Shown piece after piece: positions 1 through 64,000 of a stretch of DNA of 64,000 nt (position 1 is its first letter; the number at the start of each line of letters is the position of its first letter). The position numbers were made by a program, and so were the translations under genes. Source of the stretch: Candidatus Poribacteria bacterium (GTDB taxonomy: Bacteria; Poribacteria; WGA-4E; JAJDTR01). The stretch is taken from assembly GCA_028820655.1 (NCBI GenBank), contig JAPPIK010000056.1, positions 399,880 through 463,879 of the forward strand. The letters run 5' to 3'. Below the pieces are notes generated by a model. That model was not told the DNA's origin, did not search any database, and was given only the letters and a program-made list of their open reading frames with translations.

Positions 1-705
1 CATTTGAACTCTTAAAGTACTCAAATAAAGGAAAAAACCGATCAGCGAGAAATAGTAGATGAGATCTCGAGAATCAAGTACACCTCGCAGCAGACTGCTG
101 AAATGCGTTCCCAGCCCCAGATAGCTGAAAACGGAAGCCAACCACGCACTGCCGATGTTGAATAACACAATATCTTCACCGATGATGAGCAGTACAAAAC
201 ACAATCCGATTCCCACTATGAAACTGATGATTTGATTCTCCGTCAATGTGGAAGCAAACAACCCTATGGAAAGGTAGGCTGCTCCCATAAGCAGCAAGCC
301 GATGTACCCGCAAATGATGGGCCCCCCGTCCGGATCACCAAGTGCCGCGACCGCGATCGGGAGTGAGAGCGACAGAAGGATGGTTACACCGAGCAAGGCG
401 AAACTCGCCAAGTATTTTCCGAGAACTACCTCGTAGTCCTTGATCGGAAGCGTCATCAAGATCTCAACCGTGCCCAGTTTGCGCTCCTCCGCCCATAGTT
501 TCATCGTGACGGCAGGAACAAAAAAGAGATACAACCAAGGCATGACGGTAAAGAATCCGCGCATGTTCGCTTGGTTAATGATGAAAAAGCCGCGGAAGAA
601 AAACCACGCGGAAAGGACGAGGAAGAACGTTATAAAGATGTACGCGATTGGCGAGTTAAAGTAACTCCTAAATTCTTTCTTGAAAATTGCCGCAATGTTG
701 TTCAT
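1..705 (-). CDS. ABC-2 type transporter permease, GldF-like (3' end cut by window edge)
   Basis: Membrane subunit of an ABC exporter that works with the ATPase encoded just upstream. The reading frame starts at an ATG at 705 and stays open to base 1, giving 235 codons. GldF-type permeases are about 240 residues, so only the last few codons are probably missing. The protein opens with a cytoplasmic start (MNNIAAIFKKEFRSYFNSP), then has about six hydrophobic segments and the family-typical motif FFVPAVTMKLWAEERKLGT followed by EILMTLP. The start lies 6 bp after the ATPase stop, so the two are co-transcribed and probably translationally coupled. In gliding-motility type loci a GldG-like protein usually follows; here that would be beyond the left edge. 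Substrate unknown. Confidence 0.8.
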   Translation of the reverse strand, partial: MNNIAAIFKKEFRSYFNSPIAYIFITFFLVLSAWFFFRGFFIINQANMRGFFTVMPWLYLFFVPAVTMKLWAEERKLGTVEILMTLPIKDYEVVLGKYLASFALLGVTILLSLSLPIAVAALGDPDGGPIICGYIGLLLMGAAYLSIGLFASTLTENQIISFIVGIGLCFVLLIIGEDIVLFNIGSAWLASVFSYLGLGTHFSSLLRGVLDSRDLIYYFSLIGFFLYLSTLRVQM

Positions 706-711
706 AATCGG

Positions 712-1665
712 TTAAGCTGCCACCTCCCTATTATCAGATTCACCCGTCAGTTCAAGGAACACATCCTCCAAGCTAACCGATTCTTGGCGCAACTCCGTTA
801 AACTCCAGCCGTTCTGAACCACAAATTGGAACAGTTCCTCGGCAGCGTTCTTTCCCTTATCCGAAGTGATTCGGTAACTTAACAATCCATCAACCGTGTT
901 CACGCGGTCAAATTCGTTCACAAAATTCAATTCCTGAAGTTTCGACTCAATTTCTTCCGCAGGTCCGCGAATGGTGATATCCACCACCTCTCCCCCTTTT
1001 GCGCGATCCGCGAGACTCTCCGGGGTGCCGTTGGCGACTATCTTCCCGTCATTGATTATCAGAATTCGGCTGCACGTCGCCGATACTTCGGGCAGAATAT
1101 GCGTGCTAAAGATGATCATCTTTTCTTTGCCGATGTCCTTGATGAGATTGCGAATCTCGATAATTTGATTGGGGTCCAAGCCGGAGGTGGGTTCGTCCAT
1201 GATAAGGATTGGCGGGTCATGAATGAGGCTTTGCGCCAAGCCCAATCGTTGACGAAATCCCTTTGACAACTCGCCCACATCTTTCTGGATGACACTTTCG
1301 AGACCGCAAATATCTATGACCTCTTTCGTCCGTTGCTGCCGTTGGCTCTTGGGAATGTCACGAATCTGCGCGATGAATTTGAGGTAGTCTATCACGCCCA
1401 TGTCCGTATAGAGCGGGGCGCTTTCCGGCAAATACCCGATTCGTTTTCGCACTTCGACCGATTCGTCGAATACATCATATCCGTCAACCGTAGCGTTCCC
1501 CTCGTCGGCGGAAAGATAACAGGTTAGCACTCGCATGGTCGTCGTCTTGCCGGCGCCGTTTGGACCAAGAAAACCCAAAACCTCCCCGGCTTTGGCGTTG
1601 AAAGAGACATTGTCTACGGCAACGGTAGCGCCATAGCGTTTCGTAAGATTCTTGACTTCAATCAT
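712..1665 (-). CDS. ABC transporter ATP-binding protein, GldA-like
   Basis: Energises the permease encoded immediately downstream on the same strand. The 317 residues show Walker A (GPNGAGKT, residues 34-41), the signature motif LSKGFRQR near 133, Walker B ILIMDEPTSGLD near 154-165 and a switch His in FSTHIL. After the roughly 220-residue nucleotide-binding domain there is a C-terminal extension of about 95 residues, as is usual for GldA/NatA/CcmA-type export ATPases. The start is supported by AGGAG 9 bp upstream of the ATG. It is divergent from the thiC block; both promoters must lie in 1666-2050. The transported substrate cannot be read from sequence. Confidence 0.9.
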   Translation of the reverse strand: MIEVKNLTKRYGATVAVDNVSFNAKAGEVLGFLGPNGAGKTTTMRVLTCYLSADEGNATVDGYDVFDESVEVRKRIGYLPESAPLYTDMGVIDYLKFIAQIRDIPKSQRQQRTKEVIDICGLESVIQKDVGELSKGFRQRLGLAQSLIHDPPILIMDEPTSGLDPNQIIEIRNLIKDIGKEKMIIFSTHILPEVSATCSRILIINDGKIVANGTPESLADRAKGGEVVDITIRGPAEEIESKLQELNFVNEFDRVNTVDGLLSYRITSDKGKNAAEELFQFVVQNGWSLTELRQESVSLEDVFLELTGESDNREVAA

Positions 1666-2054
1666 GTCGATTGACTCCTACACGATTTGGGACTAATGTG
1701 AAGATTTGATGAAACAATTCTATCGTGGATGTTGGATGGTTATCCATGGGCGCGGCAATGGTTAACGATGGTCCGCTATAAAAATGGTATCATCTGACCG
1801 AAAATAGCGTCAAGGTAAAATAACGTTTTTGCTTGACTTTTCGCTTACAGTTACTGTACGATTATCGTGTTTAGTGATCAACTAACGTGGATGGCGCGGC
1901 CCCACCATGTTTTGCGTGGATATATAGGCGAATCTTGTTGGTTAGAGCCGAAGAAAAGAGAGGAATCGGCGTCACGAGATTAAAGCACATAGTGTAAAAT
2001 GGGGGAAAATTTTAAGTCCATATTTTTAGGAATCGGACGCAAGAGAATATAACT
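1666..2054. other. Divergent intergenic region, no gene seen
   Basis: About 390 bp between the minus-strand ABC operon and the TPP riboswitch. I see no coding sequence with a credible start. It is AT-rich around 1780-1880 and should hold promoters for both directions. The only hexamer pair I would point to is the one annotated at 1833-1862. Confidence 0.6.
1833..1862 (+). promoter_or_regulatory. Candidate sigma-70 promoter for the thiC leader
   Basis: TTGACT (1833-1838) is followed after 18 nt by TACGAT (1857-1862), with TG directly before the -10 box. A start near 1870 would give a leader of about 185 nt before the TPP aptamer, which is long, so a closer promoter cannot be excluded. Confidence 0.3.
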
Positions 2055-2150
2055 CACAACCGTTGGGGGTGCTTTTGAGCCAATTCAAGAGCTGAGAACA
2101 CACCCTTTGAACCTGACCTGGATTATACCAGCGTAGGAAGACACAAGTTG
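2055..2150 (+). promoter_or_regulatory. TPP riboswitch (THI element) upstream of thiC
   Basis: All conserved THI-box blocks are present in order: GGGGGTGC (2065-2072), GCTGAGA (2091-2097), ACCCTTTGAACCTGA (2102-2115) and CTGGATTATACCAGCGTAG (2118-2136). The outer helix can form between CAAC (2057-2060) and GTTG (2147-2150). The element binds thiamin pyrophosphate and switches off expression when it is abundant. Its position 200 bp before thiC, with a terminator between, indicates transcriptional control of thiC and probably thiO-thiS. Confidence 0.95.
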
Positions 2151-2200
2151 ACGAAATGAAAGCCGGTTCGCACGTCTTTATATCGGGTTTTCGTTTCAGA

Positions 2201-2236
2201 GAGCCGCTCTCCATCGCTGGGAGGCGGCTTTTTTTA
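2201..2236 (+). terminator. Intrinsic terminator of the TPP attenuator
   Basis: GCCGCTCTCC (2203-2212) and GGGAGGCGGC (2219-2228) form a GC-rich stem with two wobbles and one mismatch, followed directly by seven T residues (2229-2235). Lying between aptamer and thiC, it is the expected expression platform: TPP binding favours it and stops transcription. Confidence 0.85.
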
Positions 2237-2337
2237 TGATTTTAAAATTGGATGATTTTGACATATCGGATTGGGCTCAATTTCCTTTTGGCGCCAAATT
2301 GGATTGAGCTTACTATCACAGGCTTAGCCTTAGTTAG

Positions 2338-4287
<1,950 letters not shown>

Positions 4288-4511
4288 ACGGTGCACGATT
4301 GAAGGGGGGAAGACGGGAAGCGAGCATGTTATTCGTTGCAGTCGCTCGGATCGCTACCGGGTGGTTGGTAAATCAAGCTAGTAGTGGATCACTATTGATC
4401 ATTGGAGCGAACAGTGACTGCCATAACACGTACTACTCCCGATTCCTCGACTTGATTCCTCAATATTCTCCCGGTTAATCGCATTGCGCACCTCAAAGAC
4501 TTGCTTAATTC

Positions 4512-5663
4512 GTGTTTATGCGGGGTTCGAAGGAAAGTGTCGTCATCATTGGCGGCGGGATAATTGGGCTGGGCATTGGCTGGCAGCTTGCCAAATCGGG
4601 ATGTGAAGTCACAATCTACGAGCGTGACCGCGCCGGACGCGCGGCGTCGTGGGCAGCTGCGGGCATGCTTGCGCCGATCGCCGAAGTTCATTTCGAGGAG
4701 CGGGAGCTGCTTGAACTTGGCAGCGCCAGCCTTCGACTCTATCCGGAGTGGGTGCGAGAGCTGGAATCCGACACCCAGATGAGCGTGGGATTCCGCCAAG
4801 AAGGAACGCTCATCGTGGGCGTCGACCGAGATGATGCCGGATTGCTCCAACACTTTTTCGATTCACAAAGGCTCTTGGGACTCAATGCGGAATGGCTCAC
4901 AGGCGCGGAAGCACGCGACATTGAACCACTCTTGTCGCCGCAAATCACAGCCGCCATCTCCTGTGAAGACGACCATCAGGTTGATAATCGACTGATGGTG
5001 AGTGCCTTGATGACCGCTTTTCGAATTGCGGGCGGGACGCTTTCCGAGGGCACTCCCGTCTCGAAAATCGAGGTCCAAAACGGAAAGGCGCGAGGTGTCC
5101 GGATTAAGGATAGGCTGCACGAAGCTGATGTGATTGTTCTCGCCGCCGGATGCTGGTCCGCCGACATCGAAGGGTTACCCGATCCGATTGCACCGCCCGT
5201 TCGACCCGTCAAAGGACAGATGATGGCTTTGCAGATGGAAGCGGGCATCACAACACAAAAGGTGATTCGCACCCCGCGAGCGAAATACAATACAAACGCC
5301 TACCTTGTGCCCAAAGCAAATGGACGACTGATTGTGGGCGCGACCAGCGAGGAGATGGGATTCGACACTCGACTCACCGCGGGCGGGTTGTTTGAACTGC
5401 TCCGCAGCGCTTGGGAAGCAGTGCCGGGAATTTACGACCTCCCTGTTTTGGAGACGTGGGCAGGGCTGCGTCCCGGCAGTCGGGACAATGCGCCGATCCT
5501 CGGCAAAACCTCTGTTGAGAATCTGATAATGGCTACCGGACACTATCGGAACGGCATCCTTCTCACGCCGGTCACGGCGCGTGAAATCTCCTCTCTCATC
5601 CTGACCGGAGTTTCCACCCAAGCCATAGCGCCGTTTCCGTTGTCTCGGTTTCAAATCGGATAA
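4512..5663 (+). CDS. thiO: Glycine oxidase ThiO
   Basis: FAD-dependent amine oxidase that turns glycine into dehydroglycine (glycine imine), the C-N unit for the thiazole ring. The N-terminus carries the dinucleotide-binding fold VVIIGGGIIGLGIGWQLA followed by an acidic strand end (YERD). The C-terminus has the family block WAGLRPGSRDNAPILG and ATGHYRNGILLTP. Length 383 is slightly above the usual 365-375. Translation may start at this GTG or at the ATG six bases later (4518); neither has a strong Shine-Dalgarno. Placement between thiC and thiS supports ThiO over a generic D-amino-acid oxidase. Confidence 0.9.
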   Translation: MFMRGSKESVVIIGGGIIGLGIGWQLAKSGCEVTIYERDRAGRAASWAAAGMLAPIAEVHFEERELLELGSASLRLYPEWVRELESDTQMSVGFRQEGTLIVGVDRDDAGLLQHFFDSQRLLGLNAEWLTGAEARDIEPLLSPQITAAISCEDDHQVDNRLMVSALMTAFRIAGGTLSEGTPVSKIEVQNGKARGVRIKDRLHEADVIVLAAGCWSADIEGLPDPIAPPVRPVKGQMMALQMEAGITTQKVIRTPRAKYNTNAYLVPKANGRLIVGATSEEMGFDTRLTAGGLFELLRSAWEAVPGIYDLPVLETWAGLRPGSRDNAPILGKTSVENLIMATGHYRNGILLTPVTAREISSLILTGVSTQAIAPFPLSRFQIG

Positions 5664-5688
5664 CGGGGCGCTGTGAGGGAACTAACCG

Positions 5689-5895
5689 ATGGACATACGA
5701 ATCAATGGCGAAACCAAATGCGTTCAGCAAGGCTTGACGGTGCAGCAACTGCTGCTGGAAATGAGTATTGATCCGTCACAGCCCGGAATCGCCGTCGCGC
5801 TCGACCTTGAAGTGATTCCAAGAAAGCGGTGGGGTGAGTTGCAGATCCCGCCTACCAGCGAGATTGAAATTATCCACGCTGTCCAAGGAGGTTAG
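5689..5895 (+). CDS. thiS: Sulfur carrier protein ThiS
   Basis: Ubiquitin-like sulfur carrier of 68 residues. It would be adenylated and thiocarboxylated at its C-terminal Gly-Gly (ends AVQGG) and deliver sulfur to thiazole synthase ThiG. The block IAVALDLEVIPRKRW matches the family core. It follows thiO by 25 bp and should share its transcript. ThiG and ThiF, its partners, are not in the window. Confidence 0.95.
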   Translation: MDIRINGETKCVQQGLTVQQLLLEMSIDPSQPGIAVALDLEVIPRKRWGELQIPPTSEIEIIHAVQGG

Positions 5896-6127
5896 CTCGT
5901 CGATTCCGTAGATTCCTATGGTATTGCCGCACATAAGCATTAAGAGTGAGTTCAATCTTTCCGTACAATCACGTTACAAACTCCCTTCCCAATAACGATT
6001 ATCCCTATCCAAAATCACGTTGGTTGGATGCTCCCGAGGATGCTTCTGAACCCTCGCGTACAACCTTTCTGCGTCTTGAATACGCGCCTTATCGAAAAAC
6101 TTTGGACAGATTTCTGAGGAGAGAACA

Positions 6128-7144
6128 TTGACCCACAAACGACACCTCTTTCTCGCATTTTCCGCACTCATTTGTGTTTTTCTCACCGGAGTTGTGGGTT
6201 ACACAATCACTGAGCAGAATCATGCTCCCGATAAGTGGTCCGTATTCGACTCCATTTTTATGACGGTCATCACGTTGACTACCGTGGGATACGACGATGG
6301 AAAAATGTCCGAATCCGGCAGGGTTTTCACGGTGTTTTTGTTAATTGGAGGGTTCGGAGTTTGCGCGTACAGCATTAGCTCCGCAACCGCTTTTATTATA
6401 GAGGGGCAACTGCATGAAATTTTTCGGAGAAGAAAGATGAGAAACTCGATTGACAGACTATCGAATCACTACATTATCTGCGGATTGGGAGACACGGGCG
6501 TCCATTCGCTTGATGAGTTGCTTCAGATGGAGGTCGAATTCGTTGGCATTGAGCGCGAGGATTCCAGAATCGCACAACTGCTAGAGACCAGGGATTTCCT
6601 GTACGTTGCCGGCGATGCCACGGACGATGAAGTGCTCCACCGCGCCGGCGTTGATCGTGCGCGCGGATTGATTTCGAGCCTCTCCAGAGATCAGGACAAC
6701 CTGTTCACCGTCCTGTCCGCAAAGCAACTGAATCCGAATTTGCGGGTTGTGTCCAAGGCGGTCGAGGACAACTCACCCCCTAAACTGTTGAAAGCGGGGG
6801 CTGCGGATGTCGTTTTGGCGGATCAGATTGGTGGAGTGAGATTGGCGTCTCGCGTCATGCGGCCCGACGTGGTCGATCTACTGGATATCATGATTAAGCA
6901 CCAAGAAGCCACGCGATTCACCCAATCCGTGATCCGGAAAAACTCTCGGTTAATCGGATTGACACTTGATGAGGCAAATATTCAGGATCGAACCGGCTTG
7001 GTCACGGTTGCGATAAGGAACCGGAATGGTAGGTTTGAATATAACCCGCCCGCCGATTGGGCACTGGAACAAGGCGATGCGTTCATCGTCATCGCGGACA
7101 ATGAACGCCTACAGAAGCTTCACGAACTTACGGGGGACACGTAG
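6128..7144 (+). CDS. Two-TM potassium channel with RCK (TrkA-N/TrkA-C) domains
   Basis: Inner-membrane K+ channel subunit gated by a cytoplasmic ligand-binding ring. TM1 spans about residues 7-27, the pore loop and filter TTVGYDD lie at 51-57, and TM2 at about 70-92. An RCK Rossmann domain begins at YIICGLGDTG, followed by a TrkA-C domain near the end (TGLVTVAIRNRNG). The filter reads GYDD where most channels have GYGD. The start is a TTG preceded by GAGGAGAG; an upstream 61-codon frame overlaps it and is probably not real. The thiS gene ends 230 bp upstream; no functional link to it is apparent. Confidence 0.9.
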   Translation: MTHKRHLFLAFSALICVFLTGVVGYTITEQNHAPDKWSVFDSIFMTVITLTTVGYDDGKMSESGRVFTVFLLIGGFGVCAYSISSATAFIIEGQLHEIFRRRKMRNSIDRLSNHYIICGLGDTGVHSLDELLQMEVEFVGIEREDSRIAQLLETRDFLYVAGDATDDEVLHRAGVDRARGLISSLSRDQDNLFTVLSAKQLNPNLRVVSKAVEDNSPPKLLKAGAADVVLADQIGGVRLASRVMRPDVVDLLDIMIKHQEATRFTQSVIRKNSRLIGLTLDEANIQDRTGLVTVAIRNRNGRFEYNPPADWALEQGDAFIVIADNERLQKLHELTGDT

Positions 7145-7146
7145 GA

Positions 7147-7197
7147 ACGGAAGGATGGAAGAGAGGAAGGTTGGAAAGCTGGAAAGAAGGTAGGAGG
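7147..7197 (+). repeat. GGAAGnnn period-8 purine tract, copy 1
   Basis: Six units with an exact 8-bp period start at 7149, 7157, 7165, 7173, 7181 and 7189. Each begins GGAAG or GGAAA (the last only GG) and is followed by three variable bases. It sits just after the potassium-channel stop. The same pattern recurs at 16498-16568 and, inverted, at 27333-27361. Confidence 0.75.
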
Positions 7198-7268
7198 TGT
7201 GTACCGTTTCGTTTGAATAGTAGTCATAGAGTGAAATAATTGCTTCTTTAGGGCTTACGTAGTTGAAC

Positions 7269-7299
7269 ACCCGGTAGGAGCGATCTCCGAATCGCGACC
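7269..7299 (+). repeat. Interspersed hairpin repeat, copy 1
   Basis: ACCCGGTAGGAGCGATCT continuing CCGAATCGCGAC; the same string occurs again at 15574-15604. It contains a GCGAT/ATCGC stem with a 6-nt loop. It lies in the gap before the WYL regulator. A second exact copy 8.3 kb away makes it a dispersed repeat rather than chance. Confidence 0.8.
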
Positions 7300-7407
7300 T
7301 TTTGTTGCCTCGTAAGTCCCATCCTAGCTTGAGCGAATTACGGCTCGCCGTGCTTAATGAGAACCTGCCCGTTCCACTCTTCCCAGTCTTTGGAAGAACA
7401 GACGCAA

Positions 7408-8400
7408 ATGTATCGAACTTACCAGATGGCACGGGTTCTCAAAGTCGCAAGCCGAATCCACCACCAACCCCGCCGATGGACGCGCCCCCGCCTTGCGGAT
7501 ACCCTAGGCGTGGACAAAGCAACCATCCAACGCGACATTGACCTCTTGCGCGAAATGGGAATTCAGATTGTAGCCCGGGGGAAACAGGGATACGAAATGA
7601 ATTCCGACGTTTTTCTTCCCGCCCTCAATCTTGATTTCGAGGAAGCCCTCGCTCTGATTACCGCGGCAAGTGTCTATAAAGCAAATGAAGGACAGCAAAC
7701 AAAAGATGCGTTGGACAATGCGATCGCGAAAATCGCGATAGGTTTACCCAAAAGCACCCAGCGCGTGCTGCGACAGATTGCTCCACAAATTGACATCCCG
7801 GATTCTCAGGTGAGCGAACCCGATGAAATTCAGTCGCACCGGAAAACGCTGTACGAGGCAATTCGTCAAAGGCTCAGAGTCACCATCACATATGACTCCT
7901 TCAGCCGCGGCAAACGCACCCGTCATCGTATTTCCCCCTATGCCGTTATATTTCGCAAACACGCCTGGTACGTCATTGGGCATTCCGAAACCAGAGGGCG
8001 CGTATTAACCTTCCGCATCAACCGCATCCACCATCTCTCCATCTCGCACTCCCCCTACACCATTCCCGATGACTTTTCCGTCCAAAAATACCTCGAAAAA
8101 AGCTGGGATGTCATGCTCGGCGCCGAGACGCGCGTCGTTATCAGATTCGCGCCGCGCATTGCGCCGTTGATTCGGGAAGTACGCTGGCACCCAACCCAAC
8201 AACTGTGCCCAATGCCCGATGGCTCGCTTCACTTTGAAGTCACCGTTGCCGGTTTGCGCGAGATTTCGTGGTGGGTAATGACATGGGGAGATGAAGCGGA
8301 AGTTCTTGAACCGAAAGAATTGCGGGAGCACGTGGCGGAGGCGGCAGAGAGGATGGTCGAGGTGTATCGAAACAAGTCTCGCAATCAACCACATACTTGA
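7408..8400 (+). CDS. WYL-domain transcriptional regulator of the CRISPR locus
   Basis: DNA-binding regulator with an N-terminal winged helix (PRLADTLGVDKATIQRDIDL near residues 30-50) and a C-terminal WYL domain (RLRVTITYDSFSRG, then RHRISPYAVIFRKHAWYVIG), plus a WCX-like C-terminal part. I chose the ATG at 7408 because the fold begins there (MYRTYQMARVLK). The frame also extends to 7357, but that adds an unlikely tail. It is the first gene of the CRISPR block and ends 187 bp before cas10d on the same strand. WYL proteins are known transcriptional regulators of several CRISPR-Cas loci, so control of cas10d onward is a reasonable inference, with nucleic-acid or nucleotide ligand sensing as the likely input. 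Confidence 0.88.
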   Translation: MYRTYQMARVLKVASRIHHQPRRWTRPRLADTLGVDKATIQRDIDLLREMGIQIVARGKQGYEMNSDVFLPALNLDFEEALALITAASVYKANEGQQTKDALDNAIAKIAIGLPKSTQRVLRQIAPQIDIPDSQVSEPDEIQSHRKTLYEAIRQRLRVTITYDSFSRGKRTRHRISPYAVIFRKHAWYVIGHSETRGRVLTFRINRIHHLSISHSPYTIPDDFSVQKYLEKSWDVMLGAETRVVIRFAPRIAPLIREVRWHPTQQLCPMPDGSLHFEVTVAGLREISWWVMTWGDEAEVLEPKELREHVAEAAERMVEVYRNKSRNQPHT

Positions 8401-8437
8401 AATAGACGAAAAAAAGCAGAACCTACATCGGCCGCCA

Positions 8438-8454
8438 AGGACGGGTTCGGTCCT
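8438..8454 (+). promoter_or_regulatory. Small inverted repeat between WYL gene and cas10d
   Basis: AGGAC and GTCCT flank a 7-nt centre. A wider pair GGGTT (8443-8447) and AACCC (8469-8473) overlaps it. No T-run follows, so it is not a classic terminator. It could be an operator for the WYL protein; this is speculative. Confidence 0.25.
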
Positions 8455-8545
8455 GCAACCTATATTGTAACCCTCAATCACAGACCTGTCAAAGCAATTC
8501 CACAATGTTTTTTCTACCAGTTGCAGGTTTGTACGACTATTCACA

Positions 8546-8554
8546 TGTTACAAT
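8546..8554 (+). promoter_or_regulatory. Candidate extended -10 promoter of the cas operon
   Basis: TGTTACAAT fits an extended -10 (TGn plus TACAAT) 33 bp before the cas10d start. No good -35 hexamer lies at the proper distance, as is normal for extended -10 promoters. It would place the mRNA start close to the AAGGAGAT ribosome site. Confidence 0.35.
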
Positions 8555-8587
8555 CTTTACCGACTGACAAAATCGGAAGGAGATAGC

Positions 8588-11437
8588 ATGGTAAAACAAA
8601 AATCCGGAACTGAAGAATTACTCTTTTCGCTTGGTATTGATTTAGAGGCTGACGACCTCTTCCAAACGTATGTAGAAGAGGTCGCCAATAAAAAGTTGCG
8701 AGAATATCAGGCAATCATCCAATACGGCGCGAAGGAGGGTGAATCGCTCTATCTTCACGTCATCAATGGGATTTTCGTTCTGGAGCGATTGCGTCCCATC
8801 CTGTATCTGGAAGATATTGAGGTGCAACTGCTGTTTAGTGCATTCAGCGTCCATGATTTGAACAAGCTGCAAGAGTTCCGAAACGAGAAGCGTTCGTTCA
8901 ACTATCTGGCAAACGCGAAAAATATCGGGGCGGTGCTGACGAACCTTGAGATGGAACGATTTTTCCCGGAATGGAAAAATTATTTGAAAGACATTGAAGT
9001 CCTTGTCCGCGCCCATTCAGGTTACCATAACACCTACGATGAAACGCTTGATTTGGCGTACAATCCGTATTCACACGACAGAGATCGACTTCTGAATTAC
9101 TTAATTCCGATAATCCGGGCAATGGATGTAATTGACCTCTCGAAAACGCTTGAGGAACGAGCAAAAAAGGCTGACTTCCTCAAACACATTAACCGAATCC
9201 TGGATGTACAATACGAATTTGTTTACCACAAGGTGAGTGAACAGCGAGGCATAATGACGAACCTCATCCACAATGAAATTGCAGAGCGCCTGGAAACGGA
9301 AAAGGACCTCCTGCCGCTGCTTTACTATCCGGATGGTGTAGCATATCTTGTTGATCGCCACAGAGATGTCCAAACCACATCCGATGAACTCTCAGCGCTT
9401 GGAAATCGTGTTGTTAAGAACATTGAATCAAAGACTAGCGAAGAATTTAGAAAGTTCATTCAGGGCAGTCCCGCAGGCATCAAGGTGGATGAGAAGTGCT
9501 TGTCGCTCGGGCTATCTTTCGATCGGATTTGGAATGAGGTGCGGAACATCATCAGCGAGCGAAAGTACGCTTCTAAAGTGGATGATATGAATGACCGTTG
9601 TCGGAGAAGACTCCAGGACGCTCGGGCGAAATCGGAAAAGACGAAACCGAGTAAGAAGAACCCTAATCCTGCGTCACAGGTTGTGTTGATCGATGAAATC
9701 TTGGCTGAGGATGCCCATTTGTTACCGCCCGACGATGACGCCGTGAGAATTGGGGAGTTAGTTCGGACGTACTACATCTTCCTGAACAAGCACTTCTCCC
9801 AAAACATCCCCGACGCATGGAATTACATTTACGATTTGCTTGAGTTGCCACTGGAGATTGAGAATACGACGTGTCGCGCGCGATATTCGAGTTTCAATGC
9901 ACTATCCGACAGGGGATACATTATCGGGCGAGACCTTTACAATGATGGTAGAAACCTTGATGAAATTTACGAATTGATTGTCCACGATGGCACAGCCATT
10001 TTGGAAACGTCCCGCCCGGAAAGCGAATTTGGAATGTTAGCGGATTACGTTCACAAGTATGTGGATTTCAGTTTCACGGCTGACCGGGGTCGAAATTTCG
10101 CGGCTAATCTCTCCCGCTATGTGGGGGATAATCACGTTCAGTGTAGCACTTGTGGCGGGGAATTTGAAACAGATGAGTGGATGAAACCGGACGTGCCGCC
10201 GAATATCAAGGTGCAATATTTCTCGAATCGACTTGAAGGAGGCACATGGCGCGAACCGAAACGCCGTGTCTGTAAAGTCTGTCGCACGCAGTACATGCTT
10301 GACAAAATCTGTTACAACGTGGGCGGGAGCACAGCGACACTGTTCATTCACCTATATCCGATTTCCTTTTTCACCGACGTATTTATCCACGCTTTTCGTA
10401 CGGCGCAGGACCGATTTCGTGACCCAGATTTTCCCTCTGTATTTCTCAAGACGGACGATGCGTTGCGACACTACCAAGAATCGGCGCAGTTAGAGTTGGT
10501 TATGCCGTTTAGTAGAACAAAGGTCAATGGCAACCCGCTACCGAGATTTTCTGAGGCTCTCGGCAATATTTTAACTATTCCTGTCAATACCCCAGGGGGT
10601 AATAACACAGAGGACGTTTTATATGCTATTGGGAACGCCCTGCTCTACCAACGCTTTTTGGGTTGTCGCGCAGTGCTGACCGACTCGTCAGTTCCGCTCT
10701 TTTCCGGCGATGAATTTGACCACTTTTTCATTGACCATATCCCGCTTGCATTTCGTGGGTGGTTGCCGGATAACAACCTTAATAGTAATGTGACAAAACA
10801 GGTTTTTGAACAACTACTCAAACTACACAAAATCCGATCTCAAGTTGGAAGTATTGACGCAGATGATTTGGTACGGCTGATTCGAAGCTTAAATTATGAC
10901 GCACTTGAACTTTACTACGTAACTCACCGAATGATTAAACGTGGACAAGCGGGAAATGAACCGCTGCAGTTCGCAACCGTTCGTAACACGGCGCCACTCA
11001 TTGCCGATGTTGTGGCACAGAAAGGAGGAGAACCGATTATGGCTCACATTAAAGATCTCGCTCGCATTGCGTGGGAGGGGCGATTGAAAGGCGATAGTCT
11101 CAAGGATAATTCTCTTGCGAAACCGCTTGATGTGGCATTCGACAGCCTTGAACGCTGGCAACCAGAGCGCGAAACCCCAGAGGAGGCGCGAGCAATTATG
11201 TCAAAGGAAATTGCCCGAGCGATTGAACGCCTTGACCCACGATTTTTCGGTGCGACGAAATTAGAAAACATTTCGCAATTCGTTAAGGTTCTGTTCGATC
11301 AGATTTACAAAGGCGTTTATCAAGGCAATGTGCTCGATCTAATTGAAAACCGGACGCGAATTCGTGCCGGGTACCTCTACTTCATCACAGAGATGATTCC
11401 GAAGCGCGACAAAGAAAAGGAGGAACAACAGTCATGA
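8588..11437 (+). CDS. cas10d: Type I-D large subunit Cas10d (Csc3) with HD nuclease domain
   Basis: Large subunit of the type I-D Cascade. In this subtype the HD nuclease sits here rather than on Cas3. The N-terminus has the HD signature: H57, the H89-D90 pair (FSAFSVHDLNKL), then H143 and H147 (RAHSGYHNT). A zinc-binding site is formed by C519/C522 and C562/C565 (CSTCGGEF, CKVCRTQY). The helical C-terminus from residue 818 matches the position of the small subunit Cas11d, which is probably also made separately from an internal start (see 11039). Length 949 suits the family. AAGGAGAT precedes the ATG; the stop overlaps the csc2 start as ATGA. Confidence 0.93.
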   Translation: MVKQKSGTEELLFSLGIDLEADDLFQTYVEEVANKKLREYQAIIQYGAKEGESLYLHVINGIFVLERLRPILYLEDIEVQLLFSAFSVHDLNKLQEFRNEKRSFNYLANAKNIGAVLTNLEMERFFPEWKNYLKDIEVLVRAHSGYHNTYDETLDLAYNPYSHDRDRLLNYLIPIIRAMDVIDLSKTLEERAKKADFLKHINRILDVQYEFVYHKVSEQRGIMTNLIHNEIAERLETEKDLLPLLYYPDGVAYLVDRHRDVQTTSDELSALGNRVVKNIESKTSEEFRKFIQGSPAGIKVDEKCLSLGLSFDRIWNEVRNIISERKYASKVDDMNDRCRRRLQDARAKSEKTKPSKKNPNPASQVVLIDEILAEDAHLLPPDDDAVRIGELVRTYYIFLNKHFSQNIPDAWNYIYDLLELPLEIENTTCRARYSSFNALSDRGYIIGRDLYNDGRNLDEIYELIVHDGTAILETSRPESEFGMLADYVHKYVDFSFTADRGRNFAANLSRYVGDNHVQCSTCGGEFETDEWMKPDVPPNIKVQYFSNRLEGGTWREPKRRVCKVCRTQYMLDKICYNVGGSTATLFIHLYPISFFTDVFIHAFRTAQDRFRDPDFPSVFLKTDDALRHYQESAQLELVMPFSRTKVNGNPLPRFSEALGNILTIPVNTPGGNNTEDVLYAIGNALLYQRFLGCRAVLTDSSVPLFSGDEFDHFFIDHIPLAFRGWLPDNNLNSNVTKQVFEQLLKLHKIRSQVGSIDADDLVRLIRSLNYDALELYYVTHRMIKRGQAGNEPLQFATVRNTAPLIADVVAQKGGEPIMAHIKDLARIAWEGRLKGDSLKDNSLAKPLDVAFDSLERWQPERETPEEARAIMSKEIARAIERLDPRFFGATKLENISQFVKVLFDQIYKGVYQGNVLDLIENRTRIRAGYLYFITEMIPKRDKEKEEQQS
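11039..11437 (+). CDS. cas11d: Predicted internally translated small subunit Cas11d
   Basis: Inside cas10d, the string AAAGGAGGAG (11021-11030) is followed after 8 nt by an ATG at 11039 that is in the cas10d frame (codon 818). Translation from it gives a 132-residue, charged and mainly helical protein beginning MAHIKDLARIAWEG. Published work showed that type I-D, I-B and I-C systems make their small subunit from an internal start within the large-subunit gene, and that it lines the Cascade backbone. The ribosome site here is stronger than that of most genes in the window, and a coding sequence has no other reason to carry it at this place. The product itself has not been observed. Confidence 0.75.
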   Translation: MAHIKDLARIAWEGRLKGDSLKDNSLAKPLDVAFDSLERWQPERETPEEARAIMSKEIARAIERLDPRFFGATKLENISQFVKVLFDQIYKGVYQGNVLDLIENRTRIRAGYLYFITEMIPKRDKEKEEQQS

Positions 11438-12423
11438 GTATTCTGGACCACTACACCGATTTTATGGTTAATCAATATGAGAATTTTCCACAAAGCCGTT
11501 ACCTGACGTTGATTATATCGCGGAAAGCCGAATCAGAAATGATTTTCCGCACCGAGGGATCTGGTGAAGGGTTAGCACGCGATTCTGTTCACGCCGGGAT
11601 CAACAATCGCGAGGTGATTTCGCGTGTGACTATAAGCAAGCGTAAGCAGACCGCTGTTGAACGCCGGACCGGGCGTGAACTGTTGCGCCAACACAACCTG
11701 CTTTTCTACGCGGCGGATTCAAGAGGCAATCGCGCGGAAACCGAGGACAATATATGTGCCTTGAATCGCAATAAGCCCTGCGGAATTTGCGCCGACTGCA
11801 TGGTTTACGGTTATGCCGTTGGCGGGGGTGGCGCCCAAAAATCTCGCGTTATTACTGACGATGCCTTCAGCGTCTTGTCATACCAAACGGTTACGGCAAA
11901 GCGAACTTTCAACGCTCTATACGACAATAGTACAATGCGCGACCCGGTTTCCGGGGATGCGTCAGCAAGCATCCAAGAGGACGAATACGTTAAACCGGAA
12001 ACGTTGTTTATCGACATGCAGACGCTCAAAGACTTGACAGCGCATGAAATTCGCTATGTTATAGCTAACGTGCTGCGAAGTCGTCGCTACGGCGCTATCT
12101 CGTCACGGTTGGGCAAGATGCGGAATACACTTGTCGGTGCAATCTTCAGCGACTGTGAGCTCTTCAGCAACCTGGAGTTGACACAGCGCGTCTATGACCG
12201 ACTCGGCTCAAATGGACAGCAATTCCCACTTGACGACAAGCAGGTGGTGACGGAAATCACCGGTGCCGTAGAAGATCTGTCGCACGAAGTCATCGGCAAT
12301 CTACAACCAATCGCTGACACAGAATTGACCGAGCTGATCAGTGAGATTCAACAAACGTTCGCGTCGCCAACGGAAGTAAAAGGGCTACTGGAATCAATTA
12401 CCGCGCTCTATCCACAAGGGTGA
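11434..12423 (+). CDS. csc2: Type I-D Cascade backbone protein Csc2 (Cas7d)
   Basis: RAMP-fold protein that polymerises along the crRNA and forms the Cascade backbone. The 329 residues contain family-typical blocks: RTEGSGEGLARDSVHAG near the N-terminus, the Cys-containing stretch NRNKPCGICADCMVYGYAVG near 110-127, and RSRRYGAISSRLGKMRNT. The GICADC stretch looks like a metal or structural Cys cluster. The start overlaps the cas10d stop (ATGA) and has AAGGAGG 10 bp upstream, so it is translationally coupled. Confidence 0.93.
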   Translation: MSILDHYTDFMVNQYENFPQSRYLTLIISRKAESEMIFRTEGSGEGLARDSVHAGINNREVISRVTISKRKQTAVERRTGRELLRQHNLLFYAADSRGNRAETEDNICALNRNKPCGICADCMVYGYAVGGGGAQKSRVITDDAFSVLSYQTVTAKRTFNALYDNSTMRDPVSGDASASIQEDEYVKPETLFIDMQTLKDLTAHEIRYVIANVLRSRRYGAISSRLGKMRNTLVGAIFSDCELFSNLELTQRVYDRLGSNGQQFPLDDKQVVTEITGAVEDLSHEVIGNLQPIADTELTELISEIQQTFASPTEVKGLLESITALYPQG

Positions 12424-12465
12424 AACGTTAGGCAGGCATTTCCTACCTAACGCTGGAGGTATCTC

Positions 12466-13182
12466 ATGCACATCTATCGTTGCGAATTTGAATTGATGGA
12501 AAACCTCTTTTTCGCCAGTCGCGAGGTGAGCAACTTTTTCCAAACCGAGCCGGTTATCGGAAACTATGCCCTCGCTTACGCGCTTGGGCTGTGCAACTCG
12601 AGTTATCATAACGATAGTGAAATCACCTATGCTGCGGATTTGGATCGACTCAACAAAGTTGGCATTTACATTACGCCCGGGACGTTGACGGAGAAAGCTC
12701 GTTTCACGGTGACTCAATTCAACGCGATGTCGGACTCTTACTGGTTTCAGATGGAACAGAACGCCATTTCCGTAGACAGACGCCGTATCTTTAATCCGCG
12801 GTTAAAGGCACGGGCAGCGAACTTTCCACAGATTGGAAGGCTCAAACTCCTGTCAATCGGCAACCGGGGCGTTTTCTATGTAACAAGCCAAGAGAAACTG
12901 CGGGTTCCACGTTACATCCGGCTCGGAAAATTTATGAGCAAGACAAAGATTTCCGCGAGGAAACAACGTTACCGTGAAGTTCAGAGGGAAACCGCGATCT
13001 ATCCAAACTATCTCAACCCAAACGATCTGCCGTCAGATATGCGAATTGGGATGTTCGATATGCTCAATATCCGCCCTACACCCTTAATCCGAAACGTCCA
13101 CCTATCGGGCAGTTTCTGGCAATTGGCGGATGATGCTCAAACGCTGCTGCCAGCAGGTATGCGGTTCTTTACCGATTTTTAG
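12466..13182 (+). CDS. csc1: Type I-D Cascade protein Csc1 (Cas5d-like)
   Basis: RAMP protein that caps the 5' end of the crRNA in type I-D Cascade. The 238 residues start MHIYRCEFELMENLFFASRE, characteristic of Csc1, and include the ETEPVIGN-like block QTEPVIGNYALAYALG. Identification also rests on position directly after csc2. A GGAGG Shine-Dalgarno precedes the ATG, and 42 bp separate it from csc2. Confidence 0.9.
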   Translation: MHIYRCEFELMENLFFASREVSNFFQTEPVIGNYALAYALGLCNSSYHNDSEITYAADLDRLNKVGIYITPGTLTEKARFTVTQFNAMSDSYWFQMEQNAISVDRRRIFNPRLKARAANFPQIGRLKLLSIGNRGVFYVTSQEKLRVPRYIRLGKFMSKTKISARKQRYREVQRETAIYPNYLNPNDLPSDMRIGMFDMLNIRPTPLIRNVHLSGSFWQLADDAQTLLPAGMRFFTDF

Positions 13183-13267
13183 ATTGCCGTACGGTTTTCC
13201 ATAGGCTGAGTATTGTGCCTATAAAATGACTGCAAGCATAGTCTATAACTTTCATTGAGGTACCGCC

Positions 13268-15583
13268 ATGCCGGAAATAACAGTTACCCTGAACGCAGGC
13301 TCTGAAAAAATCAGTCCGACAAACCCGTTAGGACTGAGACTTCCACCGCTTTACCACCAACAACGCACTTACGAAGCGCTCAAAACAGATGACCTTGTCA
13401 TCAATACCTACAACACAGGCACCGGCAAAACTTGCGCGTCGCTGCTAAAGTTGTTTGACCTTGAAGATGAAAACGTCCTATTCATTGCTCCGACAAATGA
13501 ACTGATACACCAACATGCAGATGATATTCAAGAGTTTGTTGACGAACATGGGTTGAATTTTGTCGTTGCCCCGGTCACTGGCACGAAACTCCGTGAATGG
13601 GAGATTGTCGACAATCCCGGTTATCGTGTTAGAAATCCGAGAAAATTGTACGAACTCATTCAAAATCCGCGTGACTATTTTCCCAAGCTGACACGGCGCG
13701 CTCCCTTGATTTTGGTGACAAACCCAGATCTTTTCTATCTTTGCTTCTATAGTCTCTATTCACAATTAGATAGCGCAAACCTTTTTCGTCCTTTTCTGGT
13801 CAAATTCAACTACATCGTTATTGACGAATTTCACTACTATAACGCCAAACAACTCGCCAATTTTCTGATGTTTTTCATTTTGTCAATGGAGTACGGTTAC
13901 TTCAATGCCGGAAGGAAAATCTGTCTACTTTCGGCAACTCCCGATGGAAGGTTGCTGACCTATCTGAAAAAGATTGGCCTCAATTACGCACTCATCAGCC
14001 CAGAAAATGAACCGACAGAAAGCAAGGATTATGAAGAAATACAGACGCTTTCTGCTCTTGAATTGACGATACACAGTAGCAAAATGTATGATGCCCTCAA
14101 GACACAACCCGAGTGCATCCGCAACTTGCTTGATACAGGAAAAGAAGGCGCTATTATCAGCGGTTCTCTCCGCACCATCAATGAAATTAAACAAGGACTT
14201 CAACAAGGAGGCATTCAGAACAGACTGGGATTGATCACGGGCGCTGTCAGTACGGAGGAACGTCGTGATGCCACCAAAGCTTTTCCACTTGTCCTCGCGA
14301 CACCGACAGTAGACATTGGGTACAATTTCAAAAAGGCAGGAAAATCACGACAAAACATTGATTTCGTCTGTTTTGACGCGCTTTACGGATCGGAATTTAT
14401 ACAGCGAATTGGGCGAGCAGGCCGGTTACTCGGCAAAAAAGATTTCAAACATCCAAGCATTGCGCACGCGTATGTGCAGGGGAAACTCTATTCAAGATTG
14501 CAGTCAGGGAAAAATTATGGGCGTCGGGAGTTTGCCTCACTCGTGAAAGACTCCCTTGGAGAGGATAATCGTTTCTACTATTACATTGAGTCTTACGCGG
14601 TACTTGAGGCGTTCTACCCACTCTATGATCTTTTAAGAAGGACATCGGAGGAACGTCATGAGCGCGTCCGTGAAATTTTCGAGATGATTCGACAAGTATT
14701 CGCGCCAGAGAGTGAAACTACATTTGACGAAGTGATGAAAAAGATTCGGTGGCATCACACCTATAAAACGGTTATTGATGCGTCCGAGGAGAATGCTTAC
14801 AACACCTTTATTCAACATCAACAGGAAAAAGCGACATGGAGTTATTTCAAACACCAGAGTTGGCTCAGTGGAAAGTTGGAAGCGTTTCGAAATACACCAA
14901 GTGATCAATTAAACACCGCAATCAGAGGTTTTCTTAAACATCGTTCCAACCGAGAAAGAGTTGTTGAACACGCAAAACAGAAATACCATTCGATTCAGTC
15001 GCTATTCAACTTTCGCGGTTCGGATGTCGGCATCCGGTGCGGCATTCATGACCCGAATCATCTTTTCCAGAACACTGCTGAACATGCCGAGTACGACCTT
15101 TTTCACGTTCTTTCGCATTGCGAGTTTCAACAAATTGCCAAAAGGAAATACTATGAACTCACGGGCAATTGGGGAAATCATTGTGAGTTTTTCGTGAAGG
15201 TTCATCACTTCAAGAATCCACCGCAAAAGATCGAATTTGACTACGATGCCGGTAGAGACAATCAGGAATCCTTTGAACGCCAATACTGTTGGGGCCCCAC
15301 GGCATTAAAAGGTTTACGGTTAAGACTGATTAATGGAGTCGTCCCGCTTGAAATCCAGACAGTGTTGACAAACCGACACATCACTTGTCTCTTATCAAAG
15401 ATGGAGAGCCGATATGCCCTCAAAAACATCTTGGAAACGAAACGACAAGCCGCCCAGCCACTAACCGTAACCTTTGAAGATGGCAAACAGCAGGAGTATC
15501 TGTTAGTGTTTGGTTCACAAGCGTTTCTAATCCATGCTGAGTTACGGGGAAAGTGGAAAGAGAAGGAACAAACGACCCGGTAG
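13268..15583 (+). CDS. cas3: Type I-D Cas3' helicase (no HD domain)
   Basis: Superfamily 2 DNA helicase recruited by Cascade to unwind target DNA. Motif I is TGTGKTCAS (from residue 50), motif II DEFH (186-189), motif III SATP (about 222) and motif VI QRIGRAGR (about 378). No HD phosphohydrolase motif is present, in line with type I-D, where that activity is on Cas10d. The roughly 370-residue C-terminal part is family-specific. Length 771. The gene lies between csc1 and cas6, whereas cas3 usually leads I-D operons. GAGG precedes the ATG. Confidence 0.9.
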   Translation: MPEITVTLNAGSEKISPTNPLGLRLPPLYHQQRTYEALKTDDLVINTYNTGTGKTCASLLKLFDLEDENVLFIAPTNELIHQHADDIQEFVDEHGLNFVVAPVTGTKLREWEIVDNPGYRVRNPRKLYELIQNPRDYFPKLTRRAPLILVTNPDLFYLCFYSLYSQLDSANLFRPFLVKFNYIVIDEFHYYNAKQLANFLMFFILSMEYGYFNAGRKICLLSATPDGRLLTYLKKIGLNYALISPENEPTESKDYEEIQTLSALELTIHSSKMYDALKTQPECIRNLLDTGKEGAIISGSLRTINEIKQGLQQGGIQNRLGLITGAVSTEERRDATKAFPLVLATPTVDIGYNFKKAGKSRQNIDFVCFDALYGSEFIQRIGRAGRLLGKKDFKHPSIAHAYVQGKLYSRLQSGKNYGRREFASLVKDSLGEDNRFYYYIESYAVLEAFYPLYDLLRRTSEERHERVREIFEMIRQVFAPESETTFDEVMKKIRWHHTYKTVIDASEENAYNTFIQHQQEKATWSYFKHQSWLSGKLEAFRNTPSDQLNTAIRGFLKHRSNRERVVEHAKQKYHSIQSLFNFRGSDVGIRCGIHDPNHLFQNTAEHAEYDLFHVLSHCEFQQIAKRKYYELTGNWGNHCEFFVKVHHFKNPPQKIEFDYDAGRDNQESFERQYCWGPTALKGLRLRLINGVVPLEIQTVLTNRHITCLLSKMESRYALKNILETKRQAAQPLTVTFEDGKQQEYLLVFGSQAFLIHAELRGKWKEKEQTTR

Positions 15584-15604
15584 GAGCGATCTCCGAATCG
15601 CGAC
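15574..15604 (+). repeat. Interspersed hairpin repeat, copy 2
   Basis: Same sequence as at 7269-7299, including the core GTAGGAGCGATCTCCGAA and the GCGAT/ATCGC stem. It starts within the last codons of cas3 and provides the cas3 stop codon region, filling most of the gap to cas6. Its insertion may have set the present end of cas3. Confidence 0.8.
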
Positions 15605-15658
15605 TTCCTATTACTACGTAAATCCTGTTCTAAATGACCTCATGAGGAGACAACCCCC

Positions 15659-16498
15659 ATGCCCATCAGCGCCGTCATCCACCTCGTCCCCCTAGAAGAC
15701 GTCACGCTCCGCCCCACAATGGGGCACCACGCACACGCCGCGTTTCTCTCACTGCTGCGAATGGGGGATCCGGCGAAAGCAGAAGAGGTCCACGCCGCGT
15801 CAAGACAGAAACCGTTCACCGTGTCGCCGCTCATCGGCAAGGGAGAACGACGCGGAAATCTGCTTCGCATCCGTGCCGGGACGGAATGTTGGCTGCGTTA
15901 CACCTTCCTTGACGACGAACTCTTCGCCTATTTCGGCAGCGCTTTTCTGACACAGAGCCTGCCGTCAATCCGCCTCGGCGAGGCGAGGTTTCAACTCAGC
16001 CGCATGGTCGCGTCTTCCGGTGTAGACACCGACTGGAGCGGCACGCATACTTACGAAAACCTCTTTGAATCCGCACAGCCCGACACACGGATTCGTATGG
16101 AATTCCGCTCTCCGACCGCCTTTCGCGAACTCACGCCGCAAGGGAAGAAAACACGGAATCAAGCGAATATCGACTTGATACGCTGCTATCAGAGCTGGGT
16201 CAACAAATGGAACGCGTTCGCGCCGATGCAGATTGATAAAGGTCGAATGCTTGATTTCATTACCCATCAAGCTGGACTGACCGAGGTTAAGTCCGAGAGT
16301 AAGATGTTGGATTTCGGCAAACACAAGGAAATTGGGTTTGTCGGAAGTTGCACATACCAATTCCTCTCGGATCGGCAAACCGAAAGTGGAGAGGAGGTTG
16401 AAATGTTACGATTGGCAAATCTCCTCGCGAATTTTGCCTTCTACTGCGGCACCGGCTACAAAACGACGATGGGAATGGGACAAACGCGGAAAACATAG
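15659..16498 (+). CDS. cas6: CRISPR RNA endonuclease Cas6
   Basis: Metal-independent RNase that cuts the pre-crRNA within each repeat, leaving an 8-nt 5' handle, here expected to be ATTGAAAC. The 279 residues carry the C-terminal glycine-rich loop typical of Cas6 (CGTGYKTTMGMGQTRK). Candidate catalytic His residues lie early (MGHHAHAAF). The start has GAGGAGA 9 bp upstream. The stop codon overlaps the first unit of a GGAAGnnn tract that runs up to the next gene. Confidence 0.9.
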   Translation: MPISAVIHLVPLEDVTLRPTMGHHAHAAFLSLLRMGDPAKAEEVHAASRQKPFTVSPLIGKGERRGNLLRIRAGTECWLRYTFLDDELFAYFGSAFLTQSLPSIRLGEARFQLSRMVASSGVDTDWSGTHTYENLFESAQPDTRIRMEFRSPTAFRELTPQGKKTRNQANIDLIRCYQSWVNKWNAFAPMQIDKGRMLDFITHQAGLTEVKSESKMLDFGKHKEIGFVGSCTYQFLSDRQTESGEEVEMLRLANLLANFAFYCGTGYKTTMGMGQTRKT

Positions 16499-16568
16499 GA
16501 AGGCGGGAAGGTTGGAAGAATGAAAGAGGGGAAGTAGAGTACTGGAAGATTGGCAGGATAGAAGGAGT
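16498..16568 (+). repeat. GGAAGnnn period-8 purine tract, copy 2
   Basis: Units start at 16498, 16506, 16514, 16522 and 16530, then after a phase break at 16544, 16552 and 16560, each GGAAG or one change from it plus three variable bases. It fills the cas6 to cas4-cas1 gap, and its last unit supplies the GAAGGAG ribosome site of the fusion gene. Confidence 0.75.
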
Positions 16569-16575
16569 TTGAACT

Positions 16576-18258
16576 ATGTCCGAAAACTACATACCGCTGT
16601 CGCAGATAAATACGTATGTGTTTTGCCCGCGCCGGTTTTACTACGAATCGGTTGAGGGGCATCAGGTAATAAACGAGCATGTCGAGGAAGGGAAGATTAA
16701 GCATGCCCGTGTTGATACCGAGATGAAAGATCGCAGTGAACGCGATGCGCGCGTTTCTCGCAGTCAATATCTTGCCTCCGAGACACTTGGGGTTTCGGGT
16801 TACCTTGATCTCATTGAAGAAAAAAAGGGAGTTACGTATCCTGTCGAATACAAGAAGGCGGGGACGGGTGACTGGCTCAACGACCAAGTCCAACTCTGTC
16901 TCCAAGGAATGCTCATTGAAGAGAGCACCGGGACTGAGGTGCCCCACGGCTACATCTACTACATCGGGTCGAAACGCCGCAGAAAGGTTGTCTTTGACGA
17001 TGAATTGCGACAGACCAGCCGCGACTTCGTTGCCAGCGCCGAGTCGCTGCTGCAGACAAGAAAAATTCCCGAACCCGTTCATGACAACCGCTGCAACGGC
17101 TGCAGCGTGCGGAAGATCTGTCTTCCGGATGAGGTCGCCTATCTCCATGAGTTGGATGATCGTCCCAAGCGGATAAAACCGGTACTCGGCATCGACAACG
17201 TATTGTACGTTGACGAACCGGGCTGCACATTGAAAAAGACCAGTGAGCGATTGCTGGTTGTAAAAGAGGGCGAAACTATACGCGATATTCCGCTCATTCA
17301 CGTCGGGCAAGTGGTCCTCTGCGGGAACATCAGCGTGACAACTCCGGTAATGCAGACATTGCTCATTGAAGGGATTCCTATTGTTTACCAGTCCGCATAC
17401 GGGCGGTATCAGGGAACGTTGACTCCGAAAATCTCCCGAAACTCACTGTTGCGCGTTGCCCAACACCGGGTTGCGGACGACTCGGAGAAGTGCCTTGCGC
17501 TCGCCAAAGCGTTTGTGCACGGCAAACTCACGAACATGCGGATGATGCTCCAGCGCCGGAAATGGCGAAGCAGAACTGTCAATGGCGAAGATTGTGATTC
17601 CGAGTTTGAACCAGACCGAACTGAAACGGAAAACGGAGGTCCCGATATCCTGTCGAGCATTGACGACCTCGCTGCCATGCGGCGGAAAATCCCCAGGGCG
17701 GGTGGGCTGCCGGAACTTCTGGGAATTGAAGGCAATGCCTCCGCCGCGTATTTCCGATCGTTTTCGGCGATGCTCAAACCGGAAATGGGCTTCGACTTTC
17801 AACGACGGAGCCGTCGTCCGCCGGCAGATCCGACAAACGCACTGCTCAGTTTCGCGTATTCGCTGCTAACCGCAGATCTCATTTCTGCGATACAGCTTGT
17901 TGGTCTCGACCCGTATGTCGGGTTCTTCCACCAACAGAATTACGGTCGCCCATGCCTTGCGCTTGACCTCATGGAGGAATTCCGTCCGATTATCGCCGAT
18001 TCCGTTGCCATTACGCTAATCAACAAACGGCAAATCAAACTGGACGACTTTACCCAGTCACACGGCGGATGGTTTCTGAAAGATGCTGCACGAAAGCGAT
18101 TCTACGGCGCTTACGAGGGACGAAAAAATGAGACGATTACCCATCCCATCTTCAAGTACAAGATCGACTTTCGACGTGCCATTGAGTTGCAGGTGCGACT
18201 GCTTGCCAAGTGTCTGATGGGAGAGATTGACACCTACACATCACTAACAGTTCGATAA
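16576..18258 (+). CDS. cas4-cas1: Cas4-Cas1 fusion, spacer integration protein
   Basis: Bifunctional adaptation protein. Residues 1 to about 190 are Cas4: four iron-sulfur cysteines (C17 in CPRRFYY, then C173, C176 and C182 in CNGCSVRKIC) and the RecB-like motif GYLDLIEEKKG with YPVEYKKAG. From about 195 on it is Cas1, the integrase, with catalytic E385 (LLGIEGNAS), H452 (FFHQQNYGRP) and the acidic pair region ALDLMEEF (464-468). All key residues appear intact. Cas4 trims and selects prespacers by PAM; Cas1 with Cas2 integrates them. GAAGGAG precedes the ATG. Cas4-Cas1 fusions are best known from other subtypes (for example I-G and V-B), so this is unusual for I-D. Confidence 0.95.
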   Translation: MSENYIPLSQINTYVFCPRRFYYESVEGHQVINEHVEEGKIKHARVDTEMKDRSERDARVSRSQYLASETLGVSGYLDLIEEKKGVTYPVEYKKAGTGDWLNDQVQLCLQGMLIEESTGTEVPHGYIYYIGSKRRRKVVFDDELRQTSRDFVASAESLLQTRKIPEPVHDNRCNGCSVRKICLPDEVAYLHELDDRPKRIKPVLGIDNVLYVDEPGCTLKKTSERLLVVKEGETIRDIPLIHVGQVVLCGNISVTTPVMQTLLIEGIPIVYQSAYGRYQGTLTPKISRNSLLRVAQHRVADDSEKCLALAKAFVHGKLTNMRMMLQRRKWRSRTVNGEDCDSEFEPDRTETENGGPDILSSIDDLAAMRRKIPRAGGLPELLGIEGNASAAYFRSFSAMLKPEMGFDFQRRSRRPPADPTNALLSFAYSLLTADLISAIQLVGLDPYVGFFHQQNYGRPCLALDLMEEFRPIIADSVAITLINKRQIKLDDFTQSHGGWFLKDAARKRFYGAYEGRKNETITHPIFKYKIDFRRAIELQVRLLAKCLMGEIDTYTSLTVR

Positions 18259-18302
18259 AGCCACATCATGTGCAAAATGCTGTTAAGAGGAAAACACGAC
18301 CA

Positions 18303-18575
18303 ATGCTTTATGCAGTAGCCTACGACATAACCAATGACCGGCGGCGAAACCAAGTTGCCAAGATTCTGCTAGATTTCGGTAGGCGCATCCAGTACAGTCT
18401 GTTTGAGTGCAACACGGATCGACGTGCCTACCTTCGCTTGCAAGATCGGCTTCAGGATGCGATCAACCCGAAGAAGGATACCGTGACGTTTTATCATCTG
18501 TGCCGCTCTTGCGAAAAGGGAATCGAACGTCTCGGTATTGAGAAGGGCATTGACACAGCCGCATACATCGTTTAA
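18303..18575 (+). CDS. cas2: CRISPR adaptation protein Cas2
   Basis: Small ferredoxin-fold dimer that bridges two Cas1 dimers in the integration complex. The 90 residues begin MLYAVAYDITNDRRRNQVAK and end KGIDTAAYIV, both family-typical, with D8 at the position of the conserved Asp. I chose the ATG at 18303 with AAGAGG upstream; the frame opens earlier at a GTG (18270), which would add 11 residues with no match. It is the last cas gene before the leader. Confidence 0.95.
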   Translation: MLYAVAYDITNDRRRNQVAKILLDFGRRIQYSLFECNTDRRAYLRLQDRLQDAINPKKDTVTFYHLCRSCEKGIERLGIEKGIDTAAYIV

Positions 18576-18790
18576 CAGTTAATAAGCGCGAAAGATTGGA
18601 CTGTCAACCACCGTGCTAACAAAAAGATGTGAGACTGACAGGATTGCTGGGAAGACTGTAATGAAAAGGGTTTGCAGATGCATACTTTCGAGAATCACCT
18701 AATTGTGACCGACGAAAAATTGGAGGTCCTATGGGTTGACAGTTTCTTGCACTCTCAACCCTTGCGACTATTGACTTCCAAAGGGGTGCT
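18576..18790 (+). promoter_or_regulatory. CRISPR leader
   Basis: Non-coding 215 bp between cas2 and the first repeat. It contains an inverted repeat GGGTTGA (18733-18739) and TCAACCC (18755-18761), with TTGACA (18736-18741) inside it as a possible -35 box; no convincing -10 follows. Leader assignment rests on the repeat orientation (3' end GAAAC) and on degenerate repeats being only at the far end of the array. Confidence 0.8.
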
Positions 18791-21700
18791 CCATCAAAGA
18801 GAAGAATCTCGAGTACGAGATTGAAACATAAATCCGAATGAACTCCGTCAACATCGCATTGTTCGCCATCAAAGAGAAGAATCTCGAGTACGAGATTGAA
18901 ACGACCGCTACGGTCACATGCTCGCGGAAGCCTGGGGGCCCATCAAAGAGAAGAATCTCGAGTACGAGATTGAAACTAACATCATGGTTGATGTGTACTG
19001 TACGCATTGCGTGGCCATCAAAGAGAAGAATCTCGAGTACGAGATTGAAACCTGCAGAATAAGAAATGGACATGCCCCACGCCCGCCGAACCATCAAAGA
19101 GAAGAATCTCGAGTACGAGATTGAAACTTGTCAGCCCGACCCGGGCCCTCACGACCGTCCTATAAACCATCAAAGAGAAGAATCTCGAGTACGAGATTGA
19201 AACAGTTCCAGGAGGTGGTCGGTTATGGATTTTGAGGGTCTCCATCAAAGAGAAGAATCTCGAGTACGAGATTGAAACGTACTTCTCCTCGCGGGAGAAC
19301 GGGGTTGCTTCGACCATCAAAGAGAAGAATCTCGAGTACGAGATTGAAACGCGCGGCACGTTGGCATCGATGATTCGCCACAGCGTGTCTTCCCATCAAA
19401 GAGAAGAATCTCGAGTACGAGATTGAAACAAGGGCTATGATGACGGCTTTGGTCGCGTCTTTCACGGCCATCAAAGAGAAGAATCTCGAGTACGAGATTG
19501 AAACTTTGCGTGTCCGAGGCACATCCACCGACGCCGCCCACCATCAAAGAGAAGAATCTCGAGTACGAGATTGAAACTACGATAACATCGCCGCGGCGAT
19601 AGAAAACGTCGATGCCATCAAAGAGAAGAATCTCGAGTACGAGATTGAAACCCAATCAATCCCACTTCCTTGAATTTTGGCGCGTTGTTTTCCATCAAAG
19701 AGAAGAATCTCGAGTACGAGATTGAAACCGAGACAGGGCGCAAGCGGCGGCTTTATCGCGTTTGGCCATCAAAGAGAAGAATCTCGAGTACGAGATTGAA
19801 ACATTGACGACGGGCAAGGCGAAAGCCGATTCGATCCGCCATCAAAGAGAAGAATCTCGAGTACGAGATTGAAACAGGCTGATACTTAAGGGAAGCCTTG
19901 AGGTTGCCACAGATAACCATCAAAGAGAAGAATCTCGAGTACGAGATTGAAACATGTACGGGTGGTGATGGTGATATCAGAGGAAGAAAGTGCCATCAAA
20001 GAGAAGAATCTCGAGTACGAGATTGAAACCACTCATCGCGCCCGCATACGCTCTAATTCCGTCTGCCATCAAAGAGAAGAATCTCGAGTACGAGATTGAA
20101 ACTGGCGTTATTGGCATTGGGTTTATAATGCGAGGGGACCATCAAAGAGAAGAATCTCGAGTACGAGATTGAAACATATCGCGCAACGGGTTGCCGTCCG
20201 GACGCAGCTTGACCATCAAAGAGAAGAATCTCGAGTACGAGATTGAAACCTTCTTCAGAACCGAAGTGAATTTCGCCGGCACAAGCCATCAAAGAGAAGA
20301 ATCTCGAGTACGAGATTGAAACAGTTTTCTAACGGCGTCGAAAATTAACTAACATTTCTCCATCAAAGAGAAGAATCTCGAGTACGAGATTGAAACCACC
20401 ATCGCCGTAATAACCCCCGCTCAGGTCAAGGAAGTCCATCAAAGAGAAGAATCTCGAGTACGAGATTGAAACGATGAATTATGGATGCGGCGCGATTTTG
20501 CCGAGGACACCATCAAAGAGAAGAATCTCGAGTACGAGATTGAAACATTGATCGTGTACCGCATGCCCAGCGGATTGCGCTCCATCAAAGAGAAGAATCT
20601 CGAGTACGAGATTGAAACATCAAACAGGTGGTGCGCGGCGTGCGGCAGGGGTGTTCCATCAAAGAGAAGAATCTCGAGTACGAGATTGAAACGTCCGCCA
20701 GTTGCACATCGAACAGCACCGTGCGGTCGGGAACCATCAAAGAGAAGAATCTCGAGTACGAGATTGAAACGAGACAGTAGGATCGAGTACAAGCGTGTAT
20801 GCGTTGCCCCATCAAAGAGAAGAATCTCGAGTACGAGATTGAAACTACACCGAGACTGCCGCGATAGACGCTGATGACGGCGCGGCCATCAAAGAGAAGA
20901 ATCTCGAGTACGAGATTGAAACGTTGTACAACTGTTCCAGACGCATTGACCGAGCTGCTCCCATCAAAGAGAAGAATCTCGAGTACGAGATTGAAACCGT
21001 GTCCGTGGACGTGTACGAAGATCAGGGCTGGACGCCATCAAAGAGAAGAATCTCGAGTACGAGATTGAAACGATGAAAGGCAAGTTCGTTTGATACTCCC
21101 ATGATTGTCCTCCATCAAAGAGAAGAATCTCGAGTACGAGATTGAAACGCCGCAGATCGTGGCAAGTGGCAACGTGTCATGGGAAACCATCAAAGAGAAG
21201 AATCTCGAGTACGAGATTGAAACTTGTTCTGTTCCGAACTATCGCTCATGCGCATGTCGCCCCATCAAAGAGAAGAATCTCGAGTACGAGATTGAAACTC
21301 CAACCCTTCATTGCTTCGATTCCGCCCGCCTGATCCATCAAAGAGAAGAATCTCGAGTACGAGATTGAAACACACCGACTGGCTCGTCGTTCCCAGATGT
21401 TAAATCAAATCCATCAAAGAGAAGAATCTCGAGTACGAGATTGAAACGCGGAGAACGATGACCGGGTAACGATGGACGATTACATGCCATCAAAGAGAAG
21501 AATCTCGAGTACGAGATTGAAACAATTCATAATCTACTAACCACCTCATCAGCTATAAACTTCCATCAAAGAGAAGAATCTCGAGTACGAGATTGAAACG
21601 TGAATCGTTCACCGATTGTCTGCCCCGTATTTGGACCATCAAAGAGAAGAATCTCGAGTACGAGATTGAAACCCTTGCCAATCCTCTGTTGGTATTTCGC

Positions 21701-23902
21701 AAAATCTCTCCATCAAAGAGAAGAATTTCGAGTACGAGATTGAAACAAGGCATTGAATAAGGGGTTAAAATGAAGGTTCACGAAACCATCAAAGAGAAGA
21801 ATCTCGAGTACGAGATTGAAACGATGACAATATCCCACTGCTGTGGGTTTGTTCCGGGCCATCAAAGAGAAGAATCTCGAGTACGAGATTGAAACAGCGC
21901 CGACCAGATGAGCTACATAACGAAAGCGCATCTCCATCAAAGAGAAGAATCTCGAGTACGAGATTGAAACGTACACGTCATTAAGCGAGTCTAGTACCGT
22001 GGCGCGACCATCAAAGAGAAGAATCTCGAGTACGAGATTGAAACATAAATACCTCGGTCGCTCCGAATCTAAACCGAAGCCGTCCATCAAAGAGAAGAAT
22101 CTCGAGTACGAGATTGAAACGTTAAGCCAGCACGGAAAGCCGGTGAGATAAACCTTCTCCATCAAAGAGAAGAATCTCGAGTACGAGATTGAAACTCGTC
22201 ACCTGTGTACAGCCTCGCCCGTTCCGCAATCTCTCCATCAAAGAGAAGAATCTCGAGTACGAGATTGAAACGCGTTGCCTTCGTCGTCTACAATCGCGTC
22301 CGACAAACCATCAAAGAGAAGAATCTCGAGTACGAGATTGAAACATGACAGAAAATTGTTGCTATCTGCTATCGACCGAGACCCATCAAAGAGAAGAATC
22401 TCGAGTACGAGATTGAAACTTGTTTTCACCTCTTGGCGACACTGGGAGCTCCCCAATCATACCATCAAAGAGAAGAATCTCGAGTACGAGATTGAAACTT
22501 GCAGAAAGCTATAGTCATGGCGTTGGAGAAGTTGCCATCAAAGAGAAGAATCTCGAGTACGAGATTGAAACTTTGTCGCAGTCGGAAGGCAGGCACGCGA
22601 CTATTTCCATCAAAGAGAAGAATCTCGAGTACGAGATTGAAACTTGGTGCTGGTCTTTCAATAGGCGCAAAGGGTAAACCATCAAAGAGAAGAATCTCGA
22701 GTACGAGATTGAAACCGTGCAAGCGGATATATACAGCTTCGGCGCGTTCGTCCCATCAAAGAGAAGAATCTCGAGTACGAGATTGAAACTCCGTCGAACT
22801 GCCACCTGCCATTGTGACGCAGTTAGCCATCAAAGAGAAGAATCTCGAGTACGAGATTGAAACAGCGCGGACGAACGGAATACCGCGTCCACGCAATTCT
22901 CCATCAAAGAGAAGAATCTCGAGTACGAGATTGAAACTTTGGGGTCAATCATCAATCAATACCATGTCCTTTGCCATCAAAGAGAAGAATCTCGAGTACG
23001 AGATTGAAACACATTTCGTAACATTCGGAAGGAAATTAACGATGGCTGACCATCAAAGAGAAGAATCTCGAGTACGAGATTGAAACGTTGTCGTGTACTT
23101 ATGACGGAGCAACATCGTCACGATGCCATCAAAGAGAAGAATCTCGAGTACGAGATTGAAACATTCCGTATTTGGTTATCGAAGTCGATTGCGTCCGCCA
23201 TTCCATCAAAGAGAAGAATCTCGAGTACGAGATTGAAACACAATCAATCCTGATATCTTAGCTGGCAAGCCTACGACCATCAAAGAGAAGAATCTCGAGT
23301 ACGAGATTGAAACAAATACGCATCTTTAGCCATTTCCAATGCTTCATCACCATCAAAGAGAAGAATCTCGAGTGCGAGATTGAAACTATCACAACCAACC
23401 ATAGGCAGGGGTAACACCCTGCCCCATCAAAGAGAAGAATCTCGAGTACGAGATTGAAACAAATGACGCCGTTGTCGCGGTATCTCCATGCGACATACAC
23501 CATCAAAGAGAAGAATCTCGAGTACGAGATTGAAACTTGACACGGATACACGGGATCAGCGTAAGAGCTGTCCATCAAAGAGAAGAATCTCGAGTACGAG
23601 ATTGAAACGGCGTTGGATATAACATGAACCACTGATCGTTTAACCCATCAAAGAGAAGAATCTCGAGTACGAGATTGAAACCTTCGTTTTGTGAATGCGT
23701 GTGCATAATGGGCACTTCCCATCAAAGAGAAGAATCTCGAGTACGAGATTGAAACCTTGTACACGCGAAACACGTCTTCAAAAGTGTGGTCGAATCAAAG
23801 AGAAGAATCTCGAGTCCGAGATTGAAACTCCACATCGGGGAATTGGAAGCCGACGACGTGGACATCAATCAAAGAGAAGAATCTCAAGTCCGACACTGAG
23901 TT
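18791..23902 (+). CRISPR. Type I-D CRISPR array, 69 repeats and 68 spacers
   Basis: A 37-bp repeat starting CCATCAAAGAGAAGAATCTC and ending GAGTACGAGATTGAAAC recurs 69 times by my count, separated by 35-42 bp spacers with no duplicate spacers noticed. Each repeat holds a perfect 7-bp stem AATCTCG/CGAGATT with the loop AGTA, a suitable Cas6 substrate. The first 67 units are identical except for single changes in the unit at 21710 (stem C to T) and the unit at 23350 (loop A to G). The last two units (23792, 23866) are degenerate, the final one losing its 3' stem arm and tail. Transcription is therefore left to right from the leader. Apparent reading frames across the array are artefacts of the repeats. 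Confidence 0.99.
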
Positions 23903-24245
23903 CTTGTCCTTTCACGGCACAAATCAAAACTGCTCAAACTAAAAATAAAGAAAAATACGCCGTTTATGAAACCATAATGCTGTTCGGGTGTGTTGAATCA
24001 CATCGGGAAAATTTTGCACTAGCTTACAAAATCGACCCGAAAAGAATAACCCAATCGTGCAAGCCTACTAAATAGGCATCACGACTGGATAACCGAATAA
24101 TTTTCACCTAAAGACAAGCCCATTAGTGGAAGTCATACGACGCCACCAGTGGGCTTTTTTCGTTTCTGCCCTAACAACCACACACGGGCGAACTACGGTA
24201 AACCTGGTGAAACACCTGATTTTGTCCCTCGCATCAATTGGATGA
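23903..24245. other. Region after the array, no clear gene
   Basis: It holds AT-rich sequence up to about 24110 and the terminator at 24117. A short open stretch with MLFGCVESHRENFAL (about 23980-24075) has no start signal and is probably not a gene; it could be the remainder of older, decayed array or element sequence. Confidence 0.5.
24117..24161 (+). terminator. Intrinsic terminator downstream of the CRISPR array
   Basis: AGCCCATTAGTGG (24117-24129) pairs with CCACCAGTGGGCT (24143-24155), 12 of 13 positions including one wobble, and is followed by a run of six T. It is on the plus strand, 215 bp after the last repeat, and is the likely end of the pre-crRNA transcript. Confidence 0.8.
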
Positions 24246-24746
24246 ATGCACATGAAAAAAGAAGAATGTAGCGACCTGCCCGAGTTCAATTTTGATTCGC
24301 GACTCCCCGGAGAATCGTCAATCGCCTTCGCATACTTCGAAATCTACCGAGACACCGGCACCCGCCGGTCTCTCCGCGCCCTTTGCGATGATGAAGTCGA
24401 CGGGAAAAAGCGTCACCTCTCGCAAATCGGCAGATGGTCAACCCGCTATCAATGGCAAACTCGTGTCGAGGCGTTTGATGCCAAAGTTGCCCACGACACA
24501 CATCTAAAGTTAACCGAACAACGGCGCCAAGAAATAACAACATTTATCGCCAACGACATGTCAATCGCGCTGGAACTTCAAATTCTCTGTAAAAATCGGC
24601 TGAGAAAATTAGCCTTGGAAATAGACAATACGGATTGCAGGGAACTTCGCCAACTTGCCCTGGCGTATCGCGAATCGCGTCTGTGGCTGATGGAATTAAC
24701 CGGCATTTTTGCCGACGACACCGACCATGAAGACCAAGAGAGTTGA
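24246..24746 (+). CDS. Phage terminase-small-subunit-like protein
   Basis: 166 residues with no certain function. The N-terminal half follows a pattern common in phage and integrated-element proteins often annotated as small terminase: an ES-x-AF-x-x-F-x-x-YRD-x-G opening (ESSIAFAYFEIYRDTG), an RSLRAL helix, then SQIGRWSTRYQWQTRVEAFD, a helix-turn-helix-like unit with the W-x5-W spacing and the RxxAFD ending. The C-terminal half is helical. It overlaps the next gene by about 20 bp. Location directly after the CRISPR terminator suggests an element remnant or an accessory gene. DNA-binding is inferred, packaging function is not shown. Confidence 0.55.
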   Translation: MHMKKEECSDLPEFNFDSRLPGESSIAFAYFEIYRDTGTRRSLRALCDDEVDGKKRHLSQIGRWSTRYQWQTRVEAFDAKVAHDTHLKLTEQRRQEITTFIANDMSIALELQILCKNRLRKLALEIDNTDCRELRQLALAYRESRLWLMELTGIFADDTDHEDQES

Positions 24747-25668
24747 ATTTCACACGTGGCGTTACCCCGCGAATCTCCCGAAAACACCTCTATTATCCCC
24801 TGACAAGGTCGGTAAACTCTATGCGGAGGTCGATTGCCGGAGGAATAGCCAGACTCGCGACGAGTTTTTGCGATGGTGCGCCGAGAACAATGCCCTGATC
24901 GATTCTCCACTGTTCAGAACCTTTTGCGCCGCGCGGCACAGGCGCGAAAGTGAGAAACGAACATTATTCTACGAATTACGTTCAATATCGGAGCGCTATA
25001 CAGTGTCTCTCGCGTTGCTGGGAGGCTATTTGTGTTTCCTAAACAGATCTCGAAATGAATGCGAAGACGCCGCTTTGTTGGCGCAAACATTCCTTACGGA
25101 GATTGCGATTTACGATTCAATCTTCGCTAGCGCGCACGCCCGGGAACTGCAGAGCTATGAATATCTTGACTGGATTGACAGACATCCTCGGTTTGAACCT
25201 CTGATTGACGACTATGACGAGGCGTTCGCTTTAAACGCCGCATGGGTAAAAAAAGAGGACGCCGACGACCAAGTTAACGAAGCCAAATTGCGCGTGGAAC
25301 ATCAGAAACTGCCTTCCGAATATCTCAGCCTCATTCTTGAAGAAGAGGTACGCCTCTCCCAGCCCAATCATGACTTGGAGTACGACTTCCACAGATCTTG
25401 GATCATTCAAAAACACATTGCAGGAGCCATGCAGCCAGATTTACACCCTCCGGTGTCAATCGAGGGAATAATGAAAATACTGAAAAAATGGGATGACGCT
25501 GGGAGGCATCTTGGCTGGCAGTCATTGGTAATTCAGAGATGTCAAGAACTCGAAAGACTCGATAAGTTGATCGCCCATGTCGACGAAGCTGACCCCGTTG
25601 AAGATGACGATTTTGCTGAGACACTCTGGAACCAAGGGGAGCAGTTCTGGCGCACCTCGGATTGGTAA
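24727..25668 (+). CDS. Hypothetical protein, 313 residues, paired with the terminase-like gene
   Basis: I do not recognise this protein. The ATG at 24727 (MKTKRVEFHTWRYP) overlaps the previous stop by about 20 bp, which implies coupled expression; an in-frame ATG six codons earlier is possible. It is soluble, mostly helical and acidic at the C-terminus (DEADPVEDDDFAETL). It has paired Trp residues (WDDAGRHLGWQ, WNQGEQFW) and a moderately hydrophobic helix (TVSLALLGGYLCFL). No nuclease, ATPase or terminase large-subunit motif is visible. A phage or mobile-element origin follows only from its neighbour. Confidence 0.6.
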   Translation: MKTKRVEFHTWRYPANLPKTPLLSPDKVGKLYAEVDCRRNSQTRDEFLRWCAENNALIDSPLFRTFCAARHRRESEKRTLFYELRSISERYTVSLALLGGYLCFLNRSRNECEDAALLAQTFLTEIAIYDSIFASAHARELQSYEYLDWIDRHPRFEPLIDDYDEAFALNAAWVKKEDADDQVNEAKLRVEHQKLPSEYLSLILEEEVRLSQPNHDLEYDFHRSWIIQKHIAGAMQPDLHPPVSIEGIMKILKKWDDAGRHLGWQSLVIQRCQELERLDKLIAHVDEADPVEDDDFAETLWNQGEQFWRTSDW

Positions 25669-25940
25669 TATGCACACTTTTTCTTTTGTACCTATTTGTA
25701 CCTATTCGGTTACCCGCGATTCCGCGCTATCAGCGGAAAGTGCCCTGTCCGAGATGCGAACATCCGGTCGGAATTGGCGCGGCGTTCACATCTCTGTACC
25801 TATTTTCGGACCTCGGATTTACACTGCGCTTGGCACAGAAACCGTCAGTCCGCACGGAAACCTGCTCTTGATGGACTCTTGGCGTCAAAACACTGAATCT
25901 TGGCAACCAATCAGACGTTATCTACTAGATATGGATTGAC
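25669..25940 (+). pseudogene. Possible decayed small zinc-ribbon gene
   Basis: No frame is convincing on its own. One frame from about 25662 encodes a CPRCEHPVGIGAAFTSLYLF stretch that looks like half of a zinc ribbon, but it ends without the second Cys pair, while a neighbouring frame stays open further to 25939. That pattern fits a frameshifted gene. The string TGTACCTATT occurs three times (25687, 25697, 25795). Alternatively the region is simply non-coding. Confidence 0.25.
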
Positions 25941-25993
25941 TCTATCGCAAGTATCCCGTAGGTGCCGTAATTTATCGCCAAAAATCAAGTAAG

Positions 25994-26875
25994 GTGACAT
26001 TGCCGGATTATCTTGAATCTTACATACTCGGCAATCAGAAATATGGATACCAACAGCTAACCCCGAATCGCTGTCGGACGCTCGGCCGCATACCTACCAA
26101 TAGCGCCATGCTTACGAAAGACATGATGACAGACCTTCCGTCGCTTCCGGGGGTGTATTTCTTTCGCAATAGGTCGAAGGAGATTCTGTACATCGGCAAA
26201 GCGAAATCTTTGCGCAAACGGGTGCACTCATACTTATACAAAACAAAACGGCGTCCATATAAGATAAAACGTCTGGTACGTCATGCCTCCGGGGTTGATT
26301 TCGAAGTCTGTAACTCTGAACTGGAGGCGTCTTTGCTCGAAGCGCGGCTCATCAAAGAAAAACAACCGCCTTACAACTCCGCATTGAAGGAGGGGTGGAA
26401 ATCGTGGTACATCAAGATTGACCATTCCGATGAATTCCCGCGGCTTGAACTCACTTCCGAACGCATAGAAGATCGCGCGCGATACTTCGGACCATTCTCC
26501 GGGCGAAAATGGACCGAGGATGTTATCAACTCGGTGCACCATGTCTTCCCCGTTCGCATCTGTGAAGACAAAATTGCACCGCGCCGCGATGCTCGTCCAT
26601 GTCTGAGCCACTATCTCAAGCGGTGTGACGCGCCATGCGCGGCTCGGGTCAGCCGTGAGTCTTATCGGGCAATGATTGAAGATGTCGAACATTTGTTGGA
26701 TGGTGAGCATGAAACGGTGGTTGAGAAGTTGACGGATCGGCGGGACAATGCTGCCGCCAACCTTCATTTTGAGCGTGCCGCGGTGCTGCAGAAGCGAATT
26801 GAGTATATTCGGGACGCTTTTGTATTTTTGGACGTACACCGTCGGGTGGAACCGGACGTTTCGTCAGCCGGATGA
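25994..26875 (+). CDS. Cho-like nuclease, homologous to the N-terminal half of UvrC
   Basis: Nucleotide-excision repair endonuclease of the GIY-YIG type, which makes the 3' incision. Seen in order: a GIY-YIG domain (PGVYFFRNRSKEILYIGKAKSL, about 52-75), the UvrC-like Cys cluster (RPCLSHYLKRCDAPCAARVS) and a UVR UvrB-binding motif (NLHFERAAVLQKRIEYIRD). The RNase H-like 5'-incision domain and the HhH tail of UvrC are absent. At 293 residues it equals E. coli Cho (about 295). It starts at this GTG or more likely at the ATG at 26108 (255 residues), which lies nearer to the domain. Frames after the stop do not continue UvrC, so it is a genuine short form. Confidence 0.85.
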   Translation: MTLPDYLESYILGNQKYGYQQLTPNRCRTLGRIPTNSAMLTKDMMTDLPSLPGVYFFRNRSKEILYIGKAKSLRKRVHSYLYKTKRRPYKIKRLVRHASGVDFEVCNSELEASLLEARLIKEKQPPYNSALKEGWKSWYIKIDHSDEFPRLELTSERIEDRARYFGPFSGRKWTEDVINSVHHVFPVRICEDKIAPRRDARPCLSHYLKRCDAPCAARVSRESYRAMIEDVEHLLDGEHETVVEKLTDRRDNAAANLHFERAAVLQKRIEYIRDAFVFLDVHRRVEPDVSSAG

Positions 26876-27036
26876 AGAAGTTGAGGAATGCAAGAGTGGA
26901 AGACTGTAAGTCATGCGGGGGAGGTGTTCCGATATCTGCTCCGGCGACTTGCCCTAGCGTCAAGATGAATATAGTGTACGGGGGTTAGAGTAGATTTGAA
27001 TGCTTTCCTGTACGAAAAAGTCAAGGAGATGCCGAA

Positions 27037-27234
27037 TTGACCGTAACGTATTCTCAACATCGCATTGCGATCCGCAGGAAAGTTTATTCGCGGTGCCATG
27101 CTTGCTGCCGTGCCGGGAAATTTACCGAAACGACGTTCGATGCAATTGATGAACAACACTATTTGATGGAAACGCACTGTTGCGGCAAATTGATCACTCC
27201 GAGCATAGCGGCAGAAGGGGGAATGGGGCGATGA
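27037..27234 (+). CDS. Small Cys-rich protein, possible zinc ribbon
   Basis: 65 residues from a TTG with AAGGAG 10 bp upstream. Cysteines occur as C-x2-CC (CHACC) and CC (HCCGKL) about 25 residues apart, which could bind one metal ion. No family recognised. The good ribosome site and Cys spacing favour a gene; small size and rare start codon argue for caution. Confidence 0.4.
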   Translation: MTVTYSQHRIAIRRKVYSRCHACCRAGKFTETTFDAIDEQHYLMETHCCGKLITPSIAAEGGMGR

Positions 27235-27285
27235 CCTGTGTCTCCGCGAAGACGAAGAAATCTTTCTTCTGAATCAAATTGGATG

Positions 27286-27367
27286 AGAACAAAGAGAGTG
27301 AAAGCATGAAAGAAGGATGGGATCAGTAGATCCTTCCATTCTTCCAGTCTTCCTGTCTTCCAGTTCT
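27286..27367. repeat. 82-bp imperfect foldback built of GGAAG-type units
   Basis: Two 39-bp arms, ending AGAAC (27286) and GTTCT (27367), are inverted around the loop AGTA. They match at about 25 of 39 positions and perfectly in the inner GGATC/GATCC. The right arm is the period-8 tract inverted: CTTCC at 27333, 27341, 27349 and 27357. It lies 57 bp upstream of thiE, in the thiE promoter region. Confidence 0.6.
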
Positions 27368-27423
27368 GCGTTTGCACCTTGTGGTCTCATGCCTTCTAAT
27401 GAGTTGCGGTTTCTGAAAAGACT

Positions 27424-28071
27424 ATGAAGCGAATTGGCGTGCTGCATGTGATCACGGATACGACAGTCCAATCGCGATTCACGCATGCGCAACTCGCGGA
27501 AATGGCAATCGAGGGCGGCGCGGATACTGTTCAGTTTCGTCAGAAAACGGGTACAACGCGTGATCTGCTTGAAGCGGCACAAGACGCTCAAGCCGTCTGC
27601 ACCCAACATGCTGTCCCGCTGATAGTAAACGATCGAGCGGACATTGCGCTGGCTGTCGGTGCCGCGGGTGTGCATTTTGGGCAGGACGATTTGCCAATTT
27701 CAATCGGTCGCAACCTTTTTCCGCAAAACTCGATAATCGGTGCTTCGGCGCGGACAGAAGAGAAAATCTTGAAAGCGATTTCGGAGGGCGCCGATTACAT
27801 CGGGTTCGGACCGATTCGCCAAACTTCGTCAAAACCGGATGCCGAGGCGCCGAAGGGATTGGACGCGCTTTCAAGAATGTGTAAAATTGCCCGATGTCCC
27901 GTAATAGCTATCGGCGGCATCACTGTTGAGGACGTTTTCAACGTGATTCGCGCCGGGGCGCACGGAGTTGCCGTCATTTCGGCGGTGTGCGGCGCACCGG
28001 ATCCGCTTGCAGCCACTCGCCATTTGGTCGCGGAGATACGTCGGGCGAAAAAGGAATCGGAGAAAGTCTGA
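27424..28071 (+). CDS. thiE: Thiamine-phosphate synthase ThiE
   Basis: Couples hydroxymethylpyrimidine diphosphate with thiazole phosphate to give thiamin monophosphate. The 215-residue TIM barrel shows the family blocks in order: VQFRQK (diphosphate site), VNDRADIALAVGAAGVHFGQ with Asp for Mg2+, GASARTEE, YIGFGPIRQTSSK and VIAIGGIT near the phosphate site. It stands alone, 21 kb from thiC-thiO-thiS, and no TPP riboswitch is seen in front of it. The ATG follows a weak ribosome site. Confidence 0.95.
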   Translation: MKRIGVLHVITDTTVQSRFTHAQLAEMAIEGGADTVQFRQKTGTTRDLLEAAQDAQAVCTQHAVPLIVNDRADIALAVGAAGVHFGQDDLPISIGRNLFPQNSIIGASARTEEKILKAISEGADYIGFGPIRQTSSKPDAEAPKGLDALSRMCKIARCPVIAIGGITVEDVFNVIRAGAHGVAVISAVCGAPDPLAATRHLVAEIRRAKKESEKV

Positions 28072-28253
28072 ATGATGGCGGGGATGTTACTCTTTATCGT
28101 TTCAGCGTTGTCGATCTGCCGCCCGGCGGCGCTTTTCAAGGGGGTTGAGCGCTTTATAAACTTTGCTAAAATCTGCTGGATTTGTCAACCCTCGAGGAGC
28201 GATTGGCTCAATAACAAAGTTTTGGTTTATACGCTAACAACACAATTAGGCCA

Positions 28254-29243
28254 ATGAGTAAACTGGGAGTAGGATTTGTCGGTAGCGATGTCCATGTCGG
28301 CGCGTATGTTGAGGCGTTTCTTGCACATCCCGATGTGAGATTGGTCGGGGCTTTTGACAGCGAAGCGGATAGCGCTATGGAGGTGGCGGCGCAAGGGTCG
28401 ATGGGTTTATGGACCACGCAACTTGAGGAATTGCTTGAAAACCCGCAAATTGATGTTATAATGGTGTGCAGCCCCGATCATCTGCATGCTTCCCACTCGA
28501 TTGCGGCGTTGAGAGCCGGGAAACACGTTTTATGCGAAAAGCCCATGACAACTACCTTGCAAGATTGCAAGGACATGGTCAAGGCAGTAGACGAAACGGG
28601 CCTTACCTTTATGGCGAGCCAATTCATGAGGTTTCGTCCCAAACACCAAGCGATAAAAAAACTTTACAACGAAGGGGTACTTGGCAGGGCTTTCTTCGTG
28701 GAAGGCAGCTATATCCACGACATGAATAGCATCTATGCCCGGAACACATGGCGCTCGGCGCCGGAGAATCCTCAGAATATTCTCATAGGCGGAGGTTGCC
28801 ACCCGTTGGACTTGCTTCGCTGGGCGGTTGGATCGGAGATTGAGGAAGTGCACGCCTATTCGAACGGTTACGCGGCGCGCGACTTTGTGTTGGAGGATTG
28901 CTATATTTTCAGTTGCAGATTCAAGGGCGGTTGTCTCGGAAAGGTGTTGGTGACAACCGGCTGCAGGGGGCACGGTATGGGAGAGGGCTTCCTGTCAATC
29001 TACGGTACGGAGGCGACCGTATGGCGAGACCGTCTCTACCCTGCCGCGGGAGAATCAACGGAAATTCATTACGACGACGACGAGCCCATCAAAATTGCTG
29101 TCAGCCATTTCGTTGATTGTGTAATGACTGGAAAACAGCCTTTGATAGATGTGCGCGACGGGGCAAAAACCGTGGCCGCGCTGGTTGCAGGCGTGAATTC
29201 GGCCGAATCGGGAGTGCCCGTAACTGTCTTTAATGAATTTTGA
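28254..29243 (+). CDS. Gfo/Idh/MocA family oxidoreductase
   Basis: NAD(P)-dependent sugar or cyclitol dehydrogenase. Rossmann fold at the N-terminus (LGVGFVGSDVHVGAYVEAF), the family Lys in the EKP motif (VLCEKPMTTT, about 98) and a C-terminal alpha/beta domain with GGGCHPLDLLRW, where the His and Asp match catalytic positions. 329 residues, usual for the family. It is followed 30 bp later by the ceramidase-like gene, so the two may serve degradation of one glycosylated substrate; that link is inference. Confidence 0.9.
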   Translation: MSKLGVGFVGSDVHVGAYVEAFLAHPDVRLVGAFDSEADSAMEVAAQGSMGLWTTQLEELLENPQIDVIMVCSPDHLHASHSIAALRAGKHVLCEKPMTTTLQDCKDMVKAVDETGLTFMASQFMRFRPKHQAIKKLYNEGVLGRAFFVEGSYIHDMNSIYARNTWRSAPENPQNILIGGGCHPLDLLRWAVGSEIEEVHAYSNGYAARDFVLEDCYIFSCRFKGGCLGKVLVTTGCRGHGMGEGFLSIYGTEATVWRDRLYPAAGESTEIHYDDDEPIKIAVSHFVDCVMTGKQPLIDVRDGAKTVAALVAGVNSAESGVPVTVFNEF

Positions 29244-29273
29244 CGTGAAAACTCAAGATTTGGGAAGAGCATA

Positions 29274-30698
29274 ATGACACTAGCTTCAGTTCTGTTGTCG
29301 CTGAGTCCCTCATTTGTCGGAAGCGTTGCGGCGCACACAGATACACTACTGGCGGGTGCCGCCGAGAACCTTTTCACCCCCGCTATGGAACAGTCGGACG
29401 ACTGGCAACCGACAGTTTACGAGGATCTGTATGCCAGATCGCTCGTACTATCGGACGGACGGAACTATCTTGCAATCATAACTGCAGACCACTTCATGCA
29501 GGGCTTTGACGAATCCGAGATGATGCGCCGGGTCGTCAATAGAGCGACCGGAATACCGCCGAACGATATCTTCATCAACTTCAGTCATACTCACAACTCC
29601 ATGCTCCCGGGCGAAAGATGGAGAAAGGAAGCCCAAGTTTCCACCGCAGAACTTGACATTCCGTATGATGAATGGCTGGGACGCGAAGGAAGGGAACTGG
29701 ACCCATTTGTTCAGTGGTGGTTCTGTCATCTGGCGGAAGCGACGAAACGCGCGAAAGATAATCTTCGGCCCGCAGAACTGGGAGTCGGACGAGCGCCGGT
29801 ACAGATCGGCTACAACCGCCGCTCGATTCGTGACGGCGTGTGTGTGATGGCTGAGAACCCCAACGGCGCCGTGGTGCCATGGACAGATGTCTTGGGAGTT
29901 TACTCGAAGGACACAGGCCGATGCGATGCAAAAAATCGAATTGCCGTTATGTTCACCCACGCAGCCCATCCCGTCATCGTACACTTCGGAGGTTGGCCGA
30001 ATCCGGACTACTCCAAACCGGCGATCGGTCCCGATTTCCCCGGCTACGCGGTGAAACATCTGCGCAACCTCCTCACAGCGGACGATCAACAATCGGGGGT
30101 GTTGATGTTTGCCCAGGCCTGTGGCGCAAATATAAACGGGTTTCCACTGCGGGGCGGTATTGGCGCGTGCGAGGTGGCAGGGCTTTCCTTGGCATTCGCG
30201 ACTCGAAACGCCATCGACAACCGTGCGGTAATCACGCCCGGAGTGCTAAGAAATCGCCAATCTACACTCTCGCTCCCGTACAAGCTGCCGCCGGTCGAGC
30301 AAGTCAAGAAATGGTTGAGCGAAGATCCGGAGAGCGGAAACCTGAAACATCTGCTCGAAGTGTCCGAAAGCGGTGTGCGCAAATATCTAGAGCTTCCGAT
30401 GACCGCCTATGCGATCGGGAATGATTTGGTAATCCTCATGCTTCCCGGAGAGATGTTCTGCGAGTACCAGTTGCACGCTGACGCCGTATCGTCGTTTCCG
30501 CATACAATAGTTCTCGGTTACATTAACGGAAGCGTAAGTTATGTTGCAACCGCAAAGGACTATGAATTACCGGATTTGACGGGTGGGCATGGCGTTTCCC
30601 CCAATAGCGCCTACCTTCCGTTAGAGCCGGAGACCGAGGGTATGATTAAAGACGGAATAGCAAAACTGTTGAATGATTTGAAAGCGGACTGCGGGTAG
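29274..30698 (+). CDS. Neutral/alkaline non-lysosomal ceramidase-like protein (N-terminal domain type)
   Basis: Homologue of the N-terminal zinc-amidase domain of neutral ceramidases, which hydrolyse the amide bond of ceramide. Expected metal-binding blocks are present: SHTHNS near 103, HAAHPVIVHFG near 225 and a later EMFCEYQ block. The start has GGAAGAG 7 bp upstream. The first 20 residues are hydrophobic but lack basic residues, so export is uncertain. 474 residues, shorter than full ceramidases (about 650) because the C-terminal domain is missing. A divergent paralogue lies at 57290-58543. Actual substrate unknown. Confidence 0.85.
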   Translation: MTLASVLLSLSPSFVGSVAAHTDTLLAGAAENLFTPAMEQSDDWQPTVYEDLYARSLVLSDGRNYLAIITADHFMQGFDESEMMRRVVNRATGIPPNDIFINFSHTHNSMLPGERWRKEAQVSTAELDIPYDEWLGREGRELDPFVQWWFCHLAEATKRAKDNLRPAELGVGRAPVQIGYNRRSIRDGVCVMAENPNGAVVPWTDVLGVYSKDTGRCDAKNRIAVMFTHAAHPVIVHFGGWPNPDYSKPAIGPDFPGYAVKHLRNLLTADDQQSGVLMFAQACGANINGFPLRGGIGACEVAGLSLAFATRNAIDNRAVITPGVLRNRQSTLSLPYKLPPVEQVKKWLSEDPESGNLKHLLEVSESGVRKYLELPMTAYAIGNDLVILMLPGEMFCEYQLHADAVSSFPHTIVLGYINGSVSYVATAKDYELPDLTGGHGVSPNSAYLPLEPETEGMIKDGIAKLLNDLKADCG

Positions 30699-31216
30699 AA
30701 AAACGGAGTCACTTTGAGTGGAACCTACAGCTAGGCAGCCGAGCGAATTTCAATCAAAGCGTTGATCCCATGAACTATCCCGAAAGATTGGCAGCCTTCC
30801 CTATTCTTGGATTATCGAGGATGCCAATCGTGAAAGGTCATCGATCGCCTAGGAATCTCTAACGCACAGGATTTTCTATCGCCTCTACTATTCGTTCGGT
30901 CGATCGCAATTTCACCGCTTGATTCGTCCGATGAGTTTTAATTGGACAGTCGTTTGATGTCCTCTGGAGTGAAAGAGGGGTCAAAATCGAAGTGGCAGGG
31001 TTGGCTCCCTCGCGATAGCGGAAGATTGAGATTCGGAACTTGCGCATGCCGTGTCGGCAGCGGCAAGAGCGTTACAGGACATTTAACACCGAAAAATTCG
31101 ACAAGATGAGGGATGATTTGTTGGAAATCTGCTGAGAGATTTGAGGTAGATGTTCCGTGGGATTTGTGGAATCCCTAGAGATTTCGATAAACCAATTTAC
31201 AGTATGGGAGGTAACG
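30699..31216. other. Intergenic region, no gene seen
   Basis: About 520 bp without a credible coding frame. It contains an 8-bp inverted repeat GATTGGCA (30786-30793) and TGCCAATC (30822-30829) with 28 nt between. The promoter of the cyclase gene should be in its right half. Confidence 0.5.
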
Positions 31217-32173
31217 ATGTTTAACAGGACTCGGATCAAGTTTTTCATTCTGGTCGGGATGGCAGCCGGGCTGGTCGCGTTAACGGGCAGGTGGGCGCTC
31301 ACCCATGAGGGCAATTGGTATCCTTCGAGATGGGGAGCTGACGATGAGCGCGGGGCGGCGAATCGCATCACGCCGGCGAAGATATTGGAAGCGGCTACCC
31401 TGATTAAAGAGGGGAAGATTTACCAGTTGGGTAGGGTTTACGAAACGGATATGCCGGTGTTTGGGACGCGCCATTACAGTTTGCGCATTCCCGCTATGTC
31501 GGGACCGCTTGGCGATAATAAGATTACATGGTTCGAAGAGATTGTTAGTGGCGAGCTTGGCCAGATCGGCACACAGTTCGATGGTCTGGGGCACGTTGGA
31601 ATTGGCGACCTCTACTATAACGGCTTCAACCGCAATGAGTTTGCCAAGCCCGAGGGATTGTTAAAAATCGGTGTTGAGAACGTCGGCGCCTTTGTAACGC
31701 GAGGAGTGCTTATCGATGTCGCCGGTTACAAGGGTGTTGAACATCTGGAAGGAGGCTACGAGATTACCGTAGCCGATTTAGAGGGCGCACTTAAGCGTCA
31801 GGGAACCAAAATCACCTCCGGCGATGTGGTAATAATCCATACCGGTTGGGGTAGGTTCTGGATTACGGACAACGAACGCTACAATGCCAGCGAACCCGGC
31901 ATCGGTCTGGGAGCGGGCCAGTACCTGGTCGACAAAGAGATTGCCATGGTCTGCGGCGACACTTGGGGGGTAGAGGTGGTGCCGAATCCCGATGAATCGC
32001 TGGCATTCCCCGTGCACCAGTTGATATTACCCAAGAACGGAATCTATATACTTGAGAACATCATCACCGAGGAGTTGGCGATGGACAAGGTCTACGAGTT
32101 CGCTTTCGTCTTCGCGCCGCTGCGAATCAAGGGCGGCACCGGATCTCCGGGAAATCCGATCGCGATTCGGTAA
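31217..32173 (+). CDS. Cyclase-family (kynurenine-formamidase-like) exported hydrolase
   Basis: Zn- or Mn-dependent amidohydrolase of the cyclase family. The metal motif reads GTQFDGLGH (canonical H-x-GTH-x-D), with a further metal/catalytic block near the C-terminus. I chose the ATG at 31217, with GGGAGG 6 bp upstream, which gives 318 residues and an N-terminus MFNRTRIKFFILVGMAAGL that reads as a signal peptide or anchor; the frame is open 20 codons earlier without support. The substrate could be an amide or lactone. The usual first His of HxGTH is replaced (QIGTQFD), so metal binding may differ. Confidence 0.85.
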   Translation: MFNRTRIKFFILVGMAAGLVALTGRWALTHEGNWYPSRWGADDERGAANRITPAKILEAATLIKEGKIYQLGRVYETDMPVFGTRHYSLRIPAMSGPLGDNKITWFEEIVSGELGQIGTQFDGLGHVGIGDLYYNGFNRNEFAKPEGLLKIGVENVGAFVTRGVLIDVAGYKGVEHLEGGYEITVADLEGALKRQGTKITSGDVVIIHTGWGRFWITDNERYNASEPGIGLGAGQYLVDKEIAMVCGDTWGVEVVPNPDESLAFPVHQLILPKNGIYILENIITEELAMDKVYEFAFVFAPLRIKGGTGSPGNPIAIR

Positions 32174-32295
32174 ATGTCTGTCGCGGGTTCGGGGCTCCGA
32201 AAAACAGCGTACTATTTGGCTGCATTGCTGACTATCATCGCGGCGGCAAGCGCGTGACAGTGGCGAATCGGATTTTGGGCGGGAGCAAGAAATAG

Positions 32296-32958
32296 ATGGA
32301 TCGAGTTTTAGAGCCGGAGGCAATGGACTCATTGGAGGACGCTGAAGCCTACGACGCGATGGACCATACTAACGTCAACATCGAGTTCGTAGAGCGCGTC
32401 ATTGAACTTGGGGCGAAGCGAGGACGCTACCTAGACGTGGGGACGGGACCCGCAGCCATACCAATCATGTTGGCTGAACGGTTGCCGAGCGTGGAAGTAA
32501 CCGGGATTGACCTTTCGGCGAGCATGCTGGAACTGGGAAAATCTCATATTGACGAGGCCGGGTTAACTGAACGGATAACATTGAGGCAGGCTGACGCGAA
32601 GGAACTGCCTTATCCGGGTGGTTTTTTTGATGGTGTCATTTGCAACAGCATTATCCACCACATTCCGGATCCACTCCCAATGCTTGGCGAGGTTAGCCGA
32701 GTGATTCGCGCGGATGGGTTAATCTTGATTCGAGATTTAATCCGCCCCGAATCCTCGGAAACTGCTTTAAACCTTGTGGAGAAGTATGCTGACGGCGCTA
32801 CGCCTTACCAACGGAAACTGTTTTACGATTCCTTCCTTGCCGCATTCACAATCGCCGAAATTGAAGAAATGCTCGACCAAGTGAACCTGCCCGACACCGT
32901 TGTGATTCAGAGTTCTGATAGGCACTGGTCAATTGAGCGTCCCGTGGAAAAAAGTTGA
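32296..32958 (+). CDS. Class I SAM-dependent methyltransferase
   Basis: 220 residues with motif I YLDVGTGPAAIP, an acidic strand-2 end (VTGIDLS), motif II LRQADAKELPYPGGFFDGVI and the following CNSIIHHIPDP, all typical of the Methyltransf_11/25 type. Acceptor unknown; small-molecule methylation is likely. GGGAGC precedes the ATG. It lies 120 bp after the cyclase gene on the same strand. Confidence 0.9.
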   Translation: MDRVLEPEAMDSLEDAEAYDAMDHTNVNIEFVERVIELGAKRGRYLDVGTGPAAIPIMLAERLPSVEVTGIDLSASMLELGKSHIDEAGLTERITLRQADAKELPYPGGFFDGVICNSIIHHIPDPLPMLGEVSRVIRADGLILIRDLIRPESSETALNLVEKYADGATPYQRKLFYDSFLAAFTIAEIEEMLDQVNLPDTVVIQSSDRHWSIERPVEKS

Positions 32959-33233
32959 TATCGTCGGCGCACGCGATTCCGCAAATAATTCGGGGGAGGA
33001 GCGGAGAATCCGCCTCTTTTCGTTCTTCGGAAGTGCGAATTGTTCTTGGTTCAAGTTCGGGCGCAGCCCGGTACATGTCATCTCCGCAATCTATTGTTAC
33101 GACCTAAAAGCGTTGCGTTTGGCGCACCACAAAGCGTAAAAAGTGTTATTTATGGCACGATAATACCGCGCTGCCGATAAACGCGAATGTGGTGTATTGT
33201 GTTTGCAAAACCGAAACAATAGACTCTGAATAG

Positions 33234-36014
33234 ATGAAATTAGCAAGAGAGAATACCAAACAGAATTGTACGCAGTGGCGTTTGCCTGTGGGTGCCAAGG
33301 CTCGATTTGGCAAGGGGTGGCTCTCCAGTAACGTCGCGTGGTCTCCGGATGCCAACTATCTCGCAATAGGCAGTAGTATCGGAGTGTGGCTCTACGATGC
33401 ACACTCCGGTGAAGAGATTAATTTGTTAACCGGACACACCGGTCCCGTTTCCAGTGTAGCGTTCAGCCCGGACGGACAAACCATTGCCAGTGGCGGAAGT
33501 TGGTGGGATGGCACGATTCGTCTCTGGAATGTTATGACGGGTACGCATGAAAAAACACTGGCTGCACACACGGGCTGGGTGTTGAGCTTGACTTTCAGCC
33601 CGGATGGAAGGACGCTGGCAAGCGGTAGCGAGGACGAATCCATCTGTCTGTGGAACGTGCGCACCGGACAACGAATTCGAACCCTTGCCGGGCACACGGG
33701 AGGAGTGAGAAGCGTCGCTTTTAGCCCCGACGGAGGCACGCTGGCTAGCGGTAGCGAGGACGAAACCATCCGTTTTTGGGAGGTTGTTTCCGGTACTCAT
33801 AAACAAAAACTCACGGCGCATGCGGGCGGTGTAAGAAGCGTCGTATTCAGCCCTGATAGAGAGACACTGGCTAGTGGTGGTTGGGATGACAATATTTACT
33901 TATGGGACCTCAAGTCCGGCGGCAACAAACAAGAACTTGCCGGACACTCTGGACGGGTTTCAAGTGTGGCATTCAGCCCTGATGGAAATACACTGGCAAG
34001 TGGCGGTGAATTCGGTGCCATCCATCTGTGGAACACCACCACCTCGATTAAAGAACGAACGCTAACCGGACACACCAAATGGGTTTCGAGTGTGGCGTTC
34101 AGTCCGGATGGAAAAACGCTGGCCAGCACAAGCGATGACAACACGATCCGCCTGTGGAATAGCCTCATGGGAGCGCACAAGCAGAGGTTTACGGGGCACA
34201 CGGGCGGTGTCAAAGGGGTTGCGATCAGTCCCGATGGCAAGACGATTGCCAGTGCCAGCGCTGACAACACCGTTCGCTTATGGAATGCGGCAGCCGGAGA
34301 GCACAAGCATACACTCAATGGGCATACTGAAGAGGTCACTAGTGTCGCATTTAGCCCAATGGGAGACGTGCTGGCCAGCGGGGGTACCGACAACACCGTT
34401 TGTGTTTGGGATGTGGAAACGGGAGAGCATAGACAGACGCTGACCGGACACTGGAACCCAGTGTTATCTGTTGCGTTCAGTCCCGACGGATCGACGCTCG
34501 CCAGCGGGAGCAATGACACCACGATCCGGTTATGGGACGTGACGACGGGCGAGCATAAGCAAACTCTCACTGCACATGCTCGTGCGGTTCACGGCGTGGC
34601 ATTCAGCCCGGATGGAAAGATGCTTGCAACCGCAAGCGATGACAATTCCGTCCGTTTGTGGGACGCCGCTACCGGCCGCCACAAAAGCAAGCTCGAGGGA
34701 GATACTCCGGGAGTAAGAAACGTAGCATTCACACCGGATGGCGGTACACTTGCAAGTGGGAGTGAGTCTGGCATCATCTATCTGTGGGAGGTTGCCACGA
34801 GTAGTCAAAAGCTGATTTTATCCGGGCACACGGAGAGCGTCTGGAGTGTTGCCTTTAGCTCGGAAGGCACGACACTTGCCAATGGGAGTGAGTTTGGTAC
34901 CATTCACGTGTGGAACATTGTTTCGGGCAACCACGAACGGACGCTTTCCGGACATACCGAGCGGGTTTCGTCCGTTTTCTTCAGTCCGGACGGGTCGTCG
35001 TTGGTCAGCGGTAGCGATGACAGCACAATCTGCTTGTGGGAGGCCGCGGAAGAACCAAATGATCGGCCGATTACCGGGCATACGGCTGCAATAACCAGCG
35101 TGGGGTTCAGCCCGGATGGTGAAACGCTTGCTAGTGGAAGTGGTAATGCGTTTGGAAGCGAGGACAACACCATACAAGTGTGGGATGCGTTGAATGGCGC
35201 TCACGAGCAGACACTTCACGGGTTCCCCGATCGGGTGACAACCGTTGCGGTAAGCCCGGATGGCAGAATGCTCGCCAGCGATGGGAACTGGGACAATAAC
35301 GTTCGGTTATGGGATGTTGCCACCGGGAGTCTGAGGCAGACATTGGTTGGTCACACCAAGAGAATTAGGAGTGTGACTTTTAGTCCGGACGGGTCGACCT
35401 TGGCGAGCGGAAGCGAGGACAGTACAGTTTGCCTATGGGACGCAGTCTCGGGAGACCACAAACGCACACTCATCGGGCATAAGGGCGGAGTAAACAGCGT
35501 AGCGTTTACCCCCGATGGAACGATGTTGGCAAGTGGGAGCGACGACGACACTGTTCGGCTTTGGGACGTTGTAGCGGGCACACAGAGGCGGACACTTGCC
35601 GGACACGGAGGCGGAGTACGCACCCTGGTTTTTAGCCCTGACGGATCAACGCTGGCTAGCGAGGGGAGTTCAGACGGCACCATTCGGCTGTGGGACTCGA
35701 TCACAGGGGCGCAAAAGCGAAGGCTTAAGGGACAAACTCATAGGGTACGAAGCGTTGGATTCAATCCGGACTGTGGTGTAATTACAGGTCACGGAGACAC
35801 GGACGGCCGCGTACATTTGTGGTATGCGGTTAGGAGTGAACAGACACGAGGATTGGCAAATTTCGTGTGGAGGTCTATTGCGGGTAGCCGCAATCGAACG
35901 CTGACCGGACATACTGGGGCGGTGTTGAGTGTCGCATTCAGTCCAAAGGGCGGAGCCATCGCCAGCGTAGGTGAGGATGGCACCGTGCTACTGTGGTACA
36001 CGGACATGATATGA
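33234..36014 (+). CDS. WD40 repeat protein with 21 blades
   Basis: 926 residues made almost entirely of WD40 repeats of about 42 residues with the pattern L-x-GHT-x-x-V-x-SVAFSPDG-x-TLASGS-x-D-x-TIRLWD. I count 20 units with the GH...SPDG...LW pattern plus a first, more diverged blade (NVAWSPDANYLAIGSSIGVW, about 38-57), that is 21, enough for three seven-bladed propellers. There is no signal peptide, membrane segment or catalytic domain. Near-identical repeats point to recent internal duplication. It is probably a protein-interaction scaffold; partners are unknown. No Shine-Dalgarno is obvious in front of the ATG. Confidence 0.92.
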   Translation: MKLARENTKQNCTQWRLPVGAKARFGKGWLSSNVAWSPDANYLAIGSSIGVWLYDAHSGEEINLLTGHTGPVSSVAFSPDGQTIASGGSWWDGTIRLWNVMTGTHEKTLAAHTGWVLSLTFSPDGRTLASGSEDESICLWNVRTGQRIRTLAGHTGGVRSVAFSPDGGTLASGSEDETIRFWEVVSGTHKQKLTAHAGGVRSVVFSPDRETLASGGWDDNIYLWDLKSGGNKQELAGHSGRVSSVAFSPDGNTLASGGEFGAIHLWNTTTSIKERTLTGHTKWVSSVAFSPDGKTLASTSDDNTIRLWNSLMGAHKQRFTGHTGGVKGVAISPDGKTIASASADNTVRLWNAAAGEHKHTLNGHTEEVTSVAFSPMGDVLASGGTDNTVCVWDVETGEHRQTLTGHWNPVLSVAFSPDGSTLASGSNDTTIRLWDVTTGEHKQTLTAHARAVHGVAFSPDGKMLATASDDNSVRLWDAATGRHKSKLEGDTPGVRNVAFTPDGGTLASGSESGIIYLWEVATSSQKLILSGHTESVWSVAFSSEGTTLANGSEFGTIHVWNIVSGNHERTLSGHTERVSSVFFSPDGSSLVSGSDDSTICLWEAAEEPNDRPITGHTAAITSVGFSPDGETLASGSGNAFGSEDNTIQVWDALNGAHEQTLHGFPDRVTTVAVSPDGRMLASDGNWDNNVRLWDVATGSLRQTLVGHTKRIRSVTFSPDGSTLASGSEDSTVCLWDAVSGDHKRTLIGHKGGVNSVAFTPDGTMLASGSDDDTVRLWDVVAGTQRRTLAGHGGGVRTLVFSPDGSTLASEGSSDGTIRLWDSITGAQKRRLKGQTHRVRSVGFNPDCGVITGHGDTDGRVHLWYAVRSEQTRGLANFVWRSIAGSRNRTLTGHTGAVLSVAFSPKGGAIASVGEDGTVLLWYTDMI

Positions 36015-36294
36015 TATGATTTGGACCGAGTCTCTACGGCGAAAAAACTCTTGCTAATGCGTGAATGTCCTCCAACATGAGTGGATAATGTTGAGGGCGA
36101 TGTGCCATTCCATTTTCTCACCCATATCTCTTGTAAAAAGGTTCAGCCTTCCAAACCCCTCAAATATCGCATCCCATTTTAAAATTGTGGTTAACGTGAT
36201 AATTCCAATAATTCCTTGATCGGTTGTTGACGATCATCCGGACTCGCACAAACCATTTGACAATTCATAGTCTAGCGCGTTAGGAGTGTGTTGA

Positions 36295-37914
36295 ATGCCC
36301 AAAATTCAAAAACGACCGGTTGTCCTGATTATTCGGGATGGTTGGGGACACAATCCGCACCCCGAGTGGAACACTGCTAACGCCTTACACCTTGCCAGAA
36401 CGCCGGTAAACGATCTGTTGATGAAAGCATATCCGCACACGTTGATTCGTACCTCCGGCGAAGATGTAGGATTACCGGCGGGAGTAATGGGTAACAGTGA
36501 GGTAGGTCACCAGAATATAGGCGCTGGTAGAACGGTAGACCAGGAATTGTTGCGCATCACAAATATGATCCGCTCCGGCGAGTTCTTTAGGAATCAAACG
36601 CTCATTCATGCCATGGTTAACGCAAGAACACGCGGAACGAATCTCCATTTGATAGGGCTCGCGAGTGAAGCCGGTGTCCACAGTTCGCTGAATCACTTGT
36701 ACGCATTACTTCGCCTCGCAAAGGAATTGGCAGTTCCCGGAGACCGAGTGCTTCTCCACAACTTTAGCGATGGCCGTGACAGTCCTCCAACCAGTGGCAT
36801 CGATTTCTGTCGGCAGATCGAAGCCAAGATAACAGAGATCGGTGTTGGTAAAGTCGCATCCGTAATTGGAAGGTACTATGCCATGGATCGTGACGACCGG
36901 TGGGAGCGTGTAGAAAAGGCTTATCAACTCTTGACGGATGGCGGATCACACATTGTAAAATCGTCACCGGAAGCTTATCAACACTACTACGACCACCCAA
37001 CCGACAGCGACCGCGTTGGCGACGAATTCATCAAACCCACGGTCATTGAGGATGGGGATGGGAATCCTCTGCCTCGAATCGCAGATGGAGATGCAGTCAT
37101 CTTTTACAATTTCAGAGGTGATAGACCGCGAGAACTGTGCAAAGCATTTTCTGCCGTCGAGTTTCCGTTCGAAAGTACCGGGAAAGACGGAGTCAAGCGA
37201 CAGATGGGTTTCGTTCGGGGCAAGAAGCTTGATGTCGAATTCGTCACCTTGACGGAATACGAGTATGGTCTCCCGGTGAAAGTCGCAATTCCGAAACCCG
37301 ATAAGATGCCGAACATTCTTGGATCATACTTGAGCCATGCCGGTCTGGCGCAGTTTCGTTGCGCCGAGACAGAAAAATTTCCGCACGTGACGTATTTCTT
37401 CAATGATTACCGTGACGCACCATTCGATCGCGAAGACCGAAAAATCGTCCCTTCACCGCGAGACGTGTCGACCTACGATCAAAAGCCCGAAATGTCCGCG
37501 CCCGAGGTCACACAGGAAATACTCAAACGAGTTGCGTCGGACAAATACGATGTGTTCGTTGTGAATTACGCCAACTGCGACATGGTTGGACATACGGGAT
37601 CTTTGCCCGCCACGGTTAAGGCGGCTGAAACCGTCGACACATGCGTCGGGATGGTCGTTGATGCCGTGTTGGCAAAGAGAGGTTCGCTCATCGTGACTGC
37701 CGATCACGGAAACTCCGAGCAGATGATTGATCCGAAAATCGGCGGGCCTCATACTGCTCACACGACCTATGATGTCGACCTCATAGTCGTTGACGATAGT
37801 GTTAAGAAACGTCCACCGCTAACAGACGGTAGGCTTGCAGATATTGCACCGACGCTGTTAGCATTACTGGGTTTGGATCAACCTCCTGAAATGACTGGGC
37901 ATTCGCTTATCTGA
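36295..37914 (+). CDS. gpmI: 2,3-bisphosphoglycerate-independent phosphoglycerate mutase
   Basis: Interconverts 3- and 2-phosphoglycerate in glycolysis using two Mn ions. The 539 residues show the phosphorylated Ser in MGNSEVGHQNIG (about 64-75), the substrate motif FSDGRDSPPTSG, the metal site NYANCDMVGHTG and TADHGNSEQM. N-terminal LIIRDGWGHNPH corresponds to the usual first metal-ligand Asp. AGGAG lies 13 bp upstream of the ATG. A hairpin follows the stop. Confidence 0.97.
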   Translation: MPKIQKRPVVLIIRDGWGHNPHPEWNTANALHLARTPVNDLLMKAYPHTLIRTSGEDVGLPAGVMGNSEVGHQNIGAGRTVDQELLRITNMIRSGEFFRNQTLIHAMVNARTRGTNLHLIGLASEAGVHSSLNHLYALLRLAKELAVPGDRVLLHNFSDGRDSPPTSGIDFCRQIEAKITEIGVGKVASVIGRYYAMDRDDRWERVEKAYQLLTDGGSHIVKSSPEAYQHYYDHPTDSDRVGDEFIKPTVIEDGDGNPLPRIADGDAVIFYNFRGDRPRELCKAFSAVEFPFESTGKDGVKRQMGFVRGKKLDVEFVTLTEYEYGLPVKVAIPKPDKMPNILGSYLSHAGLAQFRCAETEKFPHVTYFFNDYRDAPFDREDRKIVPSPRDVSTYDQKPEMSAPEVTQEILKRVASDKYDVFVVNYANCDMVGHTGSLPATVKAAETVDTCVGMVVDAVLAKRGSLIVTADHGNSEQMIDPKIGGPHTAHTTYDVDLIVVDDSVKKRPPLTDGRLADIAPTLLALLGLDQPPEMTGHSLI

Positions 37915-37937
37915 CGGGTGTCCAAATTCTTGAATAA

Positions 37938-37963
37938 GGGCAAGATTAGAGTATATCTTGCCT
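37938..37963 (+). terminator. Hairpin downstream of gpmI
   Basis: GGCAAGAT (37939-37946) pairs perfectly with ATCTTGCC (37955-37962) around an 8-nt loop. Only TTG follows instead of a U-run, so it may be a weak terminator or an mRNA 3' end stabiliser. Confidence 0.45.
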
Positions 37964-38176
37964 TGAATGTATTACGCTTTCCACCCGCAAGCCCGTGTCA
38001 TGCACATGGCCGATTCTCGTTCGATGGCAATCTCCAATAACCCGTGGGGCTGTCAAGCTGCCAACGGTTTCGAGGGCGCAGTAATTCCAGCACACCAACA
38101 CCTTTCGCAGGTCAATCTCAAAACCATTGACGCCTGGAATATGAAGTAATAACACCATCACTACAGCAAAATCGCC

Positions 38177-38205
38177 TTGACAACTTCACCCTTACTCTGT
38201 ATAAT
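38177..38205 (+). promoter_or_regulatory. Consensus sigma-70 promoter of the glycine tRNA
   Basis: TTGACA (38177-38182), a 17-nt spacer and TATAAT (38200-38205) form a perfect consensus promoter ending 16 bp before the tRNA. Confidence 0.9.
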
Positions 38206-38221
38206 TTAGAAATTCTCGGGT

Positions 38222-38293
38222 GCGGGTGTAGCTCAGCGGTAGAGCGTCAGCTTCCCAAGCTGAGGGTCGCGGGTTCAATTCCCGTCACCCGCT
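38222..38293 (+). tRNA. tRNA-Gly (anticodon CCC)
   Basis: Cloverleaf with 7-bp acceptor GCGGGTG/CACCCGC, D-arm GCTC...GAGC, anticodon stem TCAGC/GCTGA with loop TTCCCAA (anticodon CCC), T-arm with GGTTCAATTCC, and discriminator T. CCA is not encoded. It reads GGG codons. Confidence 0.95.
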
Positions 38294-38639
38294 CAGTCAC
38301 GACGGGGCACGGCACAATCTAGACAGTTTGCCGTGGTCTTTCGCCTTTCCATCCCTAGGTGAAGATTTGCATAAGTGAATGGGTACACAGTTTGCCTATT
38401 TGCGATTGATGTTGCAACCAATGAAACCATAGATTTGACGACTTGATCAGAGACATCGGAGAAAGAGGTCGTCATTTGCCCCGAGTGTGATGACCGTGAT
38501 GTCTTGCGGTTGCCTTCCGTTTTTGGCGTCGGTTTGCCGGGTTTCGCAATCGATACAGCAGAAGACTTGATTGTACCCGGTGCCTTTGGTCAACATACCG
38601 ACCAGTCGTGTTCCCAGCCCGAAGTGTGAAAGGAAATCA
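38294..38639. other. Intergenic region, no gene seen
   Basis: About 345 bp between tRNA-Gly and the TPR gene. The frame of the TPR gene stays open back to 38571, but that extension lacks a ribosome site. No repeat or RNA motif recognised. Confidence 0.5.
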
Positions 38640-39743
38640 ATGGGTCGAAGTAATCGCCTCACCAAAGAAGAAATCAAGCATGATCAGTTTGTCGAATCAA
38701 CACTCAAGTCGTACGGATTCATAAGAGATAATCTGAAAACAATAGTGATAATTGCAGTGGTTGTTACGCTTGGTGCTGCCGGATTGCGAGGTTACCGAAG
38801 CCATCAACAGACACGACATGCAAAAGCATCTGCGGCCTTTAACCAAGCACTGAAGATATTTCAGGAGGCGGAAAACAACTGGTTAAATGCCGAGAAGGCG
38901 GATGATGCCATCGTACAGTTCAAGACCGCAGGTACGGATTTCCAAGAAGTGTTCCAACAGTATTCGGGGACAGTCTTCGCCGACAAAGCGCGGTATAACT
39001 ATGCCAAAACTCTCTATTTCTTGGAAGATTACCAAGCGGCGCGAACCCAATTTCAATCCATCACACAGAAAGTTGAGTCCGAGAATCAAATGGTAGCCTT
39101 GTATGCGCAAGAAGCGATTGGAAATTGCTTGGAGCAGGAAGGGAAATATGAAGAAGCAATTCAAGCCTATCAGGAAGAATCCTATCCACCGACGCCACAG
39201 CTCCCAATTACGGTTCGAGAGTTCGCGCTTGCGAATGCCAAGTACAATCAGGCGCTATGCTACGAAAAACTTGGCCAAACTACTGAAGCCTTATCTCTCT
39301 ATGAAGATTTAATTGACCAATTTCGCGAGAACCTGGAAAAGGCAATCCAACAGAAGAGTTTTGAATTGATACTCGACGCGAAGGAATTGATTGACCTAAT
39401 TCCGGAGCCTTTGGTGATGTCTGAAGCTCAAGGCTTGGAGAGCGAAGGTCGAGGTTATGACGCGCTGATCTCTTATTATAATTCGATACGCAATTATAAG
39501 TTCCGGCGAGATGTAGAAGGTGGGTTAGACAACGCACTGCGCAAACAAATCAGGAATTTTGAATCAAGGGTGAGTGAATTTGTCAAGCATTTGAAGAACG
39601 CTCGCAAAAATGAATCCGAATCGGGCATTAGCCTAGCGTTATATTATTACAATCAGGCTGTTGGACTTGACTTTGCGCCGTCTCGCAGCCTCTATGAAAA
39701 AGCACTTCTTCAGCGCGATAAGAATCAACTAGCGCACAAATAG
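38640..39743 (+). CDS. YfgM-like membrane-anchored TPR protein
   Basis: 367 residues, start chosen at the ATG with AAAGGA 8 bp upstream. The N-terminus is cytoplasmic (MGRSNRLTKEEIKHDQFVES), followed by one membrane helix (TIVIIAVVVTLGAAGL, about 32-48). Then come tetratricopeptide repeats with the A-x-Y-x-x-A-x-x-L pattern (YNYAKTLYFLEDYQAARTQF, EEAIQAYQEESYP, ALCYEKLGQTTEALSLYEDL). The layout matches YfgM and the ancillary SecYEG/envelope chaperone family. Role inferred, not shown. mutS2 follows 48 bp downstream. Confidence 0.8.
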   Translation: MGRSNRLTKEEIKHDQFVESTLKSYGFIRDNLKTIVIIAVVVTLGAAGLRGYRSHQQTRHAKASAAFNQALKIFQEAENNWLNAEKADDAIVQFKTAGTDFQEVFQQYSGTVFADKARYNYAKTLYFLEDYQAARTQFQSITQKVESENQMVALYAQEAIGNCLEQEGKYEEAIQAYQEESYPPTPQLPITVREFALANAKYNQALCYEKLGQTTEALSLYEDLIDQFRENLEKAIQQKSFELILDAKELIDLIPEPLVMSEAQGLESEGRGYDALISYYNSIRNYKFRRDVEGGLDNALRKQIRNFESRVSEFVKHLKNARKNESESGISLALYYYNQAVGLDFAPSRSLYEKALLQRDKNQLAHK

Positions 39744-39791
39744 TTCTGTGGTCTTCATTTGGTGCGACGTTGCTAGCACGCGGCTAGAATT

Positions 39792-42248
39792 ATGAGAGAG
39801 ATTATCTCCGTCCACACCGAAAGAGCGTTAGAATACGACAAGTTGAAGGCGTTTATTAAGCGCTATACGTTCTCTCAACCGGGTGCATCGAAGGTCAATG
39901 ACCTTGCTCCGCAGAGCGGAATTGACGAAATACGGGAAAACCTTGCACTGTGCAGCGAGATGAAGCGTGCGGTGCAAGTCCACGGAAGCTTCTCATTAGC
40001 GGGATTACGGGATCTGGCACCGATTCTTCGAATAGCGACGAAACCGGGTTCGATATTGGAACCCTCCCAATTGTGCGATGTCTCGCACGTACTTCAAGTC
40101 GCCGAGAACGTACATCGATTCATGGGGAAGTTGCCAAAATACGACTTCCCCAAATTGCTTGCCATCGCGGACACGCTGCCAACATTCCCCGCACTCGCGG
40201 CATCCATTCAGCAATGCGTCGGCCCGGACGCTGAAATCCGTGATTCGGCTAGTCCCACCTTGCGAAAAATCCGCCGAAGTCTGGTCAAGATTCGCGAAGC
40301 CATTCGGTCAAAATTAGATTCTCTCCTGCACTCTTCGAAGCATCAGAAATCGATTCAAGATCACGTGGTCACTCTGCGCAACGACCGTTACGTTCTTCCC
40401 GTCAAACAGGATGCGAAACCTCATTTCCTAGGACTCGTTCACGGACAATCGGCAAGTGGAGCCACGGTTTTCGTTGAGCCGTTCAGCGTCGTTGACATGA
40501 ACAATGATCTGCACCGATTGGTTGACGAGGAGCGCCACGAGATTCGACGAATATTGCTTTCCCTCACGGATGCGGTGCGCGAATGCTCCGCCAACCTTGA
40601 GACTGCGTTGAGCGTTCTGGCAGAACTGGATTTTCTTAACGCCAAAGCAAGACTCAGCATCGATCTGAACGCTGTTGAAGCACGACTAAACAGTCGTGGG
40701 TTCACAAAACTAATCGCCGCACGACATCCGATTCTTGAATTGAATCTACGACGACAACAGGTGACCGGTGACAAACCAAACACTACCGACTTTCCAACTC
40801 GTGTAGTGCCGACGGACCTGCATCTCGGCGATCAGTTTAGCACATTGGTGATTACCGGACCGAATACCGGCGGGAAGACCGTAGTTCTAAAATCACTCGG
40901 ATTGCTCACCATCATGGCACAATCTGGACTTCACATTCCTGCGAAACCCGGTAGCGAAATTGCGGTATGCGAGCAGGTGTTTGCAGACATCGGCGATGAA
41001 CAGAGCATTGAACAGAATCTGAGTACGTTTTCCTCGCACATCACAAAAATAGCCGCCACATTGAATCGCATCAAGAGTTCCTTTGGTAAATCGGGTGAAA
41101 ATTCACTTGTGTTACTGGATGAAATTGGCGCGGGTACCGATCCGACTGAGGGTGCCGCACTTAGTATGGCAATTCTTGACTGGCTCGGAGAACGAAGGGT
41201 GCGTACACTTGTGACAACCCATTATGGAGCGCTTAAGAGCTATGCTCACGCTAAGGCGGATACGGAGAATGCCTGCATGGAGTTCGATTGGCAAACGCTG
41301 AGCCCCACCTATCGTCTCGTGATAGGCGTGCCGGGGAGTAGCAACGCATTCAAGGTAGCCGCTAGGTTAGGGATACCCCGTTCCATTCTACACGACGCCA
41401 AAGCGCACGTAGGCGATCAGAATGTCGCGATTGATGATTTAATCATCAAAATGCAGCAGTCCCAGCGGGAGTTGGAGACGGAACGCAAATCTCTTGATGA
41501 AAAAGTTCGTGCGGCAGAGACAGAATTTCAGAAGCATAGAGATCTTATACAGGACTTTGAAACTAATCGAACCAAACTCGCACAACAGGCTGAACATGAG
41601 GCGTACACCGTATTGAATGATGCTCGACGATTGGTCGATGAGAGCATTGCTGACATACGGCGAGAAACGGCATCCAAACAATCTATTCGAACTGCGTTGT
41701 CGCACATTTCGAGCGCTAAAGCCGAACTGAAGGATGAACAGCGACAACGCGTGGAGATGCAATCCAGTAGGCCGGAAAAGCTACAGCAAGTCCAAGTTGG
41801 TGATAAGGTGTGCCTCGAGGGGTCGAAGAAATATGGAGAGGTGCTGAGTATCTCACCAAACAGTGACGCGCCTATCACACTTCAGGTCGGCAACATGCAG
41901 ATGCGAATATCTTATCAGGATATTGGAAAGATTCAGCCCCGGCAACAGAACAATAAGATTACCCCATCAGTCGTAGACGTACAGCGAATCAAAGCCGACT
42001 CCGTCAAGGCCGAATTGCACATCCTCGGTTACACGGTTGACCAAGCGCTCGAAGTTGTCGATAAATACTTAGATGATGCTTTTCTTGCAAGCATGCCAAA
42101 AGTACGAATTGTGCATGGAAAAGGTACCGGCGCGCTGCGACAAGGAATTCATGAAGGCTTGATTGGACATCCGTTGGTTTCGAGTTTTGAACTGGCGCCG
42201 AGAAGTGAAGGAGGAGACGGTGCCACCGTTGTAGTGCTGAAAGAGTAG
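39792..42248 (+). CDS. mutS2: MutS2 family protein with Smr domain
   Basis: Homologue of mismatch-repair ATPases that lacks the mismatch-recognition domain; known roles are suppression of recombination and rescue of collided ribosomes. The 818 residues show Walker A ITGPNTGGKTVVLKS (about 354), Walker B LVLLDEIGAGTDPTEGAA (about 440), the switch His in VTTHYGALK, a long coiled coil with about 515-650, and a C-terminal Smr nuclease domain with VRIVHGKGTGALRQGI. All core residues are intact. Confidence 0.97.
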   Translation: MREIISVHTERALEYDKLKAFIKRYTFSQPGASKVNDLAPQSGIDEIRENLALCSEMKRAVQVHGSFSLAGLRDLAPILRIATKPGSILEPSQLCDVSHVLQVAENVHRFMGKLPKYDFPKLLAIADTLPTFPALAASIQQCVGPDAEIRDSASPTLRKIRRSLVKIREAIRSKLDSLLHSSKHQKSIQDHVVTLRNDRYVLPVKQDAKPHFLGLVHGQSASGATVFVEPFSVVDMNNDLHRLVDEERHEIRRILLSLTDAVRECSANLETALSVLAELDFLNAKARLSIDLNAVEARLNSRGFTKLIAARHPILELNLRRQQVTGDKPNTTDFPTRVVPTDLHLGDQFSTLVITGPNTGGKTVVLKSLGLLTIMAQSGLHIPAKPGSEIAVCEQVFADIGDEQSIEQNLSTFSSHITKIAATLNRIKSSFGKSGENSLVLLDEIGAGTDPTEGAALSMAILDWLGERRVRTLVTTHYGALKSYAHAKADTENACMEFDWQTLSPTYRLVIGVPGSSNAFKVAARLGIPRSILHDAKAHVGDQNVAIDDLIIKMQQSQRELETERKSLDEKVRAAETEFQKHRDLIQDFETNRTKLAQQAEHEAYTVLNDARRLVDESIADIRRETASKQSIRTALSHISSAKAELKDEQRQRVEMQSSRPEKLQQVQVGDKVCLEGSKKYGEVLSISPNSDAPITLQVGNMQMRISYQDIGKIQPRQQNNKITPSVVDVQRIKADSVKAELHILGYTVDQALEVVDKYLDDAFLASMPKVRIVHGKGTGALRQGIHEGLIGHPLVSSFELAPRSEGGDGATVVVLKE

Positions 42249-42328
42249 CCAAAATTACCGGTGTCAAGTCGATTTTAGGACCGCACTCTAAAATTTAGGC
42301 ATCATTTGCCATGTGTTGGTGATTCGCC

Positions 42329-44122
42329 ATGAACGCACCTTCGTATCAAATTCCGCGCGAAATTATTGACGAGATTCGGGATCGAAGTGATATCGTCGAA
42401 GTGATTTCGGAGTGTGGTGTCCCTCTTCGACCTGCGGGGAAGGACTACAAGGCAAATTGTCCATTCCACGACGAGAAAACGCCGTCCTTCAGCGTCTCAC
42501 CACATAAACAGATATTTTACTGTTTTGGATGTCAGACTGGAGGTAACGTCATCAGTTTCGTGCAAAAACATGAGGGTAAATCGTTTGTCGAATCGGTCGA
42601 ATGGTTGGCTGGTCGGATTGGGATGGCGCTTCCGACTCAAGATGCCAAAGCAGCACAAGCGAGCCGACGACGTCATGAACTGGAAAATGTCAGTCGTTTC
42701 GCGGCACAATATTTTCACAGACAACTCTTGACTCCGACGATAGGAGGGACCGCGCTAGCATACTTGAAGTCGCGCGGCGTAAATGACGAGACCATCCGAC
42801 AATCCCAACTTGGCTATACTACGCCGGATCGGCGGGGATTAGTGAAGGTTGCGACACATGCCGGGTTCTCTATTCAGCAGTTGGTTGATGCAGGGCTCAT
42901 CAAGAACGATGACCACGGACCGGTAGACCGTTTTCGCGGTCGTATAATATTCCCAATTTTGGATGACCGAGGTAATCCCGTCGGTTTCGGTGGTCGGGCA
43001 CTCGCGGACGATCTCCTACCCAAATATCTAAATTCTCCTACGACTCCGCTCTATGATAAAAGTAAAATACTCTACAATCTATACCATGCTCGGCAAGAGA
43101 TCCAGAAGTCGGGAAGCGCTTTGCTAGTCGAGGGATATCTTGACGCGCTGATGCTTCATCAAGCCGGTATAAAGAACGTCGTCGCTTCATTAGGCACATC
43201 GTTCAGCGCGTCTCATGCGAGCTTGTTGAAGCGGTTTTCCGAGGAAGTCGTGATGGTTTATGACGGTGATGCAGCAGGGTTTCAAGCTACGTTAAGAGGG
43301 TTGCATTTGCTCTTAAAAGAGGCGCTTCGGGTGCGAATTGCACTACTCCCGCCCGACCAAGATCCAGATTCGTATGTGCGCAGTAATGGCGCGGACAGAT
43401 TCAAAGATGAAATCGAAAAGGCAGTCAATCTAGTCGAATTTCAAATTCAGCGAGCAGTTCGTCAAGGCGCTCTTCGCAACGTAGAGGTCAAGGCTCAAGC
43501 AGTGAAAGAAATTGGTTTCACTCTGTCAAATGTCGAAAATCAAGTTCAACTGAATGAGTATGTGAAATATACCGCTCGCGAATTGGATGTGGGCGAAGGT
43601 GCACTCCGGCTAGAGTTGCGAAGCAAGGGTATCGGTAGGAAAGCGACAAATGGTTCCGGCGCCCCTTTGGATTTTCAAACTTCCTCAGACAGACGCCAGT
43701 TGTCTCCTCGCGAATCCGTTGAGGAAGAACTGGTCGAAACCTTAATTCAATCTCCAGAGTTAATCCCGCACGTTTCAGATCAATTGCAGCATGAAAACTT
43801 TACTCGGCCTGATCTGGCACAGGTTGTGAAGGTGCTTTGGGAAGCCAATTCTTCCGGTAAGTCGGTCGATATACAAGAGCTCATTGATTCCTCTATTGAT
43901 GATAAGACAAAAGCCATCATCTCCAATGCGATCATTCAGCAGCGTACGCCACCGAATTCCAAGGCAAAAGTGGATGGTTGTCTAAGGAAGTTTCGACAGT
44001 ACCTTTTACTAGACATGGAACGCACCCTGCGTTCAGATGCTTTAACGCAGGGAGATGACGACATTGATACACTCGAACAGCTTGTTGAACTTTCCAATCA
44101 GAGACGACAGTTTGTCTCTTAG
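42329..44122 (+). CDS. dnaG: DNA primase DnaG
   Basis: Makes RNA primers for replication. The CHC2-type zinc finger is at the N-terminus (CPFHDEKTPSFSVS and YCFGCQ, about 44-70), then the RNA-polymerase core (GRIIFPILDDRGNPVGFGGR) and the Toprim domain with its Glu (LLVEGYLDALMLHQAG, about 265) and DGD (MVYDGDAAG). The C-terminal part is a DnaB-binding-like helical region. 597 residues, normal. It is followed by rpoD, as in the classical macromolecular-synthesis operon (rpsU is not adjacent here). Confidence 0.98.
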   Translation: MNAPSYQIPREIIDEIRDRSDIVEVISECGVPLRPAGKDYKANCPFHDEKTPSFSVSPHKQIFYCFGCQTGGNVISFVQKHEGKSFVESVEWLAGRIGMALPTQDAKAAQASRRRHELENVSRFAAQYFHRQLLTPTIGGTALAYLKSRGVNDETIRQSQLGYTTPDRRGLVKVATHAGFSIQQLVDAGLIKNDDHGPVDRFRGRIIFPILDDRGNPVGFGGRALADDLLPKYLNSPTTPLYDKSKILYNLYHARQEIQKSGSALLVEGYLDALMLHQAGIKNVVASLGTSFSASHASLLKRFSEEVVMVYDGDAAGFQATLRGLHLLLKEALRVRIALLPPDQDPDSYVRSNGADRFKDEIEKAVNLVEFQIQRAVRQGALRNVEVKAQAVKEIGFTLSNVENQVQLNEYVKYTARELDVGEGALRLELRSKGIGRKATNGSGAPLDFQTSSDRRQLSPRESVEEELVETLIQSPELIPHVSDQLQHENFTRPDLAQVVKVLWEANSSGKSVDIQELIDSSIDDKTKAIISNAIIQQRTPPNSKAKVDGCLRKFRQYLLLDMERTLRSDALTQGDDDIDTLEQLVELSNQRRQFVS

Positions 44123-44263
44123 TCGAAAATGACGAAGATTCAATGCAATCTGCGTGAGATTATGAAAGATGCGTCAACCTTGTTCGTACGGGAGTGCCCA
44201 TCTCATTACACCCTGTTTTGTTGACTGTTGTTACATCGGGTGGGGAAGGGTAATTCAACCACA

Positions 44264-45913
44264 ATGAACAACAATGTAATTGGTTTAGGTAAGGATGAGA
44301 GCTATTTTGAGTACGGTGAGCGCCCGGAGACAGCGCCGGAAGGTCTAGACGAACTGCTCCACGTTCATGTTGAAGCAATTAACCTGCCTACCGTGGCAGA
44401 AGACCTCGATGAAGGGGATTTAACCGCGATGGATTTCAAAGATAATGGTGATGCCGCTGAAATATATGAGAATGAACTTGAGGAGAACGAGTATTTAGTT
44501 GAATCGAGCGATCTGGCGCAACTCGGCAAAATGGAGAGGTATGAGGACCCTGTCAAGGTCTATCTGCGCGAAATGGGGCGGGTTCCATTGCTATCCGGAG
44601 ATCAGGAAAAGGCCTTGTCCAAGAAAATCGAGGAAGGAAATCGAGATGTCCAGAGGGTGGTCTTCGAAACATCGCTGGGACGTGAGGCTGCCTTGGACCT
44701 GCTTGAGAAAATCCTAACCGGGGACAAGAAAGCATCCGATGTCGTTGACATGACCATGCCAGGGGCGTCAGGCGGGAACAAAGAAAGCGTTATTCCCGAT
44801 TTCATTGAGGCAAAAACTGACCATCTGAGAAAGTTAAACTCTGAAATACGACATCAGGAACGAAGGTTAAAGTACCTAGTGCTGAGCCCGGATGAAAAAA
44901 AGAGGCTTCAACACGAAACTGAGACAAATCGTAAAGAGGCGGTCGACACCCTAATAGAGTTGAAGTTTGATGCGGAAGAAATAAGCAAGATTTCAGGAAA
45001 GATAAAGGAATTAGTCAGAGAGATTTCAGATTTGGGAAAGAACCTCGAGGAAGTCGAAGCTAGCGATGAACTAGCTGCCAATCCACTACAACGAGCAATC
45101 ACTGAAAAAGAACACGAACTTGGTGTCCCACGCGAAGGCGGCAAGAAGATCACCGGTCAGATTTTCAAGGGAGAAGCCATCGCCCAGGATGCTAAAATGA
45201 CTATTGTGGAATCTAATTTGCGACTGGTTGTCAGCATTGCGAAAAAATATAAAAACCGAACGCCGGGATTGGTTTTTCTCGATCTTATTCAGGAAGGTAA
45301 CATCGGCTTGATGAAAGCCGTTGACAAGTTCGACTATAGGCGCGGTTACAAATTTAGCACATATGCAACGTGGTGGATTCGCCAAGGTATTACACGCGCC
45401 ATTGCCGATCAAGCTCGTACGATACGTATTCCCGTACACATGATAGAGACAATACACAAGCTTATTCGCGTGTCGCGCGACTTGGTTCAGGAAAAGGGAC
45501 GGGAACCTACTCCGGCAGAGATTGGAGAGAAAATGGCGCTCTCAACGGAGAAGGTAAGGCAAGTATTGCGCATAGCGCAGGAACCAATTTCATTAGAAAC
45601 CCCTATTGGCGAAGAAGAAGATCGGCAACTTCGAGACTTTATTGAAGATCGAGATACGATATCTCCGCTAAATCAAGCTGCATTGACTATGCTGAAAGAG
45701 CGCGTCGCCGACGTGTTAGAGACTTTGACGGAACGCGAGGGGAAGGTTCTCCGCATGAGATTTGGCATAGAGGATGGATGCCCAAGGACTTTGGAAGAGG
45801 TTGGAGTCGAATTCAAGGTCACGCGCGAGAGAATTCGTCAAATCGAAGCGAAAGCGTTACGGAGACTGCGTCATCCACGCCGCAGCCAGAAGTTGCGCGG
45901 GTTTCTTGAATAG
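44264..45913 (+). CDS. rpoD: Primary sigma factor RpoD (sigma-70)
   Basis: Housekeeping sigma factor that directs RNA polymerase to -35/-10 promoters. Region 1.2 ([17 protein letters not shown]), a non-conserved acidic/coiled insert, regions 2.1-2.4 ([20 protein letters not shown], then [19 protein letters not shown]), 3.0 ([13 protein letters not shown]) and 4.2 with the DNA-reading helix ([20 protein letters not shown]) are all seen. Starting at ATG 44264 gives 549 residues; the frame opens at a TTG 12 codons earlier. The perfect TTGACA/TATAAT boxes before the window's tRNAs match its expected specificity. Confidence 0.97.
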
Positions 45914-45989
45914 TAAATACTAATCCGAAAAGTGCAAGACTCTCTCTTTAATGCTCCGTTCCATGCGATTCATGGATAGAGAAATCCTC

Positions 45990-46019
45990 TTGACATTTTG
46001 TGTCCGCGATTTCTATAAT
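45990..46019 (+). promoter_or_regulatory. Sigma-70 promoter of the Met/Val tRNA pair
   Basis: TTGACA (45990-45995), an 18-nt spacer and TATAAT (46014-46019) lie 18 bp before tRNA-Met. tRNA-Val follows 51 bp after tRNA-Met and probably shares the transcript. Confidence 0.88.
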
Positions 46020-46037
46020 AATGGCGTATGTGAAAGT

Positions 46038-46111
46038 GGGCCCATAGCTCAGTCGGTTAGAGCAGCCGGCTCATAACCGGCCGGTCCTAGGTTCGAGTCC
46101 TAGTGGGCCCA
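46038..46111 (+). tRNA. tRNA-Met (anticodon CAT)
   Basis: Acceptor GGGCCCA/TGGGCCC, D-arm GCTC...GAGC, anticodon stem GCCGG/CCGGC with loop CTCATAA, T-arm with GGTTCGAGTCC, discriminator A, no encoded CCA. The full pairing at position 1-72 rules out an initiator tRNA. A lysidine-modified Ile-2 tRNA shares the CAT anticodon and cannot be wholly excluded. Confidence 0.93.
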
Positions 46112-46162
46112 TCGACCCTCCACTATTACTTGCGCATGTCTTCGTGCTTGCCCACTCTTGAT

Positions 46163-46238
46163 GGGGCGTTAGCTCAGGGGTACGAGCGCTACCTTCACAC
46201 GGTAGAAGTCACTGGTTCAAATCCAGTACGCCCCACCA
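46163..46238 (+). tRNA. tRNA-Val (anticodon CAC)
   Basis: Acceptor GGGGCGT/ACGCCCC, anticodon stem CTACC/GGTAG with loop TTCACAC (anticodon CAC), T-arm with GGTTCAAATCC, discriminator A (46235). CCA follows at 46236-46238, so unlike the other two tRNAs its CCA end is encoded. Confidence 0.93.
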
Positions 46239-46793
46239 TCCCGATTTTGGAATCTGCCCCCACTTCGTAGATGACCGAGACATTACTTTGCTCCGACTTA
46301 TTTGGTTAATGTCGAAGTTGCACAGTATAAAGCTCATTTCCTTTCAACAAAGTTCGATGTGTCGGACAGGAAATAGGCCAGCGTACCACCGGTAGGACGA
46401 GAAGCGAACCACACGCGGGTGGGTGAATTGATGTTTGCCGAGTTTGCAATCAGATTTAAGTAATCTATTGTTAATACAAGGTTGCCAGAGGGATTCGAAA
46501 GATGCAGAAAAGGGCTGGATGGGCGAAAAGGGCAGATTGACCGACTCGAAGCGTGTAAATTACCCTATACTCGATGTAGCGGTCGGGGAATCTTGTCGTT
46601 TACATTTTTTCTCGGCGAAACGTGCACTTGATTCCCCCACGATTGTCCTTTGTAGGTATTCGCCGGCAAAATAACTTTTGAAATTTAACCCAAGTTGCGA
46701 CCTATTGTCAATAGTTGAATTTTAGATTTTCCGAGTATTAAATTGTAATCCTGATCGGTCTAGATAGGCATTTCCAAGCCGTGTCCGCATTTG

Positions 46794-46819
46794 CGCAGTG
46801 GATGTGCCAATCCACTGCG
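46794..46819. repeat. Perfect 10-bp inverted repeat
   Basis: CGCAGTGGAT (46794-46803) and ATCCACTGCG (46810-46819) around the loop GTGCCA. No T-run follows on either strand, so not a standard terminator; it may be an operator, an RNA hairpin or a dispersed repeat. Confidence 0.7.
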
Positions 46820-46879
46820 AGCAGATTCCGTCGATTTAACGTACATCAACCCGGTTTGCCACGCATCCTATACGAGAGT

Positions 46880-46894
46880 CGGGCTAGAAGCCCG
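46880..46894. repeat. Short GC-rich hairpin before the MscS gene
   Basis: CGGGCT and AGCCCG flank AGA, a perfect 6-bp stem with a 3-nt loop, 46 bp before the MscS start. Short GGGCT/AGCCC hairpins of this kind are often dispersed repeats. Confidence 0.5.
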
Positions 46895-46939
46895 TGGTAG
46901 CAACATGCATAACTTTGAATTAAAGGAAAATAAACAGAG

Positions 46940-47845
46940 ATGGAGTGGTTATCTAGCATACTGAATCAACTTTTAACACTATTTTGGGTCTCTGACAAAC
47001 GCGGCATTCTTCTAAGCATCGTCACCATTATCGGGCTATTGGTGATTAGGGCTGTTTTGACACGTCCTGTAAAGGCATACGTATATAAACGCGCCTTAAA
47101 GCAAGAGAACGCCGCGAATTTCATGACAACATGGAAATTCTTCTGGTTTGCAATCATCGCAATTTTTGGCGTAATCGGCCTTAGCGGCTCAATCAAAACA
47201 CTAGGCATTTCCGTTGGCTTTCTTGGTATGCTATTGGGATGGTCACTACAGGCGCCGGTTACCGGAATAGCCGCATGGCTCATGCTGATTCTCAAACGTC
47301 CTTTTAAGATTGGACAGCGTGTCATTATCGCAGGGGTGACAGGCGACGTAGTGGATATTACCCTTACACATGTGATTCTGAATCAAGTTGGCGGCACGGT
47401 TGTGGGTGAGGAACGGTCGGGGCGCGGCATACTTATTCCCAATGCCATCCTATTCAGTCAAACTATCACGAATTATACTCTTGATGTAGAATACATCCTC
47501 AGTGAAGTTCCGGTGCGCATAACATTTCAGTCTGACTGGGACGAGGCGGAGCAGATACTGTTAAATGCCGCAAGAAAGATTGTAACTGATGCAATCAGAG
47601 AAACAGGTGAAGAACCGTTCATAAGGGCAGAATTGTTCGACGCCGGTGTGTTGATGCGTTTGCGCTACAATACACGTCCAGCGGAGTATGCACAAAATAT
47701 CAATGACATTGTGAAAATCATCCACGCTGAATTCCGAAAGAGTGACAAGGTGGAATTCTGCTATCCACATTCGGAAGTGCTGTATTCGCTGAAGGAACCC
47801 CCTCCTCCGATAACGTTATCAGAAAACCGGTCGAGCAGCACATAG
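46940..47845 (+). CDS. Small-conductance mechanosensitive channel (MscS family)
   Basis: Inner-membrane channel that opens under membrane tension and relieves osmotic downshock. Three hydrophobic segments (about 20-40, 65-85 and 90-115) end with the pore-lining helix and the MscS block GIAAWLMLILKRPFKIGQRV. Then come the beta domain (GDVVDITLTHVIL) and the cage domain with IPNAILFSQTITNYT. 301 residues, close to E. coli MscS (286). AAAGGAAAA lies before the ATG. Convergent with the RraA-like gene. Confidence 0.92.
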   Translation: MEWLSSILNQLLTLFWVSDKRGILLSIVTIIGLLVIRAVLTRPVKAYVYKRALKQENAANFMTTWKFFWFAIIAIFGVIGLSGSIKTLGISVGFLGMLLGWSLQAPVTGIAAWLMLILKRPFKIGQRVIIAGVTGDVVDITLTHVILNQVGGTVVGEERSGRGILIPNAILFSQTITNYTLDVEYILSEVPVRITFQSDWDEAEQILLNAARKIVTDAIRETGEEPFIRAELFDAGVLMRLRYNTRPAEYAQNINDIVKIIHAEFRKSDKVEFCYPHSEVLYSLKEPPPPITLSENRSSST

Positions 47846-47944
47846 CGTATTGCTTTCTTACGCAGAATCGTCACCATCGATTTGGCTGGTCTCGCCTCAT
47901 ATTTGTGGCATTAGCCGGCGCTCGAGCAATGGCTCCTGACTCAA

Positions 47945-48664
47945 TCAACCCTCTTTGTTATTGTTCTTCCATACTTTATACTCAGCTAGGGTTGATTCGT
48001 CCGGTGGATAGCTCCCTACGATACTCGCACCAGATTGGATCTTCTTTAAGATAAATTTTTCCCGCATCTCCATTTCGACGGCAATCTGAGCGGCCTCTTC
48101 TGCAAGTCGAATTGGAATAGCGACCACGCCTTCGGCGTCTCCTACAATGATGTCACCCGGAAGCACCGCAACCTCGCCGCAGGCGATGGGCACCTGAATT
48201 TCCGAGGGGTGATGCACGGTCTTGTTCGAGTGGGCGTTCATCGCTGCGGCAAAGGCGGGTATGCCAATTTCGGCAATGGCAGGGCTATCACGGAAGGCGC
48301 CGTCGGTTACGACACCTGCAGCCCCGCGTTTGAAGAGGCGGGTGGCAAGGATATCACCCATTGTCCCCGCGCGTGTGTCACCTCGCGCATCAATAACAAA
48401 AACCTCTCCCACCCCGATTTCTTCAATCGCGATACGTTGGACATCTTTCATGTTGTCTACTTCCCCCGCGTTCAAATCTTCACGAGCAGGTATGTAACGA
48501 AGCGTGAACGCTGGCCCAGCCATCTTCATATTCGGACGCAGCGGAGCGACGCCGTGTATAAAGCTCCGGCTCAGCCCGAGCTGTTTCAGGGCGGATGTGA
48601 GAGTGGCAGTACTCGGAATCAAGAGTTGCTGAAAGACCTCATTCGAGATTCTCTTTTTGGACAT
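47945..48664 (-). CDS. RraA-like / HMG aldolase family protein
   Basis: 239 residues of the RraA/4-hydroxy-4-methyl-2-oxoglutarate aldolase fold. Family blocks: AGPAFTLRYIP, VFVIDARGDTRAGTMGDILAT, the active-site stretch GAAGVVTDGAFRDSP (with the Arg-Asp pair that binds substrate and divalent metal) and the ending DIIVGDAEGVVAIP. Probably a metal-dependent aldolase or decarboxylase for keto acids, rather than the RNase E inhibitor. AAGGTGA precedes the ATG. It stands alone on the minus strand. Confidence 0.87.
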   Translation of the reverse strand: MSKKRISNEVFQQLLIPSTATLTSALKQLGLSRSFIHGVAPLRPNMKMAGPAFTLRYIPAREDLNAGEVDNMKDVQRIAIEEIGVGEVFVIDARGDTRAGTMGDILATRLFKRGAAGVVTDGAFRDSPAIAEIGIPAFAAAMNAHSNKTVHHPSEIQVPIACGEVAVLPGDIIVGDAEGVVAIPIRLAEEAAQIAVEMEMREKFILKKIQSGASIVGSYPPDESTLAEYKVWKNNNKEG

Positions 48665-48898
48665 GAGTCAATTCACCTTGCATTTAATTGCGACATGAAG
48701 TGTCGAGAAAGTGTGCATGATCAACCTTGCACCGATTGAACCACTAGCTCCACTTGATGTGAATGCTCGCGAAATTCTACAATGGTGTCCGGGAGTGGTC
48801 AAGGATATTGCGTGCTCACGTACTGCGGAGTCTCCAATTTCGATTGACTGTCCTCGGCATGACAGGTATAATACAGATAGCGAAAACCGGGGGGCTGT

Positions 48899-49471
48899 AT
48901 GATTCAAAGCCAAAAGGGACGGGCATTTTTTCTGTTGATTATTTTCTTGATTCTCGCGGCGTGCGGCGGAAGCGGAAAGCCGGTAGTAACGATTGAGACA
49001 GACAAGGGCAAAATCGGCATTGAGCTTTATCCCGAAGCCGCTCCCGTCACGGTCGACAATTTCCTAACCCTCATCGATCAAGGGTTCTATGACGGTCTCA
49101 TTTTTCACAGGTACGTTCCCGGTTTTGTGATTCAAGGCGGAGATCCCAGGGGAGATGGTAGCGGAGGGCCCGGATGGACTATTCCCGACGAATTTCAAGA
49201 TTCAAATCTGCGCGTCAAAATGCCCGTGCATGAGAGAGGTACCGTAGCAATGGCGCGAACACGGACGCCCAATTCCGCAGGAAGTCAGTTCTACATTTGC
49301 CTCAACCCCGATTCCAACCGCTACCGAGATCTTGAAGGGCAGTATACCGCTTTTGGCCGTGTGATCAGAGGTCTTGATGTGGTGGACAGGATTCGTGCTG
49401 GAGATAAAATGAATAGAGTAAAGATGAAAACACCGCGAAATTACGTATCATCTGGAAGGGTCCCAAAATAA
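48899..49471 (+). CDS. Cyclophilin-type peptidyl-prolyl isomerase lipoprotein
   Basis: Isomerises proline peptide bonds in the periplasm. The N-terminus is a lipoprotein signal (RAFFLLIIFLILAAC, lipobox ILAAC at about 18-22), so the mature protein is lipid-anchored. The cyclophilin core shows GLIFHRYVPGFVIQGGDP, with catalytic Arg, then AMARTRTPNSAGSQFYICL and YTAFGRVIRGLDVVD. 190 residues. Its stop is directly followed by the KamA/EpmB-like start, indicating one operon. Confidence 0.93.
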   Translation: MIQSQKGRAFFLLIIFLILAACGGSGKPVVTIETDKGKIGIELYPEAAPVTVDNFLTLIDQGFYDGLIFHRYVPGFVIQGGDPRGDGSGGPGWTIPDEFQDSNLRVKMPVHERGTVAMARTRTPNSAGSQFYICLNPDSNRYRDLEGQYTAFGRVIRGLDVVDRIRAGDKMNRVKMKTPRNYVSSGRVPK

Positions 49472-50527
49472 ATGGAAGAATGGAAACGGCTGGTTCGAGA
49501 TACGGTCGATACACCGGAAAAGCTTGCAGCGGCACTTGATGTCGACATCGAAATGATGAGAAAGATCCATGAGGAGTTTCCGATTCGTATTAATCCGTAC
49601 TACCTGAGTCTGATTGAAGAGATTGGCGATCCTATTTGGAAGCAGGTTGTTCCGGATTCAAGGGAATTGATAGCGACCGGAGTAGAAGATCCGCTTCACG
49701 AGGAGGAAGATAGCGAGGTTGCAAACGTCACCCACCGCTATCCCGACCGCGTGCTGTTCTATGTCAATTATATGTGCCCAATCTATTGCCGTTTTTGTAC
49801 GCGGAAACGCAAGGTGGGCGACCCAGATTCTATCCCTGACGACAACACGGAGCGGGGCCTCAAGTATTTGCGCGAGCATAGTGAGGTGCGCGATGTCATT
49901 ATATCCGGCGGCGATCCTCTTATGTTGACGGATCGGAAGATCGATTATATCGTGAGTGGACTTCGCTCCATTGATCATATTGAGATCATTCGTATCGGGT
50001 CACGTGTCCCGGTAACGTTGCCGCAACGTATCACACCCGAACTCTGCACCATTCTCAAAAAAAATCACCCATTCTATATCAACACTCATTTCAATCACCC
50101 GCGCGAGATTACACCAGAGACGACAGAGGCATGCGGTATGCTTGCCGATGCCGGCATACCTTTAGGCAACCAAGCGGTTCTGCTCAGGGGAGTCAATGAC
50201 GATCCGGAGATCATGGTCGAGTTGATGAAGAATCTTCTCGCTATCCGTGTGAAGCCATACTATATCTACCAAGCCGACCTTGTCGTTGGCACCGATCATT
50301 TTCGAACCTCAATCAAGAAGGGGTTGGAGATTATTGAGGCGCTGCGAGGCCACATTTCCGGGCTTGGAGTGCCCCACTATGTGGTTGACGCCCCGGGCGG
50401 CGGCGGTAAAATCGCACTTCTACCGGATCCGGTAGTGTCGTTCGATGATGATGAAATCAGATTGAAGAACTACGAGGGCGGCGTTTATAGCTATCCGAGT
50501 ACGCCGTTCTACGATGAAGATTGGTAG
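49472..50527 (+). CDS. KamA family radical SAM aminomutase (lysine 2,3-aminomutase / EpmB-like)
   Basis: PLP- and SAM-dependent enzyme that moves the alpha-amino group of lysine to the beta position. The [4Fe-4S] motif is YMCPIYCRFCTRKRKVG (C-x3-C-x2-C, about 104-111); SGGDPLML, GSRVPVTLPQRI, NTHFNHPREIT and YYIYQADLVVGTDHF follow. A late Lys in VVDAPGGGGKI is the expected PLP site. At 351 residues it is nearer to EpmB (342, acts for EF-P modification) than to catabolic KamA (416); neither efp nor epmA is in the window to decide. Abuts the cyclophilin gene with no gap. Confidence 0.88.
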   Translation: MEEWKRLVRDTVDTPEKLAAALDVDIEMMRKIHEEFPIRINPYYLSLIEEIGDPIWKQVVPDSRELIATGVEDPLHEEEDSEVANVTHRYPDRVLFYVNYMCPIYCRFCTRKRKVGDPDSIPDDNTERGLKYLREHSEVRDVIISGGDPLMLTDRKIDYIVSGLRSIDHIEIIRIGSRVPVTLPQRITPELCTILKKNHPFYINTHFNHPREITPETTEACGMLADAGIPLGNQAVLLRGVNDDPEIMVELMKNLLAIRVKPYYIYQADLVVGTDHFRTSIKKGLEIIEALRGHISGLGVPHYVVDAPGGGGKIALLPDPVVSFDDDEIRLKNYEGGVYSYPSTPFYDEDW

Positions 50528-50648
50528 CGCCGGACAAATTTTACTTTGTGGTATCTTCGCAAGGAGAGATTGGAGATATATGTGGCTCAAATTCAGTCGA
50601 ACGTCGAGAATTGGGATACCGAGAATCGTAAACATCACAAAGTTGTAG

Positions 50649-52295
<1,647 letters not shown>

Positions 52296-52416
52296 TGTGA
52301 GAAATTTCAGACTTTGCAAATCGCTTACATTAGCGAGTCAAGTATGCGCCATATATGAGCAGCGCAGTTATGCTCACTGATCTGGCGTTACCTGTTGCTC
52401 CAGCTTCGGATCCGAG

Positions 52417-53688
52417 GTGAAAATGACGTCAAGCAATTATGCAACCTTGTCCTCGCGCGCATGGTATGGTGACATCAAGCTAGAGTTGAGTTTTCCCGAT
52501 GGATGGGAGATTCAAATGTTACCGCCAAGAGGTACGTCGAGGTTGTCAGAAGCCGAGATTCAAACCGCATTTGACTGCCCGATTGGCACGGCGAGAATCG
52601 TGGAACTCGCCAAGGGAAAACAAAACGCCGTCATTATTGTCGATGACTTGAGTAGACCAACACCGGCTTCGGACGTTGTCCCTTTTGTGCTTCGAGAGCT
52701 GATTCAAGCGGGGGTTCCCGAGCGTGAGATTCGCTTTGTAGTGGGCGGCGGTTCGCATCGCGGACTCACGGATGACGAGATTTCGAAAAAAATCGGTACA
52801 GATGTCGCGGCGGAATATGAGGTGGTGAACCACGATTTTATGGCGGGCGACCTGCGCGCGTTGGGAAATCTTGATAGCGGGCTACCCATTTACATTAACC
52901 CGGTGGTTGCCGATGCCGACTTTAAAATTTGCCTGGGGGGTATTTTTCCGCACGGTTCAGTGGGGTTCGGCGGCGGCGCAAAACTGATTCTGCCCGGTGT
53001 CGCCGGGTTTGCGTCTATATTTTATTTCCATGAATACTATCCCAGGCGCGGTCACGCGATCATCGACAGGATCGGTGACGAACCGGATCACCGCGATGTG
53101 GCCGAGGAAGTGGCGGAGGTTTTGGGGCTTGATGTGATTGTGAACATCGTTACGAACAGCAGGCGTGAAGTTGGCGGTGTGTTTGTCGGCGATTTCGTGA
53201 AAGCGCATCGCGTTGGTGCTCGTTTCGCGCTAAAAACCTATGCAACACACATCCCGGAGCAGATGAGGAAAGAAACAGATGTCCTTTTGTTAAACTGCTA
53301 TCCGCTAGACTGGGATCCTATCCAGACTGGAAAGGCGCTTTGGGCGCGCGAACATTTTGACAATGCCTACACGGTTATCGTTAATCCAGCGACAGAAGGG
53401 GTGTGTTATCACGGGCTTTTCGATCAGATCGACTATCCCCGTTTTGCGAAGCAGAACGCAGGGCAGAAACCGATGTCACTCCCCGCTCCCAAGGTTGGTT
53501 CACGAGAACAGGCATTGGTTTGGTCAGACCTATTCCCCGTTGACGCTTTTTACAAGCGGCACCCGAATGACATTCTCTTCCGTGAATGGGACATGTTGAT
53601 AAATATGCTCGCCGAAACGCTGCCTCAAGATGCAAAGGTGACGATACTCCCTTGCGCCAGCACACAGATCTTTGCAGAGTCCAACTGA
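52417..53688 (+). CDS. LarA-like (DUF2088) nickel-pincer racemase family protein
   Basis: Homologue of lactate racemase LarA, which uses a nickel-pincer nucleotide to move hydride at 2-hydroxy acids. The N-terminal domain shows IIVDDLSRPTPASDVVPFVL and VGGGSHRGLTDDEI, where the His matches a catalytic position. GGIFPHGSVGFGGGAKLILPGV then corresponds to the pincer-binding loop with its Lys. 423 residues, as in LarA (about 424). Substrate is open; paralogues act on several hydroxy acids. Start at this GTG or at the ATG two codons on. LarB/C/E cofactor genes are not in the window. Confidence 0.88.
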   Translation: MKMTSSNYATLSSRAWYGDIKLELSFPDGWEIQMLPPRGTSRLSEAEIQTAFDCPIGTARIVELAKGKQNAVIIVDDLSRPTPASDVVPFVLRELIQAGVPEREIRFVVGGGSHRGLTDDEISKKIGTDVAAEYEVVNHDFMAGDLRALGNLDSGLPIYINPVVADADFKICLGGIFPHGSVGFGGGAKLILPGVAGFASIFYFHEYYPRRGHAIIDRIGDEPDHRDVAEEVAEVLGLDVIVNIVTNSRREVGGVFVGDFVKAHRVGARFALKTYATHIPEQMRKETDVLLLNCYPLDWDPIQTGKALWAREHFDNAYTVIVNPATEGVCYHGLFDQIDYPRFAKQNAGQKPMSLPAPKVGSREQALVWSDLFPVDAFYKRHPNDILFREWDMLINMLAETLPQDAKVTILPCASTQIFAESN

Positions 53689-53729
53689 TTGCGACGGCAT
53701 GGAGTGGTTGAAAACCCTTCGCCCCCTTC

Positions 53730-54578
53730 CTACGTGTATTCTACGCGTGGGCGCACAACCGTCTCCCCATCATCTTCAAGGAGTGGTCGGTTGTAGATAT
53801 ACGGTGGTTCCAATACCGACCGCTGGGCCTCCGTCAGTTCATCGACCCACTCGGGGAACTCGGGTTCATAATAACCGCCGGCAAAGTGTAAATATTTCGG
53901 AGAGTAACGTACCAACAATGAGCGGCGTTCACGTTCCCGGGATGTCCAAGGGAGCGTGCCGTGAATCGTCGCTTCGTTGAATATGATCATGTCCCCGGCT
54001 TTGGCCGGGATGTTGTACACGACCTCCTTATTGACCTCCCACTCTCTTATTTCAATTGGGCAAGGGAAGTTCGCCTTGTGACTGCCCGGAATCACGCAAA
54101 GCCCACCGTCGCCTTCCTCCACATCAGCGAGTTGATATTGAAGAACCACCATCCCGCAACGCATCTGTCCGTTGGTGTAGATGTAGTATGCCGCACCGAA
54201 AAATTGATGATTTGTAGAACCATGCAGGATTAAACCTTCGGTGTCCATGTCGGCAGTTAGAATAAAGGGAGAGTGATCCAGCCGCCACCCACGTCCATGT
54301 ATGGAGTTTAGGTAGGGAACAGCTTTCTTGTGCACGATGATTTCCCGAAAAGGATCGCACCACGGTTTGGGCCACGTCAACATGCCGGTGAACATACCTC
54401 GTCTATGTGTGCCAACAAGGGTTTTGGAGTCGCCGAGGGCGTGATTGTCATCTTCACCGCACTTGTCCATGTTTGCATCTACTGCAGCATTAATTTTCTC
54501 GACCTCGGCTTGTGTAAGGAAGCCCGGCACAACAAGAAACCCTTGAAGGTCGAACAGAAATTTTTCGCGGTCATTCAT
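53730..54578 (-). CDS. Phytanoyl-CoA dioxygenase (PhyH) family protein
   Basis: Fe(II)/2-oxoglutarate-dependent oxygenase, 282 residues. The jelly-roll core has a first metal site around ILTADMDTEGLILHGSTNHQ, the block GGLCVIPGSHKANFPCP, the distal metal His in MIIFNEATIHGTLPW and the 2-oxoglutarate Arg in RERRSLLVRYSPKY. Such enzymes hydroxylate diverse lipids and secondary metabolites, and the family is strongly expanded in Poribacteria. AAAGGAA precedes the ATG. Convergent with the LarA-like gene. Confidence 0.9.
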   Translation of the reverse strand: MNDREKFLFDLQGFLVVPGFLTQAEVEKINAAVDANMDKCGEDDNHALGDSKTLVGTHRRGMFTGMLTWPKPWCDPFREIIVHKKAVPYLNSIHGRGWRLDHSPFILTADMDTEGLILHGSTNHQFFGAAYYIYTNGQMRCGMVVLQYQLADVEEGDGGLCVIPGSHKANFPCPIEIREWEVNKEVVYNIPAKAGDMIIFNEATIHGTLPWTSRERERRSLLVRYSPKYLHFAGGYYEPEFPEWVDELTEAQRSVLEPPYIYNRPLLEDDGETVVRPRVEYT

Positions 54579-54661
54579 CGGTTCGTTCCTTTCAGGTTAG
54601 GTTTGCGTCAGGCATCGGATATGAACGGTGCTGGTGACGCGGTGAAGTTTCAGCTACATCC

Positions 54662-55690
54662 TCAGAGATTGAGGTCCACTACGATGCGCCCGCGTACCTG
54701 ACCAGCCAAGATCTCCTCCGACGCCCGGAGAATGTCGTGTAATGAAATCACCTGTGTCATGGTATCCAGTTTTTCCATGTCAAGATCCGTGGCGAGCCGC
54801 CGCCATACGCGTTCACACAACTCCCGATCACACTTGACAGCCGTGATACCTAGAAGATTCACGCCGCGTAAAATAAAGGGGAGGACAGTCGTCGGCAGTT
54901 CCATACCACCGGCAAGACCACAAGCGGCAACACTACCGTGAGAACGCGTTTGGCGCAGCACACATGCAAGTGTCTCTCCACCTACTGTGTCAATCGCTCC
55001 CGACCAGCGTTCGCTTTCAAGTAGCTTACCAGTGGGTTCACTCAATACTCTACGGTGGATAACCTCGGAGGCCCCTAAATACCGAAGGTAATCACCCTCT
55101 TCCTCGGTCCGCCCGGTGGAGGCAACGGCGCGGTAACCTTGCTCTGCCAATAGTGCGATTGCCATCGATCCAAGCCCACCGGCAGCGCCCGTCACAACCA
55201 CTTCGTTTTGACTCTCTGCGGAAGGCGTGAGACCGTGATCCTCGAGGGCTAGGAGCGAAAGCATTGCGGTGAAGCCGGCGGTCCCGATTGCCATCGCCTG
55301 CAATGCCGTAATTCCGGCGGGTAGCGGTAGAAGCCGCATTCCGTTTACGCGCGCCATACTTGCGTATCCCCCGGAGAATTCTTCGCCCATACCCCAGCCA
55401 GTAAGTATGACTTCATCTCCGCGCTTAAAACGGTCACTCTCGCCAGGTTCCAATACTTCGCCGGCAAGATCGATTCCCGGGACAATAGGTAGTTGCCTCA
55501 AGATTTTGCCCTTACCGGTGACAGCCAAGCCGTCTTTGTAGTTCAGACTTGAGTAATTGACCCTAACGAGGGTATTACCTGCCGGTGCGGGCAACTCGCT
55601 CGCGTGCTTTAGCTGTCGGATTGAAGCCGGTGCTTGTGTTCCGTCCGTCTGCTTGTCTACGATGAGTGCCGAGATTGGATAGTTCGCCAT
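54662..55690 (-). CDS. AcuI/YhdH family NADPH-dependent acrylyl-CoA reductase-like
   Basis: Zinc-free medium-chain dehydrogenase/reductase. Starting at ATG 55690 (MANYPISALIVDKQ) gives 342 residues, close to YhdH/AcuI (about 325-330). Blocks: VNYSSLNYKDGLAVTGKG and PIVPGIDLAGEVLE (substrate domain), GWGMGEEFSGGYASMARV, the nucleotide loop VTGAAGGLGSMAIALLAEQGY, and the end RGRIVVDL. YhdH/AcuI reduces acryloyl-CoA, a toxic product of DMSP and propionate metabolism, which would suit a marine organism. Its first 116 bp overlap the end of the holA gene in another frame. Confidence 0.9.
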   Translation of the reverse strand: MANYPISALIVDKQTDGTQAPASIRQLKHASELPAPAGNTLVRVNYSSLNYKDGLAVTGKGKILRQLPIVPGIDLAGEVLEPGESDRFKRGDEVILTGWGMGEEFSGGYASMARVNGMRLLPLPAGITALQAMAIGTAGFTAMLSLLALEDHGLTPSAESQNEVVVTGAAGGLGSMAIALLAEQGYRAVASTGRTEEEGDYLRYLGASEVIHRRVLSEPTGKLLESERWSGAIDTVGGETLACVLRQTRSHGSVAACGLAGGMELPTTVLPFILRGVNLLGITAVKCDRELCERVWRRLATDLDMEKLDTMTQVISLHDILRASEEILAGQVRGRIVVDLNL

Positions 55691-57116
55691 AGTGAGTTTG
55701 TGTTGCAGGTTTTCTCTTGACTTTCTGAGTGTCGCACAGTTCAAAGACCAACTGTTCCAAGATGCAATCGGGCGACAATCGACTGCTCTTGAGTTGCATA
55801 TCCGCATCAAGCGTCTTTTCCAAACCTAGAATTAAATCCGAAGTATCAAAGTAGGGAATGCACTGGAATATCTTATATGCAGCATAAGGGTTTTGCTTCA
55901 AGAGATTAATTTGGGGATTCTGGGGAAGTGAACCGGAAAGTCTGGAGGCGAGTGGGTTGAAAACGGTGTTAACAAACTCTTGGTAATTCATGCGGCCTAC
56001 TGTCGGTTTCAAATTTTCAGTGTCCGCGAGGAGTTTCGCCTGAAGCGATAGTCGAATCTGTCTTGCAATCAGCGCATTGATTTTGATTGGCGGTTCACCG
56101 CTCTGCACGATACTATGAAGGCTTTCCATCGCACGGCGAACTGCGCGTTTACCAATCGCGTCGGTTAAGGCGAAGATGTTCTCAAAATTGCTTGAAGAAA
56201 CCAAATTCCGAACATCTTCTTCATCAATCTGCACTTTATCTCCGACGAACGCAATGATTTTCTTGAGTGACTCGAAAATGATGTGCAAATCGTTGTCGGT
56301 CCGCTCTCGCAAAAGGTTAAACGCTCTCGGCGTAATCTTCTTTCCTTCAACCCCCAGTTTCTGGGACACGCTAAGGAATAAAGGATCTTGATGAAAAGAT
56401 TGACCGGATTCCAGTCGATCGAATGTAACACATCTACCCACATGTTCAATTGCTCTGACGAGTCGGCTCCGACCATCAACATTGCCCTTGACCGTAAAAA
56501 CCAATACGCTTGTGGTAGGAAGATCCCCTTCTAGCCACTCGGTGAGCAACACGGCATCATCTGCGCCACCAGCAAGATTCTGTAAATCCTCCACTTGGCG
56601 GGCGATTTCGGGCAGCTTGTTCAAGAACCCAAGCTCAACCGGCGTCAAAGTGTCACCATTGTCCCTTTCAAAATCGCTCACCGCACCCTTGAAGTCATAG
56701 CTTTGCTCAGCAATTTCTTGTGCGGGGATTTCCAGCACTTTTGTCATAATTGAAACTGCTTTTCTGGGCGACTCATCTACTGCATCAAGCGCACTTCTCA
56801 GGAGGTCAAGCGGATCGGATCTTTTTGTCTTTTGAAACACCGTAGATTCGCGGACAACGACCACGCGCCAATCTGACATCATAGGATAAACTTCAACGGC
56901 GCTCAAAACATCACGAATCGATACGGTCACGCCATCAAGGATATCTAAATTGAACTCACGAATACTCGGCTCATCCAAAAGTACATCAAGCATCTTTTTG
57001 AGGGTTTCCTCGATTAGATAATCTTCCTCACCGCAGAGTAAATAAACGGGTTGCACGGTGCCCGATTGAATTTCCTTGGCGATATTCGGAATGATCGAGG
57101 ATTTCTGGTTTTTCAT
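55575..57116 (-). CDS. holA: DNA polymerase III delta subunit HolA
   Basis: Clamp-loader subunit that opens the sliding clamp. The N-terminal AAA-like fold is recognised by VQPVYLLCGEEDYLIEETLK and by FNLDILDG and MMSDWRVVVVRE; the C-terminal collar domain by INALIARQIRLSLQAKLL. At 513 residues it is much longer than usual (about 340), because of an insert of about 100 residues (roughly 110-210) and a C-terminal tail of about 40 that is encoded inside the overlap with the acuI-like gene. The tail is basic and looks unstructured. No Shine-Dalgarno is seen before the ATG. Confidence 0.85.
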   Translation of the reverse strand: MKNQKSSIIPNIAKEIQSGTVQPVYLLCGEEDYLIEETLKKMLDVLLDEPSIREFNLDILDGVTVSIRDVLSAVEVYPMMSDWRVVVVRESTVFQKTKRSDPLDLLRSALDAVDESPRKAVSIMTKVLEIPAQEIAEQSYDFKGAVSDFERDNGDTLTPVELGFLNKLPEIARQVEDLQNLAGGADDAVLLTEWLEGDLPTTSVLVFTVKGNVDGRSRLVRAIEHVGRCVTFDRLESGQSFHQDPLFLSVSQKLGVEGKKITPRAFNLLRERTDNDLHIIFESLKKIIAFVGDKVQIDEEDVRNLVSSSNFENIFALTDAIGKRAVRRAMESLHSIVQSGEPPIKINALIARQIRLSLQAKLLADTENLKPTVGRMNYQEFVNTVFNPLASRLSGSLPQNPQINLLKQNPYAAYKIFQCIPYFDTSDLILGLEKTLDADMQLKSSRLSPDCILEQLVFELCDTQKVKRKPATQTHYGELSNLGTHRRQADGRNTSTGFNPTAKARERVARTGR

Positions 57117-57289
57117 GTTATAGCGGTAGGGTAAGATGCAAGCTAACTACTTCAGTATGTATTTGTGTCAATGTGGAGACTTGATTTGATGAAATTATGA
57201 GTTCATCGGACGAATTGTAGGCTGGAGAGTTTAGCGCCTGTAATTTGGACCATAGTACACCGCATTCAATCATTCATGACGCCGCCAGG

Positions 57290-58543
57290 TCATTCTTCCC
57301 ACAACGATGCTATCCCATTTTGAAGAATCTCTTGGGTGCCGACTGCAAACGGCAGATTTACCTCGTGTGTGGTAGACCGTACTTCGTTGAGAGCCGCGGA
57401 GACCCCGCCGTCAAGCCCTCGCTTCGCCGCCAAACGAGGAAACTTTATTGAACCGGCAAGTGCCAAGTCGGACGGGATGTATCCGATTCGACCATTGGTG
57501 TAACCCCAAGCCATAGTAAATTGAAAGGGAGCGAAAGCGTTGAGCCAAACTTCATACTCGCTGAACATTTCAGCCGCCATCGTGACGAGCATCCATTCAG
57601 AGCCGAGTGTCAAGGCGCTGAGTTGGAACTCCATCATCGGCTGTTCGCCACGCTTCATAATCTCCTTGACCACCATCAAGTTCTTCAGCGCCCACTCGTC
57701 ATTAGCGTATTCTGTTTTCGCGCGTCCAACCTTCCATTCCCATTCCGCCTGGTCAGGTACGCGCAATGGAAGCATCACGGACTGTGTGCGGAAGGTGAAC
57801 TTACTTGCGGTAAGAACCGTTCCATTACGGGTCGCAGTTAACACCGCATCACCCAGCTTTCTTCCCGCTTCTTCAGCTTTTTCGTGCCATCCGCTTGTAA
57901 TGCTAAATCCTACGGGATCGCCATTGCAGTTTCCGGCACAACCAAGCGCGAACATTGGAACCACACTGTCCCCAAGTTCATCGGATATACGACGAACTGC
58001 ATACGCCGGATAGTCCGCACTGATCTCGGGAACCTCTATGGTGATGACCGGATGTGCGGCGTATTCGAAGAGAATCGCTATTGGTTGACCGTTTTCGTTT
58101 CTTGCTTCCAAAGTGTTGACCCAAGGCACTGAGACTTGCGTGAACGGCTCGCCGTAGCGGTTAGAGCCTATGTATGACGGGGCGCGGCCCGCATGCAGAG
58201 AAACGGGGACACGGTCGGCATATGCCGCTTCTACGGCTTCGTCGATTAATCGCCGCGCGTTCTTACGCCATGCGTCTGTCCAACTTCCTCGCGCATCGGA
58301 ATGGGTGTGCGTGCAATTGAGGAACGTGTGGTCAATTCCAAGTCTTTTATACTTTTCGGGCCCGTCGATTCCCAGGCTGCCCTCGTGAAAGTAGAGACTC
58401 ATTACATCCACGCATATAATGGCTACGACGGTGTCGCCGTCATCGTACACGATCACCTTGGCAAAGAGGGGATCGTGCACGACGGGATTGTCTCTCATGA
58501 GTTCGGGGTGTGTGATATCCTTGACGTTGGTTCCGACTTTCAT
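57290..58543 (-). CDS. Second neutral/alkaline ceramidase-like protein
   Basis: 417 residues, a divergent relative of the protein at 29274-30698. Shared blocks: NCTHTHSDARGSW (metal His, about 91-103), FEYAAHPVITIEVPEISADYP, FALGCAGNCNGDP and MAAEMFSEYEVW; the ending GYTNGRIGYIPSDLAL also matches. There is no signal peptide, so it is probably cytoplasmic. Function is inferred from fold only: amide hydrolysis of a sphingolipid-like or other N-acyl substrate. An 11-bp inverted repeat lies just upstream of the start. Confidence 0.85.
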   Translation of the reverse strand: MKVGTNVKDITHPELMRDNPVVHDPLFAKVIVYDDGDTVVAIICVDVMSLYFHEGSLGIDGPEKYKRLGIDHTFLNCTHTHSDARGSWTDAWRKNARRLIDEAVEAAYADRVPVSLHAGRAPSYIGSNRYGEPFTQVSVPWVNTLEARNENGQPIAILFEYAAHPVITIEVPEISADYPAYAVRRISDELGDSVVPMFALGCAGNCNGDPVGFSITSGWHEKAEEAGRKLGDAVLTATRNGTVLTASKFTFRTQSVMLPLRVPDQAEWEWKVGRAKTEYANDEWALKNLMVVKEIMKRGEQPMMEFQLSALTLGSEWMLVTMAAEMFSEYEVWLNAFAPFQFTMAWGYTNGRIGYIPSDLALAGSIKFPRLAAKRGLDGGVSAALNEVRSTTHEVNLPFAVGTQEILQNGIASLWEE

Positions 58544-59059
58544 CGCGAAGGGTTCTCTCGTTAGCTATGGATCAAAGGAATAGATTTAGTGTAGCACGGT
58601 CAGGGAGGGGTGTCAATGGAATAGGGTGTGAGTTGAGCACACTAAATCTGGCATTGGGATGCAAGGGTGTGTTCACCGCGCCTTGAACTGGTCGAGAAAG
58701 CGTCGCAGCTTGGATTTAGGTTCGGCGTTGCTCAACCTAACCTAATGGTTAAAGCTTGAATGCGCGGAAAACGGGGCGGCGAAAATTGAGCATTGAGACT
58801 TCTAACTGGGACAAAAACTCAACGGCTCGACGATGCACAATGGAATTCCATCGCACTCGCCAGACAATCTCTAATGAAGCTGGATCTCTATCGCCCTTCT
58901 TATCCGGTAGATTGGTCAATTCGATTCGTTGAGTGCTCCTCTGATAATCGGAATCCTTAATTGGTTTATGTGTTATAATGTCAATCGATATGATTTCTTG
59001 GCACAGAGTTGGTGCCATAAATTGCAGGGCGACATTCCCATACCGGAAGAATCGATTGA
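58544..59059. other. Divergent intergenic region, no gene seen
   Basis: About 515 bp between the ceramidase-like gene (minus) and the MOSC gene (plus). It holds the inverted repeat at 58582-58649; otherwise I see no coding frame or known RNA motif. Confidence 0.5.
58582..58649. promoter_or_regulatory. 11-bp perfect inverted repeat upstream of the ceramidase-like gene
   Basis: AGATTTAGTGT (58582-58592) and ACACTAAATCT (58639-58649) are exact inverted copies 46 bp apart, starting 39 bp before the minus-strand ATG. The spacing would suit a pair of operator half-sites or a small dispersed element's ends. Confidence 0.5.
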
Positions 59060-59692
59060 GTGAAGAAAGCAAAGCATCTGTTCGTGAAAAGTGGTCACGG
59101 AAATCCGATGCGTCCAGTCATCGCGTTTTGGGCGGGCCCAAATGGTATAGAGGGACACGTGTATTGCCAGCCTTTGCGGCAGGTACTAATTGTCCCAACT
59201 CAAGTTTTGAGAGAGTTCAAATTGGAACCCGGAGATCTACGGGAGAACATTGTCATTGACGGGTTTGATTTGCACAAGTTGGAATCCGGAACCGTTATTC
59301 AGATTGGAAACGTCAGGATAAGACTTACATTTCACTGCGAACCCTGCGGGAAGATAACGGATAGAGTTAGCCCTAGAAAAATAACCCACAAGCGCGGCGT
59401 GCTAGGTAGCTTCTTGAACAGCGGAGTGATCAGCGTGGGAGATGCGGTCTTGGTGGGCGGCAAGAGTTTTGATTCCATCCCGTATCGCATCGCTGACAGA
59501 ATAAAATGGTATCTTGACAAGCAGGATAAACCTGTGCCGGTTTCCAAACTGGTATTTGATATTGGTTTGCCGAACTCATACTGCCGAGCAATTCCAAACT
59601 TGGTTAAAAACAGGGATGACATTAGAAAGGAACTCATTCTCTACAATGGTGGCGCTAGAAAGAAAAGCATAAATGGCTCGACCGCCGGATGA
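59060..59692 (+). CDS. MOSC-domain protein with C-terminal alkyltransferase-like helix-turn-helix
   Basis: 210 residues from a GTG with GGAAGA upstream. Residues about 20-130 resemble a MOSC sulfur-carrier domain: LREFKLEPGDLRENIVIDG, then FHCEPCGKIT, where the Cys residues are the usual sulfur-binding site, and GVISVGDAV. The last 60 residues (IPYRIADRIKWYL, then VSKLVFDIGLPNSYCRAIPN) resemble the DNA-binding part of alkyltransferase-like proteins, but without the PCHR active site. The combined role is unknown. Its TGA overlaps a following ATG as ATGA. Confidence 0.65.
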   Translation: MKKAKHLFVKSGHGNPMRPVIAFWAGPNGIEGHVYCQPLRQVLIVPTQVLREFKLEPGDLRENIVIDGFDLHKLESGTVIQIGNVRIRLTFHCEPCGKITDRVSPRKITHKRGVLGSFLNSGVISVGDAVLVGGKSFDSIPYRIADRIKWYLDKQDKPVPVSKLVFDIGLPNSYCRAIPNLVKNRDDIRKELILYNGGARKKSINGSTAG

Positions 59693-59826
59693 AGACGGTT
59701 ATCTCTGTTAGATTCTTTGCGAAGTGTGATCGCTTGCTGCCGGTAATCTTGGAAGCTGTGCACATGCTCCCGTTTCTAGTCGCGCTGGATATCGAGGTTC
59801 GGATTGGTCTTTGGGAACGCAGATAA
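59689..59826 (+). CDS. Possible 45-codon gene coupled to the MOSC gene
   Basis: An ATG overlapping the MOSC stop (ATGA) opens a frame of 45 codons (begins MKTVISVRFFAKCDRLL, ends GLWERR). It overlaps the assumed start of the acetyltransferase by about 20 bp. No family recognised; the coupling geometry is the only support. Confidence 0.25.
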   Translation: MKTVISVRFFAKCDRLLPVILEAVHMLPFLVALDIEVRIGLWERR

Positions 59827-60397
59827 GGCACTATCGCAATTGCAAAACTTTGCAGGGCACATCCACCACTTTGATACCGACAGCTTGAGGCTTCGGCCAT
59901 TCAAGGATTCCGATTTCGATCTTTCACTGCCGTTTTACCGGGATCCCGAGTTGCTTAACGCGATGGAAGGAAAACCGCTTGACGCCCCCGTCACCGTTGA
60001 CTATCTCAGACGTGCCAGCAAGTCTATGGCGAGACAGGGATTTCTGTTTGCAGTCGTGGAAAAGGCAAGCGATAGAACCATCGGCGAAGCCTGTCTACAG
60101 TGGATGAATCTGGAACGTGCAATAATTGACAATGAGAAAACAATGCGCATGCCCCTCGGAATTTGGGACAGATCACTCTGGGGAAAGGGGTACGGAACGG
60201 AAGTCGTGAGGTACTTGATGGCTTTCGCTTTTGGTGAACTGGATATAGACCGGCTCTGCGCGATGGATGTGTCGGCAGACAATTACCGCTCATTAGCGCT
60301 TTGGAGTTCGTGTGGTATGACAATCTCCAAGGAATTGGATAACGGGAAGGCCTTCGATTTAGAAATCTCCAGAGTGAAATATGAATCCATGACATAG
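59804..60397 (+). CDS. GNAT family N-acetyltransferase
   Basis: Transfers an acetyl group from acetyl-CoA to an amine; RimJ/RimL-like subgroup. Core blocks: LRLRPFKDSDFDLSLPFYRDP (beta1-alpha1), PLGIWDRSLWGKGYGTEVVRYLM with the acetyl-CoA loop W-G-K-G-Y-G, and ALWSSCGM. 197 residues from a TTG; the domain starts around residue 24, so the exact start is uncertain. Substrate unknown; the aminoglycoside AAC(6') type is possible but not favoured. Confidence 0.8.
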   Translation: MVFGNADKALSQLQNFAGHIHHFDTDSLRLRPFKDSDFDLSLPFYRDPELLNAMEGKPLDAPVTVDYLRRASKSMARQGFLFAVVEKASDRTIGEACLQWMNLERAIIDNEKTMRMPLGIWDRSLWGKGYGTEVVRYLMAFAFGELDIDRLCAMDVSADNYRSLALWSSCGMTISKELDNGKAFDLEISRVKYESMT

Positions 60398-60734
60398 GCA
60401 AATTGTTCCAATGGTGTGTGACTTCCCCCATGGGACTACCGATTCTATCCATTGTGATTGAATTGGCACTCGAAGGTATCACCTTGGCACCTTCAGTGGC
60501 AGAAACGCGCTCGATACCCATCTGTCAGAAACGTGTTGACCGTGCGTTTTACCTGTGATAAGCTACGCTACCGTCTAAGTCGGAGATAGAGGTTGAATCT
60601 CTCGACCGATTCCCATTTTTTTGTCCTGTCAAGTACGGCGCCAACACGCAAGCCCGACTGTGCGAACAGGTAAAGATTGATCCCGAGCCTGCGTTTCTCT
60701 TCGCCACGCCAATGGCAATTTACACGCAATCGCC
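60398..60734. other. Intergenic region, no gene seen
   Basis: It contains a small hairpin AAGGT/ACCTT near 60475 and a poor promoter-like TTGACC (60537) without a matching -10 at the right distance. A minus-strand frame that overlaps the next gene start is not convincing. Confidence 0.45.
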
Positions 60735-62693
60735 TTGGAGTTATCCCAACCAAAGCAGCGCTACTCGGAATCGACTGTGCATAAGCAGGATATTCAGCAG
60801 AAAGCCTCATCCTTTCCCACCAGAGCTATACTCGTCGGTCTCATCCTTCTCCCACTGAATGCCTATTGGATAACCATTGCGAGCGACCTATGGTCGTCGC
60901 TGATAGGTATGACGGGAACATCACTGTTCTTCAGTCCCGTTTTCAACCTGTTTTTTCTCATACTGGTTAATCTCGGCCTTCAAAAGTTCGCACCCAAACT
61001 CAGTTTCTCCCGTTCCGAGCTTCTAACTGTCTACGTCATGCTGGTAATGCTATCGACTGTTGGCGGAACGCGAATGATGTCATTTCTCGTCGGCGTACTG
61101 ACGTATCCGTTTTGGTTTGCCACACCAGAAAACGAATACGCCGAACTCTTCCACAGGTATATTCCATCTTGGTTCACCGTGTCGGATAAGAAGCTCCTAC
61201 GCGGGTTTTTCGAAGGCGAAGAATCCTTCTACACGGCGGAGTATATTGAAGCGTGGTTGACGCCCATGCTTGTTTGGTCGTTAATCATATTCGCCATTTT
61301 CTTCGTGTTCCTGTGCTTCAATATCATCCTGCGAAAACAGTGGACAGAACAAGACAAGCTTAGTTACCCAATCGTACAAATCCCCCTTGAGCTGACCACA
61401 CCTCGTGCAACGACTCGCCCCCTCTTTTGGGCTGGCTTCGCAGTATCGGCGTTTATCCAGATTTTGAACGGGTTGCACTATCTGTATCCGGCCATCCCCG
61501 GCCTACCGATGCATAACTTTGCCCACTTTACCGATAAGCCGTGGGACGCACTCGGTTGGATGAAGTTTTCGTTCTACCCGTTCGTCATCGGTCTGACATA
61601 TTTTGTTCCGTTGGATTTGTCGTTTTCCACTTGGTTTTTCTACCTTTTCTTTAAGGCGCAGCAAGTTCTCGCCCATACGGGGTCGCAGGTGCTTTCCGCT
61701 TTTCCCTACACCAACGAGCAAGGGCTTGGAGCATGGACGACGCTCGGGGTCTTGTCTCTGTGGGTGAGCCGCAGGCACCTAAAACAGGCTTGGCGAAACA
61801 TTATCGGTCAGTCGTCAACGGTGAACAATTCACACGAACCCATACCCTACAGATTTGCCATCTTTGGTCTCTTTCTCGCTTTGGCTTTTCTGGTGCTTGT
61901 TCTGCGCAGGGCTGGGCTCCCGCTATCCTTAATCCCGTTTTACTTTGGCATCTATTTTCTTCTCTCAATTGCCATCACGCGCGTCCGCGCCGCTCTTGGG
62001 CCTCCGTTTCATGAGGTAATCTTTACGCATCCCCAAATATTTATGGTGGATGTGTTAGGCACGCGGGGGCTTGGTGCAAACAATCTGACGCTCCTTACGT
62101 TTCTTTACCCGTTCAACAGAGATAATTCATCGCATCCGATGCCAAACCAACTTGAAGGCTTCAAAATCGCCGAACGTACCGGCATCAGCAATCGGCACAT
62201 CTTCTGGGGGATGGTGCTCGCGCTGATTCTGAGCATCCTCGTTTCGTTCTGGAGCTATATGGACGTCATGTATCGAAACGGTATGACCGCGAGGGCGCGC
62301 GGTTATATCGTCGGAATTGGTCCGGAGACGTTCAACATGCTGACATCTTGGCTGCAATATCCGAGAGAACCCGATCACAATGCCGTGCTTTTCATCGGAA
62401 TCGGGGGTGCATTCACCACTTTCCTAATGATAATGCAAAGAGGTTTTATCTGGTGGCCGTTTCATGCAGGAGGGTACGCGCTTGGCGCTTCATGGGGAAT
62501 GATCCATGTCTGGACATCCATCATTGTCGGATGGGCGCTCAAGGGAATTATCCTAAAATATGGCGGATTGAGAGCGTATCGGGTAGGAGTGCCTTTTTTC
62601 ATCGGACTTATCTTGGGAGACCAGGTCATTGGCTGTTCTTGGTCGATACTCGGCGCAGTGCTTGGAATACCGACATATGGTGTCTTTCACTGA
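60735..62693 (+). CDS. Polytopic membrane protein, DUF6785/DUF6784 type
   Basis: 652 residues with about 12-14 membrane helices and two long loops. The layout and blocks such as ELLTVYVMLVMLSTVGGTRM, WTEQDKLSYPIVQIPLELTT, RAALGPPFHEVIF and HAGGYALG match the large uncharacterised membrane proteins common in Poribacteria, Armatimonadetes and Planctomycetes; the family has some similarity to oligopeptide-transporter-like proteins. Function unknown, transport likely. The start is uncertain: TTG at 60735 or GTG at 60777; neither has a good ribosome site. Confidence 0.8.
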   Translation: MELSQPKQRYSESTVHKQDIQQKASSFPTRAILVGLILLPLNAYWITIASDLWSSLIGMTGTSLFFSPVFNLFFLILVNLGLQKFAPKLSFSRSELLTVYVMLVMLSTVGGTRMMSFLVGVLTYPFWFATPENEYAELFHRYIPSWFTVSDKKLLRGFFEGEESFYTAEYIEAWLTPMLVWSLIIFAIFFVFLCFNIILRKQWTEQDKLSYPIVQIPLELTTPRATTRPLFWAGFAVSAFIQILNGLHYLYPAIPGLPMHNFAHFTDKPWDALGWMKFSFYPFVIGLTYFVPLDLSFSTWFFYLFFKAQQVLAHTGSQVLSAFPYTNEQGLGAWTTLGVLSLWVSRRHLKQAWRNIIGQSSTVNNSHEPIPYRFAIFGLFLALAFLVLVLRRAGLPLSLIPFYFGIYFLLSIAITRVRAALGPPFHEVIFTHPQIFMVDVLGTRGLGANNLTLLTFLYPFNRDNSSHPMPNQLEGFKIAERTGISNRHIFWGMVLALILSILVSFWSYMDVMYRNGMTARARGYIVGIGPETFNMLTSWLQYPREPDHNAVLFIGIGGAFTTFLMIMQRGFIWWPFHAGGYALGASWGMIHVWTSIIVGWALKGIILKYGGLRAYRVGVPFFIGLILGDQVIGCSWSILGAVLGIPTYGVFH

Positions 62694-62722
62694 TATTCGG
62701 TGGAATTCAAGACGAGGTCACG

Positions 62723-63802
62723 CTAGAATTCGATCTGTGCTTGGGTGACAAACTCGAGGATTGCGCCCCCTTCTCCCGGAAAGCGTAGAATTGGATTGAT
62801 CTGGATTTTCGCCTTTGAGTGAAAGTAAAAACCAACGTACGGAGTCATCGAAATCACGGAATTCAGAGTATCAAGCGGATCGCCGCCATCCTTGTACTCA
62901 AGGCGCCCGCCGTGTTCCATTGCAACAAGCCCGTAGGCTTCAACGATGCGTTTGTACACACCCGTGACATATAAACCGATTATCTCGGCGTCGCTGTCGA
63001 TTACCAGTCTATCGGCGAATAAGCCCTCGGCGATGAGTTTGAGGTTTCCAAAGTCGCAGGAAACATCGGCGCCATAGCCGGTGAATCGCGCATCAGCAAA
63101 GGCGGGGAATGGATCTTGTATAGTTTGCACAACACTGTGTGACGAGGCATTTAGCCCAAGGGTAAGGTCTTTGAACGGTTCAAATTCAACCCGCCCGACA
63201 AAGTCCTTGGCATCATTGTTATCTGTTCCTGCTCCGGGGCCAACGCCTGAGCCATTGAAAATCCCGAGTGAGAATTGCACCGATTGAATCGGTTCCCATT
63301 CCGTGAGTAATCCAACATTCCTTCCAAGATAACCTTGAAAATCCTTCCTAATATGGGTAGGGCGCTCGATAATTCGCAAATTGCGCGCAGCCCGAAGCCG
63401 ACCGTAGCTGAACGGTTTCTTCAGTTGGCCCGCTTTAAGTGTCAAGCTACGCCCAATATCGTACCTCACATACAAATCTCTGGTTTTGACCTGCGTCGTC
63501 GTTGCATCGAACTCGATCCGCAGTGACAGCTCCTTCTTCAATTTCGCTTCTAATTGGAGGCGTCCACGTCGAACTTCAAAGGATGTGTGTGACTCGGTTG
63601 AGCCATCGTTTGTAGCTTGAAATTGTACTTGCGTGTAGCCGCTGAGTGTTGTTCTTCCGACTTTAGATTTGACATCGGGTTTGGCATAAGCTAGAGGAGG
63701 CCACGACGCGAATGAAATAAATAGCACCGCACAAATCAGAAAGCAAGTCTGCTTACCGAAGCAAAGGTGAAAGCGTGAGACATCCACTATAGCACTTGAC
63801 AT
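62723..63802 (-). CDS. Porin, phosphate-selective O/P (OprP) family
   Basis: Outer-membrane beta-barrel of 359 residues. A signal peptide (hydrophobic FLICAVLFISFASW, cleavage near LAYA-K, about residue 40) is followed by alternating beta-strands and the family blocks SFEVRRGRLQLEAKL, DLYVRYDIGRSLTLKAGQLKKPF, and a C-terminal aromatic Phe (TQAQIEF) that serves as the BAM recognition end. It is convergent with the DUF6785-type gene. No good Shine-Dalgarno; the upstream region carries two tandem hairpins. Confidence 0.88.
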   Translation of the reverse strand: MSSAIVDVSRFHLCFGKQTCFLICAVLFISFASWPPLAYAKPDVKSKVGRTTLSGYTQVQFQATNDGSTESHTSFEVRRGRLQLEAKLKKELSLRIEFDATTTQVKTRDLYVRYDIGRSLTLKAGQLKKPFSYGRLRAARNLRIIERPTHIRKDFQGYLGRNVGLLTEWEPIQSVQFSLGIFNGSGVGPGAGTDNNDAKDFVGRVEFEPFKDLTLGLNASSHSVVQTIQDPFPAFADARFTGYGADVSCDFGNLKLIAEGLFADRLVIDSDAEIIGLYVTGVYKRIVEAYGLVAMEHGGRLEYKDGGDPLDTLNSVISMTPYVGFYFHSKAKIQINPILRFPGEGGAILEFVTQAQIEF

Positions 63803-63814
63803 AGCAATGAATTT

Positions 63815-63855
63815 GGGAATCGCTGTTCGATTCCCTTTAGAGGGCTTGCGCCCTC
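63815..63855. repeat. Two tandem perfect hairpins upstream of the porin gene
   Basis: GGGAATCG/CGATTCCC (63815-63822 and 63828-63835, loop 5 nt) and GAGGGC/GCCCTC (63840-63845 and 63850-63855, loop 4 nt) lie 12-53 bp before the porin ATG, so they may fold in its 5' leader. ACTTGG/CCAAGT near 63886-63915 is a third, looser pair. Confidence 0.55.
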
Positions 63856-64000
63856 AAATAAATATTGTGGCTTGATTTGTCGCGCACTTGGACCATATGC
63901 GAAGGTGCCAAGTTGGCGACCCATGAAAGAAAAAATTTCGGCGGTGCAGGCCAATTTTGGCATGAAGTAAAATGGCGGCGCTTAATCCGGCCGACGTACC

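Follow-up and report, generated by a model that had tools for sequence, protein, structure and literature searches.

In the type I-D system of the window, by which we mean the whole analysed stretch of 64,000 nucleotides from Candidatus Poribacteria, ribosomes very probably initiate internally on the cas10d mRNA and make a free small subunit, Cas11d, of 132 residues besides full-length Cas10d. We give this reading, in which the free protein is arrayed along the inner filament of Cascade, a probability of about 0.93. It draws on the sequence itself, on conservation with constrained silent sites in two lineages and on a predicted fold, and from these we infer use of the start by ribosomes, the stoichiometry of the products and the role in Cascade. 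Ribosomes would begin translation anew within the cas10d mRNA, using a Shine-Dalgarno (SD) sequence at 11021-11030 and an ATG at 11039, and the resulting Cas11d, made in addition to the Cas11 domain within Cas10d, would lie in the inner filament beside that same domain, as in Synechocystis, where Cas11d in the filament is thought to support the R-loop. The Synechocystis complex contains one Cas10d and two Cas11d (PMC9123187); a strong internal SD would fit a need for more Cas11d than Cas10d.

The close matches of the window (G000:C4:399880-463879) all lie in Poribacteria assemblies. The type I-D operon is complete in the window, from a regulator through cas2, and is accompanied by a CRISPR array. 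The large-subunit gene cas10d/csc3 (8588-11437, forward strand, 949 aa; TIGR03174 E=1.9e-41, PADLOC Cas10_Id E=8e-179, PDB 7sba_I E=3.6e-18) stands in one operon with csc2/cas7d (11434-12423, forward strand), csc1 (12466-13182) and cas3' (13268-15583), the genes by which type I-D is recognised, and the matches of the operon genes to TIGR03174, TIGR03157, TIGR03159 and TIGR03158 all exceed the curated cut-offs. The remaining components are a WYL regulator (7357-8400), cas6 (15659-16498), a cas4-cas1 fusion (16576-18258), cas2 (18270-18575) and the array, whose 65 exact repeat units (18799-23755) are followed by at least one that has diverged.

The earlier note had described an SD followed after 8 nt by an ATG in the cas10d frame at codon 818, giving a 132-residue product, and this proved exact to the base. 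The internal SD AAAGGAGGAG occupies 11021-11030 of the forward strand (11021-11028 reading AAAGGAGG), and the 8-nt spacer AACCGATT fills 11031-11038. The ATG, at 11039-11041, is codon 818 of 949, in frame and 132 codons from the end of cas10d, and the putative cas11d (MAHIKD...) runs from 11039 to 11437 on the same strand; its start lies in the 3' part of cas10d, within the range of some 130-150 codons before the stop that marks a Cas11d start. Shuffled sequences predict 0.99 occurrences of AAGGAGG-N5-13-ATG per 64 kb and two were found, at the internal site of cas10d and at the csc2 start, while AAAGGAGG-N5-13-ATG occurs 73 times genome-wide against 27 in a reversed control. As a lone match of this kind is near the chance level for 64 kb, the case depends on comparison and conservation. 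The anti-SD duplex at the internal site (-12.3 kcal/mol) is the best among the 49 in-frame starts of the window's cas10d, and the predicted accessibility of SD and ATG is moderate only. A decoy SD and ATG at codon 871 is nearly equal in the window (-12.0), and is weak or absent in most relatives and hence not conserved. A search for 16S rRNA in the window's own assembly detected none; that of relatives ends in ...GGATCACCTCCTTTCT, as seen at two of the five 16S loci, and the phylum therefore possesses an anti-SD complementary to this site.

Conservation was assessed in the window's cas10d and 16 further Poribacteria genes of the same lineage (52-84% identity, two partial). Even at 52% Cas10d identity, all 17 retain the ATG and, at an unchanged distance from it, the GGAGG core; the loss of both SD and ATG in homologues, which the earlier note had named as grounds for abandoning its proposal, was thus encountered in none of them. 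The SD reads AAAGGAGG in 16 of the 17 and CAGGGAGGG in the most distant gene, L059. Codon 812 is AAA in 16/17, codon 813 is GGA in 17/17, and codon 817, the ATT preceding the ATG, is invariant (17/17), none of the three showing a silent change; codons 815-816, by contrast, differ among the genes in protein as well as in DNA. In a synonymous-divergence scan, the lowest 7-codon window of the gene falls on codons 811-817 (observed/expected 0.28, gene-wide permutation P=0.025). The upstream ribosome-binding site is, in short, conserved among homologues in the manner of a Cas11d start. In L050 (G059:C574:1500-5100), a frame change, possibly an assembly error, splits cas10d into two open reading frames of 477 and 503 aa; the SD, ATG and reading frame of Cas11d are intact there.

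A second, distant Poribacteria I-D lineage (L008-L018 and L021, n=12), whose Cas10d is nearer that of Synechocystis (about 25% identity), carries a strong internal SD of its own, GGAGGTGACAAAATG (GGAGGTGCGAACATG in one member), and an ATG at the homologous residue in 12/12 genes, M1 aligning to M1. The distance between SD and ATG differs from that in the window's lineage, while SD, ATG and the AGT following the ATG are kept, and of all 7-codon windows in the gene, the one with the least synonymous divergence again coincides with the SD (observed/expected 0.02, P=0.001). When every in-frame ATG, GTG and TTG was scored by anti-SD pairing in both lineages, the internal start ranked first in all 29 genes, and in every gene of the window's lineage where the two could be compared, the internal SD was stronger than that of the cas10d start. 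That the site is 'unusually clear', as the earlier note had it, holds against Synechocystis (-12.3 versus -5.4 kcal/mol) but not against this second lineage, where pairing reaches -14.9 kcal/mol in 11/12 genes. One Poribacteria genome (G047, C29 and C82) possesses cas10d of both I-D lineages.

The 132-residue product is predicted with confidence by AlphaFold to be all-helical (pLDDT 88.7), as befits the helical fold of Cas11, and a Foldseek search of this model against the PDB returned the solved Cas11d of Synechocystis, 7sba_J, as best match (prob 1.00, TMq 0.72, E 0.035); in the model at least, the product thus resembles the I-D small subunit it had been proposed to be. The five best matches, 7sba_J and then chains of Cas10d, are all type I-D and the next falls to prob 0.35, a specificity that we consider a stronger argument for the predicted fold than the modest E-value of 0.035. 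Similarity between profiles is weak (hhalign against the Synechocystis Cas11d profile, prob 21%), and the link is therefore carried by the fold match. The fold prediction for whole Cas10d was poor (pLDDT 42) and was left out of the analysis.

Internal translation of Cas11d, which the earlier note described as known from other I-D systems, is indeed documented, and is said in the literature to be widely conserved across type I-D (PMC10212523, PMC9123187). In Synechocystis PCC 6803 (McBride et al., 2020, as cited in PMC9123187 and PMC10212523; PDB 7sba/7sbb) the likeness extends to an in-frame position in the 3'-terminal part of cas10d, an internal ATG preceded by an SD, the same predicted fold and a similar size (146 aa, against 132 aa in the window); the sequences are only weakly similar (16% in the structural alignment). 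Synechocystis served as a positive control: translation from its ATG that follows AAGGA reproduces exactly the 146 residues of the Cas11d chain in the solved structure (7sba_J). This start was among the top candidates of our scan, yet stronger ones stood at other codons; as a proven start is not the best-scoring, SD strength alone cannot identify one. The pSYSA record is without a cas11d feature, though 7sba_J is exactly that protein, and the expectation that ordinary annotation would miss such a site is a fair one. The closest Cas11d sequence outside Poribacteria belongs to the Nostoc-type I-D systems of cyanobacterial plasmids (L038, L039, L041; hhalign prob 98%, E=2e-13), in 3/3 of which an ATG follows a GGAG SD, but about 8 residues further upstream and with weaker pairing (-6.4). 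Cas11b and Cas11c likewise arise by internal in-frame translation of a large-subunit gene (PMC11899642, PMC7684278), although in other subtypes (I-B, I-C) and from cas8b and cas8c rather than cas10d. A literature search by titles and abstracts, a scope that leaves room for one, found no earlier report of an internal Cas11d start in Poribacteria; given the wide conservation in type I-D that a review reports (PMC10212523), the kind of arrangement is already known.

In the window's lineage, suppression of synonymous divergence begins well before the SD, spanning codons ~773-811 of cas10d (10904-11020, forward strand, about 120 nt), and this block sets the lineage apart from Synechocystis. Observed/expected values are 0.55-0.68 in 25-codon bins over codons ~773-810, against ~1 elsewhere, and a 21-codon window as low as this stretch arose in 0/3000 permutations. 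As the dip reaches 40-45 codons upstream, not all of the constraint in this lineage belongs to the start. The encoded protein diverges little within the lineage and is 71-74% different from that of the outgroup L059, among the highest values in the gene, and the target of selection therefore seems to be the nucleic acid and not the protein. The block is not conserved in L059, and a synonymous-divergence scan of the 12 genes of the second lineage detected no upstream dip.

Such an extended block would be accounted for if some or all of the Cas11d came from a transcript of its own that starts inside cas10d, with the block of about 120 nt as its promoter or operator and the SD as an ordinary leader SD. 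We regard this as unlikely, however, since a search for sigma-70-like promoters in 10700-11500 found none of that type, the second lineage has its start without the dip, and L059 keeps SD and ATG though the block is not conserved there. The reading we favour, admittedly a guess, is that these 120 nt might form a leader for Cas11d built into the cas10d mRNA, selected as RNA or DNA, which would control Cas11d output by setting the ratio of Cas11d to Cas10d or by responding to a regulator; we hold it tentatively. It may include two RNA hairpins (10941-10974 and 10979-11018, forward strand), the loop of the first being a conserved GGAAATGAAC. These are suggestive only: both can form in most homologues, and nowhere else in the gene is the consensus folding energy as strong as in this stretch. 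Relative to codon-shuffled copies, folding energy is the gene's strongest at codon 786 (mean z -1.49, this start having been added by hand), a signal absent in L002, L054 and L059. Covariation in the hairpins amounts to 12 double changes against 6.1 after shuffling (0/500), and is not decisive, as other parts of the gene score similarly or higher with structures fitted to them. A covariance model of the putative element matched only six of 40 related genomes, once each and at cas10d, and the stretch had no match in Rfam.

Other causes of the upstream constraint were considered and set aside. An overlapping or antisense reading frame is countered by stops in every other frame in most genes. Recombination seems unlikely, as several codons inside the block vary normally at silent sites. 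A GAAC-N22-GTTC operator shared with the cas10d promoter, as a site for the WYL regulator, has its upstream copy only in the window and L002 and is not conserved.

If internal initiation is set aside altogether, the SD-like sequence might only slow elongating ribosomes before the Cas11 domain and thereby aid its co-translational folding, with no separate protein made. The motif does sit where conservation is poor, immediately ahead of a domain predicted to fold alone. Pausing would not need an ATG at a fixed distance, however, whereas the ATG and the ATT before it are invariant while codons 815-816 vary, and the second lineage keeps SD, ATG and the following AGT at a different distance; as free Cas11d is moreover established in Synechocystis, we consider pausing alone improbable. 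It is more improbable still that the motif only reflects conserved residues (Lys-Gly-Gly ... Met) encoded by common codons and plays no part in translation: chance alone supplies about one AAGGAGG-N-ATG per 64 kb, and the non-conserved pair at codon 871 is in frame too, but silent sites are constrained exactly at the SD in two lineages, the internal start outranks all others in 29/29 genes, and cyanobacterial Cas10d lacks Met at the equivalent residue, so that the protein does not require it.

Comparative genomics shows the hidden cas11d gene to be under selection in two distant Poribacteria I-D lineages. Leaving out Cas11d is a recognised pitfall when I-D systems are rebuilt from annotation, and the exact start needed to express the complete complex is supplied here. 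The constrained stretch before that start raises the question of how the ratio of Cas11d to Cas10d product is set.

Several further features of the operon deserve mention. The ATG of csc2 overlaps the stop common to cas10d and cas11d (ATGA), and the SD of csc2, AAGGAGGAA, from 11417, is encoded by the final codons of these two genes (11417-11437). The Cas4-Cas1 fusion at 16576-18258, although part of a type I-D operon, matches the type I-G model cas4g_cas1g (621 against a cut-off of 560 bits). A 58-nt repeat (CCCGGTAGGAGCGATCTCCGAATCGCGAC...), in copies 81% identical at 7269-7326 and 15575-15632, flanks the part of the operon from the regulator to cas3'. Between the WYL gene and cas10d, at 8419-8455, lies a palindrome-like element, GAACCTACATCGGCCGCCAAGGACGGGTTCGGTCCTGC, copies resembling which are found upstream of cas10d in L002, L003 and L004.
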